This document shows positions 1-64,000 of a stretch of 64,000 nucleotides of DNA, one piece after another. The translations under genes and the position numbers were made by a program. The stretch covers positions 30,668,611 through 30,732,610 of the forward strand of contig NC_092576.1 of the NCBI RefSeq assembly GCF_037975245.1. The letters run 5' to 3'. The notes under the pieces are model-generated. The model did no database searches. It saw only the letters and a list, made by a program, of their open reading frames with translations, and was not told the DNA's origin. This stretch comes from Apostichopus japonicus (lineage: Eukaryota; Echinodermata; Holothuroidea; Aspidochirotida; Stichopodidae). Every line of letters starts with the position of its first letter. The stretch's first letter is position 1.

Positions 1-542
1 CCCACCTTTTGTGTTAAATGGATAAAATATCATGATGAGAAAAAAAATGTCATTTAATATATTACTCTGAAATTCTTTATATTCTTTATGAAATTACAAT
101 ACTGTGTAACATTTCTCAACAGTTACAATGCCAGTGACTGTGTCATTGAATTAATAACAACAAGAGAGGGAACACCTCTTACCAGACTCTTCACATCGGA
201 GTAGAATAGGCCTTTTGCATTCTCGTTGTCAACTTCGTCCAATGTATTTCTTATCTCTCTGCTCCAAACAACCTCCCCCGATGTCGGATACCGAATTTAC
301 AGCCACTTTACTTTGCTCTGCACCTTTGATTGAGCCTGCATGGGTGAGAGGTGTACATCTTGGAAGGTCTGGTTGAGTGCACTGAACGATGCCAATATCT
401 CCCTCGGGAATATGATGAGCAAGAAATACCTGTAAATCAAGCACTTAAAAAATATAATAGGAATTTTTAACAATAAAAGTGTAGAAAGAGAAAACGCGTG
501 TAAAAATGGAGAATGTACATAAGTGAATATGTAGGTCTCTAC

Positions 543-2070
543 CTGTCATTTCTTAGGAGTCTCAGGATACCAGTGGCAGTGGGTTCACCGTGGTCTGCAG
601 CAGCCTCACTCTCAAGAATATCTTGAGGACTTGATTTGAATCAGCCACCGCCTTAAGTGCCTGATATCTGCTAAGCCATCTCACTTCATGGATTCTTTTC
701 ATTCGAATGCTCTTCATGTCCAGTACTTGGAATACCTGTTATTATGTTTTTTCTTATGTAACGAAACACCTTTTATTTCTAATGAAGCTAGCCTTCAGGC
801 ACTGACATTGAATAATGATGACTTTTGTAGAAGTGTCAAGGATAGATAACCATCAACAGCTTCTCCACACGTTTAAGAAATGGTACCGACGCATAGGCCT
901 TTCCTACATATAATGCTTCTCTGTGAGCCACACAGTGCATTTCTAGACACACTCGATTTTTTGCCTGTTATATGAAACAAAGGAAGAAAAATTAAACATC
1001 ATTAAATCACATTTTCATTATTGTTCATTCAATTTGCACCATTATCAGTTTGAATAATGTGGTTGTAGCCTGTGTCAACTGCTTTTCACACAAGGGGTTG
1101 TTGACTTGTTGTCATCCACTTAAATGTAATGCACTAATAGGCAAACAGTCACATGCATGTAATAACGAACCTTGATTTTGGCCTGTACTCCATTGCATTT
1201 TCCCATCATCACTTCGGCTCCATCTGATGTGAACATAAACATGTTTTTCAGCTGTATCATGTTCCTGGAGAGAAAGGCCTCAATAGCTGAAATCATGTGG
1301 TATAATACACATTTGTTTAAATATATGAATAGACAATAGTCACAATACTCACACCAACTCTGTAATTCGCATACGTTGCCAAATGCTTGGTCATGGTAAT
1401 ATCTGTTGACTCATCCACCGCAAAACAGTAGTACTTTGCAGTTCTCAACTCCTCGAGAATCTTATTCTCTACAACATTCATTGACATGACAAATTCCGAT
1501 CCATAGTGTCGACCTCTATGGGTCTCTGGCAGCTGAACACCATGGCTTTCAATCAATCTGAAAGAACATATTACTAGCAGGTGAAGTATGAATGATATTC
1601 GTAATGTAACATAAATTAGACGCACTGGCTTTAGTGTGATTAATTTAATAACAGTCGATGGATAATATATTTACTTGGTGCAATAAGCATGTCTAAAATG
1701 ACTATCACTTCAGTCAATTTGAAATCTAGTCCATATATTTTTCGTAGTGATAAAAGTTAAAGAGATTAGGTCCCATCGATGATAAATCGCTAATTGTCTT
1801 ACCTATGTCATGTTTCTGTCTTTAGTATTGCCAACTGCTCACTAAGAAAGTAGACGTCTTTCATTAGATGTATTATTCCATCTTTGCATGATCCCTGCAG
1901 GTGTATAAATTGTGCTGCCGCTTCTCGTTGAAGAGGCACGGCCAATGCACCTGTTTCTGTTTCGTGCTTCTGTTTCGTTATGCCGTGACAGATACTCTTT
2001 CCGCCACCCCGATTGTAGGCGCTCTTTACCAAGAGCATAGTCAGATTTAACAGCACTATCTCTGTAAATA
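543..2070 (-). pseudogene. hAT-like transposase pseudogene with exon-intron structure (DUF4371/SCAND3-like)
   Basis: Five exon-like blocks read on the minus strand. Block 1803-2070 contains KDVYFLSEQLAILKTE. Block 1353-1557 has an acceptor at 1558 and the hallmark CFAVDESTDIT. Block 1171-1286 has FTSDGAEVMMGKCNGVQ. The block below 964 has MHCVAHREAL. Block 543-735 has EVRWLSRYQAL and GILRLLRNDR. The order VDESTD, SDGA..M.G, C.AHREA, V.WLS is that of hAT-derived DUF4371-type proteins. Most blocks are bordered by GT..AG (for example GTTCGT at 1165-1170 and ACTCAC at 1347-1352 read in reverse). Damage: a stop 11 nt before the donor at 1802, an in-frame TGA at 836-838, and a frameshift near 620. 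A further reading frame at 229-444 may be a downstream exon but shows no motif. It could be an old transposon or a decayed domesticated gene. Confidence 0.7.
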
Positions 2071-5000
2071 CTGATAATAAAAAGTTGGGAAAACATGATA
2101 AAAGCAAACATGTCGTTTGTAAAACGTGAAGGCATATCAGCCCGCACATCACCATAATTAATAGTTTGTCTTGTCAAATGAGGAATTGAGGATCTACAAT
2201 CGTTTCTTTTCAGTGAAGTATAAGATTCATATGAAAACAAGACGGGCAAAATTCCCGCCAAATTATTTTATTGAACCAAAATTCAATCGGTTAATGTTTT
2301 CGTGATTTTTCACGATGTTATATCCAATATCTGATTTGAAAATGAGGCATGGAACCCTGAGTTTTATTTAAACGATGATTTCTAAATAATAACAAATTAG
2401 TTCGTTGCATATAACGCTTTTACTTTTACAAGCTTAATTTTGCTAAAATAGTTCACCACGGGCTATTTTGGAAAATGAAAAGTTTAAAACGCCCCCTTAA
2501 AGTAGAACGATAGTGACAAAAAAAAAGTCTCATTTTCATATATAATGTACTTTATATGTTACCAAGCAACATGTTTTTTTAATTTTCCAAATAGCACACC
2601 GGAAAGTTATAAAAAAGGGAATTAAAACATCGTTATTCCGTCTCCGTAATTTAGGAATTTGCAAACACTGCAACGACCTTGAACAGCCCTCAGGTCAGTG
2701 AATGACGTCACTGTGATGATCTTTTCTGTTGTGAACTGTTCAGTAAGAAGCTGTGCGTTCATTTCGTGTCAGCATAACTGTTATTTTCCGGCGTAATGTT
2801 GAAGACATAAATAGATAATGAATATCATGGTGTTTCTTGATTTCTTCACCACGTGTTTACAATTTTTAACCAAATTTGCGGCGATTTCGCAACGATTTCC
2901 CAATATCTGAAAGAGGTAACTCGCAAGCTGACCCAAAGTAACGTAAATCTCAATGATCACGTTTTTTGGCGGGTTTTATACAGAGTGATGTATGAATGTG
3001 CTCACTTACCAGTCAAACTGGCACAATAACAATAGTGATGATAGTCTCAAACGTAGTTTAGTATAACATCCGAAAGAAAATCCCAAGTTGTAAACAAAGT
3101 ACATTCGCTTGTATGCACTAGGCCTAATGTAAAACATAAACGTTCCTTGTTCCGTGCGTCATTAAATCCAACAGAAAGGTTTCACTGAGCTTGAAATACA
3201 ACCGCATTTGAACTCAATCGAGTAGTTAGTCTAGCTCGAACAATTTTCTCACTACATGCAATGCCTATTGCGTTTATTGACATGCATGCCTCGTGGTTTG
3301 GGCTTGAGGAGGAATCGTATTCTAGCCCAACTTCACGTAGGTCCGCAAACGGTACTTTCACACTGTGCAAACATAAGTGACAGTGTGCGCTACCGTAAGT
3401 AATACTTACACGATGTTTTGTTTCGCTCGAGCATACACACATTTCAAGTGGTTTGGAGGGTATGAACACATCTCTGCCCAAACACTCTGCCTTAGCGACG
3501 TCCATGCCCCAATTGAAATTTGCACGTGGATTCTCTCCTCACATAGTCATTAGGTTGTTCACGTCTGACATCTCTTCCAGTTCCAACACTTACTGTTGCA
3601 TTTATCTTTCAAACTTTTTTTACTTTAGTGACCTTGCCACACGCAAATTTCAATTGGGCCCGAGATGGCTCTATGACCAATTATTCCGTAATTTACATTG
3701 GGGCAGTCGGCTTCACTAAAACGACAAGAAAAACCAGGAACAATAACACCTTATTAAAATTAGACCGTTAAATGTCTCACGCAGTGTATCAAATCTCAAA
3801 TATAGAGTAGGTTGTGTAATATGGAAACCAACTAGAATACTCTCTCAAATAAAATCGTATTTTTTCGTCGATGCGGAAAAATCACTATCGTTAATCTTTA
3901 ATGTATTTACGAGGGCTTTTTCAGGTTTAGGGGGGCTCTTTTTCAGAGTTCAATATGCTGTTTACGAAAATGGTTGTAAGCATTCATCAAGATCAGGTTA
4001 GAACATTTACCTTCTTCGTAGCCAGCTGCGACGGAATAGCAAATTCATTAAAATTTGCGATCGTTTAGCAAATAACGTCAATCCACTGAATAAATGACGA
4101 AAAACCAATAACCCCATCAACTGAAATAGAAAACACATTATACCGTTGAAAAGTAATGGAAGTTAAACCTTCAATCCATCGCCACAGCAACGGTGTACGT
4201 AAAATACAACATTCCCTCTTTAAGACATAGCACATCCCTTCCAAACAACTGCCGATTAGCAGCAAATTGAAAGATGTAAACAAAGCTACGGATTTTTTTT
4301 TGGCAAACCGATGGTTAGGCTACATTTGCCATTGCATTAGTGTGGTTTTTAGGCTAATATTTGGTCGAAGTTTAAAGTATTTCATGGATATTTTAGTTCT
4401 AGCTAACTGCGTCACAATTTCAGCGAATAAAGGGATGCTTAGGCTAGATTTTCCCGTTGACTACGAGTGGTGTTCGGCTACCATGCGCGCGACGATAGTA
4501 GCAAGAAATATGTAAACAAAGCTACGCAAAGTATTGTTATTTAAATTTTTGGCAAACCGATGGTTAGGCTACATTTCCCATTGACTTAGTGTAGTTGTTA
4601 GGCTAATCACGAACGACTGTATTCATTGTACGTGTATTCAGTATACGCTGGGTCTGGGTGATAAGTAGGTCACTCGTCGTGACTGATAACTTATTCGTTT
4701 CTTCTGGAATCGACGAGAAATGGTGGCGCTATTCTATTTTAGCGATTACAAATTTCCAGAACATACGGGAAGTTGTTTTTAGCAGGTGACCGGATATCGT
4801 CGACCAATGAACGTTGAACTATCAGTTGTATCTTCGAGACATGGATGATTCTCGATGTTATTCCGTCAGGATTCCTGGAAAAGAACTTTTGGGAGATTGA
4901 AGCCCGGCTATAGATAAGAAGAGATATTTTTCCGATGTAATTATCCAGTCGAGTCAGGTTTTCTCAATAAACCTACGAAGGAGAATTGTGAGAAGAAATT

Positions 5001-7033
5001 CATCTGAGATAAAAGATTAATTATCGAGGGGACGGACGGAGGAACCGGTGGACTGTTTGTTTATCAGATTGGTGCGTCGTTTAATCGGACGGGCGTGACT
5101 TCGGCAGTTTTTCGGAGTTCACCCAGGAGGAAGCCATCCTTGGGATACAACGTTGAGTCGAATTGGACCAGCGGGGAACGGTTTTGCTCCTGACCAAGTC
5201 ACGGGATACCAGCCTACGAGGGATACTCCCGACATCGTTGTTGGTGAGGCAAGGAGTTCAGCACAGCCTACGAAAGGAACCGAGAGCCGGCACGCGCCGC
5301 GTAAGATAAGTTGAAGTAATCTTTTAAGACTTTAACGGCCGTATAATATTGTCAAATCTCTGTCATATTCAAAATTTATAGTACCAAGAATCCTTGAACA
5401 AATCAGTAGAGATCGTATCATTGTTAATATAGGGTTTCTTTGTTTAACTTTCAGAAACCTCTCAGTAGTCTTTTGGTCCTTCGAGTTTACTTCCCTGAAT
5501 CTATCTGAAATTGTATTTTATCGGCTTGGAAGGCCAAGGGAAAACCCGGGGTCGCAACAGAGGGGGCGCTAGAGGGTGCCATTTTTTTTTTTATCCCACG
5601 GAAGTTGTGACACTAACATGTGGTCGAAGATTGCCGTTTTTCTTGGATATATTTATTTTTTATTTGCGACACAACTAGAGCGGATAAACAGATGGCTAGG
5701 TTAGATTTCCATGTTGACTTAGTGTGAAGCAAGGCTAACATGTGGTTGGAGATTAGTGTGGATTTTAGGTTATTGTCGCTGGATCAGAAAGATAAGGGAA
5801 GAATTTCCAGAGTCAGATGGACGATACACCGGATTTCGTGATAGTTGTGTCAGTGAAGTTGTTGATGCTCTTAGCTTAGATTAAAGCAAGTAGAAAAATT
5901 GTGTGAATTGATAATTACTTTGCAAGTTTAATACTTCAAATGACAAACATTTGACACCTTAGTGATATGTTGCATAAGAAATACCTCAAATTTCAGGATT
6001 TTTTTTATTTCCATGTCAGTTTTTTCGTAGTCATTACTTCTATAACTGGATTGTTTCATCTGATGTTCCGGGCAGGGATGTAGCGGGGGGGGGGGCGACT
6101 ACTCCCCCCTTTTCAGTGTCGATTTTCTTTTAAATTGTCGTTTCTTAGCATGGTATCTTTCAATGCTCTTTTTATCTTGAATACTCGTCAGCTCCGTTAA
6201 CTTGATTATAATCGAAATAACATTCACGCCTACTAATCCAACTACTTGGGCTACTTAGTTTGGCAGATGCAATTACCTAAATGTAGCCTATTGCCTATTA
6301 CAAGCCTACAGTTGTCCACTGCGTAATAAAATACATATTGCTTACTCGCACTATATGGAATGTCACAAACCGTACGCACAACAACGTCGACAACGTTCGT
6401 TCTCATCCTTTCTATGATTTGTCCTAAGTTGTACTAACAGCATGTATGTCATGAAGCTGAGCTAGCAATCTTTCATGATACGCACTTCCTAAAAAAATTA
6501 TAACACTGCGATAACGATATTTTTTTTTCACCACTGCATATCTGACTATATTACAAAATATGAAAGTTTATATTGTCCATCAGTTAAGTTCGTCAAATGT
6601 ATTAAAAGTGCAAACATTGGACAATAAACAAGAATCATCCTTTGGAAAAATTGTTAAAGAGCAGTATATAGCTGATATATAACGTAAAAGAAGAACATGT
6701 AAACGATTTCAAACAGGGAATAAAGTTTGCTGATAATATGATCAGGGGGGTAGCCAGTATCAAGCACTGTAGGCCAGGGCCTACACTGGCAAAGTTATCC
6801 TTTTGTTTTTTGTTTAAAAAACCCATAATTCAAATTTGTATGCCTGCTAGACGAGTAAGAGTCTACACAGGAAAAACTGTTATAATGTTTCACTTCAGAA
6901 ATTGTCATCAGATGACAAACGTGATATAGCTCTCGCCTTCTCTTATTAGGCTTACTAGCTACAGTTGTATCAAAGACAAGGCCTACTGCTTATAGTTTTA
7001 TCGAAGACATTTCTGGCCTATCTTTGTATCTAT
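2071..7033. other. Stretch without a recognised gene
   Basis: No family-level coding signal seen. A 107-codon frame at 3182-3505 (-), rich in Cys and Ser, might be a first exon but matches nothing I recognise. Three copies of a short interspersed repeat lie at 4275-4356, 4511-4607 and 5689-5780. The GC-richer block 4640-5560 reads like LTR or untranslated-region sequence, but I could not find its ends. Confidence 0.5.
4275..4607 (+). repeat. Two direct copies of a short interspersed repeat, with a third diverged copy at 5689
   Basis: Copies at 4275-4356 and 4511-4607 both begin TGTAAACAAAGCTACG and share GGCAAACCGATGGTTAGGCT followed by an ACATTT...TTAGTGT segment. A third, more diverged copy lies at 5689-5780 (GATGGCTAGGTTAGATTTCC). 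No coding potential or terminal repeat was found. Confidence 0.6.
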
Positions 7034-7853
7034 TGTAACGCCGCCAACGTCTGGTTTTACACGTCTCGAAACCAACTGGAGGAGAGTAGGGGAGGTAGAT
7101 GGGAGACGGGTACAGATTAACTCTAAATCAATAGGCAGACACCAGAGTTGTATGTTTAAGAAAAGTATAATTTCTCATCTCGTTCTACATCTACAGTGTA
7201 ATATAAAATATTTACATTTGCGCAATATAACGTACTGGGGTCGGGCACAACCCCAAGGATACGCAGGCATATCACTGGGGCTGCGCAAGGGTCGGGCAGT
7301 TTAAACGTCGGCAATCCACCGGTGTCGGGCAGCACAGGCTTCGGGCATTCCGCTTGACTCGGGCAGCGCAGGTGTCAGGCAATCCGCTGGACTTGGGCAG
7401 CGCAGAGGTCGGGCACTCTAAAATGCTTAAACACATTTGTTTGGACTTAGCCAATATCAAAGGCTTTACCACGAGCCGCCGGAAGGAAAGTTCCTCGTCT
7501 TGCACTCGACCGACTCTCCGACTCACTCATTTACGAAAGAACCCTGATTAAATACCCCGGAAATAACCCCCGTTTACACACGTCCGTACATAAACTGTAA
7601 AAAAAAAAATGCTTACACCAATCAGGGACTACCTGTATATATCTATAGTGAGCTGCGACCAATGGGATCGACTCACACACCCACCGCCGTGCCTGCCTAT
7701 GCCAGTCACGGGAATACATCGATATAGCAAAATTACGTAATCAGTTCCTGTTCCGGATAAACATCTCTCGTTACCTCCGCGGAGCGCAACAGATGTAACC
7801 CCTGAGGGAACGAAAAGTATCTCACTAAGGAAAGGTCGTAGCTTTCCGCTACA
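7034..7853. mobile_element. Probable solo LTR
   Basis: The 820-bp block starts TGTAACG and ends CGCTACA, an imperfect inverted pair with TG..CA termini. It is flanked by CTAT on both sides (7030-7033 and 7854-7857), fitting a 4-bp target-site duplication. TGTAACG is a common start for Ty3/Gypsy LTRs. No second LTR or internal region lies nearby, so a solo LTR from recombination is the simplest reading. The 4-bp duplication alone could be chance. Confidence 0.55.
7238..7425 (+). repeat. Degenerate GTCGGGCA minisatellite inside the solo LTR
   Basis: About six imperfect units containing (G/T)TCGGGCA are spaced about 25-35 bp apart, such as GGTGTCGGGCAGCACAGG and GGTGTCAGGCAATCCGC. The alternating CGGGCAG and GCGCAG words give a GC-rich island inside an AT-rich LTR. 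Confidence 0.6.
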
Positions 7854-7984
7854 CTATATACAAGTGTCAGAGGTTGACTACTCTGTACATGTACCTTGCT
7901 AATTTGAAAAACATTATGTAGTATTGAATTACGTAGTCTTTTAACTCGTTTGTTGTTAGGGTTTAAAAGTGATATTGAATGAGG

Positions 7985-8140
7985 TGTCTCAAGTTAGCAA
8001 GAGGCCAGGGGACCAGAATGAACACTCTGGAAGGGCCGTTTCCGGCCATCTGGGGGGGGGGGTGTGTAAAACCAACAATTTTCTTGTACGCTCCGAGCCA
8101 ACCGATGGTGGCGCTCCGCTCAGATAGTCGTGCCTACAAA
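7985..8140 (+). repeat. Interspersed repeat containing CCAACCGATGGTGGCGCTCC, copy 1
   Basis: Contains TTTCCGGCCATCTG, a G10 run, and CCAACCGATGGTGGCGCTCC followed by GCTCAGATAG. Diverged copies occur at 23225-23400 and 61850-62040. A C16 run at 8281-8296 lies just downstream. No ORF or terminal repeat found. Confidence 0.55.
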
Positions 8141-9079
8141 TATGAAAATCCATATCAATCGCCAAAAATGCCCTCCCCCCTTCAAATTCCCGGCAACATC
8201 GCTGGTTCCGGTGAAGTGGATTTTACTCCCTGGCAACCAGAAATTAAGCTGGTCACGCCCGGCTGGCAAGTAGAACACTGCCCCCCCCCCCCCCCCACAA
8301 CATGTAGTGCCACCCAAGCACCCTCCTCCAATCATATATCCAAAGCAATGCTTATACTTAAAAAAAAAAATCCACTTTTCATGAACAATAAAACACAAAC
8401 ATAGTTTACTTGCATAATTCAAAAGCTGTATTACATAGATCCGATAGTATTCTAAACAAGACAGTAAATTAAAGCTGTTTATATAGCCTTAAGATTCCCC
8501 AGCTTTATGAAAACGTGACTTCAACTTGGTTACCAATGCTGCTTTGCCCGGAAACTCTATCCTTGCAACGTTCTTAGGTAAATTACGTACTGGCATCGGC
8601 AAAACAGACATTGTTTGCATTTTCAAGGAAAAAACATTTTCCAAGAGATGATAAATAAAATCGGACCTTTTTTCTACATAAACTGGCTTAGCCTACCACT
8701 TCTTTTACGCTTTGGAATACACAACTCGATATCGCTTAGCACCCTTAGCTGCAGACACTTTGTTTGGCTTCTTGATGGTAGCCTTGAGGCCTGTCACAAT
8801 TTCTGTTATGGTCTATGATTGCAAACTTGCCATCGTATTGGGAAAGTCGAATTCTTGCCTTTTGGGACAGTACTTCAGTAGTGCTCCATGAAAAAACTCA
8901 AGGCTCCCTCCTGTATGGCATGCTTTTGTTAGCTTATGAATGTCTCTCAGCAGTCGCTTTTTCATGAGTACATCCTTCATGGCATTGTGTGTTGCAGAAT
9001 CCTGTTTCAGCCAGGCAATTTCAACCTCTGCACTATCTTCGATTTGTGGATGGGCACATTTTTGTAAACTTTTCACAGG

Positions 9080-9125
9080 CTGCTTTTTACGTGCTAAGAA
9101 ACGGACACGGACCAAAGGTCAACCA
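9080..9125 (-). mobile_element. 46-bp 3'-tail insertion of the Tx1-like LINE family A
   Basis: On the minus strand this is only the last 46 bp of family A, ending in CACGTAAAAAGCAG. It is flanked by a perfect 16-bp duplication, GTAAACTTTTCACAGG, at 9064-9079 and 9126-9141. It interrupts the transposase pseudogene. The duplication shows integration by target-primed reverse transcription with extreme 5' truncation. Confidence 0.85.
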
Positions 9126-10375
9126 GTAAACTTTTCACAGGTATCCCAGCTGTGATTATTCACGATGAGGTAGATTACGGAAGAGAACTTTTCTACCAGT
9201 AACTAGGCATCCCCATTACAAGTTTGTGCAGACCACCACAAATGATTTGAGACGGCCTATATTCATGGGGCCAGGTCCTGAAGCTTTCTTGTTGCATTTT
9301 GCTATAAGCTTCTTTACGGACAATGCAAGGTGCCATGCATCATACTGATGGTCGATCTCTGAGTATTCTGTCCTCATGACTTCTGTTATGCCAGTGTGAT
9401 GATCTGTGGCAACACCACACACCTTTACATTAGAGTCCAAAATGTAGTCCAGGCATCTCTTAAAACCCACTTTCTCCATTGCAACTAAGCTGGTTGTTTC
9501 GGACACCTGCACCAGTTCGCTCCAAACAATCTTTTGGGTTGGTGTAGGTACAATATTTGGCATTATAGCCTGGGGAGTCACACCTTCCATAACCCGATAA
9601 CTGGACAGTCTGTCCATGTAGCTTTTGGAGAATGGCTCTCTGCTCAGTTTGAAAGGCATTGTCAATCACTGGATGGAGAAGTGTCTTTTGGATGCTGTAG
9701 TAAGTTGTCTTCCCAATGAACTCCAACTCTAGAAAATCTGCAAATTGGGACAACTTGGAAAAAGTATTTTCGCTGAAAAGCAATGCAGCACTCACTATGA
9801 AATTGCCAGCTGGAATAGAACCTGCCATTGGCTGCGACCTCCAATCCAGCACCATATGCCCAGTCATGCAAAACAACTTAACCCTGTGTAATGTGCCAAT
9901 GTTCTCTAATTTCTGGATATCAGTGTCATACTTGATGGAAATCCTACATTTCAAGTGGAAAAAAAAGAAGAATTTGTAGCATTAAGAAAGGATTGGTAAA
10001 AATGAAATTTCACCAAATAATTACTTTCTATAAAACCATTTTTAGAAGTTTAACTGAGGGTACAAAAATGTCCAAATACAGGTTTTTAATTGTAAATGTA
10101 TAATATATGAACTTGACATCAACTACATCAATTACATCACTGCTACAAGGGTCCATGCAATATGTATGATCCAACTACCCAGCATCAGATGAAAATTAGG
10201 TACCAGCATCGAAACATTCTATCTCTGTTTGTGTTGATATCGTCACAGTCTCCAAGTCAGTCTGTACAGCCACTTCTTTGTGTGAAAGCCTCTTAGATAA
10301 ACGCTGTAGGAAAGAAAAGAAAACAATTCAAATACACATAAAGGAGTGTAAGGAAACCAGAGAACCTGGAGATCT

Positions 10376-10456
10376 GGCTGAACTCGAACACACACATATA
10401 TCAATCAGTGGTGCACACTATGCAGCCTTAACCACCAGGCTACCTGATAACCCAGA
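10376..10456 (-). mobile_element. Degenerate tRNA-type SINE head
   Basis: On the minus strand TAGCCTGGTGGTTAAGGCTG resembles a pol III A box and GTTCGAGTTC, about 40 nt later, a degenerate B box. It lies in an intron of the transposase pseudogene. The 3' end and duplications are not clear. Confidence 0.4.
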
Positions 10457-12856
10457 ACATATATTATGTGACATATAGTTTGTTAAATTTAGAGTAACAA
10501 ACGTTGTATGCCTAACTCTTATGTCATATTGGGAGTGTTTAATAAAAGTTTTTTCCCGAGGTTTTATATTCTTTCTCTAAAATTGAGTTTTGCATAAAGA
10601 AACTCACTTTTCTCCTTTTCTGCTTTCCAATTCCAGACTTCTGTGCTATTAATTGGGCTCAGGGGACGCTTTGGCTGTTGTAATTTGACCTCCAATATCT
10701 GTAAAAGTACATTGAAAAAAAAAAACATGACTTTTTCATTCATCTTTAAAAAGGTTTGCAAGTCTTTCAAGAAATTTTGTGCATGATTTTGTGAAATTGA
10801 CTGTGTAATTGTTATCTTACCTCCTTGAATGCCATTTGATAAGAACAAAAACATGTTCTGAAAGAAATGAAACTAAGCAAGAATTCTTTATGTGGTACCA
10901 TGAATATGCATGGCACCAGACTTGATTAATGGTAGCATAGTTATGAACCATGCACAACATGAAATAAATAAACAAACATACCTGAAGGCATCTACACATT
11001 TTTTAAGTAAATTTACCCTAAATTGTTATTGTTTTTGTTTCCCATTTTGTTTTGCCAATCTGGAAACTTAATTAATTAACAAAACCAAATCTACAATGTC
11101 ATTTTTTGGCTAAAATCAACAGATTTGTATTGTTCAATACCTATCATAACAATACAATCGATAAAAATCAAACTTATCTTAGTTTGGTTTGGTTTGTTAA
11201 CAAAATTAGTAAGCTTTAATTTTGCTTCGCAATCATTCTTTTAATATAAATAATGCCTGGTGTAATTGCAATTGGCTTTTTGAGGAAACTTACATTTAAA
11301 AATAATATAACCCCTACAAGGCAAATTCATACTTTGCCAGGCAGCATAAAAATGACCATGTGGTTAATTTTCTCACCTGCGAAACTTCCGGAAGTACTTC
11401 AGTGGTTTGACAGGACATTGAGCTTCTCCCTCTGATGCTTCTGCTGATGCATACTCCGGCGGGTTTAGCAAGTCCTGTAACGTCTGAAATATGTAGCAGA
11501 AAAAGGAAACCATTGAAGATATATATCTTAATGGAACAATTGAAATGTCCTTTTGTTTTATGTAATTAAAAAACTTCATAATAAAAAAGAATGGTAGTAC
11601 CCTATCATTTTTAAACATTCATTACCGGTCGAAACGTTCCTTTACCAAAGAGTCCCAATACCACCCCGCTTTTGGTCAGAATGTACCCTTATAACTGTCC
11701 AAGTGGGGGCATGTTAGAAGCCGAAGCAAAGGGACGTTTTGACTGGATACCCCTTGTGACAAAGTGAATTAAATATTCATGAAAATTATATGAATGCAAA
11801 AAAACAAAATATAGTATCAATGACAACAAACAAATTGCGATTCGCTTTATTGTAAATAATGCATAACTTTGCTGATCAATAATATGATGGAAACTCTTTT
11901 AAATTACACTTATTTGATCCAACTGTTGAATGTAAATGAGAGGACTGGTAATGAGTTTAAAATACAAGTCATTACACCTTGAGAAATTAAGAAAAAATAA
12001 GTTTAAATGGAACGAATGTAATTGCCAAAGGTAATGTCGAATGGGTACTGGATATTTGAAACTCTGGCTAATACTAATACTGCTAATACTTTTATACACA
12101 GAGTTGGACATTACATTGGCTGGTATCTTTGGGATGTTATCTTGCCTACATTCAGCAAATTGCAATTTAAACTTTCATCCATGGATGAAAGTTTCAATTG
12201 CATTTGCCGCATGTAAGTTGAATGTAGAGTTTTTTGTTACAGGATATAGATACCACAGGGACTAAACACCAAATCCCTATACAACAATCGGTATCCTGAA
12301 TGCCCCAATTCCTTTTCATTCAAGATGAATATATTTATATTCCTAAAGCCCTAGCGCTGCAGACATGTCCGTCTCAAAACAAGATTGTGCAAAATGCTCC
12401 GCACAAAGAACTTGGCTCTTGTTAAATTTGTAGCGTTGAAACTCGAATTTGTCCGTTTCGATGTTGTGTATCCACGACATCTCTCTGGATCCTTTTTCGG
12501 ATCGGGGATGGCAAAAAAGCATTGATTCCGAAGAATCTCAAGGCTAATTAGAACAGCCGAAAGCTTGACACATAGGCATTTTGACTACTACTATAATCAC
12601 TAGCGTTGTTTTGTGGTTTGTGTACAAATAGTAAAGTGAGGATTCCACGTCACACGGTCAGGGGTCAATATGTTTATTATGCCAGTCTCGTACATAGGAT
12701 TAATATCTTTTGCTTGTATTTTACGAGTTTTCTCGATGCTCGTATAATAAAACAATCTGCATGGCAGGACACTCTTTTATGTATATTTTCTTTAGAATAA
12801 ACCTTTTTTGGGTGCCACCTGGGGGAGATGTTGTAGAGAAAGTAAGTCCATAAATG

Positions 12857-13105
12857 AAAATAGGATAAGTTAACTGCAAGTAATTTTATATGTTGTACAG
12901 GTAGGTACTGAAGGAAAGAAAAGAGATGTTTTGAGGCTGGTGTACAGGAACAGAATGAATCTTTATTTAGCAAACTATCTGTTAATCAAGGTATATTGAA
13001 GCATGCAAGATTGAAAATAAACGAAGGTAAGTAAAAATATTTGAGGAGAGGTAGTAGCAGCTGTGTGGAACTTTTAGAAAAACAAACAGAAAGCTGTCTG
13101 CTACA
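12857..13105 (-). mobile_element. LTR-like direct repeat, downstream copy (3' LTR of a minus-strand Gypsy-type element)
   Basis: Shares several blocks with 15715-16069, including GTACTGAAGGAAAGAAAAG, TTTGAGGCTGGTGTACAGGA and AAATATTTGAGGAGAGG. On the minus strand it begins TGTAGCAGACAG, preceded by the purine-rich CTGGGGAA that would serve as a polypurine tract. Relative to the other copy it lacks about 100 bp. The outer end is uncertain: similarity continues to about 12857, and TGTTGTAG at 12830 could be the real terminus. Confidence 0.6.
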
Positions 13106-14013
13106 TTCCCCAGGTAGAAAAGAGATTAGGCAGAAATAAATGTTGGAAAATTTGTAGTAAGCAAAAAACGATTCTGAGGGCCAGAATTAATTGCTTCCTT
13201 GCTAAAAGCAAAGGAACCTATGTATTCAGGTTGGCGTGTGTGTGTGACGCTTTAGCTTGTATGCACGATAACTCAACAAGAGATTGACTGATCATGATCA
13301 AACTTGGTGGGTGGGTGGCCCATAGTGAGTAGATGAACCCTATTGTTTTTGGTGCCCACAAAGGTCAGTTATGGTCCAAAAACCCAAAATACTAAAATTG
13401 CAATAACTCCCAGTGCCAATGTGCGAAAAGGTTGATATTTTGGGACAAGTTGTGAACTGGTTAGGGGAACATTTTGAAACTTAACGGTCATGTGATTTGA
13501 GGTCACCAAAGGTGAATTAATGTTAAAAAAGTAGTATTTTTGCGATAACTTTAGAACGAATTGTCCGTTAGGGTTGGGAGTTGCTTCAGTGTAATCCAAT
13601 TGTCGACCCACATCTGGGTGACCCTTGACCTCAATTTTACCTCTGGTGACCTTTTCATGTTTTGGGGATTGTTACAGTTTCGATGCTATTTTCAGATGTC
13701 AAAGGTACCTTCCGATCATAAATATCGATTGACCCCCGTGACCTTTGTGTGCGAACTTATATGGGGTCAAAGTTTTCGGTCGGAGTTAGGATGGCTGTAC
13801 AGACTTGTGTTGATTTTTGGAATCAGCAGATCAAACTACATTTGAAACCAAGGACATAAAGGTGACATTAGAAAAAATGTGCTTAGTTTGGGAGAAAACG
13901 GGTGAAAAAGAAAGTGTTTGGTTTTGATGCTAGATTTGGATATCAAAGGTACCTTCCGATCAAAAATGTGAATGGGTTGACACCCGGGTGACCTTTGTGT
14001 GTAAAGTTATACA

Positions 14014-14194
14014 AGGTTTGTAGTGTTTTATTTGTTTTGCTTCTGTTGGCCTTTGGGTCCGTGCCCTTTTCGCGTCACGTTAAACGCTGCGTTAGTGAGA
14101 TATTGATGGGTTTCAGTTGTTGCTTTACAGACTGGGTTTGTTTTTGGGTTTTGTTGACCTTTGGTCCGTGTCCGTTTCTTAGCACGTAAAAAGC
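14014..14194 (+). mobile_element. LINE family A 3'-end insertion in the 2-kb repeat
   Basis: Contains the family A 3' UTR words CTGTTGGCCTTTGGGTCCGT, TTTTGTTGACCTTTGGTCCG and the terminus CACGTAAAAAGCA. Strongly 5' truncated. The 2-kb repeat resumes on both sides, so this insertion is younger. Confidence 0.8.
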
Positions 14195-14434
14195 ATGCAA
14201 ATGAGGTAAAAGTCAATTTTCAGACATTTAGTGCAATAATTCAGAGTTCCAAGGTGTGACACGGTTTATATTTTGGGACAAGTTGCAAATGGTATAGGGG
14301 AATACTTTCAAACTTAACGGGCATGTGATCAATTAATGATAAAAAACTAGTATTTTTGCGATAACCTGAGAACGAATTGTCGGTTAGGGTTGGGAGTTGC
14401 TTCAATTTAATCCAATTGTCGACCCGCATCTGGG

Positions 14435-14468
14435 TGACCCTTGACCTCAATTTGACCTCTGGTGACCT
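14435..14468 (+). promoter_or_regulatory. Cluster of TGACCT/TGACCC hexamers with DR1, DR5 and DR4 spacing
   Basis: Hexamers at 14435-14440 (TGACCC), 14442-14447, 14453-14458 and 14463-14468 (TGACCT) are separated by 1, 5 and 4 nt. In reverse these are AGGTCA half-sites, the core of nuclear-receptor response elements. The cluster lies in a transposable repeat and recurs in its other copies. Function is inference only. Confidence 0.35.
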
Positions 14469-15169
14469 TTTCATGTTTTGGGGATTTTTAGTTTCGATGC
14501 TATTTTCAGATGTCAAAGGTACCTTCTGATCATAAATGTCAATGGGTTGACCCCCGTGTGACCTTCGTGTGCGGAGTTATACGAGGTCAAAGTTAATTTT
14601 CAGACATTTAATGCAATAACTCTCAGTTCCATGGTGTGACACGGTTGATAGGTAAATGTCAATAGGTTGGCCCCCGTGAAACGTGAAAAACTCCCAAGTT
14701 GCAATAACTTGGCTAGTATTTATTGGAATTTCGTCAAACTTGGCATGATGATATTGGTAGATAGTCTCCACACACTGATGTGTGTTGCAATTGATATCAT
14801 GCATGTTTATAAGGGGGGCCTAGCATTATTTCGTTATGAAAAGTTTGTATGCACAATAACTCAACAAGGGAATAACCAATCATTACCATACTTGGAGAGT
14901 GGGTGGCCCATAGTAAGTAGATTAACCCTGTTGATTCTGGTGCTCATATCATGAATATTTATGAGGTCATGGGGTCAAACGTGAAATACTCCAAATTGCA
15001 ATTACTTGGCTACTATTACTAGTCGGAATTTCGTCAAACTTTGGTATGATGATAATGGTAGATAGTCTTCACACACTCATGTGTGTTGCAATTGATATCA
15101 GGGCTTAGCATTACTTTGGCAACAAAAGTTTGTGAGCATAAATGACTGATGTTGTATTAGGGCTTTGTT

Positions 15170-15715
15170 AGAAATTTGGGGAGAGCCTTTTTGTACAATG
15201 AATGGTCCCTTCCATCTTTCAGGCAATTTTGAAGAAAAAATCTTTTTTGCATTTGACTGAGGAAAGCTTTGCAACAAAACATGCTGACCACCAATACAAT
15301 AATCCATTTCTTCACTTCTTGTTTGGTTGTAAAACTTCTTATTTCTTTGTGCCATTTTGACAGAATTTTGTTTTACACAACTGGGAAATCTATCATCTTT
15401 AACAGAAGGTAGATTCAGAACTGATTGGTCACCTGGACCCATTAACATTCTCTTCCTAAAAATAAATAAGCAGGAGAACACCCTGTAGTATCATGAACAG
15501 CTAAATTCATTGCAAAGTGAAACTCATTGATATGATCAGCCCACAGCACATGATTTTAGCATCAAAACATTGTAGGATAGCTTTGATATTTGTGAAACAT
15601 CTTTCACACCAATTTGATTGCGGGTGATGAGGTGAAATGAAATTTTGAGAAACACCCGAATCTTTCAGAAAATACTGAATTCTATATGCTAAAAACTGCT
15701 GCGCATTGTCAGAAA
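15170..15715 (-). pseudogene. Ty3/Gypsy-type integrase remnant
   Basis: On the minus strand 15715-15500 reads SDNAQQFLA and FISPHHPQSNWCER, the core of an rve integrase around the second Asp and the catalytic Glu region. After a frameshift near 15510, 15481-15170 reads IGGQHVLLQ and KLPERWKGPF, the C-terminal domain typical of Gypsy integrases. It abuts the upstream LTR copy directly, so gag, protease and reverse transcriptase are deleted. Not functional. Confidence 0.7.
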
Positions 15716-16069
15716 AAAATAGGATAAGCTATCTCCCAACTAATTCTAAATATTGTACAGGTAGGTACTGAAGGAAAGAAAAGAGATGTTTTGAGGCTGG
15801 TGTACAGGAACAGTATGAATCTTTATTAATCAATGTATATTACATAAGAAGAATTTATGCAAATGAGAATATAAAAGGAAGTTATGCGTACTAAGGAAGC
15901 AAGTGTACATATCATCAAAACAAGTGGAGAATAATAGAAACAAAGGGAGTATTAAAGTTGAAGTATGGAAGATTGAAAATAAACAAAGGTAAGTAAAAAT
16001 ATTTGAGGAGAGGCAGTAGCAGCTGTCTGGAACTTTTAGAAAAACAAACACAGAAAGCTGTCTGCTACA
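15715..16069 (-). mobile_element. LTR-like direct repeat, upstream copy (5' LTR of the Gypsy-type element)
   Basis: Pairs with 12857-13105. On the minus strand it starts TGTAGCAGACAG at 16069 and carries an AATAAA-type signal (reverse of 15822-15827). ATATGT follows at 16070-16075 and also occurs at 12888-12893, a possible 6-bp duplication. However, similarity between the two LTR copies runs beyond 12893, so that match may be chance. Confidence 0.6.
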
Positions 16070-16467
16070 ATATGTCTAAAATGGGCTCCCTAACTTCAGG
16101 ACCCATATCTGTGACACTATACAAGGTATCTCTTCATTGTTCGACCAAATCCCTCCATTTTGTAATAAAGAACCCACGGAAAGCAGTATTTTCCATTAAA
16201 ATAAAATATTGGGGGGTTATGTCAGTTTTTATCAAAACAACGAGTGGCCCGTTTTAGCTGCATAGTTCGCATTTAGCCATATCGAAAATAGTATGTCCAA
16301 ACGTCATACATTCATGGATACATTTAAATAGTTTTCTTGATATATTGACCTAGGCCTATAAACACAAAGTCATTGGCTAGATGCATAATATTGGAAGAAG
16401 GCACTACGAGCTACACCATTGCCTGCTTTCATATGAACTTAATATGGATGTTAGGCTTTTTCTCCAT

Positions 16468-18047
16468 TCATTCACAATGTATTTTTTTATTCAGCACACA
16501 TCTCACAGATAAAACAACCACTTTCAAAGTGCCTGCACTCCTGGTGTGCCCAATCTTTACAGGCAGAACACTGTATCCACTTCTCCCCAGATAATCTACG
16601 AACTTCTCCAGACAAATACATGCATGGAGTATTTGGATTGTTCCGTGGAAATTTCTTTTGATTTTTTTTTCACATGTTGGCCTGGTCTTCACTGTAGATT
16701 TTTTGGCCATCAATCTCTGTGTGGTTTTGTTGGAAACCGCGTTGGCTTTATCTTCAACTTCTTTATTATTTGGACTTTCTGTTATAACTGCGGTCTTTCC
16801 ACGCCTGCCAGACGACCGTCGAGGTTCCAAAGGCCTATAGGAGCATGATGGTTGTTGAGGATCTGGACTGTCTAGTAGGCCTACCTCTGGGTGATGCGGC
16901 TCGTCCACGACGAAATCACTGTGATTATCGTCTGCTTGTAGCTGCTGCTGTTCTGGCTCATCGGTTTCACTTTCAGTGTCCAGACGAATGTCAGTTGGGG
17001 CAGCTGCCATGAAATCATGATCCCCGAATACATGCCGATTCATTGGCCAAATGCCTGCTTTCTTGAATCCATTTATCGCGATGAGCTGGGTTGCAGCTCG
17101 GACATTGGCATCTCGGAAAAGCTCAGCGACATGAAATGTTGTGACGTCTCTCCCGGCATGGCTACGTAGCCATGTTTCCACGGCTTGTGTGTAGTAGGAC
17201 ATTAACGGTTCCATACATCACACGTCTAGAGGCTGGAGGAGGTGACTGCAATGTGGTGGCAGGCAAAGTACAACAACATGCTTTTCTCGAGCCTATGTTG
17301 ATGAATGGAATGTTGGTCGTATGTGTTTTGTGACCGTCGAGAATGAGTAACACTGGTTTCTCAACAGAAGACTTGGTGTGCTTTACAAAGTGTTCAAACC
17401 ATGTAACGAATATGTCGGACTGCATCCAGCCAGACGAGTGTGGCACTGCGATTGATCATGGAGGAGCGTTGCTCGGGTTTCATGCATTTTCTTGGAAAGA
17501 TGAATAACGATGGGATGAAATATCCTGCCGCACTCATGCATATCTCCGCAGTTGTAAGCTGGCCTCGCTTGGCAGACGACAGGCACCCGACCTGTGTTTT
17601 TTTTTGGGGTGATAGCTTGTTCGGTACGGTTGAAATACCAGTTTCGTCGACATTGTAGATTCTGTCTGGAGTAAACTGGTGCGTGTCTTGAAGTTTTTCC
17701 AACAAATCGAAGAATTTCCCCACACTGACTGCATTATATCCTAGGGCTCTAACTGCCGAAGTTGCCTCTGGTGTATGTAGGGAAAGGTCATCTCTATGAC
17801 GGGACATAAAACCTTTTAGCCAGTCACGTCCTGCCTCTTTTCTGGCAGTATTAAAGCGATCTTGAAGGTTATTGGCCTCTGCATATTCATATGCAACCTT
17901 CATTAGAAGTTTTGTGGTGAACCAAAAAAGCATGGCTTCCATTTCTTTAATGTGATTCAGCAACTCTTCACCACGCATTTTGCTGGAGATCCTGCTATTC
18001 GTGGTCGTCGTTGGAGGGTTGTACGTGGAACCCCATGCACATAGCAT
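16468..18047 (-). pseudogene. Pogo/Tigger-like transposase pseudogene
   Basis: On the minus strand the CENP-B-type DNA-binding region (GRDWLKGFMSRHRDDLSL, LHTPEATSAVRA) is followed by the DDE_1 core: RIYNVDETGIS with the first catalytic Asp, then VGCLSSAKRGQLTTAEICMS, SGWMQSDIFVTWFEHFV, and LLILDGHKTHT with the second Asp. The C-terminal part reads YYTQAVETWLRSHAGRDVTT and FKKAGIWPMNRHVFGDHDFM. The parts lie in different frames with breaks near 17450 and 17210, and the third acidic motif region at 17230-17290 is scrambled. A Pro/Gln/acidic tail follows to about 16700. The family is Tc1/mariner-related. GTGG(C/G)CCGTTTTAGC words at 16244 and 18285 may be subterminal repeats. Confidence 0.8.
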
Positions 18048-18555
18048 GCCACTTCAGTCCCATATCACATAGACTCTCATGATTGTCTCTCTGTTTTTCT
18101 TTTGTATTTGCCCATTGTCTGTTGATTAAAAGAAAAAAATAAACAAATTAATTGACAGATTGTGTTTTTGCATTATTTTCAAAACTTTTGACCCAGTAAG
18201 GCAATATCCGCACGGGAACCTAATGTTGTTGAACACTGTGGCTAAAGCGGGCCCCCATGCTTTCCGTGCTGTAAAATGGGCCCCCTGTGGGCCGTTTTAG
18301 CCGTACACGTAATATATAGATATTTCGCGAAACCGATCGTAGGATGTGCGGTATAGAAAAGTTGTCATTACCAGATTCATTCTTGAATAACATGTTAGAC
18401 ACGAATAAAAAAATTTGGAATTTGGCATGATTTTTGACTGCTGTTGGCCTAATAAAAAAAATAAAAATAAACGTCATGGGTGATCATCTGGCCTACTGCC
18501 ATAGGATCTTAATACATTATCTGGCTTATGCAAGCCGAGCGAGAGAGTAAACAAC

Positions 18556-18705
18556 GAAGGGCTGCCTTTTTGGACGCTGGTGTGCAGGAAAGGCGTGTTT
18601 CGGCGTCCTTTTGTGGTTCTGTAATGTATGAGTGGGTTGTTGGGGGTTTGTGTCTGCGGATCGGTGGGCGTATTTAACTTTTTGGCTCGGTTGAGTTTAA
18701 TTCTG
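18556..18705 (+). mobile_element. LINE family B 3' UTR fragment
   Basis: Contains GGCTGCCTTTTTGGACGCTG and GGTGGGCGTATTTAACTTTT, matching the 3' UTR of the LINE at 39.5-43.5 kb, but lacks the final hairpin and tail. It is followed by a 21-bp tandem repeat. Confidence 0.65.
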
Positions 18706-18728
18706 TTATACTCTGATAACATCAATTG

Positions 18729-18812
18729 TATTTCATGAGTTGTCGTGGGTATTTCATGAGTTGTCGTGGGTATTTCATGAGTTGTCGTGAGTATTTCATG
18801 AGTTGTCGTGAC
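18729..18812 (+). repeat. 21-bp tandem repeat, four units
   Basis: Four head-to-tail copies of TATTTCATGAGTTGTCGTGG plus G, with one substitution in the last full unit and partial decay beyond. In reverse it reads as a Thr-Thr-His-Glu-Ile repeat, a by-product of the 21-bp period. Confidence 0.85.
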
Positions 18813-18904
18813 TTGTCGTGAAATCGGCCGGTTGACGCTAATTAGTGTGACCGAAAATTCCAACAGGAAATGTCAAGAGAGACAACAGTACATGGAAAAC
18901 ATGT

Positions 18905-19075
18905 ACAGGCTTTTGTGGGTTTTTTAATGTTTCAGTGGGTGGTTGGAGGTTTGTCTCTGCAGGTCAGTTGGCGTATGTACTTTTTTGGCTCGCTTGACTT
19001 CAGTCAGAATGAGATGGTTCGGTAGTGCCGTTCGGCTATGACGTATTGTATCCCGCATGGCGGGTCACGTAAAAA
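18905..19075 (+). mobile_element. LINE family B 3'-end insertion
   Basis: Carries GGTTTGTCTCTGCAGGTCAG, TTTTTTGGCTCGCTTGACTT and the terminal hairpin CCCGCATGGCGGG followed by TCACGTAAAAA. It is 5' truncated. Confidence 0.8.
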
Positions 19076-19079
19076 CTCA

Positions 19080-21341
19080 GTGTCACGCAACCATGTAAAC
19101 TGTCATGTTGGTGATAAGATCTAACACCCATACTGACTCTGGCCTTTAGTTACCGCTCGACATCAACCTGCTGAAACAGTGACATAAATCGATCGATATC
19201 GCGACTTTGTCGGATCGAACAGTCAATTGCTATTGAAAGAAGTGTAAGAGTATCTTTCTTCACCACCATAGGCTTGGGGGGGGGGGGAGGCAGAATGCCC
19301 CCACATTTCCAGAGGACCAGAAATTCGGGCAAATGTCCTGAAAAATTCGGGCAGCCTAAGAGGAAAAATATACATATATTAATATGCAGTAGCTTGCCCG
19401 AATCTTTTTTTCAAACTTTTGCCCGGCAATTCCGTGGAGAGCGTTTTGTGTTATTTGTTTTGTGACATTAATATTAATATAAGCCTAATGACTTTTTTAT
19501 TTAGCATCATGCTGCCCGAATATTTCCGTGTACCGCCACCGTAAGCGCAGATCATCTGGGCTACCACGCTTTTTGCGCTATCGCTCAAAATTATTATCAG
19601 GGAACGCCGCTCACAATCGTGGTGACATGCATGCATGGAGATTAGCAGATCTGAATTGAATGACTCCAAGTCTACAACGGTCTCAGTATGCTAGTGCTAC
19701 TACTCGGATAGAAATTTCAATTAAGACATTCAGTTTTTGAGTGTATTGAAATATCATTAAAACTTTAAATTGGAGCTGAAATAGTTTGCGTTTCTTATTT
19801 ATTAATGGAGAACAAAAAGGTTTTCCCGCTGTTATGAAGCGATATACTATATTTTTTTCTCAACTTACATGTACGAACAGTACGATAGCAACATATGCGT
19901 ACGCAGAATTGCTTTGCAGTAAAGTAACAGTAGACATAGCTCCGGAAGTACCAATATTATTTGTTTAATCGACTAACTTTTTCATCAGTTCATGTAAGTA
20001 ATACTTATCAAATATCACAATTCGTAATTGGTATGGTACTGCAGCAATTTTGCATGCAAATATTCCGATTTCCGTTGAAATATACACATGGAAAGGCCTA
20101 TCCTATATCACACACTATTACAATAGGAACAGAGCCTAACCATATGGTGTAGCCCTTAGCCTAATTAAGTTCGATCACTGTGAACGAAAACCAAAATGTA
20201 AGAGCTTGAATGACAGCCGATATGTCATAATTGAAGTCGACAATGAGGAGGGTCTCGTGGTAATGGGAGATTCATACTTATTTGTTTTCTCAGAGACCTG
20301 TGTTGTTTATCACTACAGACATTGTTTTCAGCATTGTAGTAGACAACACCGCATCCGCCTTACGTACACAGTTTCATTAGATAACGTTTTCGACCTGGCT
20401 CAATTGTAATCTGTAAGTTTTTCTCTTGTTCTCCAATTAAGAAGTATTTACCTTGATTGCAGGTTTCCACATAACTTGTTGTTTATTGAATACAAGGGCG
20501 ACTCCATAACTTTATATATTTACTTGTGACTTGAATAAGTTAACATTTTTTTACTTACACTTGGGTTTTTATTACCTTTACCCCTGTTCAACTATGTTTA
20601 TGCTGACATATTCATGTTCCTATCAGAGTTTCGTAATACTTACGTTACGTAATTGCCATTCGTTGAGATGGATTGTTGTAACTAATTAATCATAATAGTT
20701 TTTGCTCATTTTATATACTTTTTGCTACTTGTTCTTTAGTAAACTTTCGTAAACTTCTTAAGACAAGTTAAGAGATTTAATTAAACCCCAGAGTAATTCG
20801 ACTCTAGTCACATGATAGTTATTCAGTGTAAAATATTGTACTGTTGTGAGCTTCATTTGGCCTATGGCAAGTTCCAAGTTCACCGTTATAATGTTTCATT
20901 TAAAAACATTCATAGTGTTGTATTTAGCATCATTATTATTCAAGTTTCTCATATCCTTTTATTTCAGTTTTACCGCGATAACATGAGTGAGGAATTTCAA
21001 TACAGTTTATAGAAACGTACTCCTGTCTTTTCTCATCATTTTGCTGGTTAGCTAGCTGTCTAGTGTCGCATATTTAGACGCGTCTGTGAGGGCAGCATAC
21101 TGTTGCTATGGTGTCTTCTTATTGTGCCTAGTAGTGTAGTGCTCGTCAAATATGTCGTCGCGTAAAAGGACATATCGCAATCGTGTCACGTGTACGAGAT
21201 GAAACAAAGTAATAGATTCAGATTACAAAAAACAGCACACGAGGTCTCACTTCGGTTACGAAAGTGTGGAATTTATCCCGATAATTAACGCCAGTCAACG
21301 TAGACTGGGTTTCGCACCTGCAACTTCGCCTGCAACAAGCG
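19080..21341. other. Stretch without a recognised gene
   Basis: AT-rich sequence with G11 at 19277-19287 and a ...TTCGGGCA... repeat near 19325-19420. No conserved motif or splice-bordered exon was seen. Confidence 0.5.
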
Positions 21342-21689
21342 ATGTGTCTCGTCCTGGAAAATGTCCCAGGACGAGAAAAGATTCTAAGGGGGTCTGTGGC
21401 TGCGCCGAAGTTCGATGATTCTGAACTGGCGTCTACAGATTGTGCGAGTCCAATCAGCTCTCCGCCTCCGAATGTGAGCCAACCCAGCAGCACCATTGGT
21501 ACTTGGAACTGCACCCTCCGTTGTCTGGCACATTGGCTTGTTCAGGTCATGAGGAATCATGTTCAACCCAGTGCTAGAGGTGAGGCCACACCTCAGAAAA
21601 TGCATGTTGAACAATTATCTCAACCTGTTCAGCTCGAGTCAGAAGGCATCACCAATAAAAGCTAAGTACCAGTAGCCGTACCCCGGATC

Positions 21690-22711
21690 ATTTTAGTGCC
21701 CAAATTGAAAATGACCCTCATTACATCAGCTCTGATGACGACGACAACGTTCAATCAGCCCCATCACAGCCAACTATTAAACCTGGAGCGACACCACGTG
21801 CGTCGGGAGAACCTGAAGCTATTGAATTAGTTGATGGCCCTAGCCTACCAGAACTTGTACACTTCAAACCGCAGACATTTTCTGGTGACAAATACCCAAG
21901 GGACTTTAACAAAGAATGGTATACACTTCATCCATGGATTAGTTGGGTATGTCACGCAGTTTGCTTTCCTTGTGAAGGGCCCAATGGCGATACATCTTTA
22001 ATTTTTAAAAACTGGAAGAAAACACAACGAACACTCACTATCTAATGCACATGAACTCGCTATGACCAAGTGGCTTATGAACAAATCCAACACGAATCCA
22101 AATACATCGTTATTAACCATGATGGACCGTCACCACAATGATATGATACGTTAAAACAGAGATTATATGCGTGTCATAATAGAATGCCTTTCATTTACGG
22201 CTGCCCAGAACATTGCACAGCGTGGTCATAAGGAAGACAGCATATATCGACAAGATTTCTGAGACCAATCGAGGCAATTTCCTAGAGCTTCTCCATATTC
22301 GATGCAAAGACATACCATGGCTAGCCGAGAAGCTCTCAAGTCAGCAGAGTCAGCACACGCAATGGGTGTCACCAAGCGTTCAAAATGAGCTAATCGACAT
22401 CATTGCTAAGTTAGCGCTTGAACGGATCACGAATGAAGTTCGTGCAAGCGGTAAATACAGCGTAATCGTGGATGAAACTTCTCACATCAGTAGGCTGGAG
22501 CAAGTGTCCATATGCTCGAGATATATATTTAAGGGTAACACGAAGGAGTCTTTCGTGGGATATCCCGCATGGCGGGTCACGTTAAAAGCACTCGACTAAA
22601 TCAACCGAAGGATTTGTGTTATATAATTTAGTCACGTCGGTTATTAGAGGTTTGGGTCTAAAGCTTCAAGACGTGGTCGGCCAATGCTACGATGGAGCCT
22701 CAAATATGGAC
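21690..22711 (+). pseudogene. hAT-like transposase pseudogene with TTF-type zinc finger and DUF4371-like region
   Basis: Plus-strand segments in several frames. YPRDFNKEWYTLHPWISWV and CHAVCFPCEG with FKNWKKT is a TTF-type zinc-finger region. Then come NIAQRGHKEDS, RGNFLELLHIRC, VSPSVQNELIDIIAKLALER and GKYSVIVDETSHISRLEQVS (22440-22505), where VDET.. is the conserved acidic motif, and finally VVGQCYDGASNM at 22675-22710. Interrupted by frameshifts, a 31-bp LINE tail at 22561-22591 and a longer LINE tail at 22712-22934 that removes the rest. An upstream frame at 21342-21665 may be its N-terminal exon but has no motif. Confidence 0.7.
22561..22591 (+). mobile_element. 31-bp LINE family B tail (terminal hairpin only)
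   Basis: Consists only of the terminal hairpin and tail (CCCGCATGGCGGG plus TCACGTTAAAAGCAC). It sits between the hAT segments ending SFVG and beginning STKSTEGFVLYNLV. No target duplication is obvious. Confidence 0.7.
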
Positions 22712-22934
22712 GGTGGTGTGCTGGGGAAGGGTGTTTTCTTTCTCTGCGTGCTGATCGTCCATTTGTAGTTTTTGGAATGTTTCAGTGGGTGGTTGGGCGT
22801 TTTGTCTCTGCAGGTCGGTGGGCGTATGTACTTTTTTGGCTCGCTTGACCTGAGTTTCGTTTGTAAGAATGGGATGGTTTGGTAGTGCCGTTTGGCCGTG
22901 ACGTTTTGTATTCCGTATTACGGGTCACGTAAAA
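22712..22934 (+). mobile_element. LINE family B 3'-end insertion
   Basis: Starts within the 3' UTR (GGTGGTGTGCTGGGGAAGGG) and ends CGGGTCACGTAAA. TATGGAC lies on both sides (22704-22710 and 22936-22942 region), fitting a 7-bp target duplication. It truncates the hAT pseudogene. Confidence 0.75.
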
Positions 22935-23224
22935 TTATGGACATCTTTGGCCACAGAAAAAACCGCAGTAAACATTTTTTCTAACTAGTCAATTGTATAC
23001 CTGTACATCCCAGACATGATTGTATAAAAGAAACATTTCTTTTTTATGGATGGTGGGGGTGGGGGGGGGGGTGTCTACAAGTACTGTACTGTGTATAATA
23101 AATACGGTAAAAATATACTGTCCTATTTTTCCCCTTTAAAGTGATTTGACCATTTACCAAATTTTTGGGGAAGTGTTAAGTTTATAAACGTGATTATACA
23201 ATAAAGAATGTATAGATGCAACTT

Positions 23225-23400
23225 GCAAGGCCTCAGAAGTGCAATTTCCGGCAATCTGAGAGGCATTTATTGCCCAAAAACTGTTTGTACCCTACACGCC
23301 AACCGATGGTGGCACTCCGCTTAGATAGTGTCACGGGAACTTTCGGGCACCAAAGTTTCTGCCCCCCTAACTGAAATGGTCCCGTACGCCTATGTGCACC
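23225..23400 (+). repeat. Interspersed repeat containing CCAACCGATGGTGGC, copy 2
   Basis: Shares CCAACCGATGGTGGCACTCC and GCTTAGATAGTGTCACGGG with the 7985 copy. Confidence 0.55.
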
Positions 23401-23595
23401 ACTCACCTTGTTGCGCAGAAGCCAAAAGATGCATTTAACTTAAATTGTGTGGTTTCATCGTCATAAACAGAATGTACTAAATAACGTATATGAGAATTTG
23501 TGATTGATATTAGAGGCTTTCTGGTCCCTTTGCCCAACAACCATTTCGCCCAACTGCCATTTCGCCCAACCAGCCTGGTCATTTCGCCCGAAAAT

Positions 23596-23760
23596 TTTGA
23601 ATGTTTGATTGGGGGGTTGGGCGTTTTGTCTCTGCAGGTCGGCGGGCGTTTGTTTTTTTGGCTCGCTAGACCTGAGTTTCGTTTGTCAGAATGGGATGGT
23701 TCGGTAGTGCCGTTTGGCCGTGACTTTTTGTATCCCGCATGGCGGGTCACGTAAAAAGCA
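23596..23760 (+). mobile_element. LINE family B 3'-end insertion in the foldback loop
   Basis: Runs from TTTTGAATGTTTGATTGGGG through GGCTCGCTAGACCTGAGTTT to the hairpin CCCGCATGGCGGG and TCACGTAAAAAGCA. Very close to the 3' end of the 39.5-43.5 kb LINE. Confidence 0.85.
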
Positions 23761-23802
23761 CCATGCTGGCTGGGCGTAATGACCAGGCTGGTTGGGCGAA
23801 AT

Positions 23803-23997
23803 ACTTTTTAAGAAAAAGTCACCCAGGAAAGAACCTGGGCACGAAAACCAAACTACCAAACGACTGATCCGCTCTCAGCCCCAGTCCCCTTGCATCGGGA
23901 CTGTGACTGTGTGATCATCGTCAGATGTGTATCACCATTCCCGAAGGGAACAGATACTACACATGATCTTAGCCAAAAGGCCGAGAAGCGATTGCGC
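23803..23997 (-). mobile_element. SINE with a U2 snRNA-derived head (SINEU-type)
   Basis: Read on the minus strand from 23992 it begins ATCGCTTCTCGGCCTTTTGG and continues CTAAGATCATGTGTAGTATC, then TGTTC. This is U2 snRNA nt 1-45 with one visible change (A to T near nt 30), including the branch-site recognition GTAGTA. The U2 match then stops. The body has a CCCTTCGGG hairpin and ACACATCTGACGATGATCAC. The 3' end has a stem-loop CCCAGG-TTCTTT-CCTGGG, then GTGACTTTTTCTTAAAAAGT. A perfect 20-bp duplication flanks it: CCAGGCTGGTTGGGCGAAAT at 23783-23802 and 23998-24017, with 5 extra nt (TGCGC) at the 5' junction. A plain U2 pseudogene would continue past nt 45 and lack the shared body seen at 62988. 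Confidence 0.85.
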
Positions 23998-24399
23998 CCA
24001 GGCTGGTTGGGCGAAATGGCATTTGGGCGAAAAGGTTGTTGAGCGATGTGACCTGGCATCAATTCTTCGAGAATCTCATCTGTATAGGATCTTCGTCGAG
24101 ATCGAAGTCTGGTGCTGCTTGTTCCCTGTCTTCTGTAAATGGTGGTTTTGATGTGTGTGGTAAGGCTTGTCTACCTCAAAGATAAAACTTAAATAAAAGT
24201 AGATTAAAAAAATTACTAAAACAATAATTGATATTTTAAAAGAATAAAAAATTGATTTAGTTTAGTAGAAAAACGTAAACTCACCTCTTCCGAATCCACC
24301 GCTTCTTTATTATTTCCACTGGGGTGACGTTTGAAATTGGACCTACTTTTAAAAGTCGACCAAAACCCTTGCAAGAGAAAACCCGTACAAAAAACCCCA

Positions 24400-24690
24400 T
24401 TGAATCTCCTATAAAAAAACCCATAAGAAATTTCCATAGGGATTTTGGCCCACGGGAAGAGCATTTCTTATGGGGTTTTTCTTGGGAAATATGCCACGGG
24501 AAATTTAACTTTGACACACGGGAATCAGCATTTCCTATGGGGTTTTTAGGGGGAAATATGCCACGGGAAATTTGATTTAAACACGGGAAAGAGCATTCCC
24601 TATGGGGTTTGAGTTCAACACACAGGAAAGAGCATATGGAGTGTTTTAACAGGGAAATAAGCCACGGGGAAGAAACCGCAGGCAATTTTC
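24400..24690 (+). repeat. Degenerate minisatellite, period about 75-80 bp
   Basis: Three to four imperfect units of the type CACGGGAA..AGCATT(T)CC(T)TATGGGGTTT, then GGGAAATATGCCACGGGAAA, then TTT. The arms CCCCATAAG and CTTATGGGG also make it partly self-complementary. Confidence 0.6.
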
Positions 24691-25458
24691 TCCTGGGAAC
24701 GGCAAAATCCTACAGGAAAAATCCTGAAGAAACCGGGGCTAATTCCCCGGAAAATCCCTGTAGCTGGTTTAATATTCCTGCAAGAATATCCCTGTTGATT
24801 TCCCTTTTCACAGCATCAAAGATGTTCAATAATCCCTATAAACAAAAATACCCCAAATCAGCTTCCCCAAGGAATGGATGGATGTGGACGTAAATTAACA
24901 CTACTTCTGGTATGAGATTTTGTCAAGATACTAGTCAAGATACTAATTTGCCAACATTGCATTTTCAGAAATCGCACAGCTCTGTTATTTGCAACAATAA
25001 GGATCTTTCCCCTAAAAGATAGGTTTAGTATAGGGAGAAATAACTGGGATGAGATAACAGAACTTGTCTTGAAAATGTGTTACTTTCATTGTGCTTTTTT
25101 TACGTGCAAAGAAACGGACACGGACCAAAGGTCAACAAAACCAAAAACAATCCCAGTCTGTTTAACAACCACCAAAAACCCAACTGAAAACCCACAAACA
25201 GAAATCTCTCACTAACCCACAAATGTATAAAATATAGCGTTCAACGTGACGCGAAAAGGACACGGACCAGAAGGCCAACAGAACCAAAACAATAAAGCTC
25301 CACAAACCAGCCCCAAAAAGCCAACACCAAACCACAAACAGAAAACCCCCAACACATATTATGTAAGGACCACACAAACCCCCCACCCCACACATAACAA
25401 CTAACTCCAAAATTCATCCGGGGTACGCCGTCCCGATAGCAAACGACAGGCTTGCGCA

Positions 25459-25617
25459 TTACCTGCGAAATTTTCCCAATACGGGTCTTTTCAAGCCCCT
25501 AACAGTATTCCCCCTTTTCTTACGAGGGAGCAGAGTTCTTAACTCCTCGTCAACCTTGATCGAGTGGACCTTCCTGTCAGGAACAGGAGGTCCACTAGCG
25601 ACCATCGTGTCCGGTAT
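25459..25617 (-). pseudogene. C-terminal part of the LINE A ORF1, separated from its start by the TIR element
   Basis: Minus-strand frame MVASGPPVPDRKVHSIKVDE, followed by ELRTLLPRKKRGN and GLKRPVLGKFRR, stop at 25459-25461. The basic C-terminus is shared with 37141-37255. It lies in the same frame as the ORF1 portion at 26536-27654 once the insertion and one copy of its duplication are discounted. Confidence 0.75.
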
Positions 25618-26526
25618 GCGAAATTATTTTTCCCACTTCGACGCGGCCACATGGGCGTGGCTTATGAAATACGTCAGAGGCCGGCAAGTTTGTGACTTCG
25701 ACTTCGAGCTCTTACGTATATAGCTCTTTAATTATATACTCAGCTGATATACTCAGGCCCAATATACTCAGGCCTAAGACATGACTTCATGAGATCCATG
25801 ATGATGTGCGACTGCTTCTCCCAGTCAATCGGGTCTTATGGAGCTCTTGAGGTAAATTCCATCACAAAATCAAACTGTGTTTGTTTATTAGATGTGTTAT
25901 GAACCTCCCGTGTCAGGAAAAGTTTGGAAAAGAACCTCCCGTGACAGCAGGGTCTGGAAAAGTTATAAATGAACCTCCCGTGGTATTGATTATTACACTT
26001 CATATTACAGCAGGTAGGCCCACTGACCTTTCAATGCTAAAAACCTACAAAGATACATGTATTGTATTGTGCCCCATATTGTTTTATCCATCATTCTAAA
26101 TAATTTGTTCATTTATAAATGAACCCCCTTTTAAACTGCAGTAAGGAGCCTACGTGCTTTCATCATTAGTTTACGTACGCTACTGGGTATTGTTACGGAC
26201 TTGAAATATTCTACCCATTTTATTAAACAGTTGTCACTTGCGTCTGTATTAACTATAACCAGGGAGCTGTTACTGTTAGAGTAGCAGCTCCCTGCTATAA
26301 CTATGACTAAATAGCAATGTCCCTCTGTACTATACTATTTATTATACTGGTACGTGTACTAGAATCCCTGACATGTAACTTAATTGAGAACTTTCAGCAC
26401 CCAAACAAACACCCGAGAGATATCACTGCATAGTCTGTGACGTAGACCAATAAGCCGTAACAACGACCGATAGTCCACGCCCATTATGCTAATATGGCCG
26501 CGTCGAAGTGGGAAAAATAATTTCGC
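25618..26526. mobile_element. Non-autonomous TIR element with 9-bp target duplication (Mutator-like by structure)
   Basis: A 32-bp perfect terminal inverted repeat begins GCGAAATTATTTTTCCCACT (25618-25649) and is mirrored at 26495-26526. It extends after a 10-bp indel through ATGGGCGTGG. GTCCGGTAT lies directly on both sides (25609-25617 and 26527-26535), a perfect 9-bp duplication as expected for Mutator-like elements. The interior holds three GAACCTCCCGTG words (25903-25980), a hairpin AGGGAGCTG..CAGCTCCCT at 26259-26293 and no transposase. It interrupts ORF1 of the LINE derivative. Confidence 0.85.
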
Positions 26527-27654
26527 GTCCGGTATAGCGGAAGCGGCTGCGGGTAGGGTGGAAGGGCCACTCGAGTCAATGAGATCAGTGGCCTGTTTTG
26601 TCTCATCAAACCAATCGGAGGACTCCTTAGCCACAACTAATAAGGCTGTAGTGCAGTCCTCCATTGGCGAGTCAGAATCTGGGCCACTTAATGTCTCTTG
26701 GGCCGGTTGACTCGGGGCCCGACTAGTATCACCGATAGCGGGCGCAGCTACCGGTGAACCAGTACAAGCGGCATCATGCGCCGCGTGCCACTCCGCTAGT
26801 ACCATCTCCGCCGTTTTGTCCTGCTCTGCCTCAGTGGGCAGGCTGGCAGTCTCGGTAAGTTCGATCAGGGGAGAGGTCGGACACGAAAGGGGGAACAAAG
26901 CCTCCATCGGGGCGCTAGTGTCGGACACTGGGGCGATGACAGGATCATCATGTGGTACGGTGTCAGAGGCCGGGACAGGGACCGCTGCAACCACGCCCGT
27001 AGCCACTCTCGCGGCGTATGAGCGGTCTGGGCATAAACGGGCGAGATGGCCCGTTTTCCCACACGAGTTGCAAACGATATCCCCTTTACACTCGGCCAGG
27101 GTATGCCCAACCTGTAAACAGCGGCTACACCGCTTGTTCGGGCACAACCTGGCCTCATGCCCTTCCAGCCCACACCTCCAACAAGTGCGAGGCTGGCCCG
27201 GGTATGCAATGTGGGCCCACAAGGTAGAGGGGATATCGGACTTGAGGTCGAATCTAACTCGTCTAGTCCCGGTCTTGACACCTTTACATTCAAGGAATTC
27301 CGGCTCCTCGTAGCCGGTCACTTTCCCAAAACGCCCTAGTGTCCGCACAACAACCTGTTTAGACATGTCCAGAGGGAGATGGAGGACTGTCACCCCCACC
27401 GAACTGTCATACGGTGTGACCTTCAGTCCCTCAACTCCCTCCAACACATGGACGCCTCGGACGCGGGCAGCCTCCGAGGTAAACCGTACATCAAAACAAT
27501 TCATACCCCGGAGAGGTTTACGCTGAAGCGCGTCAACCTCTCCAGGGACCTTTAAACCAACAGAACGCAAAACTGAAAAAACTTGTACGGGGACGACCTT
27601 AGCCTCCCCCGAAAAACTCAACAATACGATTTTGCTGTCACGGCGAACCGCCAT
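26380..27654 (-). CDS. Tx1-like LINE ORF1 protein with three CCHC zinc knuckles, chimeric C-terminus
   Basis: The start at 27652-27654 (MAVRRDSKIVLLSFSGEAKV) matches the starts at 54377 and 63696. Residues 1-100 form the conserved N-terminal domain (VFSVLRSVGLKVPGEVDALQ, FDVRFTSEA). Three CCHC knuckles follow at about residues 158-171 (CWRCGLEGHEARLC), 176-189 (CSRCLQVGHTLAEC) and 195-208 (CNSCGKTGHLARLC), as in gag-like ORF1 proteins of Tx1 LINEs, which bind the element RNA. The rest is Ser/Pro/acidic. The last ~50 residues before the stop at 26380 come from the inserted TIR element, so the present ORF is a fusion. The shared neighbouring copies suggest that the long open frame is recent. 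Confidence 0.8.
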   Translation of the reverse strand: MAVRRDSKIVLLSFSGEAKVVPVQVFSVLRSVGLKVPGEVDALQRKPLRGMNCFDVRFTSEAARVRGVHVLEGVEGLKVTPYDSSVGVTVLHLPLDMSKQVVVRTLGRFGKVTGYEEPEFLECKGVKTGTRRVRFDLKSDIPSTLWAHIAYPGQPRTCWRCGLEGHEARLCPNKRCSRCLQVGHTLAECKGDIVCNSCGKTGHLARLCPDRSYAARVATGVVAAVPVPASDTVPHDDPVIAPVSDTSAPMEALFPLSCPTSPLIELTETASLPTEAEQDKTAEMVLAEWHAAHDAACTGSPVAAPAIGDTSRAPSQPAQETLSGPDSDSPMEDCTTALLVVAKESSDWFDETKQATDLIDSSGPSTLPAAASAIPDAKLFFPLRRGHISIMGVDYRSLLRLIGLRHRLCSDISRVFVWVLKVLN

Positions 27655-28039
27655 GACAGCTAGGGGTGTGGCAAAGCCACGCACCTATACACAAACCAAA
27701 ACGAAACAAACCCAAAACACACAAACTACACTAAAACAAACTGTAAACTAATGAAGGGCCAACGTAAAAACACAATAAATGTGTGGTCAACGAAAGGTGG
27801 AGAGCAGCCGGAAACACGTCCGCACTCCACGAGAACTGAACTGAACTCTTTGAACTTTCATTGAATACAAAAAATTGGAAGTACAGCTGTTTAGGGATGC
27901 AGAAAAGCTGTAAATGACTGAAGGCCATGCATACTTCAACTGGTTTTAGGTTGTATCATATGTGGTGGGTAGTTGACAAATAATTCATAGGAACACCAAA
28001 GCCGTTGTGATTTCAAAAGTGCAAAGGCAATTTCCCTTT

Positions 28040-29698
28040 TCATTCACAGCTCTGCGATATAATTTTATTCACATTGTACTTAGTGATCATTTCTTCCACC
28101 TCATTTTCGTCTAGCTTATTTCTAGCATCTCCACTTTTGGACTTCCCAGTTGGGGAAGAAGTTGCCATATCCTCTCTGGTCAAGCCTGTCCGCATCAGCT
28201 GACAAACCAGACAAACCATCTTTTGCCAGCATGGCCTTCTGCACCTTTACCGGATCCAAAATATCAGACAGAACCTATGATAAGAAGTAAAGGTCAAACA
28301 AGATTACTCAGATTAGAAACATTGTCGGTTACTCAAACAAAATGAAAACAAACCATTTAAGTTCACCCTAAAGGTAATCTGTATTGGCCCCACATTATAT
28401 ATATATATATATTTTTTTTATTCTTTAAGAATATTGACAACAGGTGACCAGATTTGAATATTTGGCAAATATCGGACAGGTTTTGAGAAATTATATACAC
28501 ATACCTGTGTTCTGTCTATTGGACCTAATGGCTTTTCAGCTAACGAAGATGGCGTTGATGGTGGTGGTGGTAATGGTGTTGATGGTGGTGGTTGTGGCTG
28601 CCTTACTCTAACTGGATAGGAGCCGCTTGAGTCCCTGTGGTCTCCAGAAGTTGCTGAAACTTTCCAAACAGAGTCTGAAATTTGCCTAATATATTGGGCA
28701 GACCTATGGTAGAAACAAATATTGTTAAAACTACTGGAATACTGAAGGAATATGAGATCTAGGATAACATATATGGACATTCACTAGAACAAGTTGCATT
28801 TTCCCAGCTTTGGTACCTGCTAGAGAGAAAGTAGATATGAAGCCATTAGCCATGAGAGGTCATGCATTATATCCAATATTAAATCATAGTTTCCATCCAC
28901 AGACAGATGTTGGGATTATAACCTGTATATTATTAATTGTGCAAACCAAGAACATTGATTAAAACACACTTTCACTGACATGAGTCCAGTAAACCTACAT
29001 GAGCTCAATATAGAAGCTAGCACAAGATACATAATTCCTCAGAAACACATACCTTTCAAAATGGTTCTTTCCAAGTGTCGAATTTTGTTTTCGGCAGCTT
29101 TCACCTTTTTTTCAGACTCATCAAATCTGTCCTTCAAAATTCCGTTTTGCCTCCTCAAAAACTCTAGCTTCGACTCTACATCATCACTCCCATCATCATA
29201 ATCATCGGAATGTGCCGAGTCTCCATCTTGGCAGAAGCGACGTTGACTCAGGAGAAGCTCTATGATGTCAGCATACTTTTACTCTGGAATGCAAATCTAA
29301 AGTTCATCTTTGGAGAAATGTTAAAAAAAGGGTCCAACGGACTGGACCAACTTAAAAGCCAGGATTGTGTGATTGATTTCCTCCTACTTGTAATTACTAC
29401 TGCAAACTTCCCTTTTGGGGGGGGGGGGCGGGGGGGCAGATAAGTGGGTGACTACTCTTGCTTAAACAATCACACCACTTAATATGTAAATAGTGAATGA
29501 AAGGGTTATAGTTCATACCTGAGAGACTGATTGTTCTCGTGGTTCCTCCTCTTTACTGTCGCACGTAAAATCGTCTGGCAGCTGTTTCCTCTTCACCGCC
29601 CGATGGCCTCGACCTTTTGGTGAATCCGTACAGCTTGATGGAGCCGGCTCAATCTGTCGCATCTGTCTCTCCATATCTTCTTGTCCTGATGAAAACAT
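28040..29698 (-). CDS. Possible multi-exon BEN-domain gene, probably damaged
   Basis: Four exon-like blocks on the minus strand. 29519-29698 begins MFSSGQEDMERQMRQIEPAP and ends at a phase-0 donor. 29053 to about 29270 encodes an acidic stretch then a coiled coil (KLEFLRRQNGILKDRFDESE). 28505-28703 is Pro-rich (QPPPSTPLPPPPSTPS) with canonical borders. 28040-28274 joins it in phase 0 (VLSDILDPVKVQKAMLAKDG). In the last exon the BEN-like C-terminal half (QLMRTGLTREDMATSSPTGK, LDENEVEEMI) is in another frame from the exon start, so one frameshift must lie near 28205. BEN domains are DNA- or chromatin-binding. I am unsure of the junction between blocks two and three, whose phases do not match. 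Confidence 0.4.
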
Positions 29699-30159
29699 TA
29701 AGGACAGTATATAATTATACAGGCTAGCATACGGTACCTTTAAAACAAAGTTCCCAAACTTATACCGTTCTTCCAGTTTAGGCCTGGCCTATATATGCAC
29801 AACTTCAATTACTAATTGGGCCTCTCGAAGATGTGGCAAATTGTTTGAGTTAATAAAAACAATATATAGCTTAGGCCTACCGATACATATTCCCCCCCCC
29901 CCCCTCTATAGCCTCAGATTCACCAAAGCACAACGCAATTACAATTTTTATTCTTGTGCCATATATTGTAATCACTAGTTAGAAAGAAATTAGGCTACAA
30001 GTGTAGCCTAACCATTTTCGATGATACAGTACCAGTTTTGTAGGCTAGGCCTAGCAGTACAAGCTTATATGTAAACCCATAGGCCATATGGGCCTAGGCC
30101 TAGTTTATATATAGGCCTACCCAACTTTAAATAATCGAATACATTGGGTTGAGCCAGTA

Positions 30160-30233
30160 TTGTTACACAGACTGGGATTGTTTTTGGTTTTGTTGACCTT
30201 TGGTCCGTGTCCGTTTTTCTTTGCACGTAAATG
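30160..30233 (+). mobile_element. LINE family A 3'-tail insertion in transposase copy 2
   Basis: Runs ACACAGACTGGGATTG, TTTTGTTGACCTTTGGTCCG to GCACGTAAATGC. It interrupts the exon that reads HFWQCSQYADGSADRLLC on the opposite strand. Confidence 0.8.
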
Positions 30234-30236
30234 CAC

Positions 30237-31190
30237 ACAAAAGTCTGTCTGCACTTCCATCTGCATACTGTGAGCATTGCCAAAAGTGTCTTGTGATGTC
30301 ACTTATCCATGGCATGAGTAGCCTGTTCCTTGCCTTTTTGGCTGCCTGAAGAGAAAACAGGTAACAACAGAATGTGTTTAAGGTACATTACTTTAGATCC
30401 AAACAGAAAAATAAAGTTATGATTTGAAACACAAGGCAATCGAACTTACCTCACTCAATTTGTAGCCAATGTTGTTGGCCCCATGCCAAACGTCAAATGA
30501 ATGAGCCCTCCGTTGAAGACTCTATGTACGGTACACAGAAAAGAAACACGTTACATATACCATGTGGGGGTGACAATGGAATCCGCGTGTTGGTAACATA
30601 TGAAAAATATTGTGCCGTCAACAAGCCTACGAAAGTACATGAAATGAGAATTGCTTACTTAGGTAAGTATCTGGCGTCAACCTTTATATCACTCTTCTCT
30701 AACGTCTCCAGTGCTCGTAAGAAAGCAATGTTTCCATGTTGGTTGACCTACCTCTTCGACAGCCTACCTCTTGTCGACAACCTGAATGTCCAGTATACCA
30801 CAAGTGTTGTAGTGCATTATACTGTTGGTGTAATATTGTGTACAGTGACCTTCCTTCCGTGACCTGCTAAAAAAGTAGCACTTAATCATTAACACATGAA
30901 AACATTGCCACTATATATGCCCTGACATAATAGGCAGAGCTGTACGAGAGTAATAACACAAAACTGCTGCTTCCAGTGTGCCTCAATAGCAGCTATAAGC
31001 TCACTATAACTGTGGAGAGCAGAGTGGCAGATACCATTGTTCATGAATGTATACACCATCTTCATTTTGGCGTAGTTGTTGCCAGACAGTTTAACTGCAG
31101 ATGAGACTGCTCTGTCACCTGCATTGTTTCCTTGAAGCTTTGGCTGAGAATACCACATTTTGCTTCTGTGTCCATGAGCACAAATCAGGA
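30237..31190 (-). pseudogene. Multi-exon DDE-type transposase pseudogene, copy 2
   Basis: Same family as 8813-11483. 31185 down to about 30960 reads MWYSQPKLQGNNAGDRAVSS and AVKLSGNNYAKMKM. Degraded sequence at 30840-30600 reads MHYNTCGILDIQVVDKR and NMET.AFLRALETLEKSDIK. The block ending at the donor at 30449 reads FDVWHGANNIGYKLSE, and the block starting after the acceptor at 30346 reads AAKKARNRLLMPWISDITRH followed by FWQCSQYADG. WH..K/N and the FW.C region match the order in copy 1. Several stops and a LINE tail (30160-30233) inactivate it. It is clearly diverged from copy 1, so not a recent duplication. Confidence 0.65.
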
Positions 31191-31980
31191 AAAGAGTGAA
31201 AGAGAAATAAAAAATAATTTTTAAGAAACAAATTAACAAGCATCTAACCACCGAGGGCTACATTAGTACCAAGTTTAAAGGTGAAGCAACTTTACCTGCT
31301 TAAGATACCATGTTCACACTTTAGGGACTCTGACCTCCGTTGCCATTTGATCTCCATGAAAAACAATAGGGATCATCTACTGACCATGCACAAAAATACG
31401 TACCAAGTGAAATTTTATGACAGAGTATTTACAGAGTCTAAATTTGACCTGAAACGACCTTTGACGTCCAGGAAAATTATTAAGGATCAATACCAAGTTC
31501 AGGTAATGTTTACTTTTTCAGTTATCAAGTCTTATAAGCAGGTGTCACCTCCAAGACAAAGATGCTATGGGCCATTGGCAAGGAATTGATGAGGGATGAT
31601 TTAAATATAGTAGCCAAATCTGGACTGAAAAACTGCCAAATTTTGTGACCTTGCGGAGGAGACTGGCAAGATTCTCAAACACAACAGGTCTGCATTAAAT
31701 TTAGTGGTTGACAAAGGGATTCCTTGTATGTAATGAAGAGAGTACCTTCTGCACATGTATCAGAACCTCTCCCATCATCTGCATCCTCATCTGCAAAGTA
31801 AAGAACGGTGTAAAGGTGCAAATCTGCTGGTTGTTCTGGATGACTGTAAAAGAAAAATACACATGTGCAGTTACGAAAGGGGTTAATTTGAGTCATGATT
31901 CACATAGCTATTTTATTCCAACAAAAAAGAGCGGATACACATAACATATTTAAGTGTGAAGTCAAGAAGTAGACTCGTGA

Positions 31981-32360
31981 CTTGTTCCATTCGTTGTGCC
32001 AGGTGGTACCAAAGTGAAATACGTTCAATATGCAGATGACGTCAGGTGTGTTCTTCGAGTTTGGGCTCCTTTCGTGCCCTCTCGCAGGATTTGGAGAGCT
32101 ACCGGGGCGAAGTTGAATCCGAAAGAGACAAAGGCCTTTCGCTTTGGTAGCTGGAGATACAGAGACTTGCCCTTCGGTACATCGTGGTCGGATCAGAATA
32201 TCAAACTTAATGGTATATAGTTCGGCTACGATGCACCCGGTGATGTCACCCTGAAAGACAGGGCTGAGGTATTTGAGAGCAGGCTCGAAACATTTGGCTT
32301 TTTTGGGCACCCGCTATTAATGGTTTTTTTCGCCCATCTTGTGGTTCCCGGGCGTAAAAT
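31981..32360 (+). pseudogene. Internal fragment of Tx1-like reverse transcriptase
   Basis: Colinear with 41977-42370 of the family B LINE. It covers the catalytic VQYADDV box, then GAKLNPKETKAFRFGSWRYR, SDQNIKLNGI and DRAEVFESRLETFG. Stops and a short scrambled insertion near 32290-32330 break the frame. Both ends stop abruptly inside ORF2 and no 3' tail is present. Confidence 0.8.
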
Positions 32361-32978
32361 CGTAACATATGTTGATACCCTGTCATATTTGATCCATTGA
32401 TGAAAACCTGGAGAAAAATTAAATAACCCAACATAATTGAACTCACTGGTCTTGTAGCCTTCTTTCAACGAGATGTACAGATAGTGAGAAAATAGATCTT
32501 TCCAAGTTTCAATCTTTTTCAAGTAGGTTACACAAGGTGAGATATTAATTACCGTTACAATGTTGACACATGTAGTGAGTTAATGATCGTCTCACTCAAA
32601 TAGGATGTACACATATAGTCAGATATATTATCTTGTCATGTGGAAACGGGTCATATTGAAACAGGATGTCAACATGGTTAGATAAATTAGCTAGCCAAGA
32701 CGACTTCTTCAACAGGAGGTAGGAAATGGTGAGATACATAATTATGTAGACAAGTTCACATTTTTTAACATGTCATCTTCCATTAAATAGGATGTTGTTT
32801 TTTGGTTTTGTAACTATATTACAATCTTCTATAATAGAGAACATGGTAGATAAATTATCTCGACAACTGAGCATCTTGATTGATACTTTGTGAGCTTGGT
32901 AGGAACTATCTGTTACTTCTGTTACATGGTGAGACCTGCTACATTAAACATGTCATTAAAAACATGACACTTTCTATA

Positions 32979-33230
32979 TGGGTTGGGGGGGGGTCCTGTT
33001 TGTGGTTTGGAGTTGGCTTTTTGGGGCTGCTTGTTAGAGCTTTATTGTTTTGGTTCTGTTGGCCGTTTGGTCCGTGTCCTTTTCACGTTACGTTGAACGC
33101 TGCATTGTATACGTTGGTGAGAGGTTTGTGGGTTGTCGGTTGGGTTTTGGTGGTTGTTTATCAGATTGGGGTTGTTTTTGGTTTTGTTGACCTTTGGTCC
33201 GTGTCCGTTTTCTTTGCATGTAAAAAGCAC
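32979..33230 (+). mobile_element. LINE family A 3'-UTR copy
   Basis: Matches the 3' UTR of the 25.1-kb element: TGTTTGTGGTTTGGAGTTGG, GGTCCGTGTCCTTTTCACGT, TTTTGTTGACCTTTGGTCCG and terminus TTTGCATGTAAAAAGCAC. 5' truncated. Confidence 0.85.
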
Positions 33231-33389
33231 ATGTTTAGGATTAGTCACCTTAAAAGCACTATCGACTGCTTCTGCTTTTGAGTGTAAGTCTGAAAACGAG
33301 TGGACCATAATCGTTTGAAACAGGTGCGTCTTTTTTGATAACATTTGTGTTGTCAGTGTGGGAGATTACCAGAGAACCCTTCGCAGCAT

Positions 33390-34065
33390 TTGGCATAAAT
33401 GGAAATTTATTGTACCTGCCCCCCCCCCCCTTACATGATCTCCACTGTAGCATTTAATAAGGCAGCCCAGACAACTTGTAACTTTGCAGTGGTCATATTT
33501 GAGCACTCTCCTGCAAGCAGTCACCTCTGCCTGTACACGGTAGGTCAAGTCCTCAACAAAGCGATTTGTATCAGGCGCTCCTTAGTCGTAGTCTTTGTAG
33601 GAAACATGTCAGAGAATTCTGCTCCAGTCAGTGCTCTGCGCAGAGATATGTTTAGGTGGACCTGGTCTAAAAGATTTTCTGTTTCAGACTGAATAGCTGC
33701 AGACATGATACTACTGAATCCTTAACATGCCTTGCCATCAGCATCAGTTGTGAGGCACTTGACCTTTACTGGGTGTTACCCAGTAATTTGGATACACAAA
33801 TCTATCCATTATTTGGTTCAACTTCAATATTGGCATCTTGCCTTAAATTTGCTGAACAGCCCTTATGGCCTGGACATTGTACCTTGTGACCCCTTGTTCT
33901 GTTTATTTCAGCCATTCAACAAATTTGTCCATGGTGGCATTCTCTACAATTACATCTCTGCATTGGCTTGCAGGAGCAAATGCAGTCTTACTTCTGGAAT
34001 TACGCAGAGAGTTATTGTACTGCCGATCGTATTCTGCATATTCCCCCATGTTGATGTGAAAGTGG
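33390..34065 (-). pseudogene. Transposase-like fragment of uncertain family
   Basis: Minus-strand pieces in shifting frames: VCHFHINMGEYAEYDRQYNN, ENATMDKFVEWLK, VKCLTTDADGKAC, ENLLDQVHLNISLRRALTGA, FSDMFPTKTTTKERL, FVEDLTYRVQAEVTACRRVL and CLIKCYSGDHV. The TTD.DGKA, LLD..HLN..., MFP.KT and C..GDH order recalls a DDE transposase-related family in cnidarians and echinoderms (possibly Mutator-like). At least three stops or frameshifts. Not functional. Confidence 0.45.
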
Positions 34066-34261
34066 CAAACCCAGGTAAATAGACGTAAAAAAAGGTAAAT
34101 TGCTTACAATAATACGGCTCTAACGTCAATAATAATGTTTTTCACCATCTTCGACACGGTAAACGTCTCGTGCGCCGAATTTAGGTGTTTGGCTATTGTT
34201 CCTGTATACAGTAGAAATAGAGGGGACAAGCATTGCACCCGTGACCTGACTGCCCACGTCG

Positions 34262-34349
34262 TACAGGACGACGCCGACGCATAGAAACGGGCGGAGTGTC
34301 CCACCTCTTGGCAGTTGAAACATCTAACCTCGGCGCACTCTCTAGTCAC
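34262..34349 (-). pseudogene. Fragment with a CCHC-like zinc knuckle
   Basis: Minus-strand VRCFNCQEVGHSARFY has the C-x2-C-x4-H spacing, with Tyr where the final Cys would be expected. Probably a LINE or Gypsy gag-like remnant. Neighbouring sequence gives no further family signal. Confidence 0.4.
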
Positions 34350-35306
34350 GTTTGCCTTTACATTCCCCTTTGGATGGTACAGCCTTTTGGTACAAACACC
34401 AAGATTGCTCTCCAGTTGGACACCGCTGATACGTTAGCCTTTCATCGGAACTTGAGCTTTTCATCAATATAGCCAAAATGGACTTCTTTATTGCTTCTAC
34501 TGTGTCATTTTGGGTGATCGCATTGCGATAGTCGGAGCAACATTTCTTCCTCCAGTACCCTTATTCTGGTGTAGAAATTTCTTCAAAGATGTATACATCA
34601 TCTTGCTTGTGGTTCACACATTCCTGTTTCCTCCAGCAGAACTTCATACACTTTGGCATTATTGAGGTATCCCCATCAGACGCAGGTCATTCGAGATACC
34701 TGATGTACCATATACCGTACGAAACTCCGAGGAAAAGTGACCTTTTATTATTACATTAAGAATGTTGATATTGAACTTCACATTAATTACGTCCTCGATT
34801 GATACCAATTGAGAATGATCATTTAGAGCCTTAATCATTTTAATTCCTACTTTCTTTATATATAGTCCGCGGCCCTTCTGATTTCTACCAGCTGAACCTA
34901 CTTTTGCATGTGCCATCTCGTGTATGAGTCTTTTGTGACAAGGGGCGTGGATACATGTGATATGAAAACCATCTGCAGTCTGTATGGAACAGTGTTCATC
35001 CCCGAATATTCATAGGTAAATGCTAACGTTGCTTTTCTAAAACAGCTACTGTTTCATTTGCATGCCACTTGTGTACGCCGTAACGGTTCTTGAACGCTAC
35101 TCAGTCTTTGAATGATCGAATGTTACTCATTCTTTCTTTACTTGTCTTTACCTTTCGCTTACTAAACCCCTAACAAAAAGAGCAATAACACTCCCGTCTT
35201 AGTATCTGTCGTACGTAGGTCTCGTGGAATCATTCATTGCAAACTGCACACAGTGCCATTGTGTTGCCGTCATCTGGTATCCTACACGTGCAAAATATTC
35301 CTTCTG

Positions 35307-35620
35307 TCAATATATGTATTCGACGAAAGGTAACCTTTGCGAATCAATTAGGTTATTAATTAACTCGTGCCACATGGTACCCTCGTCATAGTGCATCTTT
35401 GTTGGGTCTTCAAGTGCAAACACACCACATGAAGAACCGTCAGTCTGCTGAGTAACGTTCATTACGTGGATAAATAATTCAGATTCCTTGGTTTGCAAAA
35501 GTATTTGGCAACCCCCCAACACCTGATGAATTCTTCAATATGTTTTGTCCTGCATTTATTATGATACCATGTAACCATTCTTTTCGAGAAGTATCGTTCT
35601 TTCATCTTGAGTAAGTTGTA
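35307..35620 (-). pseudogene. Ulp1/C48-like cysteine protease remnant
   Basis: Minus strand 35570-35480 reads INAGQNILK and GGLPNTFANQG in one frame, then 35522-35307 reads NVTQQTDGSSCGVFALED, HYDEGTMWHEL and LPFVE. Q..DG..CG.FAL holds the oxyanion Gln and catalytic Cys of the Ulp1 family. The His-Asp part is missing or out of frame. Such proteases occur in several large DNA transposons as well as in host genes. It lies on the same strand as the adjacent polymerase remnant. Confidence 0.6.
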
Positions 35621-35789
35621 TGTGTGATAACCACATGGCAGGCTTTACTCCTCTTTGTAATTATTACTCTCTGCGGCTTTGGCGAAGTAGGCTCGCCTCT
35701 CTTCCTTCTGTCGTCTTTACCCATGTTAGGGTGTTTTTTATTTCGATGGTTCTGCGAAAGTTATTTCTACGTTACTTTGAATCGATTTC

Positions 35790-36064
35790 ATTAGTCAAGT
35801 CCCTGATTATACTATCCGTCGAATTATAAAACCCTTTCCTGCAAACGACCGAGTAGATCGTACAAACAGTCTAATATGACAAGTTGTGAAAGCCGCAATA
35901 ACGACCCACAAGGGCACTGGGAGGAACAAATTCCTGGTTCTCTTGCTAACAAACTTCGTATGTTTCTTACTTGTCAAGAGTCTTTTAGTAATCCGTAAAG
36001 TCGTGACACGCTGGTTTTCCCAAATCTGACCGCTTCCCGAATTTCCCCAAAAGCTTTTCAACAT
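35790..36064 (-). pseudogene. Protein-primed family B DNA polymerase remnant, C-terminal part
   Basis: Minus strand begins MLKSFWGNSGSG and, after frameshifts, reaches AAFTTCHIRL and YNSTDSII, in the place of the YxDTDS metal-binding motif C. This resembles DNA_pol_B_2 polymerases of Polinton/Maverick-like elements. Motif C is mutated and frames are broken. Orientation and order agree with the 36333-36602 and 37671-38009 fragments. Confidence 0.55.
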
Positions 36065-36332
36065 TAGTTTAGCTAGTGTTCTGAGCCCAGGATCATAGTT
36101 AATTTTGTTTCAATCTAATTCAATGCCCTCGTTTGCTGCATAAATCTGCATTGTACTTGTCTGGATCGTCTGCAGTGACGCACCATGAAGGCCAGCCAAC
36201 CCGATGCTTCGTGACTCCTTGAATAAACCCCCCGTTTGTTTTTTATTATCATACTGCGCCCTGTTTTCGAAATGCCATAGCAACCGCTTTCAGAACTTCA
36301 AGCGTTACCCATGTACCAGTAAGAGCTCTTTC

Positions 36333-36602
36333 TTAATGTATTTTGACTGGGAGTACTGGGTGAAATAAATTTCTGGGAGGCAGTATCTTACATCGCACTA
36401 ATCCATAGAACAGAGACATATGTTTTGGCTGATACATAGGATAGGAGCAACACTTGTTTACATACGGACACACAGAACAAAAATCGACGTACTTAATTTT
36501 ATCAACCCCTTGAACTTCATGAAGTAATTTGCCTTTTTGGTTTTGGTTTTTCCCCTGGTTGTTCCCCCGAAAAATGCTTCTCGAGGAATCAATAGCTTGC
36601 AA
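36333..36602 (-). pseudogene. Protein-primed family B DNA polymerase remnant, motif A part
   Basis: Minus strand reads KIKYVDFCSVCPYVNKCCSY followed by YGLVRCKILPPRNLFHPVLP. DFxSxxP is motif A of family B polymerases, with the usual Leu-Tyr replaced here. An upstream AFFGG word in another frame fits the region before motif A. Remnant of a Polinton-like element. Confidence 0.65.
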
Positions 36603-37140
36603 TGCCCCGCATAAACATCACGAAAGAATTGCTTTCCGTAGCAAACCCATCTACCCAGTACGGCCCCATTTCCTTCCCCTTCATTCTGAGCGTGTTCCTC
36701 GTAACACTTTCATACTGTAACCACTGAAGCGATGCGGTAACAACTTTGTTTCTTTTTTATTGTGGAAGACTGCAATTTTATTTCGCCGAGGGTATCGTCA
36801 TGCATGTTGTAATTTCCATGAAGAATTCACGAAGACAAACAACGTCTCAAAATATGAGCATCACTGATACAGTATGACACTATTTCCTTTTGAATTTCAC
36901 TTTCGTACCACCTCATAAACTCTTTTTAATCGTATAGCATTCGGAATGTAAAAGGAAGCATCGGGCCCAGTTTTGATTTGCATCGCTATTAAATGTGGAA
37001 AATAGCAAAGTATCGGATACATTAGCGAAAGACACATTTGAGGCGCCTTTTCTTGTATGTCCTCTCTGGATCTTCGTACATACGTGTCTCAAGCGACCAT
37101 CATACAATGTTTTGTCATAATGACAATAGTATTCTATGTA

Positions 37141-37511
37141 ATGACAGGGAAGTCCACTCGATCAAAGTTGACGAGGAGCTAAGAACTCTGCTCGCTCGCA
37201 GGAAAAGGGGCAACACGGCTGGGTGCCTCAAAAGACCCGTATTGGGAACAAAACATCGTAGATAATGACATCTTATCCCGGCGTTCCCTGGGTGGGGTTT
37301 TGGAGTGAGTTGGTTGTTGGGTGTGGGGGTTGTGTGGTCATTACATAATATGGTTGTTTTTTTTGTTTGTGGTTTGGAGTTGGCTTTTTTGGGGCCGGTT
37401 TGTAGTTTTGTTTTCGGTGGTTCTTTTACAGGTGGTTGTTTGTGGTGGTTGTTTTACAGACTGAGATTGTTTTTGCTGGTCCGTGTCCGTTTTCTTAGCA
37501 CGTAAAAAGCA
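37141..37511 (+). mobile_element. 5'-truncated copy of the ORF1-only LINE A derivative
   Basis: Begins in the ORF1 C-terminus (HSIKVDEELRTLLARRKRGN, then LKRPVLGTKHRR and stop), passes the same junction to the ORF2 end and 3' UTR as the 25.1-kb copy (CCCGGCGTTCCCTG), and ends CTTAGCACGTAAAAAGCAC. It lies within the polymerase remnant. Confidence 0.8.
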
Positions 37512-37670
37512 CTTGCAAAAAGCGTTTGGTTGAAGTAACAAGTGATAATGTCCGTCGTGGAGAAGCAATTGTTTCACTGTCGCAGTTCTGGAATACCGCA
37601 CTTTCTTTGGGGTACCGCCGCATAATCATGTAATTCTTTCGCTAATTCGAGCTGTATCATTCTACCCTTT

Positions 37671-38009
37671 TTATTTGACTGAACTTAGGGTGATTTTGTC
37701 TTTTACAGCAATGGCTGTCACTAAAGCTCGAGCGCAACAAAGTTCATCGTTATACCGTGGACGACATTTATCCAGATATTTCGTCGTCAAAATGACTTTA
37801 TTGTCCAAGTTTCTTTCAGCATCATCCAGGAACATATCGAGGCCTTCATCGTCCGTGGCCATGAGACACCAGTCGTGCTGAATTTGATTTGGATGGGCCA
37901 CACTACAACCGTTACACGAATCATCACATTTTCGTTTTATAGTGTGCCAAAGCACTTGGCAAACGACTTTCTTTGCTAAACGTTGCAATGTCTTTCGGTT
38001 GCCGTACAT
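37671..38009 (-). pseudogene. Polinton-like polymerase ORF remnant, N-terminal part
   Basis: Minus-strand frame with KCDDSCNGCSVAHPNQIQHD followed by WCLM, and then KYLDKCRPRYNDELCCARAL followed by VTAIAVKDK. NDELCCARA.VT is a conserved stretch near the start of DNA_pol_B_2-type polymerases in animal mobile elements. The Cys-rich part resembles the C..C..HPSQ..H..C segment seen next to them. Truncated at both ends. Confidence 0.5.
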
Positions 38010-39544
38010 CCACTGCTCCCTTCCCCCCCCCCCCCGTTATATTTATACCTTTCTTAGTCGGATAACATTTATGTATGGTATGTGCTCACGTAGACTTATG
38101 AATGTCTTCCGCGTCCAATGAGATAAGCCTATCATTTTGAAAGGTTTTTGAAGCGTGTTTGTGTCATTCTGAGGTTGTAAATGATGTTTGTCATATATTG
38201 AACGAGAATGCAAAAAGTTCTCCATTTCCTTCAACGCAATACTAATATGCGTCATTAAAATTTAATTCACCACGCTGTTTCACGGATAAACTACGTCCTG
38301 ATCTTCCTGATAGTAACGCATGATACCCATCCTGGCTATAAAATTGTCTTCTGGTAACGTAAGCCTTGCAACGAAATGTAACTGTTCGTGCGTATCTCCT
38401 TCGAGATGAATGTGTTTTTTTGCAACCTGCTGCGTCGTAATCCTTTACCAATGGCGATACCGTTGGTGGAGGTGACTGCGGCGACAGCTTCATCGGGCTC
38501 GGCCATTGGAGACGGGTTTCCTCGTCTTGAGGTGTTGGTGGCGATACCTTTTCCCAAGTTGGCCATTTTAACGACGTTCAAGTTCAAATGCACTGCGTGT
38601 TGACGACACAGTCTCTTCAAGCCTTCACGCACGCTTCATGCGATCGGAGAAGCCATGATGTTAACGTCATCCAAATCCAAGAATCCGTACAAGTGACTGA
38701 GCCCAAACTGTGATATATTGCAACTAAGTCCAAAGATTTGAGATTGGTTGAGACACCAACGTTCAGGAACGATGTGAACAGTGAGATGCAAGAACAAAAA
38801 GGAGTTTGACCCCTGCTCGACCTCGCAAGAGGTGCTTCGACGAGGTGCTTCGACGAGGTGCTTATATATGGTTTTACCAATAACTCTGTTTTTAATCTTA
38901 GAACAATGAAACGACTAGGCCTTTTCTATCAAATACATAAGGTTAAACATGGGTATCCTGATCCGCCCTTTATCATTCCTTTCCGAATTAATCTACGTCC
39001 GTTTGTCTCCATGAGGAACAGATAAACCCGTATGGTGAAAATACCCTCATCCCGCCTTCCAAATTAATATTGGTTATTATCAATAATCCGTCGCAATAAT
39101 TTCTAAAGATTTCTCTTCTTCCGCTTCGTCATCATTCGTCAGGGCAAAAGTAGAGCATGAACATCAATTTAATCTTTAAGTGTCCCATCTGGATTATATC
39201 GATAATATCACCTTTAGCAACACATCATACTTTGTTCCAATATCTGTGCCTTTGAAATAATCATATTTTCCACGGCCTTCTCCAATACTGTTCCTTTAAG
39301 TGAGATGCTGTCAAGTAAAGAGTGATGAAGTAAACGAATTATGTTTTTAATGAGACCAGACCGAAAACCAGTACGTAAACATGTTCTTTACCGTCAGTTG
39401 AATACATGTTAACATCATTTATTTTGTTTTGTTGGGAGTAAGTCTCTCTCATTCTATGGACAGCATGAAGAAACATTGAACCCCCTGTCAAAAACAACAA
39501 ACAAGATAGTGGGAAGGAGGGACATGTCTTTCGCGCTTGTCCAT
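38010..39544. other. Stretch without a recognised gene
   Basis: Minus-strand frames at 38043-38255, 38242-38493 and 38336-38632 may be further remnants of the Polinton-like element (same strand), but show no motif I can name. C11 at about 38026. 38900-39540 shows nothing. Confidence 0.45.
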
Positions 39545-39558
39545 CCTCTTATGTCTTT

Positions 39559-40083
39559 ATGACAAAGAGTGGGGGTAAAGCAAAGGCGCCAAGTTCTGGC
39601 GCACCTACTGCCCCGGAGGAAGCTCCACGCAAGGAGGGGGAACCGGGTGAGGATTCACTCTCCGCACCTCCTTCACCCTCCCCCGTAGTTGCAGACCCCA
39701 ACCCCGTGCCCGCACCGAGAAAGTCTCCACCAGCTTCCCCCATCAACCCCGTGCCCGCACCGTCTCCACCACACAGCGAAGCGGACACGGGGTCTCCACC
39801 AGCTTCCCCCATCAACCCGTCCAGTTCCGTCCCCAGTCCGCCGCCGGTATCGCCAGATCCGGAGACTCTGTCTGACGACGACGAGGTTGTCGCGTCTCCG
39901 GAGGCTATGTCTGACAGCGACTCCGGAGGCTCGGTGATCGTCGAGCCGAAACGTGCCACTGGGACGAGCTGGTACGACGAGATGGGGGAACCCTCACTGA
40001 AAAGGTCGGCCTCAAGTGACGACTCCGACGACGATATGTCGTCTAGAGCGCGCTTGAAGCTTACAGAATCCTCGTCGGCGTAG
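39559..40083 (+). CDS. LINE family B ORF1, C-terminal part (Pro/Ser/acidic-rich)
   Basis: An open frame of 174 codons, rich in Pro, Ser, Asp and Glu, with three near-repeats of PPASPINP and an acidic Ser/Asp-rich end. It lacks the zinc knuckles seen in ORF1 at 26.4-27.7 kb, because the element is truncated here. It ends 21 nt before the ORF2 start. High GC unlike the flanks. The opposite-strand 187-codon frame is its shadow. Confidence 0.65.
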   Translation: MTKSGGKAKAPSSGAPTAPEEAPRKEGEPGEDSLSAPPSPSPVVADPNPVPAPRKSPPASPINPVPAPSPPHSEADTGSPPASPINPSSSVPSPPPVSPDPETLSDDDEVVASPEAMSDSDSGGSVIVEPKRATGTSWYDEMGEPSLKRSASSDDSDDDMSSRARLKLTESSSA

Positions 40084-40104
40084 TTTTGCCCCATTGCCCT
40101 CTCA

Positions 40105-43100
40105 TGGCCCATACATTTTCAGTTGCCACCTTCAACGTCAATGGCATGAGGGATCATCGCAAGCGCAGTCGCATTTTCCAATATTGTATTTCAATGGAAG
40201 TCGACTGCGTTTGCCTGCAAGAAACACATATTTTGGAAGAAGATGTCCCTCTATGGGCTTATGAGTGGGGTGGTGGGCTGCATGCTTCGTTTGGTTCGTC
40301 TTCACGAGGGCCGATTGGTTTGCATTCTTTTCAAGTATCCACAGGGTAACATCTCCCTTTGCAATGTGTATGCTCCCAATCGGCCTTCTGCTAGACGAGA
40401 TTTTTTTAACACACTGCCTTCCTTTGTTCCTGGTAGTGCTCCATGTGTCATGGTCGGAGACTTTAACAGTTAGTGTCCCAGACTCGGGTCTTGACAGACT
40501 CGGGGCTTCTGTGTCTGCTAGTCCCGACGCTGGGATCACAGAATTGGACAGATTCACTTCGGCACACCTTTTAGCCGATGTCTGGAGGCATATGCACCCG
40601 TGTAGTACGGTGTATACGTGGGTGAGGCCTAACGGAGAAGATGCCTCCAGGATAGATCGAGTGTATGCGCCCGTAAGTTTTAAATTTTCGGGTTGCGAGA
40701 CGCTCAGCTGTCCGCTCTCTGACCATGACACTGTGGTAGCACGTTTTGTTTTGCCTTCCATTTTCCCGATCGGGCCGGGGCCTATGGAAGCTTAACTGTC
40801 GGATTCTTGGCGAGGCAGAATTCCGCCAAGGTTTCGAGACCAGGTACAAAGGATGGCAAACATTGAAGCCGGCCTTTGCTTGTACATCCCAGTGGTGGGA
40901 TGATATCAAGTTGCGCATCAAACGCTACGCAATTCAGTATTGCGTGACCCGCGCACGGCGTCGAAGAGAAAAATTCTCGAAGCTGTGCGCGGAGGTGAAT
41001 TTGGCGACCCTTCGGCAGTCATCGCTTTGCAGACTTATCTCGATGAAAAGTACCACGGTGCCCGCGTCAGGGCCCGTGTCGAAGCGGTGGAAGCCGAGGA
41101 GCGCCCTTCACTGAGGTTTTACCAGTCCGTTAGCTCATCGGCGGGTGACAGACGCGTCCCGTCTGTGCGCGCTACCGATGGGACCGTGGTCAGTGACCCT
41201 CACGGCATTGTCCGCGTATATAAAGAGTATTATTCCACTTTGTTTACGCGTGGCAATGTCGACTTGTCGGCACAGTCTGATTTATTGAGGGGAATCTCAA
41301 GAACCGTTCCCCACGATGTCAATGATATTTTGGGGGGCGGAATAACCACTGTTGAGCTTTGGAAGGCGCTTTCGAAGATGAAGAATGGCAAGTCCCCGGG
41401 TTCGGACGGGCTTCCGAGGGAGTTCTACCGAACCTTCTGGGCAAAAATAGGACCCGACATCAGAGCCGTCTTCGAAGACGCCTTCCAAAACGGACTGTTA
41501 AACGAAAGTCAACGTCTGGGCATGATTACTTTGCTGCCAAAGTCTGGGGACCCCTTGGATCCCCATAACAAGCGTCCGATCACCTTGTTAAATGTGGACT
41601 ACAAGTTGCTGGCTAAGGCTTTGTGCAACCGCCTTGAACTGGCCATGCCGCATCTTGTTGGTGATCTCCAGACTTGTGCAGTGAAGGGTCATTGCATCCA
41701 GCAGAACTTGTGGTTGATGCGCGACTTGACCGACTGGACCAGCAGAAGGCCTTTGACATGGTGGATCGCGGTTGGAGACGTTTCAGTTGCACCCAAATTT
41801 TCGTAAATGGATTTCTGTTTTGTATGAACAAAGTTTCAGTTCTGTTATCGTAAATGGGTTTTGTTCGGAGGTTTTTAACGTAGAGAGGGGGTGCGCCAGG
41901 GGTGCCCTCTGTCTCCGTTACTTTATGTTTTGTTTAGCGAGTCCCTCTCTCGTCTTTTGGAAAGGGACTCCAAACTTGTTCCATTCGTTGTGCCAGGGGG
42001 TGCCAAAGTGAAATGCGCTCAATATGCAGATGACGTGACATGTATTGTTTCGAGTCTCGGCTCCTTTCGCGCACTCTCGCAGGATCTATTTTTGAGAGAG
42101 CTACCGGGGCGAAGTTGAATCCAGAAAAGACAAAGGGCCTTCGTCTTGGTAGCTGGAGATACAGAGACTTACCATTCGGTGCGTCGTGGTCGGATCAGAA
42201 TATCAAAATTAATGGTATATGGTTCGGCTACGATGCACCTTGTGATGTCACCTGGAACGAGAGGGCTGAGGTATTTCAGAGCAGACTCGAAACCTTTGGC
42301 ACCCGCTGGCTTTCGATCTTGGGGAAAGTCACTGTTATTAATCGTTTCGTTTCGCCCATCTTGTGGTACCCGGGCGCGGTGTACCCTATTCCGCGTCGCG
42401 TCCTGGTACGGTTGGAGAGGGCGATTTTTTCATTCATATGGTCTGGTGGTACAGAGCTTGTCAAGAGGGCGGTATTGTACCAAAAACTGGAGAAGGGGGG
42501 ACTAGGGGTGGTTCATCTGGGAAGTAAATTGACCTTTTTGTTATTTAAGCAGTTGTTTGTAGCGGTAACTGACCCAGGGTTGCCTTGTTCATATTTTGTA
42601 CGTTTTTGGGGCGGTTTGCACCTGCGTCGATGGGTCCCGGCGCTGTTTAGCAACAGAGAACCGCATAGTAGTACTCCAAACAGGGCGGTGCGTGTCATCT
42701 GCTCCGCGCTGATTGAGTTGCCCCCTGTTGACCTGTCACAGCCGGCCCTCGTTCACAGTTCGTTGAGGGATAAGGCCTTGAATGCAACTTTTGTCCAGGG
42801 ACGTCATTCTGCAGAAGTATGGCGTTCGGTGCATTCAAGGCTGAATGGTTGCAGGCTCCGTGATCTTGCATGGAGAGTTGCACACGGTGCCTTGGTGACC
42901 AACCTAAAAAGATATCATTGGCGATTGGGTGATGGACTGTGCCCTAGGACCGGCTGTGACAGCTTAGAGAGTACTGCTCATGTTTTTTGGCATTGTTACT
43001 TTGTAGTCAACTTATGGGAGTGGTTCCAGACCTGGACCGACCGTGTTACGGGAGACCGTTCATGGTCGGTAGGGCAGGGCTTTATTTTATATGGGGTAGA

Positions 43101-43266
43101 CCCTCCAGTTTGTTCGGTAGCTGTGTTGCACCGCATCATTTTTGTTTGCTCTATTGTAAAAAAACATGTTTGGCGGAATAGATGTAATTTGGTTTTTAGG
43201 GGGAAATTTGCCACTTGGCAGGCAGTCCTGGAGGCGGTGAAGTCTGACATTCGCCTTTCAGATTGA
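40105..43266 (+). pseudogene. LINE family B ORF2: AP endonuclease, reverse transcriptase and zinc-binding C-terminus
   Basis: Starts MAHTFSVATFNVNGMRD. Endonuclease motifs are ATFNVNG, CLQETH, NVYAPN (40360), VMVGDFN (40450) and ASRIDRVYAP with PLSDHDTV (40645-40735), which cuts the target DNA. Reverse transcriptase: LSKMKNGKSPGSDGLPREFY (41365-41425), LGMITLLPKSGDPLDPHNKR, ITLLNVDYKLLAKALCNRL, RQGCPLSPLLYVLFSESL (41895) and the catalytic QYADDV (42020). The C-terminus has CPRTGCDS..HVFWHC (42940-43000), a zf-RVT-like motif. The LPK.GD and LLN.DYK signatures place it in the Tx1 branch of L1-type LINEs. Frameshifts near 40335, 40475, 40790, 40940, 41765 and 42100 inactivate it. 42040-43266 is still one open frame of 408 codons. 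Confidence 0.9.
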
Positions 43267-43538
43267 AGGCGTTTTTCGCCGTTTATCTGGGGCTGCCTTT
43301 TTTGGACGCTGGTGTGCTGGGGAGGGGTTTTTCGTTTCGCTGCGTGCGGGTCGTCCTTCTGTACGTTTTTGAATGTTTGAGTGGGGGGGGGTTGAACGTT
43401 TTCGTCTCTGCAGGTCGGCGGGCGTATGTTTTTTTTGGCTCGCTAGACCTTAGTTTCGTTTGTCAGAATGGGATGGTTCGGTAGTGCCGTTTGGCCGTGA
43501 CGTTTTGTATCCCGCATGGCGGGTCACGTAAAAAGCAC

Positions 43539-44858
43539 CATATTGTTATCTATACATGGCAAAGCAATGCTACAACTTTGACACCCCCAATTTTCCTACC
43601 ATCTCCCCACACCTTACCATTCACATTCTAGTAAGAACAAATACAAATGACGCAAACAGCCAACTATCCTATATCCACTTTTGTAACAGTTGAACAAGCT
43701 GTGGGCTAAAAATAACATTAAACTCATGTTTCAATTGTTGCCTCAATTGTTCACATAATATCAGCTGTACTTGTGCCTCGAGATAATTTGGTTCCTTTAA
43801 AAACTTTCTCTTTCTCTGAGTCTGTGTCACCATTTGGCAAAGTAGAATTCTGCTTAGATGCCCATGCAGGTTGGTTCCTCTCCCTCAAAAGTTTACAGTG
43901 CAAGTTGTATATGTGTATATTATGAAAACTGTAAAAAATACAAATCAAGTCTGTTCAGAATATATGCAGCGATTCCCACTACTACACTTGGTTGTCGAGG
44001 CAGCCTTGTTTAATAACATTAGCTCTTTGCAGGTATTTTGACGGAGAGTTTGTTCACAAACATTAGACTTGAATAGTGAACAAATTCTTTTACAGATATA
44101 AAAGTTAGAAACTTAATGTCTATAATTTCTGTTGTACAGTCAAACCCATAATATTCTATCACTTATCTCACTTAAGCAGCCTACAGGGTTCGGACTGTTT
44201 GCCTAACATAATCATAAAGTTTAATAACTGAATATCGACCTTCTATTCTGAATTCCCCCCCCCCCAAAAAGGAACTAAGGGGTCTTTTTGCTGTGTGACA
44301 TTTGTAATATCATTCAGTGGAATAGAGGCATTATCAGAAACGCATACACTCTAGGATCTTAAAGTGACTTTTGGATGACAGCAATTTTTTACGTTTTCCA
44401 GCTTTCAGAATACATTCCTGTCGCCGTTTCTTACTGATGGAGTTAATAAAGATGGAATCCGTTTCCGTTTAGCCTTTTCTTTTGCACAATTTGAATTATG
44501 GGCTCGCACTGGAGTCACTTGAATAATGTGGCTTGCTAAAGTCTCATGGGGATGTTTTAGCTTCATCAGTGAAAATCTCCCTCATAACCTCTTTGCTACA
44601 AGTACTGGTCTCCGCATGAGGCATTTCATAGCAGAATCCGTTCCAAACACAAACAATAATCATCAGTAGATTTCCTTTGATAGATGTGCTTCAGTCACAG
44701 ATATATAATATTGAAGAATGTCTCTGTCAGAGTTCTAAATTATAGTAGTTGCACAGGAGGTTTTGAAAGCATGGAACCAAACTCTTCAGATCCGGTACCT
44801 TTTCACAGATCACCTTCACAGATTTCAGCTTCAAAATCGCCAGCTACAGTTAGCTCCA
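43539..44858. other. Stretch without a recognised gene
   Basis: AT-rich. Minus-strand blocks with Lys/Arg-rich translation (43751-43948 and 44390-44560) could be exons of an unknown gene, but I found no family signature. C10 at about 44256. Confidence 0.4.
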
Positions 44859-45140
44859 TGTCCCGACGTTTCCATGTCCCGACGTTTCCATGTCCCGACG
44901 TTTCCATGTCCCGACGTTTCCATGTCCCGACGTTTCCATGTCCCGACGTTTCCATGTCCCGACGTTTCCATGTCCCGACGTTTCCATGTCCCGACGTTTC
45001 CATGTCCCGACGTTTCCATGTCCCGACGTTTCCATGTCCCGACGTTTCCATGTCCCGACGTTTCCATGTCCCGACGTTTCCATGTCCCGACGTTTCCATG
45101 TCCCGACGTTTCCATGTCCCGACGTTTCCATGTCCCGACG
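44859..45140 (+). repeat. 16-bp tandem array, subtype TGTCCCGACGTTTCCA
   Basis: About 17.6 head-to-tail units with no mismatch that I could see. Followed to about 45340 by a flank containing CTTGTGACCGAAAATTGCTT, shared with the 59.9-kb element. Because 16 is not a multiple of 3, the array is open in several frames and gives artefactual 16-residue repeats. Same family as the arrays at 47823 and 59943, with three base differences per unit. Confidence 0.95.
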
Positions 45141-45802
45141 TCCAAAAAAAATAACATTTTTCCCGACCCCATTTTTGGGGGATTTAATTGTTTTGACCCG
45201 AAAAAAGAGAAAACAAGTTTTTTATTACCTTAATAGTTCTTGTGACCGAAAATTGCTTGTCACCCTGCTAACTCGCTCGTTTCAGCCTAATAAATTTTCG
45301 ACAAAAATGTGTTTATATTTAGACCCAAATATGTGGTAGGCCTACAATTTTTTGGCGGAGGGGGGGGGGGCAGTGTCTTGCGCAAATGGGATGTGGGCAA
45401 TAGCCATGCCCGCTTTATCTCGGGGCTCAGTCGTTGGAATTTGAAAACAAATTAAGGAGTGGTGTTGGCGGGAGAGGGATGCCAGCCGTGAGAATTGGCC
45501 CCACCACCCATAAAACCGTGCAGACGCCACTTGGTTCCCGGGACCCTGAAAATTGTTAGGGTCGTCATAGGTTCGGACCATAATTTTAGGCCTGTGTTGT
45601 TGGTATACAGTCTTGTATCATGGTCGTCGATGTATTTATCTTTTGATTTTCATGTATATATTTTGTTTGTACAAATATACAACACGCGCTTTACGGTTGT
45701 CTTATTGTTTTAGGTAGCCCATGCAACTGTTGGTTTTCCAGTTATAAGACATGACAAGGGGTATGCTTATGTTAAGACCAGGATCTCTAGATCCCACTGT
45801 AG

Positions 45803-46641
45803 GAAGAAGAGAGGAAAAACAGTTTGTTTTATAGTTGTTATAACGTTAAGGCACATGTTATTCAATCGCTTATATAATAAAACAATAACTATGCAGTCTG
45901 ACATTTAAACTTAACTGCATACTTGGATAAGGCATCTGAATGGATTTTTATCCTGGCATAAACAAAGGCTACTTCTAGTTCTTAAATAATAAACTGAACC
46001 TGCTCAATCTTTCTAATAATTCAATACATAAACAATACAATCAATCTGGCGGGCCATAAATACTTATTTCTATCTGGATCATTTCGGGGAATCCCCTACT
46101 CTTGTTACTGGGCAATGACGTCACCCCTCATGACAGTTCTAACGACCAAATGTACACGCTATAGCCTTTTCATAACGCTAGGTCACTGAGCAACATTACG
46201 TACAGAGAAATTACCTAAAATGTCACATCTACGGCATCCTGATACATATGATACACTATTATTAACAACATACAAGAAATAAATCACTTTTGTACTGATA
46301 TGACTCGTGTAAATTATCATTTTGTACCACTAATCGAACTTTAACGACAAACAATTGTTATACGAATATACGTAGGCCCATGATAACACAGACATATCCT
46401 ACATGCAAACCTGACGGTCTCGTTTATAACGGATATTAACTCTTATGTATCGATGGCAAATGTAGACCATCCGTAATAATGAAAAACTTTGAATAACGAC
46501 AAATACTTAATCAACAACTTAGTAATACTTTCATATTCACATGAAAGGGAATTAAGCATCATTTTACACCTGTAGGACGGAGAGAGGAAAAACAGTTTGT
46601 TTTATAGTTATAACGTTAAGGCACATGTTATTCAATCGCTG
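45803..46641 (+). repeat. Pair of direct repeats about 0.77 kb apart
   Basis: 45803-45871 and 46577-46641 share GAGGAAAAACAGTTTGTTTT, then AACGTTAAGGCACATGTTAT and TCAATCGCT, with a 3-nt indel. The interior is AT-rich and non-coding. It could be short LTRs of a small element or a segmental duplication. No target duplication is evident. Confidence 0.6.
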
Positions 46642-47190
46642 GGGCTCCGCCCACTATACACGCTATTGAACGCCAAAACAAATAACATTTTGGGTAGGGC
46701 ACCGCTAATCATACCCATAACACTTAGAGGGAGAATATTTTATTCCATTTTTCATCATTTATTGTCTGCAACAATTCCAGAAGAGGAGGGTGAGGCGGAA
46801 GTTGAAGCAATAGGCCCCCTCCCTGGACCCGCCCCTGAAGTGTACTTTGATCTTCTTCGAATTCGGCAAAACAAGAAGTAACCGTATAGTCTCAAGAATG
46901 AAACCCTTTGCAATTAATATATGGACAGTCTGTTGGCGTGGGTTGGAAAGTAAGAGAGAAATGAAAGACAATGATTTATTTTTTTTAACTTTATGTCTGT
47001 CACTGGTGCACCAGTGTTCTCCCTAGGATCCCTGCACGTATAACAAATACAAAATATAACAAACAACATATAAATGAATGGAAGGCATACATACCTAAAA
47101 TGACAAAACATACTCTCCGAACTAAGATCTAAAATCAATTTCAAAGATTCCTGAAAGCCACGCCATTTCTAATTGCACATTTTAATTACA

Positions 47191-47402
47191 GGGAAGGGTG
47201 TTTTGTTTCGCTGCGTGCTGGTCGTCCTTTTGTGTTTTTTGGAATGTTTCAGTGGGTGGTCTGGCGTTTTGTCTCTACAGGTCGGCGGGCGTATGTACTT
47301 CTTCGGCTCGCTTGACCCGAGTTTCGTTTGTAAGAATGGGATGGTTTGGTAGTGCCGTTTGGCCGTGACGTTTTGTATCCCGTATGACGGGTCACGTAAA
47401 AA
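47191..47402 (+). mobile_element. LINE family B 3'-end insertion with 16-bp target duplication
   Basis: GCACATTTTAATTACA occurs at 47175-47190 and 47403-47418. The insertion runs from GGGAAGGGTGTTTTGTTTCG to GTCACGTAAAAA. The GCAC that follows TAAAAA in other copies is part of the target here. Confidence 0.85.
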
Positions 47403-47432
47403 GCACATTTTAATTACAATTTAAGGTGACAT

Positions 47433-48089
47433 CCCTATGTTCCGACGTCTCTATGTTCCGACGTCTCTATGTTCCGACAAATTGCTCTTAATTTTTTTGG
47501 ACCAAAATTTTTTCGGGCCCAATTTTTTTTTGGAGACTCAATCTTTTTGGTCCCCCATTTTGCGGACGAAATTTTTTTGGGGACTTAATTTTTTGGGACC
47601 CAATTTTTTTGGGGGGAATAAATTTTTTGGACCAACATTTTTTCTGACCTACCTTTTTGGGGGACACAATTTTTTGGACGCACCAAATTTTTTTTCAGGA
47701 AAAAAAGGGCCCAAAGTTTGTTATGACCCAAGTAGTGCTTGTGAGCGAAATTGACCCGAAATTGAACTGTTTGTACTCAAATTTTTTGAGACCAAACTTA
47801 CTTTGCTCCAAAAAAATTTGGTCGGAACATAGAGACGTCGGAACATAGAGACGTCGGAACATAGAGACGTCGGAACATAGAGACGTCGGAACATAGAGAC
47901 GTCGGAACATAGAGACGTCGGAACATAGAGACGTCGGAACATAGAGACGTCGGAACATAGAGACGTCGGAACATAGAGACGTCGGAACATAGAGACGTCG
48001 GAACATAGAGACGTCGGAACATAGAGACGTCGGAACATAGAGACGTCGGAACATAGAGACGTCGGAACATAGAGACGTCGGAACATAGA
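47433..48089. mobile_element. Element with 16-bp-repeat inverted ends, copy at 47.4-48.1 kb
   Basis: Left end: about three units of TATGTTCCGACGTCTC (47433-47478). Interior 47480-47822: T-rich string of ...CCAATTTTTTTGG... words, ending with GGGCCCAAAGTTTGTTATGA. Right end: about 16.6 units in inverted orientation (CGGAACATAGAGACGT, 47823-48089). The interior recurs inverted at 60385-60770. No coding sequence. The right array abuts a LINE remnant at 48090. Foldback elements with tandemly repeated inverted ends (TU) are known in sea urchins. Confidence 0.8.
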
Positions 48090-48606
48090 ATATGCACAGG
48101 CAGCGCATTCCATTGATTAACCCTATGGCAAGCTGAGAGAACATCAGCTGTAGGTGCAATCCTCAGAAGATCTACAATAGTCCGACCAGCTCCTCTTTGC
48201 AAAGATACCAGATATTTCTTATGCTTGGCACATGTGTATTGTACAACTCAATCCTGTATTTGTGTGGAAGATACTTCTTAACCCTCCCAAGCATCCCAAA
48301 GACGGCATAATATTTTGTTGCAAATCATAAATATATGGTCTTTAAATGTTAAGATACTGACCAAAAGCACCCAAGGTACCTATGATGAAGTCAGTTTCTA
48401 AAACAGTTACTGAGTCAAGTATGCTTCTGGCACACCAACCATGTTCAAGAGGGTCTTTTTTACATTCAAGGTGAATTTGTTTTTTTACCAGCCACTTGCC
48501 AATCAGATTGAGATCAGTAGAGAGAACCCGCTGTATATCACATATCTTCTCATAGCTATAAATAACAGCTGTGTCATCTGCATATAATATTGCTTGGATT
48601 TCACTT
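48090..48606 (-). pseudogene. Reverse transcriptase remnant of a non-Tx1 LINE
   Basis: Minus strand from 48606 reads AILYADDTAVIYSYEKICDI and LNLIGKWLVKK; further on, GRVKKYLPHKYRIELYN and GRTIVDLLRIAPT. YADDT with the downstream K..LPH..R..LYN block suggests a CR1-, Rex- or RTE-like LINE. Several frameshifts. The 5' side is cut by a tRNA-type SINE and the 3' side by the 16-bp array. Confidence 0.6.
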
Positions 48607-48690
48607 GCGGATTCGAACCCGGCCCCCCCCTTGCTCTGTACGCGGACACCCTAACCACTAGGCTATGAACGCTGATTGTATATCCAGAGG
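48607..48690 (-). mobile_element. tRNA-derived SINE head
   Basis: On the minus strand TAGCCTAGTGGTTAGGGTGT is an A box and GGTTCGAATCC a perfect B box, spaced as in a tRNA gene. The anticodon arm region is a G-run and no acceptor stem is visible, so this is a SINE and not a tRNA gene. It sits directly upstream of the YADD region of the LINE remnant. Confidence 0.7.
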
Positions 48691-49498
48691 TTCGAAACTG
48701 GTAAGGTAGGTCGTAATTCCACTGTAGGCGTTTGTCACCTGTATCGAACAATACTAGTTTGCCTTACTCAATATATATATATGCATATATATATATATAT
48801 GTCATTTATTCTATTTATTCTAATTTAAATCAATCTTGTAAATTGATAAGAAATCTACGATGTTTTGTTTAAATTAAATTTTGACTGGTCAATCTTTCAG
48901 ATTGATTACTTTATTTATTGAATTGAGGGAATTCATGACAGGAAGTGCGAGGGGTGTGAAAGTGGATCGATGGAACACAACAAATAATTGTTGGAAATAA
49001 GGAATGCCGATAGGCCAAATTAATATATTGACATGCCAAATGAAGTTGTAACAGCTCAACTGAAGTTGTGTATGACACAGAATACATAATTTGGACAACC
49101 AGGTGTTTGAAATTTAAATGAGAGCAATTTGTAATGTATGCGCTCATATAAAGGCGCATATACTGGTACACTGATACTCTCCACATTCACTGCAAGTCAT
49201 ATCTTATTATGATACCTTCACTTAGACAAGTAGGTTAACGGCTGTATGTTTAATTCAATAAATCCACCAAATACTTATCCTCTACCCCCCCCCCATCCAA
49301 CCTCACACGTACGATTTAATAATATAAACTACTGCGTTGCAGTGTCCGCTCGCCGTTGGGGTATATATAGCCTCGTCCGTTGCTGCAGGGTCCGCCTTTT
49401 TCTTCTCATGTGGGGAGGTGCTTGCCCTCTGCAGGCACTGGCTACAGCGATCTCCAGCAGGTGCTATTCATCCTGCATTTTCCGAATGAACTACTTAA

Positions 49499-50111
49499 AG
49501 CAGCATTTTGCGTCCTTTTCTATGATTTTTCTCAACCTCACTGATTCCACTTTGCCATAACGACATACATAACTAGCTAATCTATTTATATTTTACTTCA
49601 AATGGTGGCATAAAAGTCGAAAAATTTGCAACTTTCAACTTTGTTGCTCTCCAAGATATTTTCCGTTGGGAACCCAATAAACCTCGCCCATAATATGAAT
49701 ATTTAATCACTACGAACGTCATTGACAGATACGTAATATAACAGCACATTTGATTTGTCTACAGTATATATGGCAGTTGTAACCGGGAGTTGCATAACAA
49801 CTCCCTGGTTGTACCATGGAGGTATTGAATCTATTTTTAGCAACGGCTCATAACTAAACCTGCATCTCTGATTGGTTGAATTCAAACTAGTGGGTTTGGC
49901 GGAATTGTATGCGATTAATTTTAACCGTGGCATTTGTCGAGGACACTCTTCTCATTACCGACATAAATCGTTAATTACTCGCTAATTAACGCTCTTGGCA
50001 GGGTGAAACTTAGATGGTATCTTAGTTTGCTGAGTTATGATTGATATATGTAAAAAAATCGATGCATATGCTAAAAAGGTGGAAAAAAGCGACCCAACGC
50101 AAAATGCTGCT
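49499..50111. mobile_element. TTAA-flanked non-autonomous TIR element
   Basis: 15-bp perfect terminal inverted repeat AGCAGCATTTTGCGT at 49499-49513, mirrored at 50097-50111, with TTAA on both sides (49495-49498 and 50112-50115). TTAA duplications occur in piggyBac and Kolobok superfamilies. Interior 0.6 kb, AT-rich, with a hairpin GGGAGTTG..CAACTCCC at 49785-49804. No ORF of note. Confidence 0.75.
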
Positions 50112-50639
50112 TTAAGTAACGGGAGGGCCCGGCCTATCATGTTGTACCATCTCTGATGGAATCCTGAAGATCCTGAGTGACAGGGAAATCTAACCCATAC
50201 TAGACAGTCGACTGTAGGGCAGGCAAGTTAGGGTAATAAGTGTGATAAAGTCTATTCAATTATAAAATTACCAATGTTTTCCACCTCATACCTAAAGCAC
50301 GTTAGCCGTGTATCACCGCTTAATGTTATACCCACCCTAAGTGTAACACAAATCAAAGCTAAATGTAATAGCTGACCCACCCTAAAAGAAATCTGATTTC
50401 ATGTAAATGCAAGTCAAAAACTTATATCGACTGCTACTATCAATTCCAAGTAGCTATCCACATTACATGACTCAAATCAGGAGCCTCAAAGAAATCTGTA
50501 CTTATTTTCCAAAATCACGGATAAATATATCTCCAAAAATGCTCTGAAATATTTTCTCGTTTTATCGTGTTTTTCTCCCGAATGCCTTAACCTACCTGCA
50601 AGATGCTCTCATCTCCACGGCATGCCATACGTTTCAAAA

Positions 50640-51120
50640 ATGTCCACAACGTTATAAGCTTGGTCAAATTTATATAAACATGTCGAAACTAATATGAGTA
50701 TGTTGAAAAATTCTAAGAGCATGTCCAAAGTAATATGAGAGTTTGAAAAGACTATATGAGCATATCCAAAATATTAAAAGTGTGTCGAAAAATAATACAA
50801 TAGAGTCGAATGTAAATGCCTAATTCAATTTTGTATTGAACATTTAGGCGTTTTAAGTTACGCCATATGCTGCAAAATATCCCAAAAAATATGAGCATGT
50901 CCAAATTTACATAGACATGTCGAAACTAATATGAGCATGTCCAAAATAATACGCGCATGTCCAAACACATAAGTATGCCCAAATATAATTTGAGCACGCC
51001 CAAAATTAGATAAGAGTGTCTAATAATAATAGAAGTCTCGAGTGTAACTGCAAACTTCAACTTTGTTATGAAAATGTAGGCGTTTCAAGTCACGACATAT
51101 GTTTGAAATATCAAACTTTT
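50640..51120 (+). repeat. Degenerate short-period repeat, duplicated as a ~260-bp block
   Basis: About a dozen imperfect copies of AATATGAGCATGTCCAAA spaced 18-25 bp. The series occurs twice, each ending in a TGTAGGCGTTT(C/T)AAGT(T/C)ACG-type sequence (50845-50870 and 51075-51100). Confidence 0.6.
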
Positions 51121-51530
51121 GTATTGCTATGTGGAAAAAAATCAGCTTATAATACCTTCTTTGGAGGTAATCTGCATCAGCTGACACAATGGTTATCATT
51201 GTGACAATATATTATTGAAATATTCTTCTGTTTTTCTGACGCTAATAATTCAAAATGTGTAAAACAAGACCATCACCTAACATTTTTCCTTTTCGCATCC
51301 CTTTGTCATGTGAGTGGTTTCCCCTGCCTAGAGGTGCTGAAATTATCCGTATATTGATGCGAAGGTTCACGCGCGAAAGTACGTACAAGATGCACCTGCG
51401 CTAACAACGAGTACAGTAAATATCACACATGCGTACGTTCACAGTGAAAATTAGTCTTCTAGTTTTGTCTTTTTAATTCATGTCCCTAAATAGTTGAGGT
51501 ATACTTAAGTACTGTAGATAACCTAATAAG

Positions 51531-51832
51531 ATGCAGTTTTTGGGCGAAAGATTTGCCGCTGTACCTTATTTAGTTGAAGAAGTTGAGAGGGTTATCCGCG
51601 ATTGGAATGAGTCTGCCGTTGGACTTGTGCAAAGTGTCACCATTCTGAGTTACATTTTGTCAATCGATATCGACGAACATTTTTCGCCCGGTGTTTCTCG
51701 GATTTTCAACAGAATTGTAGACTGTTACAGGCACCTCTGTCTATTGTCCGCCCAACATAAACGTGCAGGTGAAGCAGAAAATAATTTCCGGTGCCCTACA
51801 GTGCGGTTAGGAGTAAGAAGAGGAATACCTGG
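51531..51832 (+). CDS. Exon-like ORF of unknown gene
   Basis: Starts MQFLGERFAAVPYLVEEVER and runs open to a strong donor (GTAAGT at 51833). It is mildly amphipathic, with no motif I can name. The N-terminal exons of some integrase-core-domain proteins look like this, but that is only a guess. No following exon found. Confidence 0.3.
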
Positions 51833-51949
51833 GTAAGTACTGGCCTAAGTTATACCAAGTTAGCTGAACCATGGATGTAAAAACAGAAGAGAACAAGAAC
51901 CCAAGGGCACTGTGGTTCCTTGCGTAGAGGTATATGACAATACACATAA

Positions 51950-54110
51950 TATTATCAAGCAAGATTGGCCTCAAATAGTCCAAGTAATTGTGGTCCTACA
52001 TGTACCCATAAAGTAACCAACACTATAGCCAACACTTTTGTGATCACAAAATGTGATCGCTATTTTGATCAAAAGGCACTTTTGAGATCTAAATATGGCG
52101 TCAAGAATGTAAGAAATTTAAGGTCACCTACAAGCGGGTCAACAGATATGATAACATTGGTGACCTGAGATGACATGACCTTAAAGTTTGAAAATGTTCC
52201 ACCACCCCATTCACAACTTGTCCCAAATATCAACCGTGTCACACCTTGGCATTGGGATTTAATTGCATTAAATGTCTAAAAATTAACTTTGAACTTGTAT
52301 ACATAACTTCACGCACAAAGGTCACTCGGAGGTCAACCAATTGACATTTTTGATCGGTGAGACCTAAATAGAGCATCGAAACTGTAAAAATTCAAACTTT
52401 TTTCTTTTGCCCATGTTCTCTCCCCAAAATACCAGTTTTTAAACATTAGCTGACCTTTGGTGACCTTGGATCACATGACCGCTAAGTTTGAAAATATTCC
52501 CCTATACCATTTGCAACTTGCCCAAAAAATCAACCTTGTCACACCTTGGCACTGGGAGTTATCGCATTAAATATCTGAAAATTAACTTTGATCTCCTATA
52601 ACTTCACACACAAAGCTCATCCGGGGGTCAAGCTATTGACATTTATGATGAAAAGGTACCTTTAACATCTGAAAATAGCATCGAAACTGTAAAAATCCCC
52701 AAAACACGAATTGAGGTCAAGGGTCACCCACATACGGGTCAACAATGGGATTACATTGAAGCAAATCCCAACCCTAACTGACAATTCGTTCTCAAGTTAT
52801 CACAAAAATACTAATTGACCTTTGGTGACCTCGGATCACATGACCGTTAAGTTTGAAAATATTCCCCTATACCATTTGCAACTTGTCCCAAAATATCAAG
52901 CTTGTAACATCTTGGCACTGGGAATAATTACACATAATGTCTGAAAATTTTTACCCCATATAACTTACATACAAAGGTCACCTTCGGGTCAACTTTTTGA
53001 CATTTGTGATCGATGAGACCTAAATAGAGCATCAAACTATACAAATTGAAACGTTTTTTTCCTTGCCCATTTTCTCCCTCCAAAAAACTATTTTTTTTGA
53101 ACATTAATTGACCTTTGGTGACCTCGGATCACATGACCGTTAAGTTGGAAAATATTCCCCTATACCATTTGCAACTTCTCCAAAAATATCAACCATGTCA
53201 CATCTTCGAGGTGGGAGTTATTGCATTAAATGTCTGAAAAATAACTTTGACCCTCCCTCGTATAACTTCGCACACGAAGGTCACACGGGTGTCCACCCAT
53301 TGACATTTTAGATCGGAAGGTACCTTTGATATCCAAATCTAGCAGCAAAACCAAACATTTTCTTTTTTGCTCGTTTCCTCCCAAAACAAGCACATTTTTT
53401 TTCTAATGTGACCTTTCACCTTTTGACGTTGGTTTCAGATGTAGTTTAATCTCCTGATTCCAAAAAACAAAACAACAAGTCTGTACATCTATCCTAACTC
53501 CGAACGAAAACTTTGACCCCATATAACTTCACACATAAAGGTCACACAGGGTCAACCTATTGACATTTATGATCAGAAGGTACCTTTGACATCTGAAAAT
53601 AGCATCAAAACTAAAAATCCCCCAACACACGTAAAGGTCACCAGAGGTCAAATTGAGGTCAAGGGTCACCAAGATGCGGGTCGACAATTGGATTACATTG
53701 AAGCAACTCCCAACCCTAACGGACATTTCGTTCTCAAGTTATCGCAAAAATACTAGTTTTTTATCATTAATTGACCTTTTTGTTCACCTTCGATCACATT
53801 ACCGTTAAGTTTGAAAATGTTCCTCTAACCAGTTCACAACTTGTCCCAAAATATCAACCTTGTCGCACATTGTCACTGGGAGTTATTGTAGTTTTAATAT
53901 TTTCGGTTTTTGGACCATAACTGACCTTTGGCGACCTGTGTGGGCACCAAAAACAATAGGGCACACCTTCTCCATATGGCGGATCAAGTTCGGCCTCAAT
54001 CCAACATTCCCTTATTGAGATAGAGCGTACCCAAGCAAGTGTCACAGACGCACACACACACATACACGCCAACCTGACTACACAGGTTCCTTTTGCTAAA
54101 GCAAGGAACC
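51950..54110 (-). mobile_element. 2-kb non-coding repeat, copy 2
   Basis: Inverse orientation to 13193-15177. The terminal hairpin GGTTCC..GGAACC lies at 54085-54110. Three or more internal modules contain TGACCTTTGGTGACCTCGGA and ATTCCCCTATACCATTTGCA. The far end is truncated or diverged near 51950-52100. Confidence 0.8.
53635..53668 (-). promoter_or_regulatory. AGGTCA hexamer cluster with DR4, DR5 and DR1 spacing
   Basis: AGGTCA at 53635-53640, 53645-53650 and 53656-53661 and GGGTCA at 53663-53668, spaced 4, 5 and 1 nt. Inverse of the cluster at 14435-14468. Putative nuclear-receptor half-sites; function not shown. Confidence 0.35.
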
Positions 54111-54208
54111 AAAAATCACTGCCACTGCACCATAAATAGTCCGATTACCTCGCCACGTTCTCCACTTCACCAATACACTGTTGCTATGGCTGCACGTAAT
54201 TGGTAGTT

Positions 54209-54646
54209 GGTTTTCGTGGAGTGCGGACGTGTCTTCGGCTGCTTTCCACTTTTCGTTGACCACACACTTTGTGTTTTACGTTGGCCTTAGTTTGTAGTTT
54301 GTTTAGTGTAGTTTTGGCTTTGTTTCGTGGGTTTTTGGTTGTCGCAGGTGCGTGGCTTGCCACACCCCTAGCTGTCATGGCGGTCGGCCGTGACAGCAAG
54401 GAGACTAAGGTCGTCCCCGGACAAGTTTTTTTCAGTTTTGCGTTCTGTTGGTTTAAAGGTCCCTGAAGATGTTGACGCGCTTCAGCGTAAACCTCTCCGG
54501 GGTATGAATTGTTTTGATGTAAGATTCACCTCGGAGGCTACCCGCGTCCAAGGCGTCCATGTGTTGGAGGGAGTTGAGGGACTGAAGGTCACAGCGTATG
54601 ACAGTTCGGAGTGGGTGACAGTCCTTCATCTCCCTCTGGACATGTC
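54209..54646 (+). mobile_element. LINE family A 5' end: 5' UTR and ORF1 N-terminus
   Basis: Begins with TTCGTGGAGTGCGGACGTGT, shared with the other two 5' ends. ORF1 starts at 54377 (MAVGRDSK), with a 24-30-nt deletion and frameshift, then reads GLKVPEDVDALQRKPLRGMN and YDSSEWVTVLHLPLDMS. It ends at 54646, where an opposite-strand LINE A tail begins. Confidence 0.8.
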
Positions 54647-54654
54647 TGTGCATT

Positions 54655-55087
54655 TTACGTGCTAAGAAAAACGGACACGGACCAAATGTCAACAGAACCA
54701 AAAACAATCCCAGTCTGTGAAACAACTCAAACCCATCAATCTCTCACTAACGCAGCGTTTAACGTGACGCGAAAAGGACACGAAACCAAAGGCCAATAGA
54801 ACCAAAAGAAATAAAATACTACAAACCGGCCCCGAAAAGCCAACCACAAACCACAAAGGGAACAAATAAAACCAACCTATATTATGTAACGACTACACAA
54901 CCCCCGCACCTACCAACTAACTCACTCCAAATTTCATCAGGGAACGCCGCCCCGATAGTAGACGACAGGTTTCCGCCAGCGCCTACGAAAGGCAGTGTCG
55001 GGAAGCCGTGCATGGTCCGCCTCCATGCGCAACCTAATGTCACTTTGCACGAGGGGGACAACATCCTCTGCCCTCCAGACGTCCCCA
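54655..55087 (-). mobile_element. LINE family A 3' end with the ORF2 C-terminus
   Basis: On the minus strand 55085-54950 encodes the end of ORF2 (VVPLVQSDIRLRMEADHARL, then RRRWRKPVVYYRGGVP and stop), similar to the LINE B ending (AVKSDIRLSD). The family A 3' UTR and CACGTAAAATGCAC terminus follow at 54655. This copy derives from an ORF2-bearing member of family A. Confidence 0.75.
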
Positions 55088-55089
55088 TC

Positions 55090-55774
55090 GATACCAACTG
55101 TTGCTTCCTAAAGTCCTACGGGGAGAGGTGCTGAGAGCTTGTCACGATCAGTGTGGTCACCAAGGTGGTAAGAAGACGATGTTGCTAGTAAAGCAGCGAT
55201 GTTACTGGCCAAAGCTATCAAGTGATGTAATAGCATACTGCGAAGAATGCGATCGTTCTGTTCGTGCTAAGAACCAACCAAAGATCAGAGAACCGTTAGG
55301 AAGTATAATGGCCAACAAACCAAATGACATTGTGGCATTAACCCTCCTGGAGCGGGATACAGCGGGTAAGGAAAATGTACTTATCACAGATATATTTTCC
55401 AAATTCACGCAGGCAATACCCACCAAGGACCAAACTGTACAGACCACCGCTAAGCAGCTCGCCCACCATTGGTTTTTCCTATTTGGGGCCCCTCGTCGGT
55501 TTCACTCTCACCAATGAAGGAATTTTGAATCGGCATTGATTCAACAGCTATGTCATATTCACAACATAACCAAAACGAGAACTGCCCCTTATTTCCCAAA
55601 GGGTAATGGCCAAGCAGAACGGTTTAACAGAACCCTACATGATCTGTTGAAAACACTGCCACCTTCTAAGAAGAGACGCTGGTCTGAGTATCTACCACAA
55701 GTTTTGCACGCCTACAACTGTACTCCTCATGCCTCAAGGTATAAGTTACACGTTCTGTGTACGGGGAACTGGTA
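55090..55774 (+). pseudogene. Ty3/Gypsy integrase remnant
   Basis: Plus strand 55101-55517 has the HHCC zinc region (CHDQCGHQGGKKTMLLVKQR, then CEECDR) and the core (DIVALTLLERDTAG, DIFSKFTQAIPTKDQ). The second catalytic Asp position reads His (RFHSHQ) and is followed by a stop. The same frame continues to 55774 (YFPKGNGQAERFNRTLHDLL, LPQVLHAYNCTPHAS) with the catalytic Glu region. Other Gypsy genes and LTRs are absent. Confidence 0.8.
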
Positions 55775-56040
55775 GAGATGTAATTGAGTAGATTAATTGT
55801 GTTATTGTTTTATAAATGTAATGCCCTGCTCATAAATGGACAGAGATATTGTAAGGCAGACGCGCCGTGATTTAAATGTCGCAATCTCATCATTACTATT
55901 ATGTGTTAAGTCTAGTGGTGCTCCCAGTTCTACCCTTGTCATTGTAGTTATTCAGACAGCGTAGAAACCAGCCTAATTGGGTCACAGAAGGTAGGGTTAG
56001 TCTGGTACACAATTTAAGTGACTTTATTTATAGGTTTTTT

Positions 56041-58040
56041 GGTTCCTTGTTAAAAGCAAAGGAACCTATGCATTCAGGTTGGCGTGTGTGTGTGTGTGTG
56101 TGTGTGACGCTTTAGTTTGTATGCACGATAACTCAACAAGGGATTGGCTGATCATGATCAAACTTGGTGGGTGGGTGGCCCATAGTGAGTAGATGAACCC
56201 TATTGTGCGACAAGGTTGATATTTTGGGACAAGTTGTGAACTGGTTAGGGAAACATTTTGAAACTTAACGGTCATGTGATCTGAGGTCACCAAAGGTCAA
56301 TTAATGTTAAAAAACTAGTATTTTTGCGATAACTTGAGAACGAAATGTCCGTTAGGGTTGGGAGTTGCTTCAGTGTAATCCAATTGTCGACCCACATCTG
56401 GGTGACCCTTGACCTCAATTTGACCTCTGGTGACCTTTTCATGTTTTGGGGATTTTTACAGTTTCGATGCTATTTTCAGATGTCAAAAGGTACCTTCCGA
56501 TCATAAATATCGATAGGTTGACCCCCGTGTGACCTTTGTGTGCGAACTTACATGTGGTCAAAGTTTCGGTCGGAGTTAGGATAGCTGTACAGACTTGTCG
56601 TGTTGATTTTTGGAATCAGCAGATCAAACGACATTTGAAACCAAGGTCAAAAGTCACATTAGAAAAAATGTGCTTAGTTTGGGAGAAAACGGGCGAAAAA
56701 GAAAATGTTTGGTTTTGATGCTAGATTTGGGTATCAAAGGTACCTTCCGATCAAAAATGTCAATGGGTTGACACCCAGGTGACCTTTGTGTGTAAAGTTA
56801 TACAAGTTCAAATCAGACATTTAATGCAATAACTCCAAGTGCCAAGGTGTAACAAGGTTGATATTTTGGGACAAGTTGCAAATGGTATAGAGGAATATTT
56901 TCAAACTAACGGTCATGTGATCCGAGGTCATCAAAGGTCAATTAATGTTAAAAAACTTTTATTTTGGGTGAGAAAATGGGCAAAGAAAAAATGTTTGAAT
57001 TTTTACAGTTTTGATGCTATGTTCACGTCTCACCAATCAAAAATGTCAATAGGTTTTCCCCAGGTGACCTTTGTGTGTGAAGTTATATGAGGTCAAAGTA
57101 AATTTTCAGACATTTAGTGCAATAATTCCCAGTTCCAAGGTGTGACACGGTTGATATTTTGGGACAAGTTGCAAATGGTATAGGGGAATATTTTCAAACC
57201 TAACGGTCATGTGATCCGAGGTCACCAAAGGTCAATTAATGATAAAAAACTAGTATTTTTGTGATAACTTGAGAACGAACTGTCCGTTAAGGTTGGGAGT
57301 TGCTTCAATGTAATCCAGTTGTCGACCCGCATCTGGGTGACCCTTGACCTCGATTTGACTTCTGGTGACCTTTTCGTGTTTTTTGGATTTGTACAGTTTC
57401 GATGCTACTTTCAGATGTCAAAGGTACCTTCTGATCTTAAATGTCAATAGGTTGACCCCCGTGTGACCTTCGTGTGCGAAGTTATACAAGGTCAAAGTTA
57501 AAAAATATTAATGAGGTCACGGGTCAAACGTGAAAAACTCCCAAGTTGCAATAACTTGGCTACTATTTATTGGAATTTCGTCAAACTTGGTATGATGATA
57601 TTGGTAGATAGTCTCCACACACTGATGTGTGTTGCAATTGATATCATGCACGTTTATAAGGGGGGGGGGCTAGCATTATTTTGTTATGAAAAGTTTGTAT
57701 GCACAATAACTCAACAAGGGAATGACCAATCATTACCATACTTGGTGAGTGGGTGGCCCATAGTAAGTAGATTAACCCTGTTGATTTGGGTGCTCATATG
57801 AATATTAATGAGGTCATGGGGTCAAACGTAAAAAAATTCCAAATTGCAATTACTTGGCTACTATTACTAGTTGGAATTTCGTCAAACTTGGTATGATGAT
57901 AATGGTAGATAGTCTTCACACACTGATGTGTGTTGCAATTGATATCAGGGCTTAGCATAACTTTGGCAACAAAAATTTGTGAGCATAAATTACTGTTGTT
58001 GTATTAGGGCTTTGTTAGAAATTTCCCTATGAATGGAACT
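56041..58040 (+). mobile_element. 2-kb non-coding repeat, copy 3
   Basis: Terminal hairpin at 56041-56066 (GGTTCCTTG..AAAGGAACC), then a (GT)n tract and the same modules as copy 1, ending at GGGCTTTGTTAGAAATTT near 58023. GCAAGGAACC at about 58053-58062 could be an inverted outer end. Confidence 0.8.
56403..56436 (+). promoter_or_regulatory. TGACCT hexamer cluster with DR1, DR5 and DR4 spacing
   Basis: TGACCC 56403-56408 and TGACCT at 56410, 56421 and 56431, spacing 1, 5 and 4 nt, identical to 14435-14468. A separate DR4 pair (AGGTCA 56284-56289 and 56294-56299) recurs at about 56935 and 57220. Confidence 0.35.
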
Positions 58041-58903
58041 AATGAACAGCAGCAAGGAACCATGAAATGTTTTCATTCTGGTTCTTTTTTAGGATCTTTC
58101 AGGAAAACCACCTAAAGGTGCTGCACCGTCCTTTTTGTTTATGTAGTCATTTCAAATTATCTCGAACATGCTATATGACAGAGGAAATAATATACTCACT
58201 GGCCACCAGAACAAGCGGTGGTTGAAATTAACATCTCCTGTCTATTTATTCCTGCGTATCCTCACATATGGTTACAATGCTTCTAGGTATGGCATGTATA
58301 AACACAAATCAGCCCAGCAGAAAGAGAAAATTTGGCATATATATGTACGGCTTAAGTGCAGTTGAAATTGTATATTTACTATTGCCACAAACAAATGTTT
58401 CACTGACAAAGTGGCAAGATGTTTATGCACAGGCACAAAAATATGCTTCAAATGATTTCAACAAATATTAAAAAAGAAAACCCAAAACATGACGGTGCCA
58501 TTCCTCGGATGAAAAATCAAACAATATTCACAACACACACAGTAACATTTAACCAGAAAATGCAACTTAGGTGAATTGAAGTTCCAATTATCTGTAATTA
58601 TTTTAAGAATCGGACTCCAATGACAGCTGGCTTTTACCAACAACTACATAAGCCTTTCTGTGCTCAATGTGGTGCACCATTACTTCATACCAAACATAAA
58701 CTGCTTTTCTGGAGATAAGATAAATAACTACACCAAAGTCTTTATACTAAGTATGGCACTGGATGTTGAAGCATTTTTGGCAATATTATTGTACATGATA
58801 CATCAGAACAACCCAGTTTGGAACAAATGATGTCTTAGTTCATAGCATACCGAAGAAATGTACAGCTTCTGCCATCATTTTGAACATGTCACTCTTGAAT
58901 TTA

Positions 58904-59929
58904 TCAAATTTTGTCAAAGACATAGGGAATAACACTGGCTATACAAGTATTGCCAATTGGGGAGGTTTCTAGCTGGATCTCTGCAAGGTCATGATACAGG
59001 CAGTCCGATCCTGTAGCAAAAACAGCCAGTCTGTTAGCATTGTCATCATCTGTATAATGTGAAAGAAACATGTGAAAGATGAAATCTACTGAAAATAACT
59101 TGACTGCTCAAGATATTCTGTTCAGGGTCTCACACTGGTTCATGCCGATTAATTGGTACAACACAAGATAAGTGGTAGTGTCAGGTTAACAGTCCAAATT
59201 TAAACAGCAGAGAACCTAGTGAAGCAGAAATTTTGCCATTGTTTGTACCAGTCAGAGTACAATCCTGTGTACTGTTATAGTTCTAACAGGAGAAGTGAAG
59301 ACACCGTAGAAAATATTGTAACAGCATGATAAATCATTAAACATTTAAGATTCTCCCACAGTTTTGTTTTGTTCAGCAGTCAACTTACTTAATGCACAAC
59401 ACTCATATTCCTGCAAATTGTAAGACTGACCTTTTCTGTATACCCCTCTATTTTAGAGTTATCAGCAATTTTATGTTTAGAACGAAGTACATGTACCATT
59501 AAAAACAAAGACAATATGAAAACTTTGTGGGACAGAGATCTTTGTCTTGAATTAGATGATCTCTCATCCCTGCTGTGGTTTCATGTATTGAGCTTTGCTG
59601 ACCTGAACTCAAACGGCCTTTCACCATGCATATATAGAAACTTTATGTGAACTGAAAATTACGTTGTATTATTCATATTGAACATCATCACTATCTAAAA
59701 TGTACTACCAAATTAACTACATCTTTTAAGTTAACCGCTTACCAATTTCATTGATCACTTTCTTTACAAAGGTGGCAGAAGCAGACTGATCATTAGCCAT
59801 TTTTTCCATGGATGGTTCCACCAATTTCTTCAGTTTAGCAGCTGTCATCTGCTGTGGTATGAGCAACTTGCTAAATTGTGATGCACTGAGCAGTGCCAGT
59901 GCGAACTTGTCCTCACATTTCATCCCCTT
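58904..59929 (-). CDS. Two phase-compatible exons of an unknown gene
   Basis: Exon 59743-59929 (acceptor CATTCAG, donor GTAAGC) encodes KGMKCEDKFALALLSASQFS through EKMANDQSASATFVKKVINE and ends in phase 1. Exon 58904-59049 starts after TTATACAG and, in the matching phase, reads DDNANRLAVFATGSDCLYHD, then LAEIQLETSPIG and VIPYVFDKI, stop at 58904-58906. Clean borders and frame continuity support a real or recently real gene. I do not recognise the family. A possible upstream exon is 60799-61029 (LGDKLKELWQKVKAQ). A 16-bp array sits 13 bp upstream of the acceptor-proximal exon edge. Confidence 0.5.
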
Positions 59930-59942
59930 CTGAATGGTTACA

Positions 59943-60770
59943 TCTCTATGTTCCGACGTCTCTATGTTCCGACGTCTCTATGTTCCGACGTCTCTATGTT
60001 CCGACGTCTCTATGTTCCGACGTCTCTATGTTCCGACGTCTCTATGTTCCGACGTCTCTATGTTCCGACGTCTCTATGTTCCGACGTCTCTATGTTCCGA
60101 CGTCTCTATGTTCCGACGTCTCTATGTTCCGACGTCTCTATGTTCCGACGTCTCTATGTTCCGACGTCTCTATGTTCCGACGTCTCTATGTTCCGACGTC
60201 TCTATGTTCCGACGTCTCTATGTTCCGACGTCTCTATGTTCCGACGTCTCTATGTTCCGACGTCTCTATGTTCCGACGTCTCTATGTTCCGACGTCTCTA
60301 TGTTCCGACGTCTCTATGTTCCGACGTCTCTATGTTCCGACGTCTCTATGTTCCGACGTCTCTATGTTCCGACGTCTCTATGTTTGGACCGAAAAAATTT
60401 TCGGCCTTTTTTTTTTTCCACCAAATTGTTGACCAACATATTTTCGGAGCAAAATTATTTTAGACCAATATATTTTTATGACCAAATTTTTTTGGACACA
60501 ATCTTTGACGCCAACATGTTTTCGGAGCAACTTTTTGGGACGAACATTTTTTTGGACAACTGATTTTGGGCCCAAAAAATGTCAGTAGATACAATAAAAT
60601 TACGGGGCACAAGCAATTTTCGGTCACAAGCACTTTTTGGGTCATAACAAACTTTGGGCCCTTCTTTCCCTGAAAAAAATTTGGTGCGTCCAAAAAATTG
60701 TGTCCCCCAAAAAGTTAGGTCAGAAAAAAATTTTGGTCCAAAAAAATTAAGTCCCCACCCAAAAAAATTG
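59943..60770 (+). mobile_element. 16-bp-array element, copy at 59.9-60.8 kb
   Basis: 59943-60384 holds about 27.6 units of TCTCTATGTTCCGACG with no mismatch that I could see. 60385-60770 is the T/A-rich flank made of CCAAAxxTTTTTTGG words and is the inverse of 47480-47822 (for example GGGCCC and GACCTA words, and AAGCAATTTTCGGTCACAAG). No array is present at the other end. No coding sequence: the long frames across it reflect the 16-bp period. Confidence 0.9.
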
Positions 60771-61318
60771 TTAATTAATTACAATTAATCCCCATTGCTT
60801 AAAAAATCTGAGCCTTCACCTTTTGCCAAAGCTCCTTTAATTTGTCTCCCAGTCTCTGCAGTGTTTGTTTACATTTGTGGTTAAGCTCTGCAGAGGCTGT
60901 TAGTGGAATTAAAGCAGGACTGGGAGTTGTTATTAACTGTTGAACTGTAAGCATGAGAGCCCTATAGCCAATCAGCACTTGCCGATTCTTAGAAGTCTTT
61001 GAGCCTGAGGTATGTAGGCAGCCAGCCAAAATTTTGGCAAGGATTGCTCGGGTAAAGGGGAGAAAGTTTAATAGCGTAGGTCAGTGGTATTGTTTGAGAG
61101 AGTGCGTAAAATAGGATTTAAAGGGGGGAATAGGAATTATAGCCAGTGGTGTGGCCAGGAGTCTACTAACTGAAGGGGGGGGGGGTATCCCTCATGGGCC
61201 CAAAAGTGGTGGAATCTGAAAAATGACCTGAAATTTGATGGGTCATAAAGTTTTGTGGGCCCTACATTTTTAAGCTAGAAAAGGTATAAGCTTCTGCACC
61301 ATTGGTGCTCTAGTTTTG

Positions 61319-61478
61319 TATGTTTCAGTGGGTGGTTTCAGTGGGTGGCTGGGCGTGTGTACCTTTTTGGCTCGCTTGAACTGAGTTTCGTTTGTAAGAA
61401 TGGGATGGTTTGGTACTTGGTAGTGCCGTTTGGCCGTGACGTTTTGTATCCCGCATGGCGGGTCACGTTAAAAGCACA
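61319..61478 (+). mobile_element. LINE family B 3'-end insertion
   Basis: Contains GTTTCAGTGGGTGGCTGGGC, GGCTCGCTTGAACTGAGTTT and the hairpin CCCGCATGGCGGG, ending TCACGTTAAAAGCAC. Internal deletion of the CTGCAGGTCGG part. Followed by an (AT)n tract. Confidence 0.8.
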
Positions 61479-61495
61479 TCCAATTCTTTTCATTG

Positions 61496-61526
<31 letters not shown>

Positions 61527-61849
61527 TTATCAGTTTGATCAGTCTTGTTCTACACTCGTATAATTTGTACTAATCAGTCATGAGGAAATTCGAACATGAT
61601 GTAGAAGGCGGAATGAGAAAGGACAGAGATGTCTAGTGTATCAAAAGTCAACAGAGATTGATCTTAATTATTACCAAATGCAATAGATTTTCCTTAAATT
61701 ATCCACAAACAGGTATTGTTCACACATTTCAGACATCTCCATAACTATAAGTCAATTATGAATTGTGATATCATATTTTGAGAATCACCCCTGATGATAT
61801 TCACTGAAATAGACCTAGCTATCTTATTTCTTTCTTTTTTTGGCAAGCC

Positions 61850-62040
61850 TTGTCCCCTAGGCGAGCAAATCCTGACATCACCATTCGTGTAAACCAAAAA
61901 CAGAAGAATATGTCAAAGATGCATCAATTAGGTCCAGGAAAATGCCAGGTATGTTTGGCCAAATTTTTCTTGGTACACTACTGGCCAACTGATGGTTGCA
62001 CTCTGTTTAGATGGTGTCATGATCATGGTCCCTTTCCTCG
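61850..62040 (+). repeat. Interspersed repeat of the CCAACCGATGG family, copy 3 (diverged)
   Basis: GGCCAACTGATGGTTGCACT and TTTAGATGGTGTCATG align with the copies at 7985 and 23225. Confidence 0.45.
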
Positions 62041-62612
62041 AACCTACTAGAAAGGTGAGGATACCCCCAAAAACAATACTTACACACCTCATGAGGAATA
62101 TGGCCAAATCATACATTTCTGTTGCTTCAAAAGTAGCCAAAGTTATATATTTTCTGAAAGGTCCTATCTGTTGGGATTTTTTTTAGGTCTGACGTCACCT
62201 TATTTGCATATAATTAGCATAATAACGTGATATGTGAATTTCAAGGACAAATAGCATAGATAATACAGATTCGAATAACTCATTATCCATATTATATTTG
62301 TATCTAAGACTGCATACAACTTAACAAAAAATAATAAGTAAAACATATGAGAGGATTTGTCAACCTAGATCTTACAAACCAAATACTATTTAAAAAAGCT
62401 CTCATAGGATTATTACAAAGATCAACATTCCTGCCAAATTTCATGCAGGTCATAGGTCACAGAGTTATTTAAATTTGTATGCAGCCGACGCCCATTTTCG
62501 GGAAATGGGATATAAAGTCTATTTACTACAAAAATATGAATCGCGAAACGTTTAGTTCAGGTTTTCTCTGCAATTCAAGGCAATTATGCCTACCAGGAAC
62601 GACCAGGAACAT

Positions 62613-62915
62613 TTAGAAGCCTCCAGGAGTGTAGAAAGGCCCCTCTGCTCCCTTTTGGGGTTCCTCTTGCCTGATTTTTGCGAGCTTTTCATGCTTGCGA
62701 CGGCGCTTGGTATGTTCGGTGTAAATTTCGACAGGCCTTTCCACACGCTTCAAGTCCTCTCTATCGTGGTGCTCCATCGAAAACGTGCCAGGAGGAATTC
62801 CTAATTCTGTCATTAGTTGCTCGCGGCTTGATGTACCTTTGTTCCATTGCAGAACTGCACGACGCACCATTTTCGGCCCAACAGATTTGTCCTTCAGACA
62901 GCGTTGCCAAAGCAC
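62613..62915 (-). pseudogene. Basic C-terminal exon-like ORF, transposase-associated family suspected
   Basis: Minus-strand frame CLKDKSVGPKMVRRAVLQWN, SREQLMTELGIPPGTFSMEH and EIYTEHTKRRRKHEKLAKIR, ending near 62613. It resembles the basic tails of transposase-derived proteins related to those at 8.8 and 30.2 kb, but I cannot prove it. Confidence 0.35.
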
Positions 62916-62987
62916 GTTATTGAATGCCTAACTTTGATTTTACGTCAGTCCAGGTAGACATCATCAGACAACCTTTCACAGACTGGC

Positions 62988-63076
62988 AAGGGGACTGGGG
63001 CTGAGAGCGGATCAGTCGTTTGGTAGTTTGGTTTTCGTGCCCAGGTTCTTTCCTGGGTGACTTTTTCTTAAAAAGT
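62988..63076 (+). mobile_element. 5'-truncated copy of the U2-headed SINE
   Basis: 89 bp identical to the 3' part of the SINE at 23803-23891 (reverse). Perfect 17-bp duplication ACCTTTCACAGACTGGC at 62971-62987 and 63077-63093. It lacks the U2 head and ends with the stem-loop CCCAGG..CCTGGG and TTAAAAAGT. Confidence 0.9.
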
Positions 63077-63448
63077 ACCTTTCACAGACTGGCTGCAGTT
63101 GAGCTAAGAAACTATGTGGTAGACTCTTTCCTTCGTTGTAGGTACGTGTACCTTCCCACATGTCAGTGCGGTATTTACACTAGTTATCGTCAGGACAATA
63201 CTGGTGTTGTGCGTCAACATCATGGAGGGCGTTGTGGTACAGTCCCGCCATTATTTCCAGCTGCATCTGTTGCACGATATTGGTTATTTCATCATCATCC
63301 TTTGTGTTTGTGACATATTTACAGATTTTATTACGGTAGTAATCACCCAGTTTAGTGATAAATGGGTTAGTAAGTCCATTTTGCCCTCCCTTCACCTCCT
63401 TATTTCGATCGCGTACGCTTTTGAAGTTTGGTCCACTGGTCCACTGGC

Positions 63449-64000
63449 GTTCGTGGAGTGCAGACGTGTTTTTGCTCTCGCTCTCCATATACTACACTTC
63501 TACTATATTAACCTATACTGTTTTGCACTGTACTGTACTGTGCTTCCCGCCAGGCGGGAGTAGTATTTTTTTTTAGTACGTGCGTGCGTGCTATAGGCGT
63601 TGTTTTGTTTTCAACATATTGTTCTTACTTTACTGTCACTACTTTTGTTTTGGTTCGTTTCTTGCTCCTCCGTGGCCTAGCCACCTTGCGGTATCATGGC
63701 GTCGCGCCGTGATAGCCGTATTGTTAAGTTAACTTTTACCGGTGAACAAGCGGTTCCACCGGTCCAAGTGTTCAGTATTTTGAAGAGTAAGGGTGTTGCG
63801 GTTCCTGGAGAGGTTGACGCTTTGCAGGCTCTCCAGGGTCGTAACACGTATGACTTACGGTTCACCAGTGACGTGACCCGGCAGAAGGGTGTCACGTTGC
63901 TGAGTAATGTCGATGGTTTGACAGTTACGCCATACGAACGTTCCGTATGGGTAACTGTCATCCACGTAGGACTAGAGGTGCGTCAGGAACTTGTCGCAAC
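63449..64000 (+). mobile_element. 5' end of a third Tx1-like LINE (runs off the window)
   Basis: Starts TTCGTGGAGTGCAGACGTGT as in family A. The 5' UTR is diverged and includes a CCCGCCAGGCGGG hairpin (63545-63557). ORF1 begins at 63696. Confidence 0.7.
63696..64000 (+). CDS. Tx1-like LINE ORF1, N-terminal part
   Basis: Open from ATG at 63696 to the window end (101 codons): MASRRDSRIVKLTFTGEQAV, VFSILKSKGVAVPGEVDALQ, YDLRFTSDVTRQKGV and WVTVIHVGLEV. It aligns along its length with the ORF1 N-terminus at 27654, with the same start context, and has no stop. Potentially the start of an intact element. It is diverged enough to be a separate subfamily. Confidence 0.8.
   Translation, partial: MASRRDSRIVKLTFTGEQAVPPVQVFSILKSKGVAVPGEVDALQALQGRNTYDLRFTSDVTRQKGVTLLSNVDGLTVTPYERSVWVTVIHVGLEVRQELVA

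Follow-up and report, generated by a model that had tools for sequence, protein, structure and literature searches.

Introduction

The described systems closest to the element reported here are the SINEU elements of crocodilians, SINEs with U1 or U2 snRNA heads, which Kojima reportedly described in 2015 and which are said to be linked to Tx1-Mar LINEs and to have Mariner as their target. A SINE usually carries a Pol III promoter inside its head, and a U1 or U2 head has none. The rDNA parasites of the R2 type have no promoter of their own; they use the transcription of the host gene, whose copies stand in tandem and receive the element at a fixed site.

According to PMC5753468, SINEU is a SINE class of Repbase defined by the origin of the head. 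The U2 gene also has its own LINEs, Keno and Utopia; PMC4640811 gives nt 39 as the first U2 base after Utopia and the same 3' flank for Keno. Both snRNA-headed SINEs (SINEU) and U2-specific LINEs (Keno, Utopia) are already known. In the literature searched, which covered the 2015 description of SINEU through reference lists, there was no U2-headed SINE outside crocodilians and no SINE resident in U2 genes. An echinoderm family of U2-headed SINEs that also resides in U2 genes is therefore new as far as searched.

The present analysis concerns a stretch of 64,000 nucleotides from contig NC_092576.1 (C16 below) of the holothurian Apostichopus japonicus, referred to as the window, and genome-wide counts refer to one assembly of 671,581,487 bases in 35 contigs. 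The window contains a SINE which resembles SINEU in being short and non-autonomous, with an snRNA-derived head and target duplications. It differs from SINEU, as that class is described, in the holothurian host, in the copies that sit in U2 genes at one nucleotide, and in a U2-like target preference. With the R2-type parasites it shares a fixed site in a tandem array and, probably, the use of host-gene transcription; unlike them, it is non-autonomous, has an snRNA gene as host and is found in hundreds of copies outside the array. Like the mammalian snRNA/LINE-1 chimeras, it has the 5' part of an snRNA fused in sense and target duplications; according to PMC13174262, however, those chimeras are independent events which are usually not propagated, whereas here one junction occurs about 200 times.

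Results

The SINE copy in the window

A sequence-only reading of the window had proposed a SINE made of U2 nt 1-45 and a non-U2 body, about 190 bp in total and flanked by a perfect 20-bp duplication. This structure was confirmed (Table 1). The copy is 190 nt long (45 + 145), with U2 nt 1 at 23992 and the opposite (3') end, ...CTTAAAAAGT, at 23803, and a single substitution separates it from the consensus built on 88 copies. The tail has the layout CCCAGG-N6-CCTGGGTGACTTTTTCTTAAAAAG. The exact 20-bp repeat is a true target duplication, because the other arm of the inverted repeat that hosts the SINE has the site without insert (the empty version lies at about 23555-23589). Extra bases such as those found here between the duplication and U2 nt 1 are absent in 47 of 60 clean SINE sites.

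Table 1. Positions of the SINE copies and of associated features in the window
Feature	Position	Strand	Evidence
U2-headed SINE, full-length copy, 190 nt	23803..23992	-	full-length matches genome-wide
U2 head, snRNA nt 1-45	23948..23992	-	Rfam RF00004; all 45 nt shared with array U2 genes (100%)
Non-U2 part of SINE: body with 3' tail, 145 nt	23803..23947	-	predicted hairpin CCCAGG..CCTGGG, then terminal ..CTTAAAAAGT
Target site duplication, SINE 3' side	23783..23802	.	exact 20-bp repeat
Target site duplication, SINE 5' side	23998..24017	.	exact 20-bp repeat
5 additional bases separating the duplication from U2 nt 1	23993..23997	.	
Host inverted repeat (MITE-like), left arm, with uninserted target	23523..23578	+	89% complementary to 23998-24053
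Host inverted repeat, right arm, broken by SINE	23998..24053	-	
Second SINE copy, 5'-truncated at SINE nt 100	62986..63076	+	100% identity over 91 nt
Target duplication of second copy, left (16 bp; last base ambiguous with SINE)	62971..62986	.	
Target duplication of second copy, right (16 bp)	63077..63092	.	
LINE-W, Tx1-like LINE: broken ORF2 pieces and 3' end; not part of SINE	40904..43541	+	Pfam RVT_1, zf-RVT
LINE-W 3' ends	22707-22934, 23595-23764, 43303-43541, 47191-47406		

With the Rfam U2 model, for which the gathering score is 46, the head stretch alone (23940-23992, short search) reached 58.3 bits (E 5.7e-12), and the whole-length alignment across 23787-23992 reached 54.7 bits. Since the head alone outscores the full-length alignment, the body contributes no U2 score and is not U2; U2 sequence past nt 45, which a U2 pseudogene should have, is absent from the copy. 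The 190 nt have no coding frame, the stop-to-stop frames across the SINE being short and not conserved features, and a tRNA search found none.

Elsewhere in the window, two transposase-like open frames were recognised by eye at 16468-18053 (-), with no Pfam match at E 0.001. Perfect 16-bp tandem repeats with related units (..ATGTTCCGACGTC.. / ..ATGTCCCGACGTT..), in both orientations, are present at 44855-45141, 47821-48089 and 59943-60384.

The family in the genome

A 25-nt pattern across the head-body junction, with up to 2 mismatches, gave 198 matches genome-wide (105 + 93), and a 33-nt pattern of the SINE tail, with the same tolerance, gave 746 (385 + 361); both patterns when reversed as controls gave 0 matches. 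The 198 junctions exclude the possibility that U2 and this body are joined only once in the genome. The expectation that the window copy belongs to a family, with many copies having the same body and different duplications, was borne out. Among the 99 fetched copies whose 3' end is intact, 46 have U2 nt 1 as their very first base. A U2-headed SINE family in an animal lineage outside crocodilians, as had been proposed, is supported by hundreds of copies. When tail matches were sampled (exact matches taken in list order, skipping places already fetched), 40 of 40 proved to be the U2-headed SINE, many of them 5'-truncated. The distance from the consensus had a median of 0.5% and a maximum of 16% in the 88 copies reaching at least SINE nt 35, the median being skewed to young copies, since the other 38 of the 78 fetched stretches were chosen as best matches to the window copy and their low divergence is partly a matter of this choice.

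The element is short, repeated and non-coding, and its target duplications vary from 8 to 24 nt in length (60 clean sites). Over nucleotides 1-45 the head matches the genome's own U2 genes without a difference, and 68 of 71 heads have GATCATGTGTAGTA. The heads derive from the local U2, because T at nt 30, where the Rfam consensus has A, is common to the heads and to the U2 genes of this genome. An internal Pol III promoter was not found in the SINE: there was no box B-like sequence, the best match having 4 mismatches and being equalled by 497 of 500 shuffles, and the box A-like match was no better than chance (410 of 500 shuffles). The U2 head is itself not of the Pol III type. The element is a young, multi-copy, non-autonomous retrotransposon, and for lack of the internal promoter it is a SINE in the wide sense only, that is, mobile and non-autonomous. 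Two patterns searched in viral contigs had 0 matches; a search of other genome contigs gave 5 bacterial 18-mer matches, which were taken as chance.

Two ideas on the origin of the sequence were dropped. An ancestral head of U2 nt 1-50 was considered for the TTTTC found at 46-50 in some copies, but only 2 of the 16 older copies (more than 3% from the consensus) have TTTTC, and most of them show CCCTTTCGAGGGG at these positions. The start of the body as antisense U2, an idea taken from a predicted head-body hairpin, found no statistical support, since 568 of 1000 shuffles did equally well.

The distribution of the copies is uneven in places. On C17, 16.7-25.5 Mb holds 19 of 78 collapsed exact-junction sites, where about 1 was expected (a post hoc comparison); the LINE named LINE-W in Table 1 clusters there too, and the region of this SINE/LINE-W cluster is possibly one of low recombination or sex linkage. 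On C18 (9.489-9.508 Mb; L128, L129), copies that begin with SINE nt 25 follow one another about every 1.86 kb, which would fit a SINE multiplied as part of a tandem satellite. Up to nine copies, mostly truncated, form tandem runs at L050 (C2:21947045-21949536), L021 and L018, in which one short duplication repeats between the copies.

Resident copies in the U2 array

The U2 genes form a tandem array of 645-bp units on C16, the same contig as the window; at least 42 genes were found on C16 at 184.8 bits and at least 4 on C15 (46 scored of 40,968 first-look candidates). In 6 genes of the C16 array the SINE tail is directly joined to U2 nt 38 onward, and a diverged orphan U2 on C20 also holds a SINE at nt 37/38 (SINE 83.5%, U2 90% identical), which argues that the association of the SINE with U2 is old. 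In these six array genes and the orphan, the SINE behaves like a U2-gene-specific retrotransposon, inserted at the conserved U2 site (nt 38/39); several hundred copies lie outside U2 genes, and the SINE has no reverse transcriptase and endonuclease of its own as Keno and Utopia have. Across 55 kb of the array, 37 of 50 U2 sites were intact at nt 37/38 and 13 carried an insertion, four being the SINE and nine being LINEs (2 LINE-A, 3 LINE-A', 4 LINE-B).

The upstream region of at least one resident is unchanged. The head of the copy at C16:31132320 and its entire 452-bp upstream spacer fall within a stretch of 1301 nt that matches an uninterrupted U2 unit at 100%, and this resident therefore retains the U2 promoter region. 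Over 190 nt it is identical to 13 dispersed copies, and the resident at C16:31133763 is identical to one. The commonest dispersed haplotype (32 of 88, with 10 identical full-length copies) was not seen in a U2 gene. Residence in U2 genes offers an origin for both the head and a promoter.

Two residents have U2 nt 53 joined to a truncated body, as expected of separate 5'-truncated insertions, and at L124 the 3' end of LINE-A' directly precedes the remaining U2 nt 35-53. The full-length residents carry a single head, so that either a homologous resolution of the 5' end or an originally headless insertion must be assumed.

In the U2 genes examined (L037, L054-L056), nt 30 is T (ATCATGTG) where A stands in the Rfam consensus; this position lies right next to the sequence that recognises the branch point. 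Stem IIa of these genes differs from that consensus as well (UUUCAG/CUGAAA).

Choice of target

From the 99 copies with an intact 3' end, 60 target sites were kept that had a duplication of at least 8 nt within 7 nt of the copy; repeats of one site, pure AT runs and SINE-made flanks were dropped (one such flank, L018, was retained). The off-target motif is AYCTTTT, with A in 52 of 60, T or C in 54 and C in 30, followed by a T-rich stretch. For the motif test, 50 of the 60 sites were used, namely those with no extra base after the tail and no flank ending in AAAAG. Their match to the U2 site ATCTGTTC averaged 3.82 of 8 positions, against 2.18 in 2000 shuffles (highest 2.76); without the first A it was 2.82 of 7, the shuffles giving 1.97 (highest 2.48). 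At the level of sequence, the dispersed sites are similar to the one in U2. Off target, no preference was seen for the upstream half of the U2 site (1.74 of 7 against 1.78 in shuffles), and the G at +5 of the site is rare there (6 of 60).

In four cases (L022, L092, L114, L125) a SINE had inserted at nt 37/38 within the U2 head of another SINE. The tandem runs at L018, L021 and L050, to judge by their letters, would fit repeated insertion at AAAAAGT/ATC, which resembles U2 TAGT/ATC. Where 1-2 bases stand between tail and duplication, they begin with A at 8 of 8 usable sites and are AT at two (L018, with its SINE-derived flank, being left out). A and AT are the next bases of U2, which weakly hints that the SINE RNA may have run on into U2.

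LINEs at the U2 site and in the window

At least four LINE families (LINE-A, LINE-A', LINE-B and LINE-C, the last seen twice at the U2 site) share the U2 insertion point of the SINE to the nucleotide. LINE-A is 5.3 kb long and has open frames of 510 aa (with a CCHC knuckle) and 1162 aa; the latter has Exo_endo_phos (AP-type endonuclease), RVT_1 (reverse transcriptase) and zf-RVT, and among solved structures LINE-A ORF2 is closest to human L1 ORF2p (E 5.6e-82, against 3e-20 for R2). LINE-A' is related to LINE-A at 44% and the 3' part of LINE-B at 29%. Counted genome-wide by their 250-nt 3' ends, LINE-A has 7 copies, LINE-A' 12 and LINE-B 7, and all of those found (7/7, 12/12, 7/7) lie in or beside the array at C16:30.87-31.17 Mb, whereas the SINE is scattered. 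The insertion site is that of Keno and Utopia as described in PMC4640811, the SINE and LINEs here joining U2 at nt 37/38, within the ambiguity of the shared AGT. The AP-type endonuclease of LINE-A, the only LINE in which this was testable, is as in Keno and unlike Utopia in the same paper, and the SINE, unlike both, codes for nothing. The SINE tail was not shared by any LINE seen at the U2 site, and no LINE bearing it was among the 40 of 40 sampled tail matches.

At L057 (junction at C16:31014754) LINE-A' meets U2 at about nt 28-31, and the start ATG of its ORF1 coincides with U2 nt 29-31, where an ATG exists only through T30.

The window itself contains LINE-W (Table 1), whose RVT_1 and zf-RVT scores are both below the Pfam curated cut-off and whose protein is 96% identical in amino acids to an A. 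japonicus protein. The MITE-like repeat that hosts the SINE also contains one LINE-W copy. The sequence-only reading had taken this Tx1-like LINE for the likely partner of the SINE. A dispersed LINE of this kind could mobilise the SINE, with the U2-like motif arising from pairing between U2 sequence behind the RNA tail and the nicked DNA. The two share a 3' layout (a hairpin, then AAAAAG), both cluster on C17 at about 15-25.5 Mb (for LINE-W, 25 of 41 among the matches listed fall at 15.4-25.4 Mb), and the A or AT after the tail suggests U2 sequence in the template. However, local alignments of the LINE-W 3' end to the SINE tail and body were no better than shuffles, the LINE-W insertion flank was CAC in 22 of 25 examined, without CTTTT or another U2-like continuation, and the G at +5 that pairing would favour is the rare base noted above. 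We consider mobilisation by LINE-W unlikely, though by no means negligible. The LINE families at the SINE's own U2 nucleotide are better placed as partner, though none of those seen shares the SINE tail.

Discussion

Our preferred reading, to which we give a probability of roughly 0.7, is that U2 genes are the home of the SINE, that the U2 promoter drives its transcription and that a LINE enzyme scatters it to sites off target. The SINE body would sit in a U2 gene at nt 37/38, the site used by the U2-specific LINEs. The U2 upstream region would then drive a transcript from U2 +1, composed of the head of U2 nt 1-45, the body and, probably, U2 nt 38 onward; the dispersed copies that begin at U2 nt 1 have the 5' end expected of such a transcript, and the residents identical to dispersed copies would be among its sources. 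A LINE enzyme, perhaps from one of the families at the U2 site, would reverse-transcribe the SINE RNA at a new site by target-primed reverse transcription. The set-up would be renewed whenever a copy lands at nt 37/38 in a further U2 gene or in an older SINE's U2 head. At AYCTTTT sites elsewhere, which are like ATCTGTTC, the product would be a copy beginning with U2 nt 1 but lacking the U2 upstream region. As to the single head of the full-length residents, homology to the U2 5' part already present at the target may resolve the U2 head of the cDNA, or else the first insertion may have been headless.

Alternatively, the U2 head could have been acquired in a single event, when template switching or RNA ligation in the course of reverse transcription by a LINE joined it to an otherwise ordinary SINE; the residents in U2 genes would then be mere landing places and not the source. 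Fusions of snRNA and LINE are well documented for mammalian L1 (PMC13174262), and no resident is known for the most frequent haplotype, as this explanation would allow. On the other hand, it predicts neither the repeated insertion at one U2 nucleotide, nor the insertion into SINE heads at the same nucleotide, nor the U2-like off-target motif, and it leaves the SINE without any recognisable promoter; we regard it as improbable. A divergent or decayed U2 gene or retropseudogene, to which the Rfam alignment of the whole stretch to U2 might point, is already refuted, since the entire score comes from the head and the same non-U2 body recurs in hundreds of places.

If the SINE does live in U2 genes and use their promoter, as we prefer to think, the heads of snRNA-headed SINEs may be made by their target: a LINE-mobilised sequence inside an snRNA gene would take over the promoter and the 5' end as its head, renew itself in the gene array and seed the genome from there. 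We put this forward tentatively, at somewhat short of even odds. Gene-headed SINEs in general (U1, U2, perhaps 5S) could arise in this way, because the U1, U2 and 5S genes are also targets of site-specific LINEs.

The window SINE passes the Rfam cut-off for U2, which calls for caution in snRNA annotation. In this family a single gene comprises the head, the promoter region and the target site, and one assembly shows the residents, the dispersed copies and the competing LINEs together. The family thereby offers a testable origin for snRNA-headed SINEs, in respect of both the source of the head and the mode of transcription, and a natural case of a non-autonomous element parasitising the array of an essential splicing RNA.
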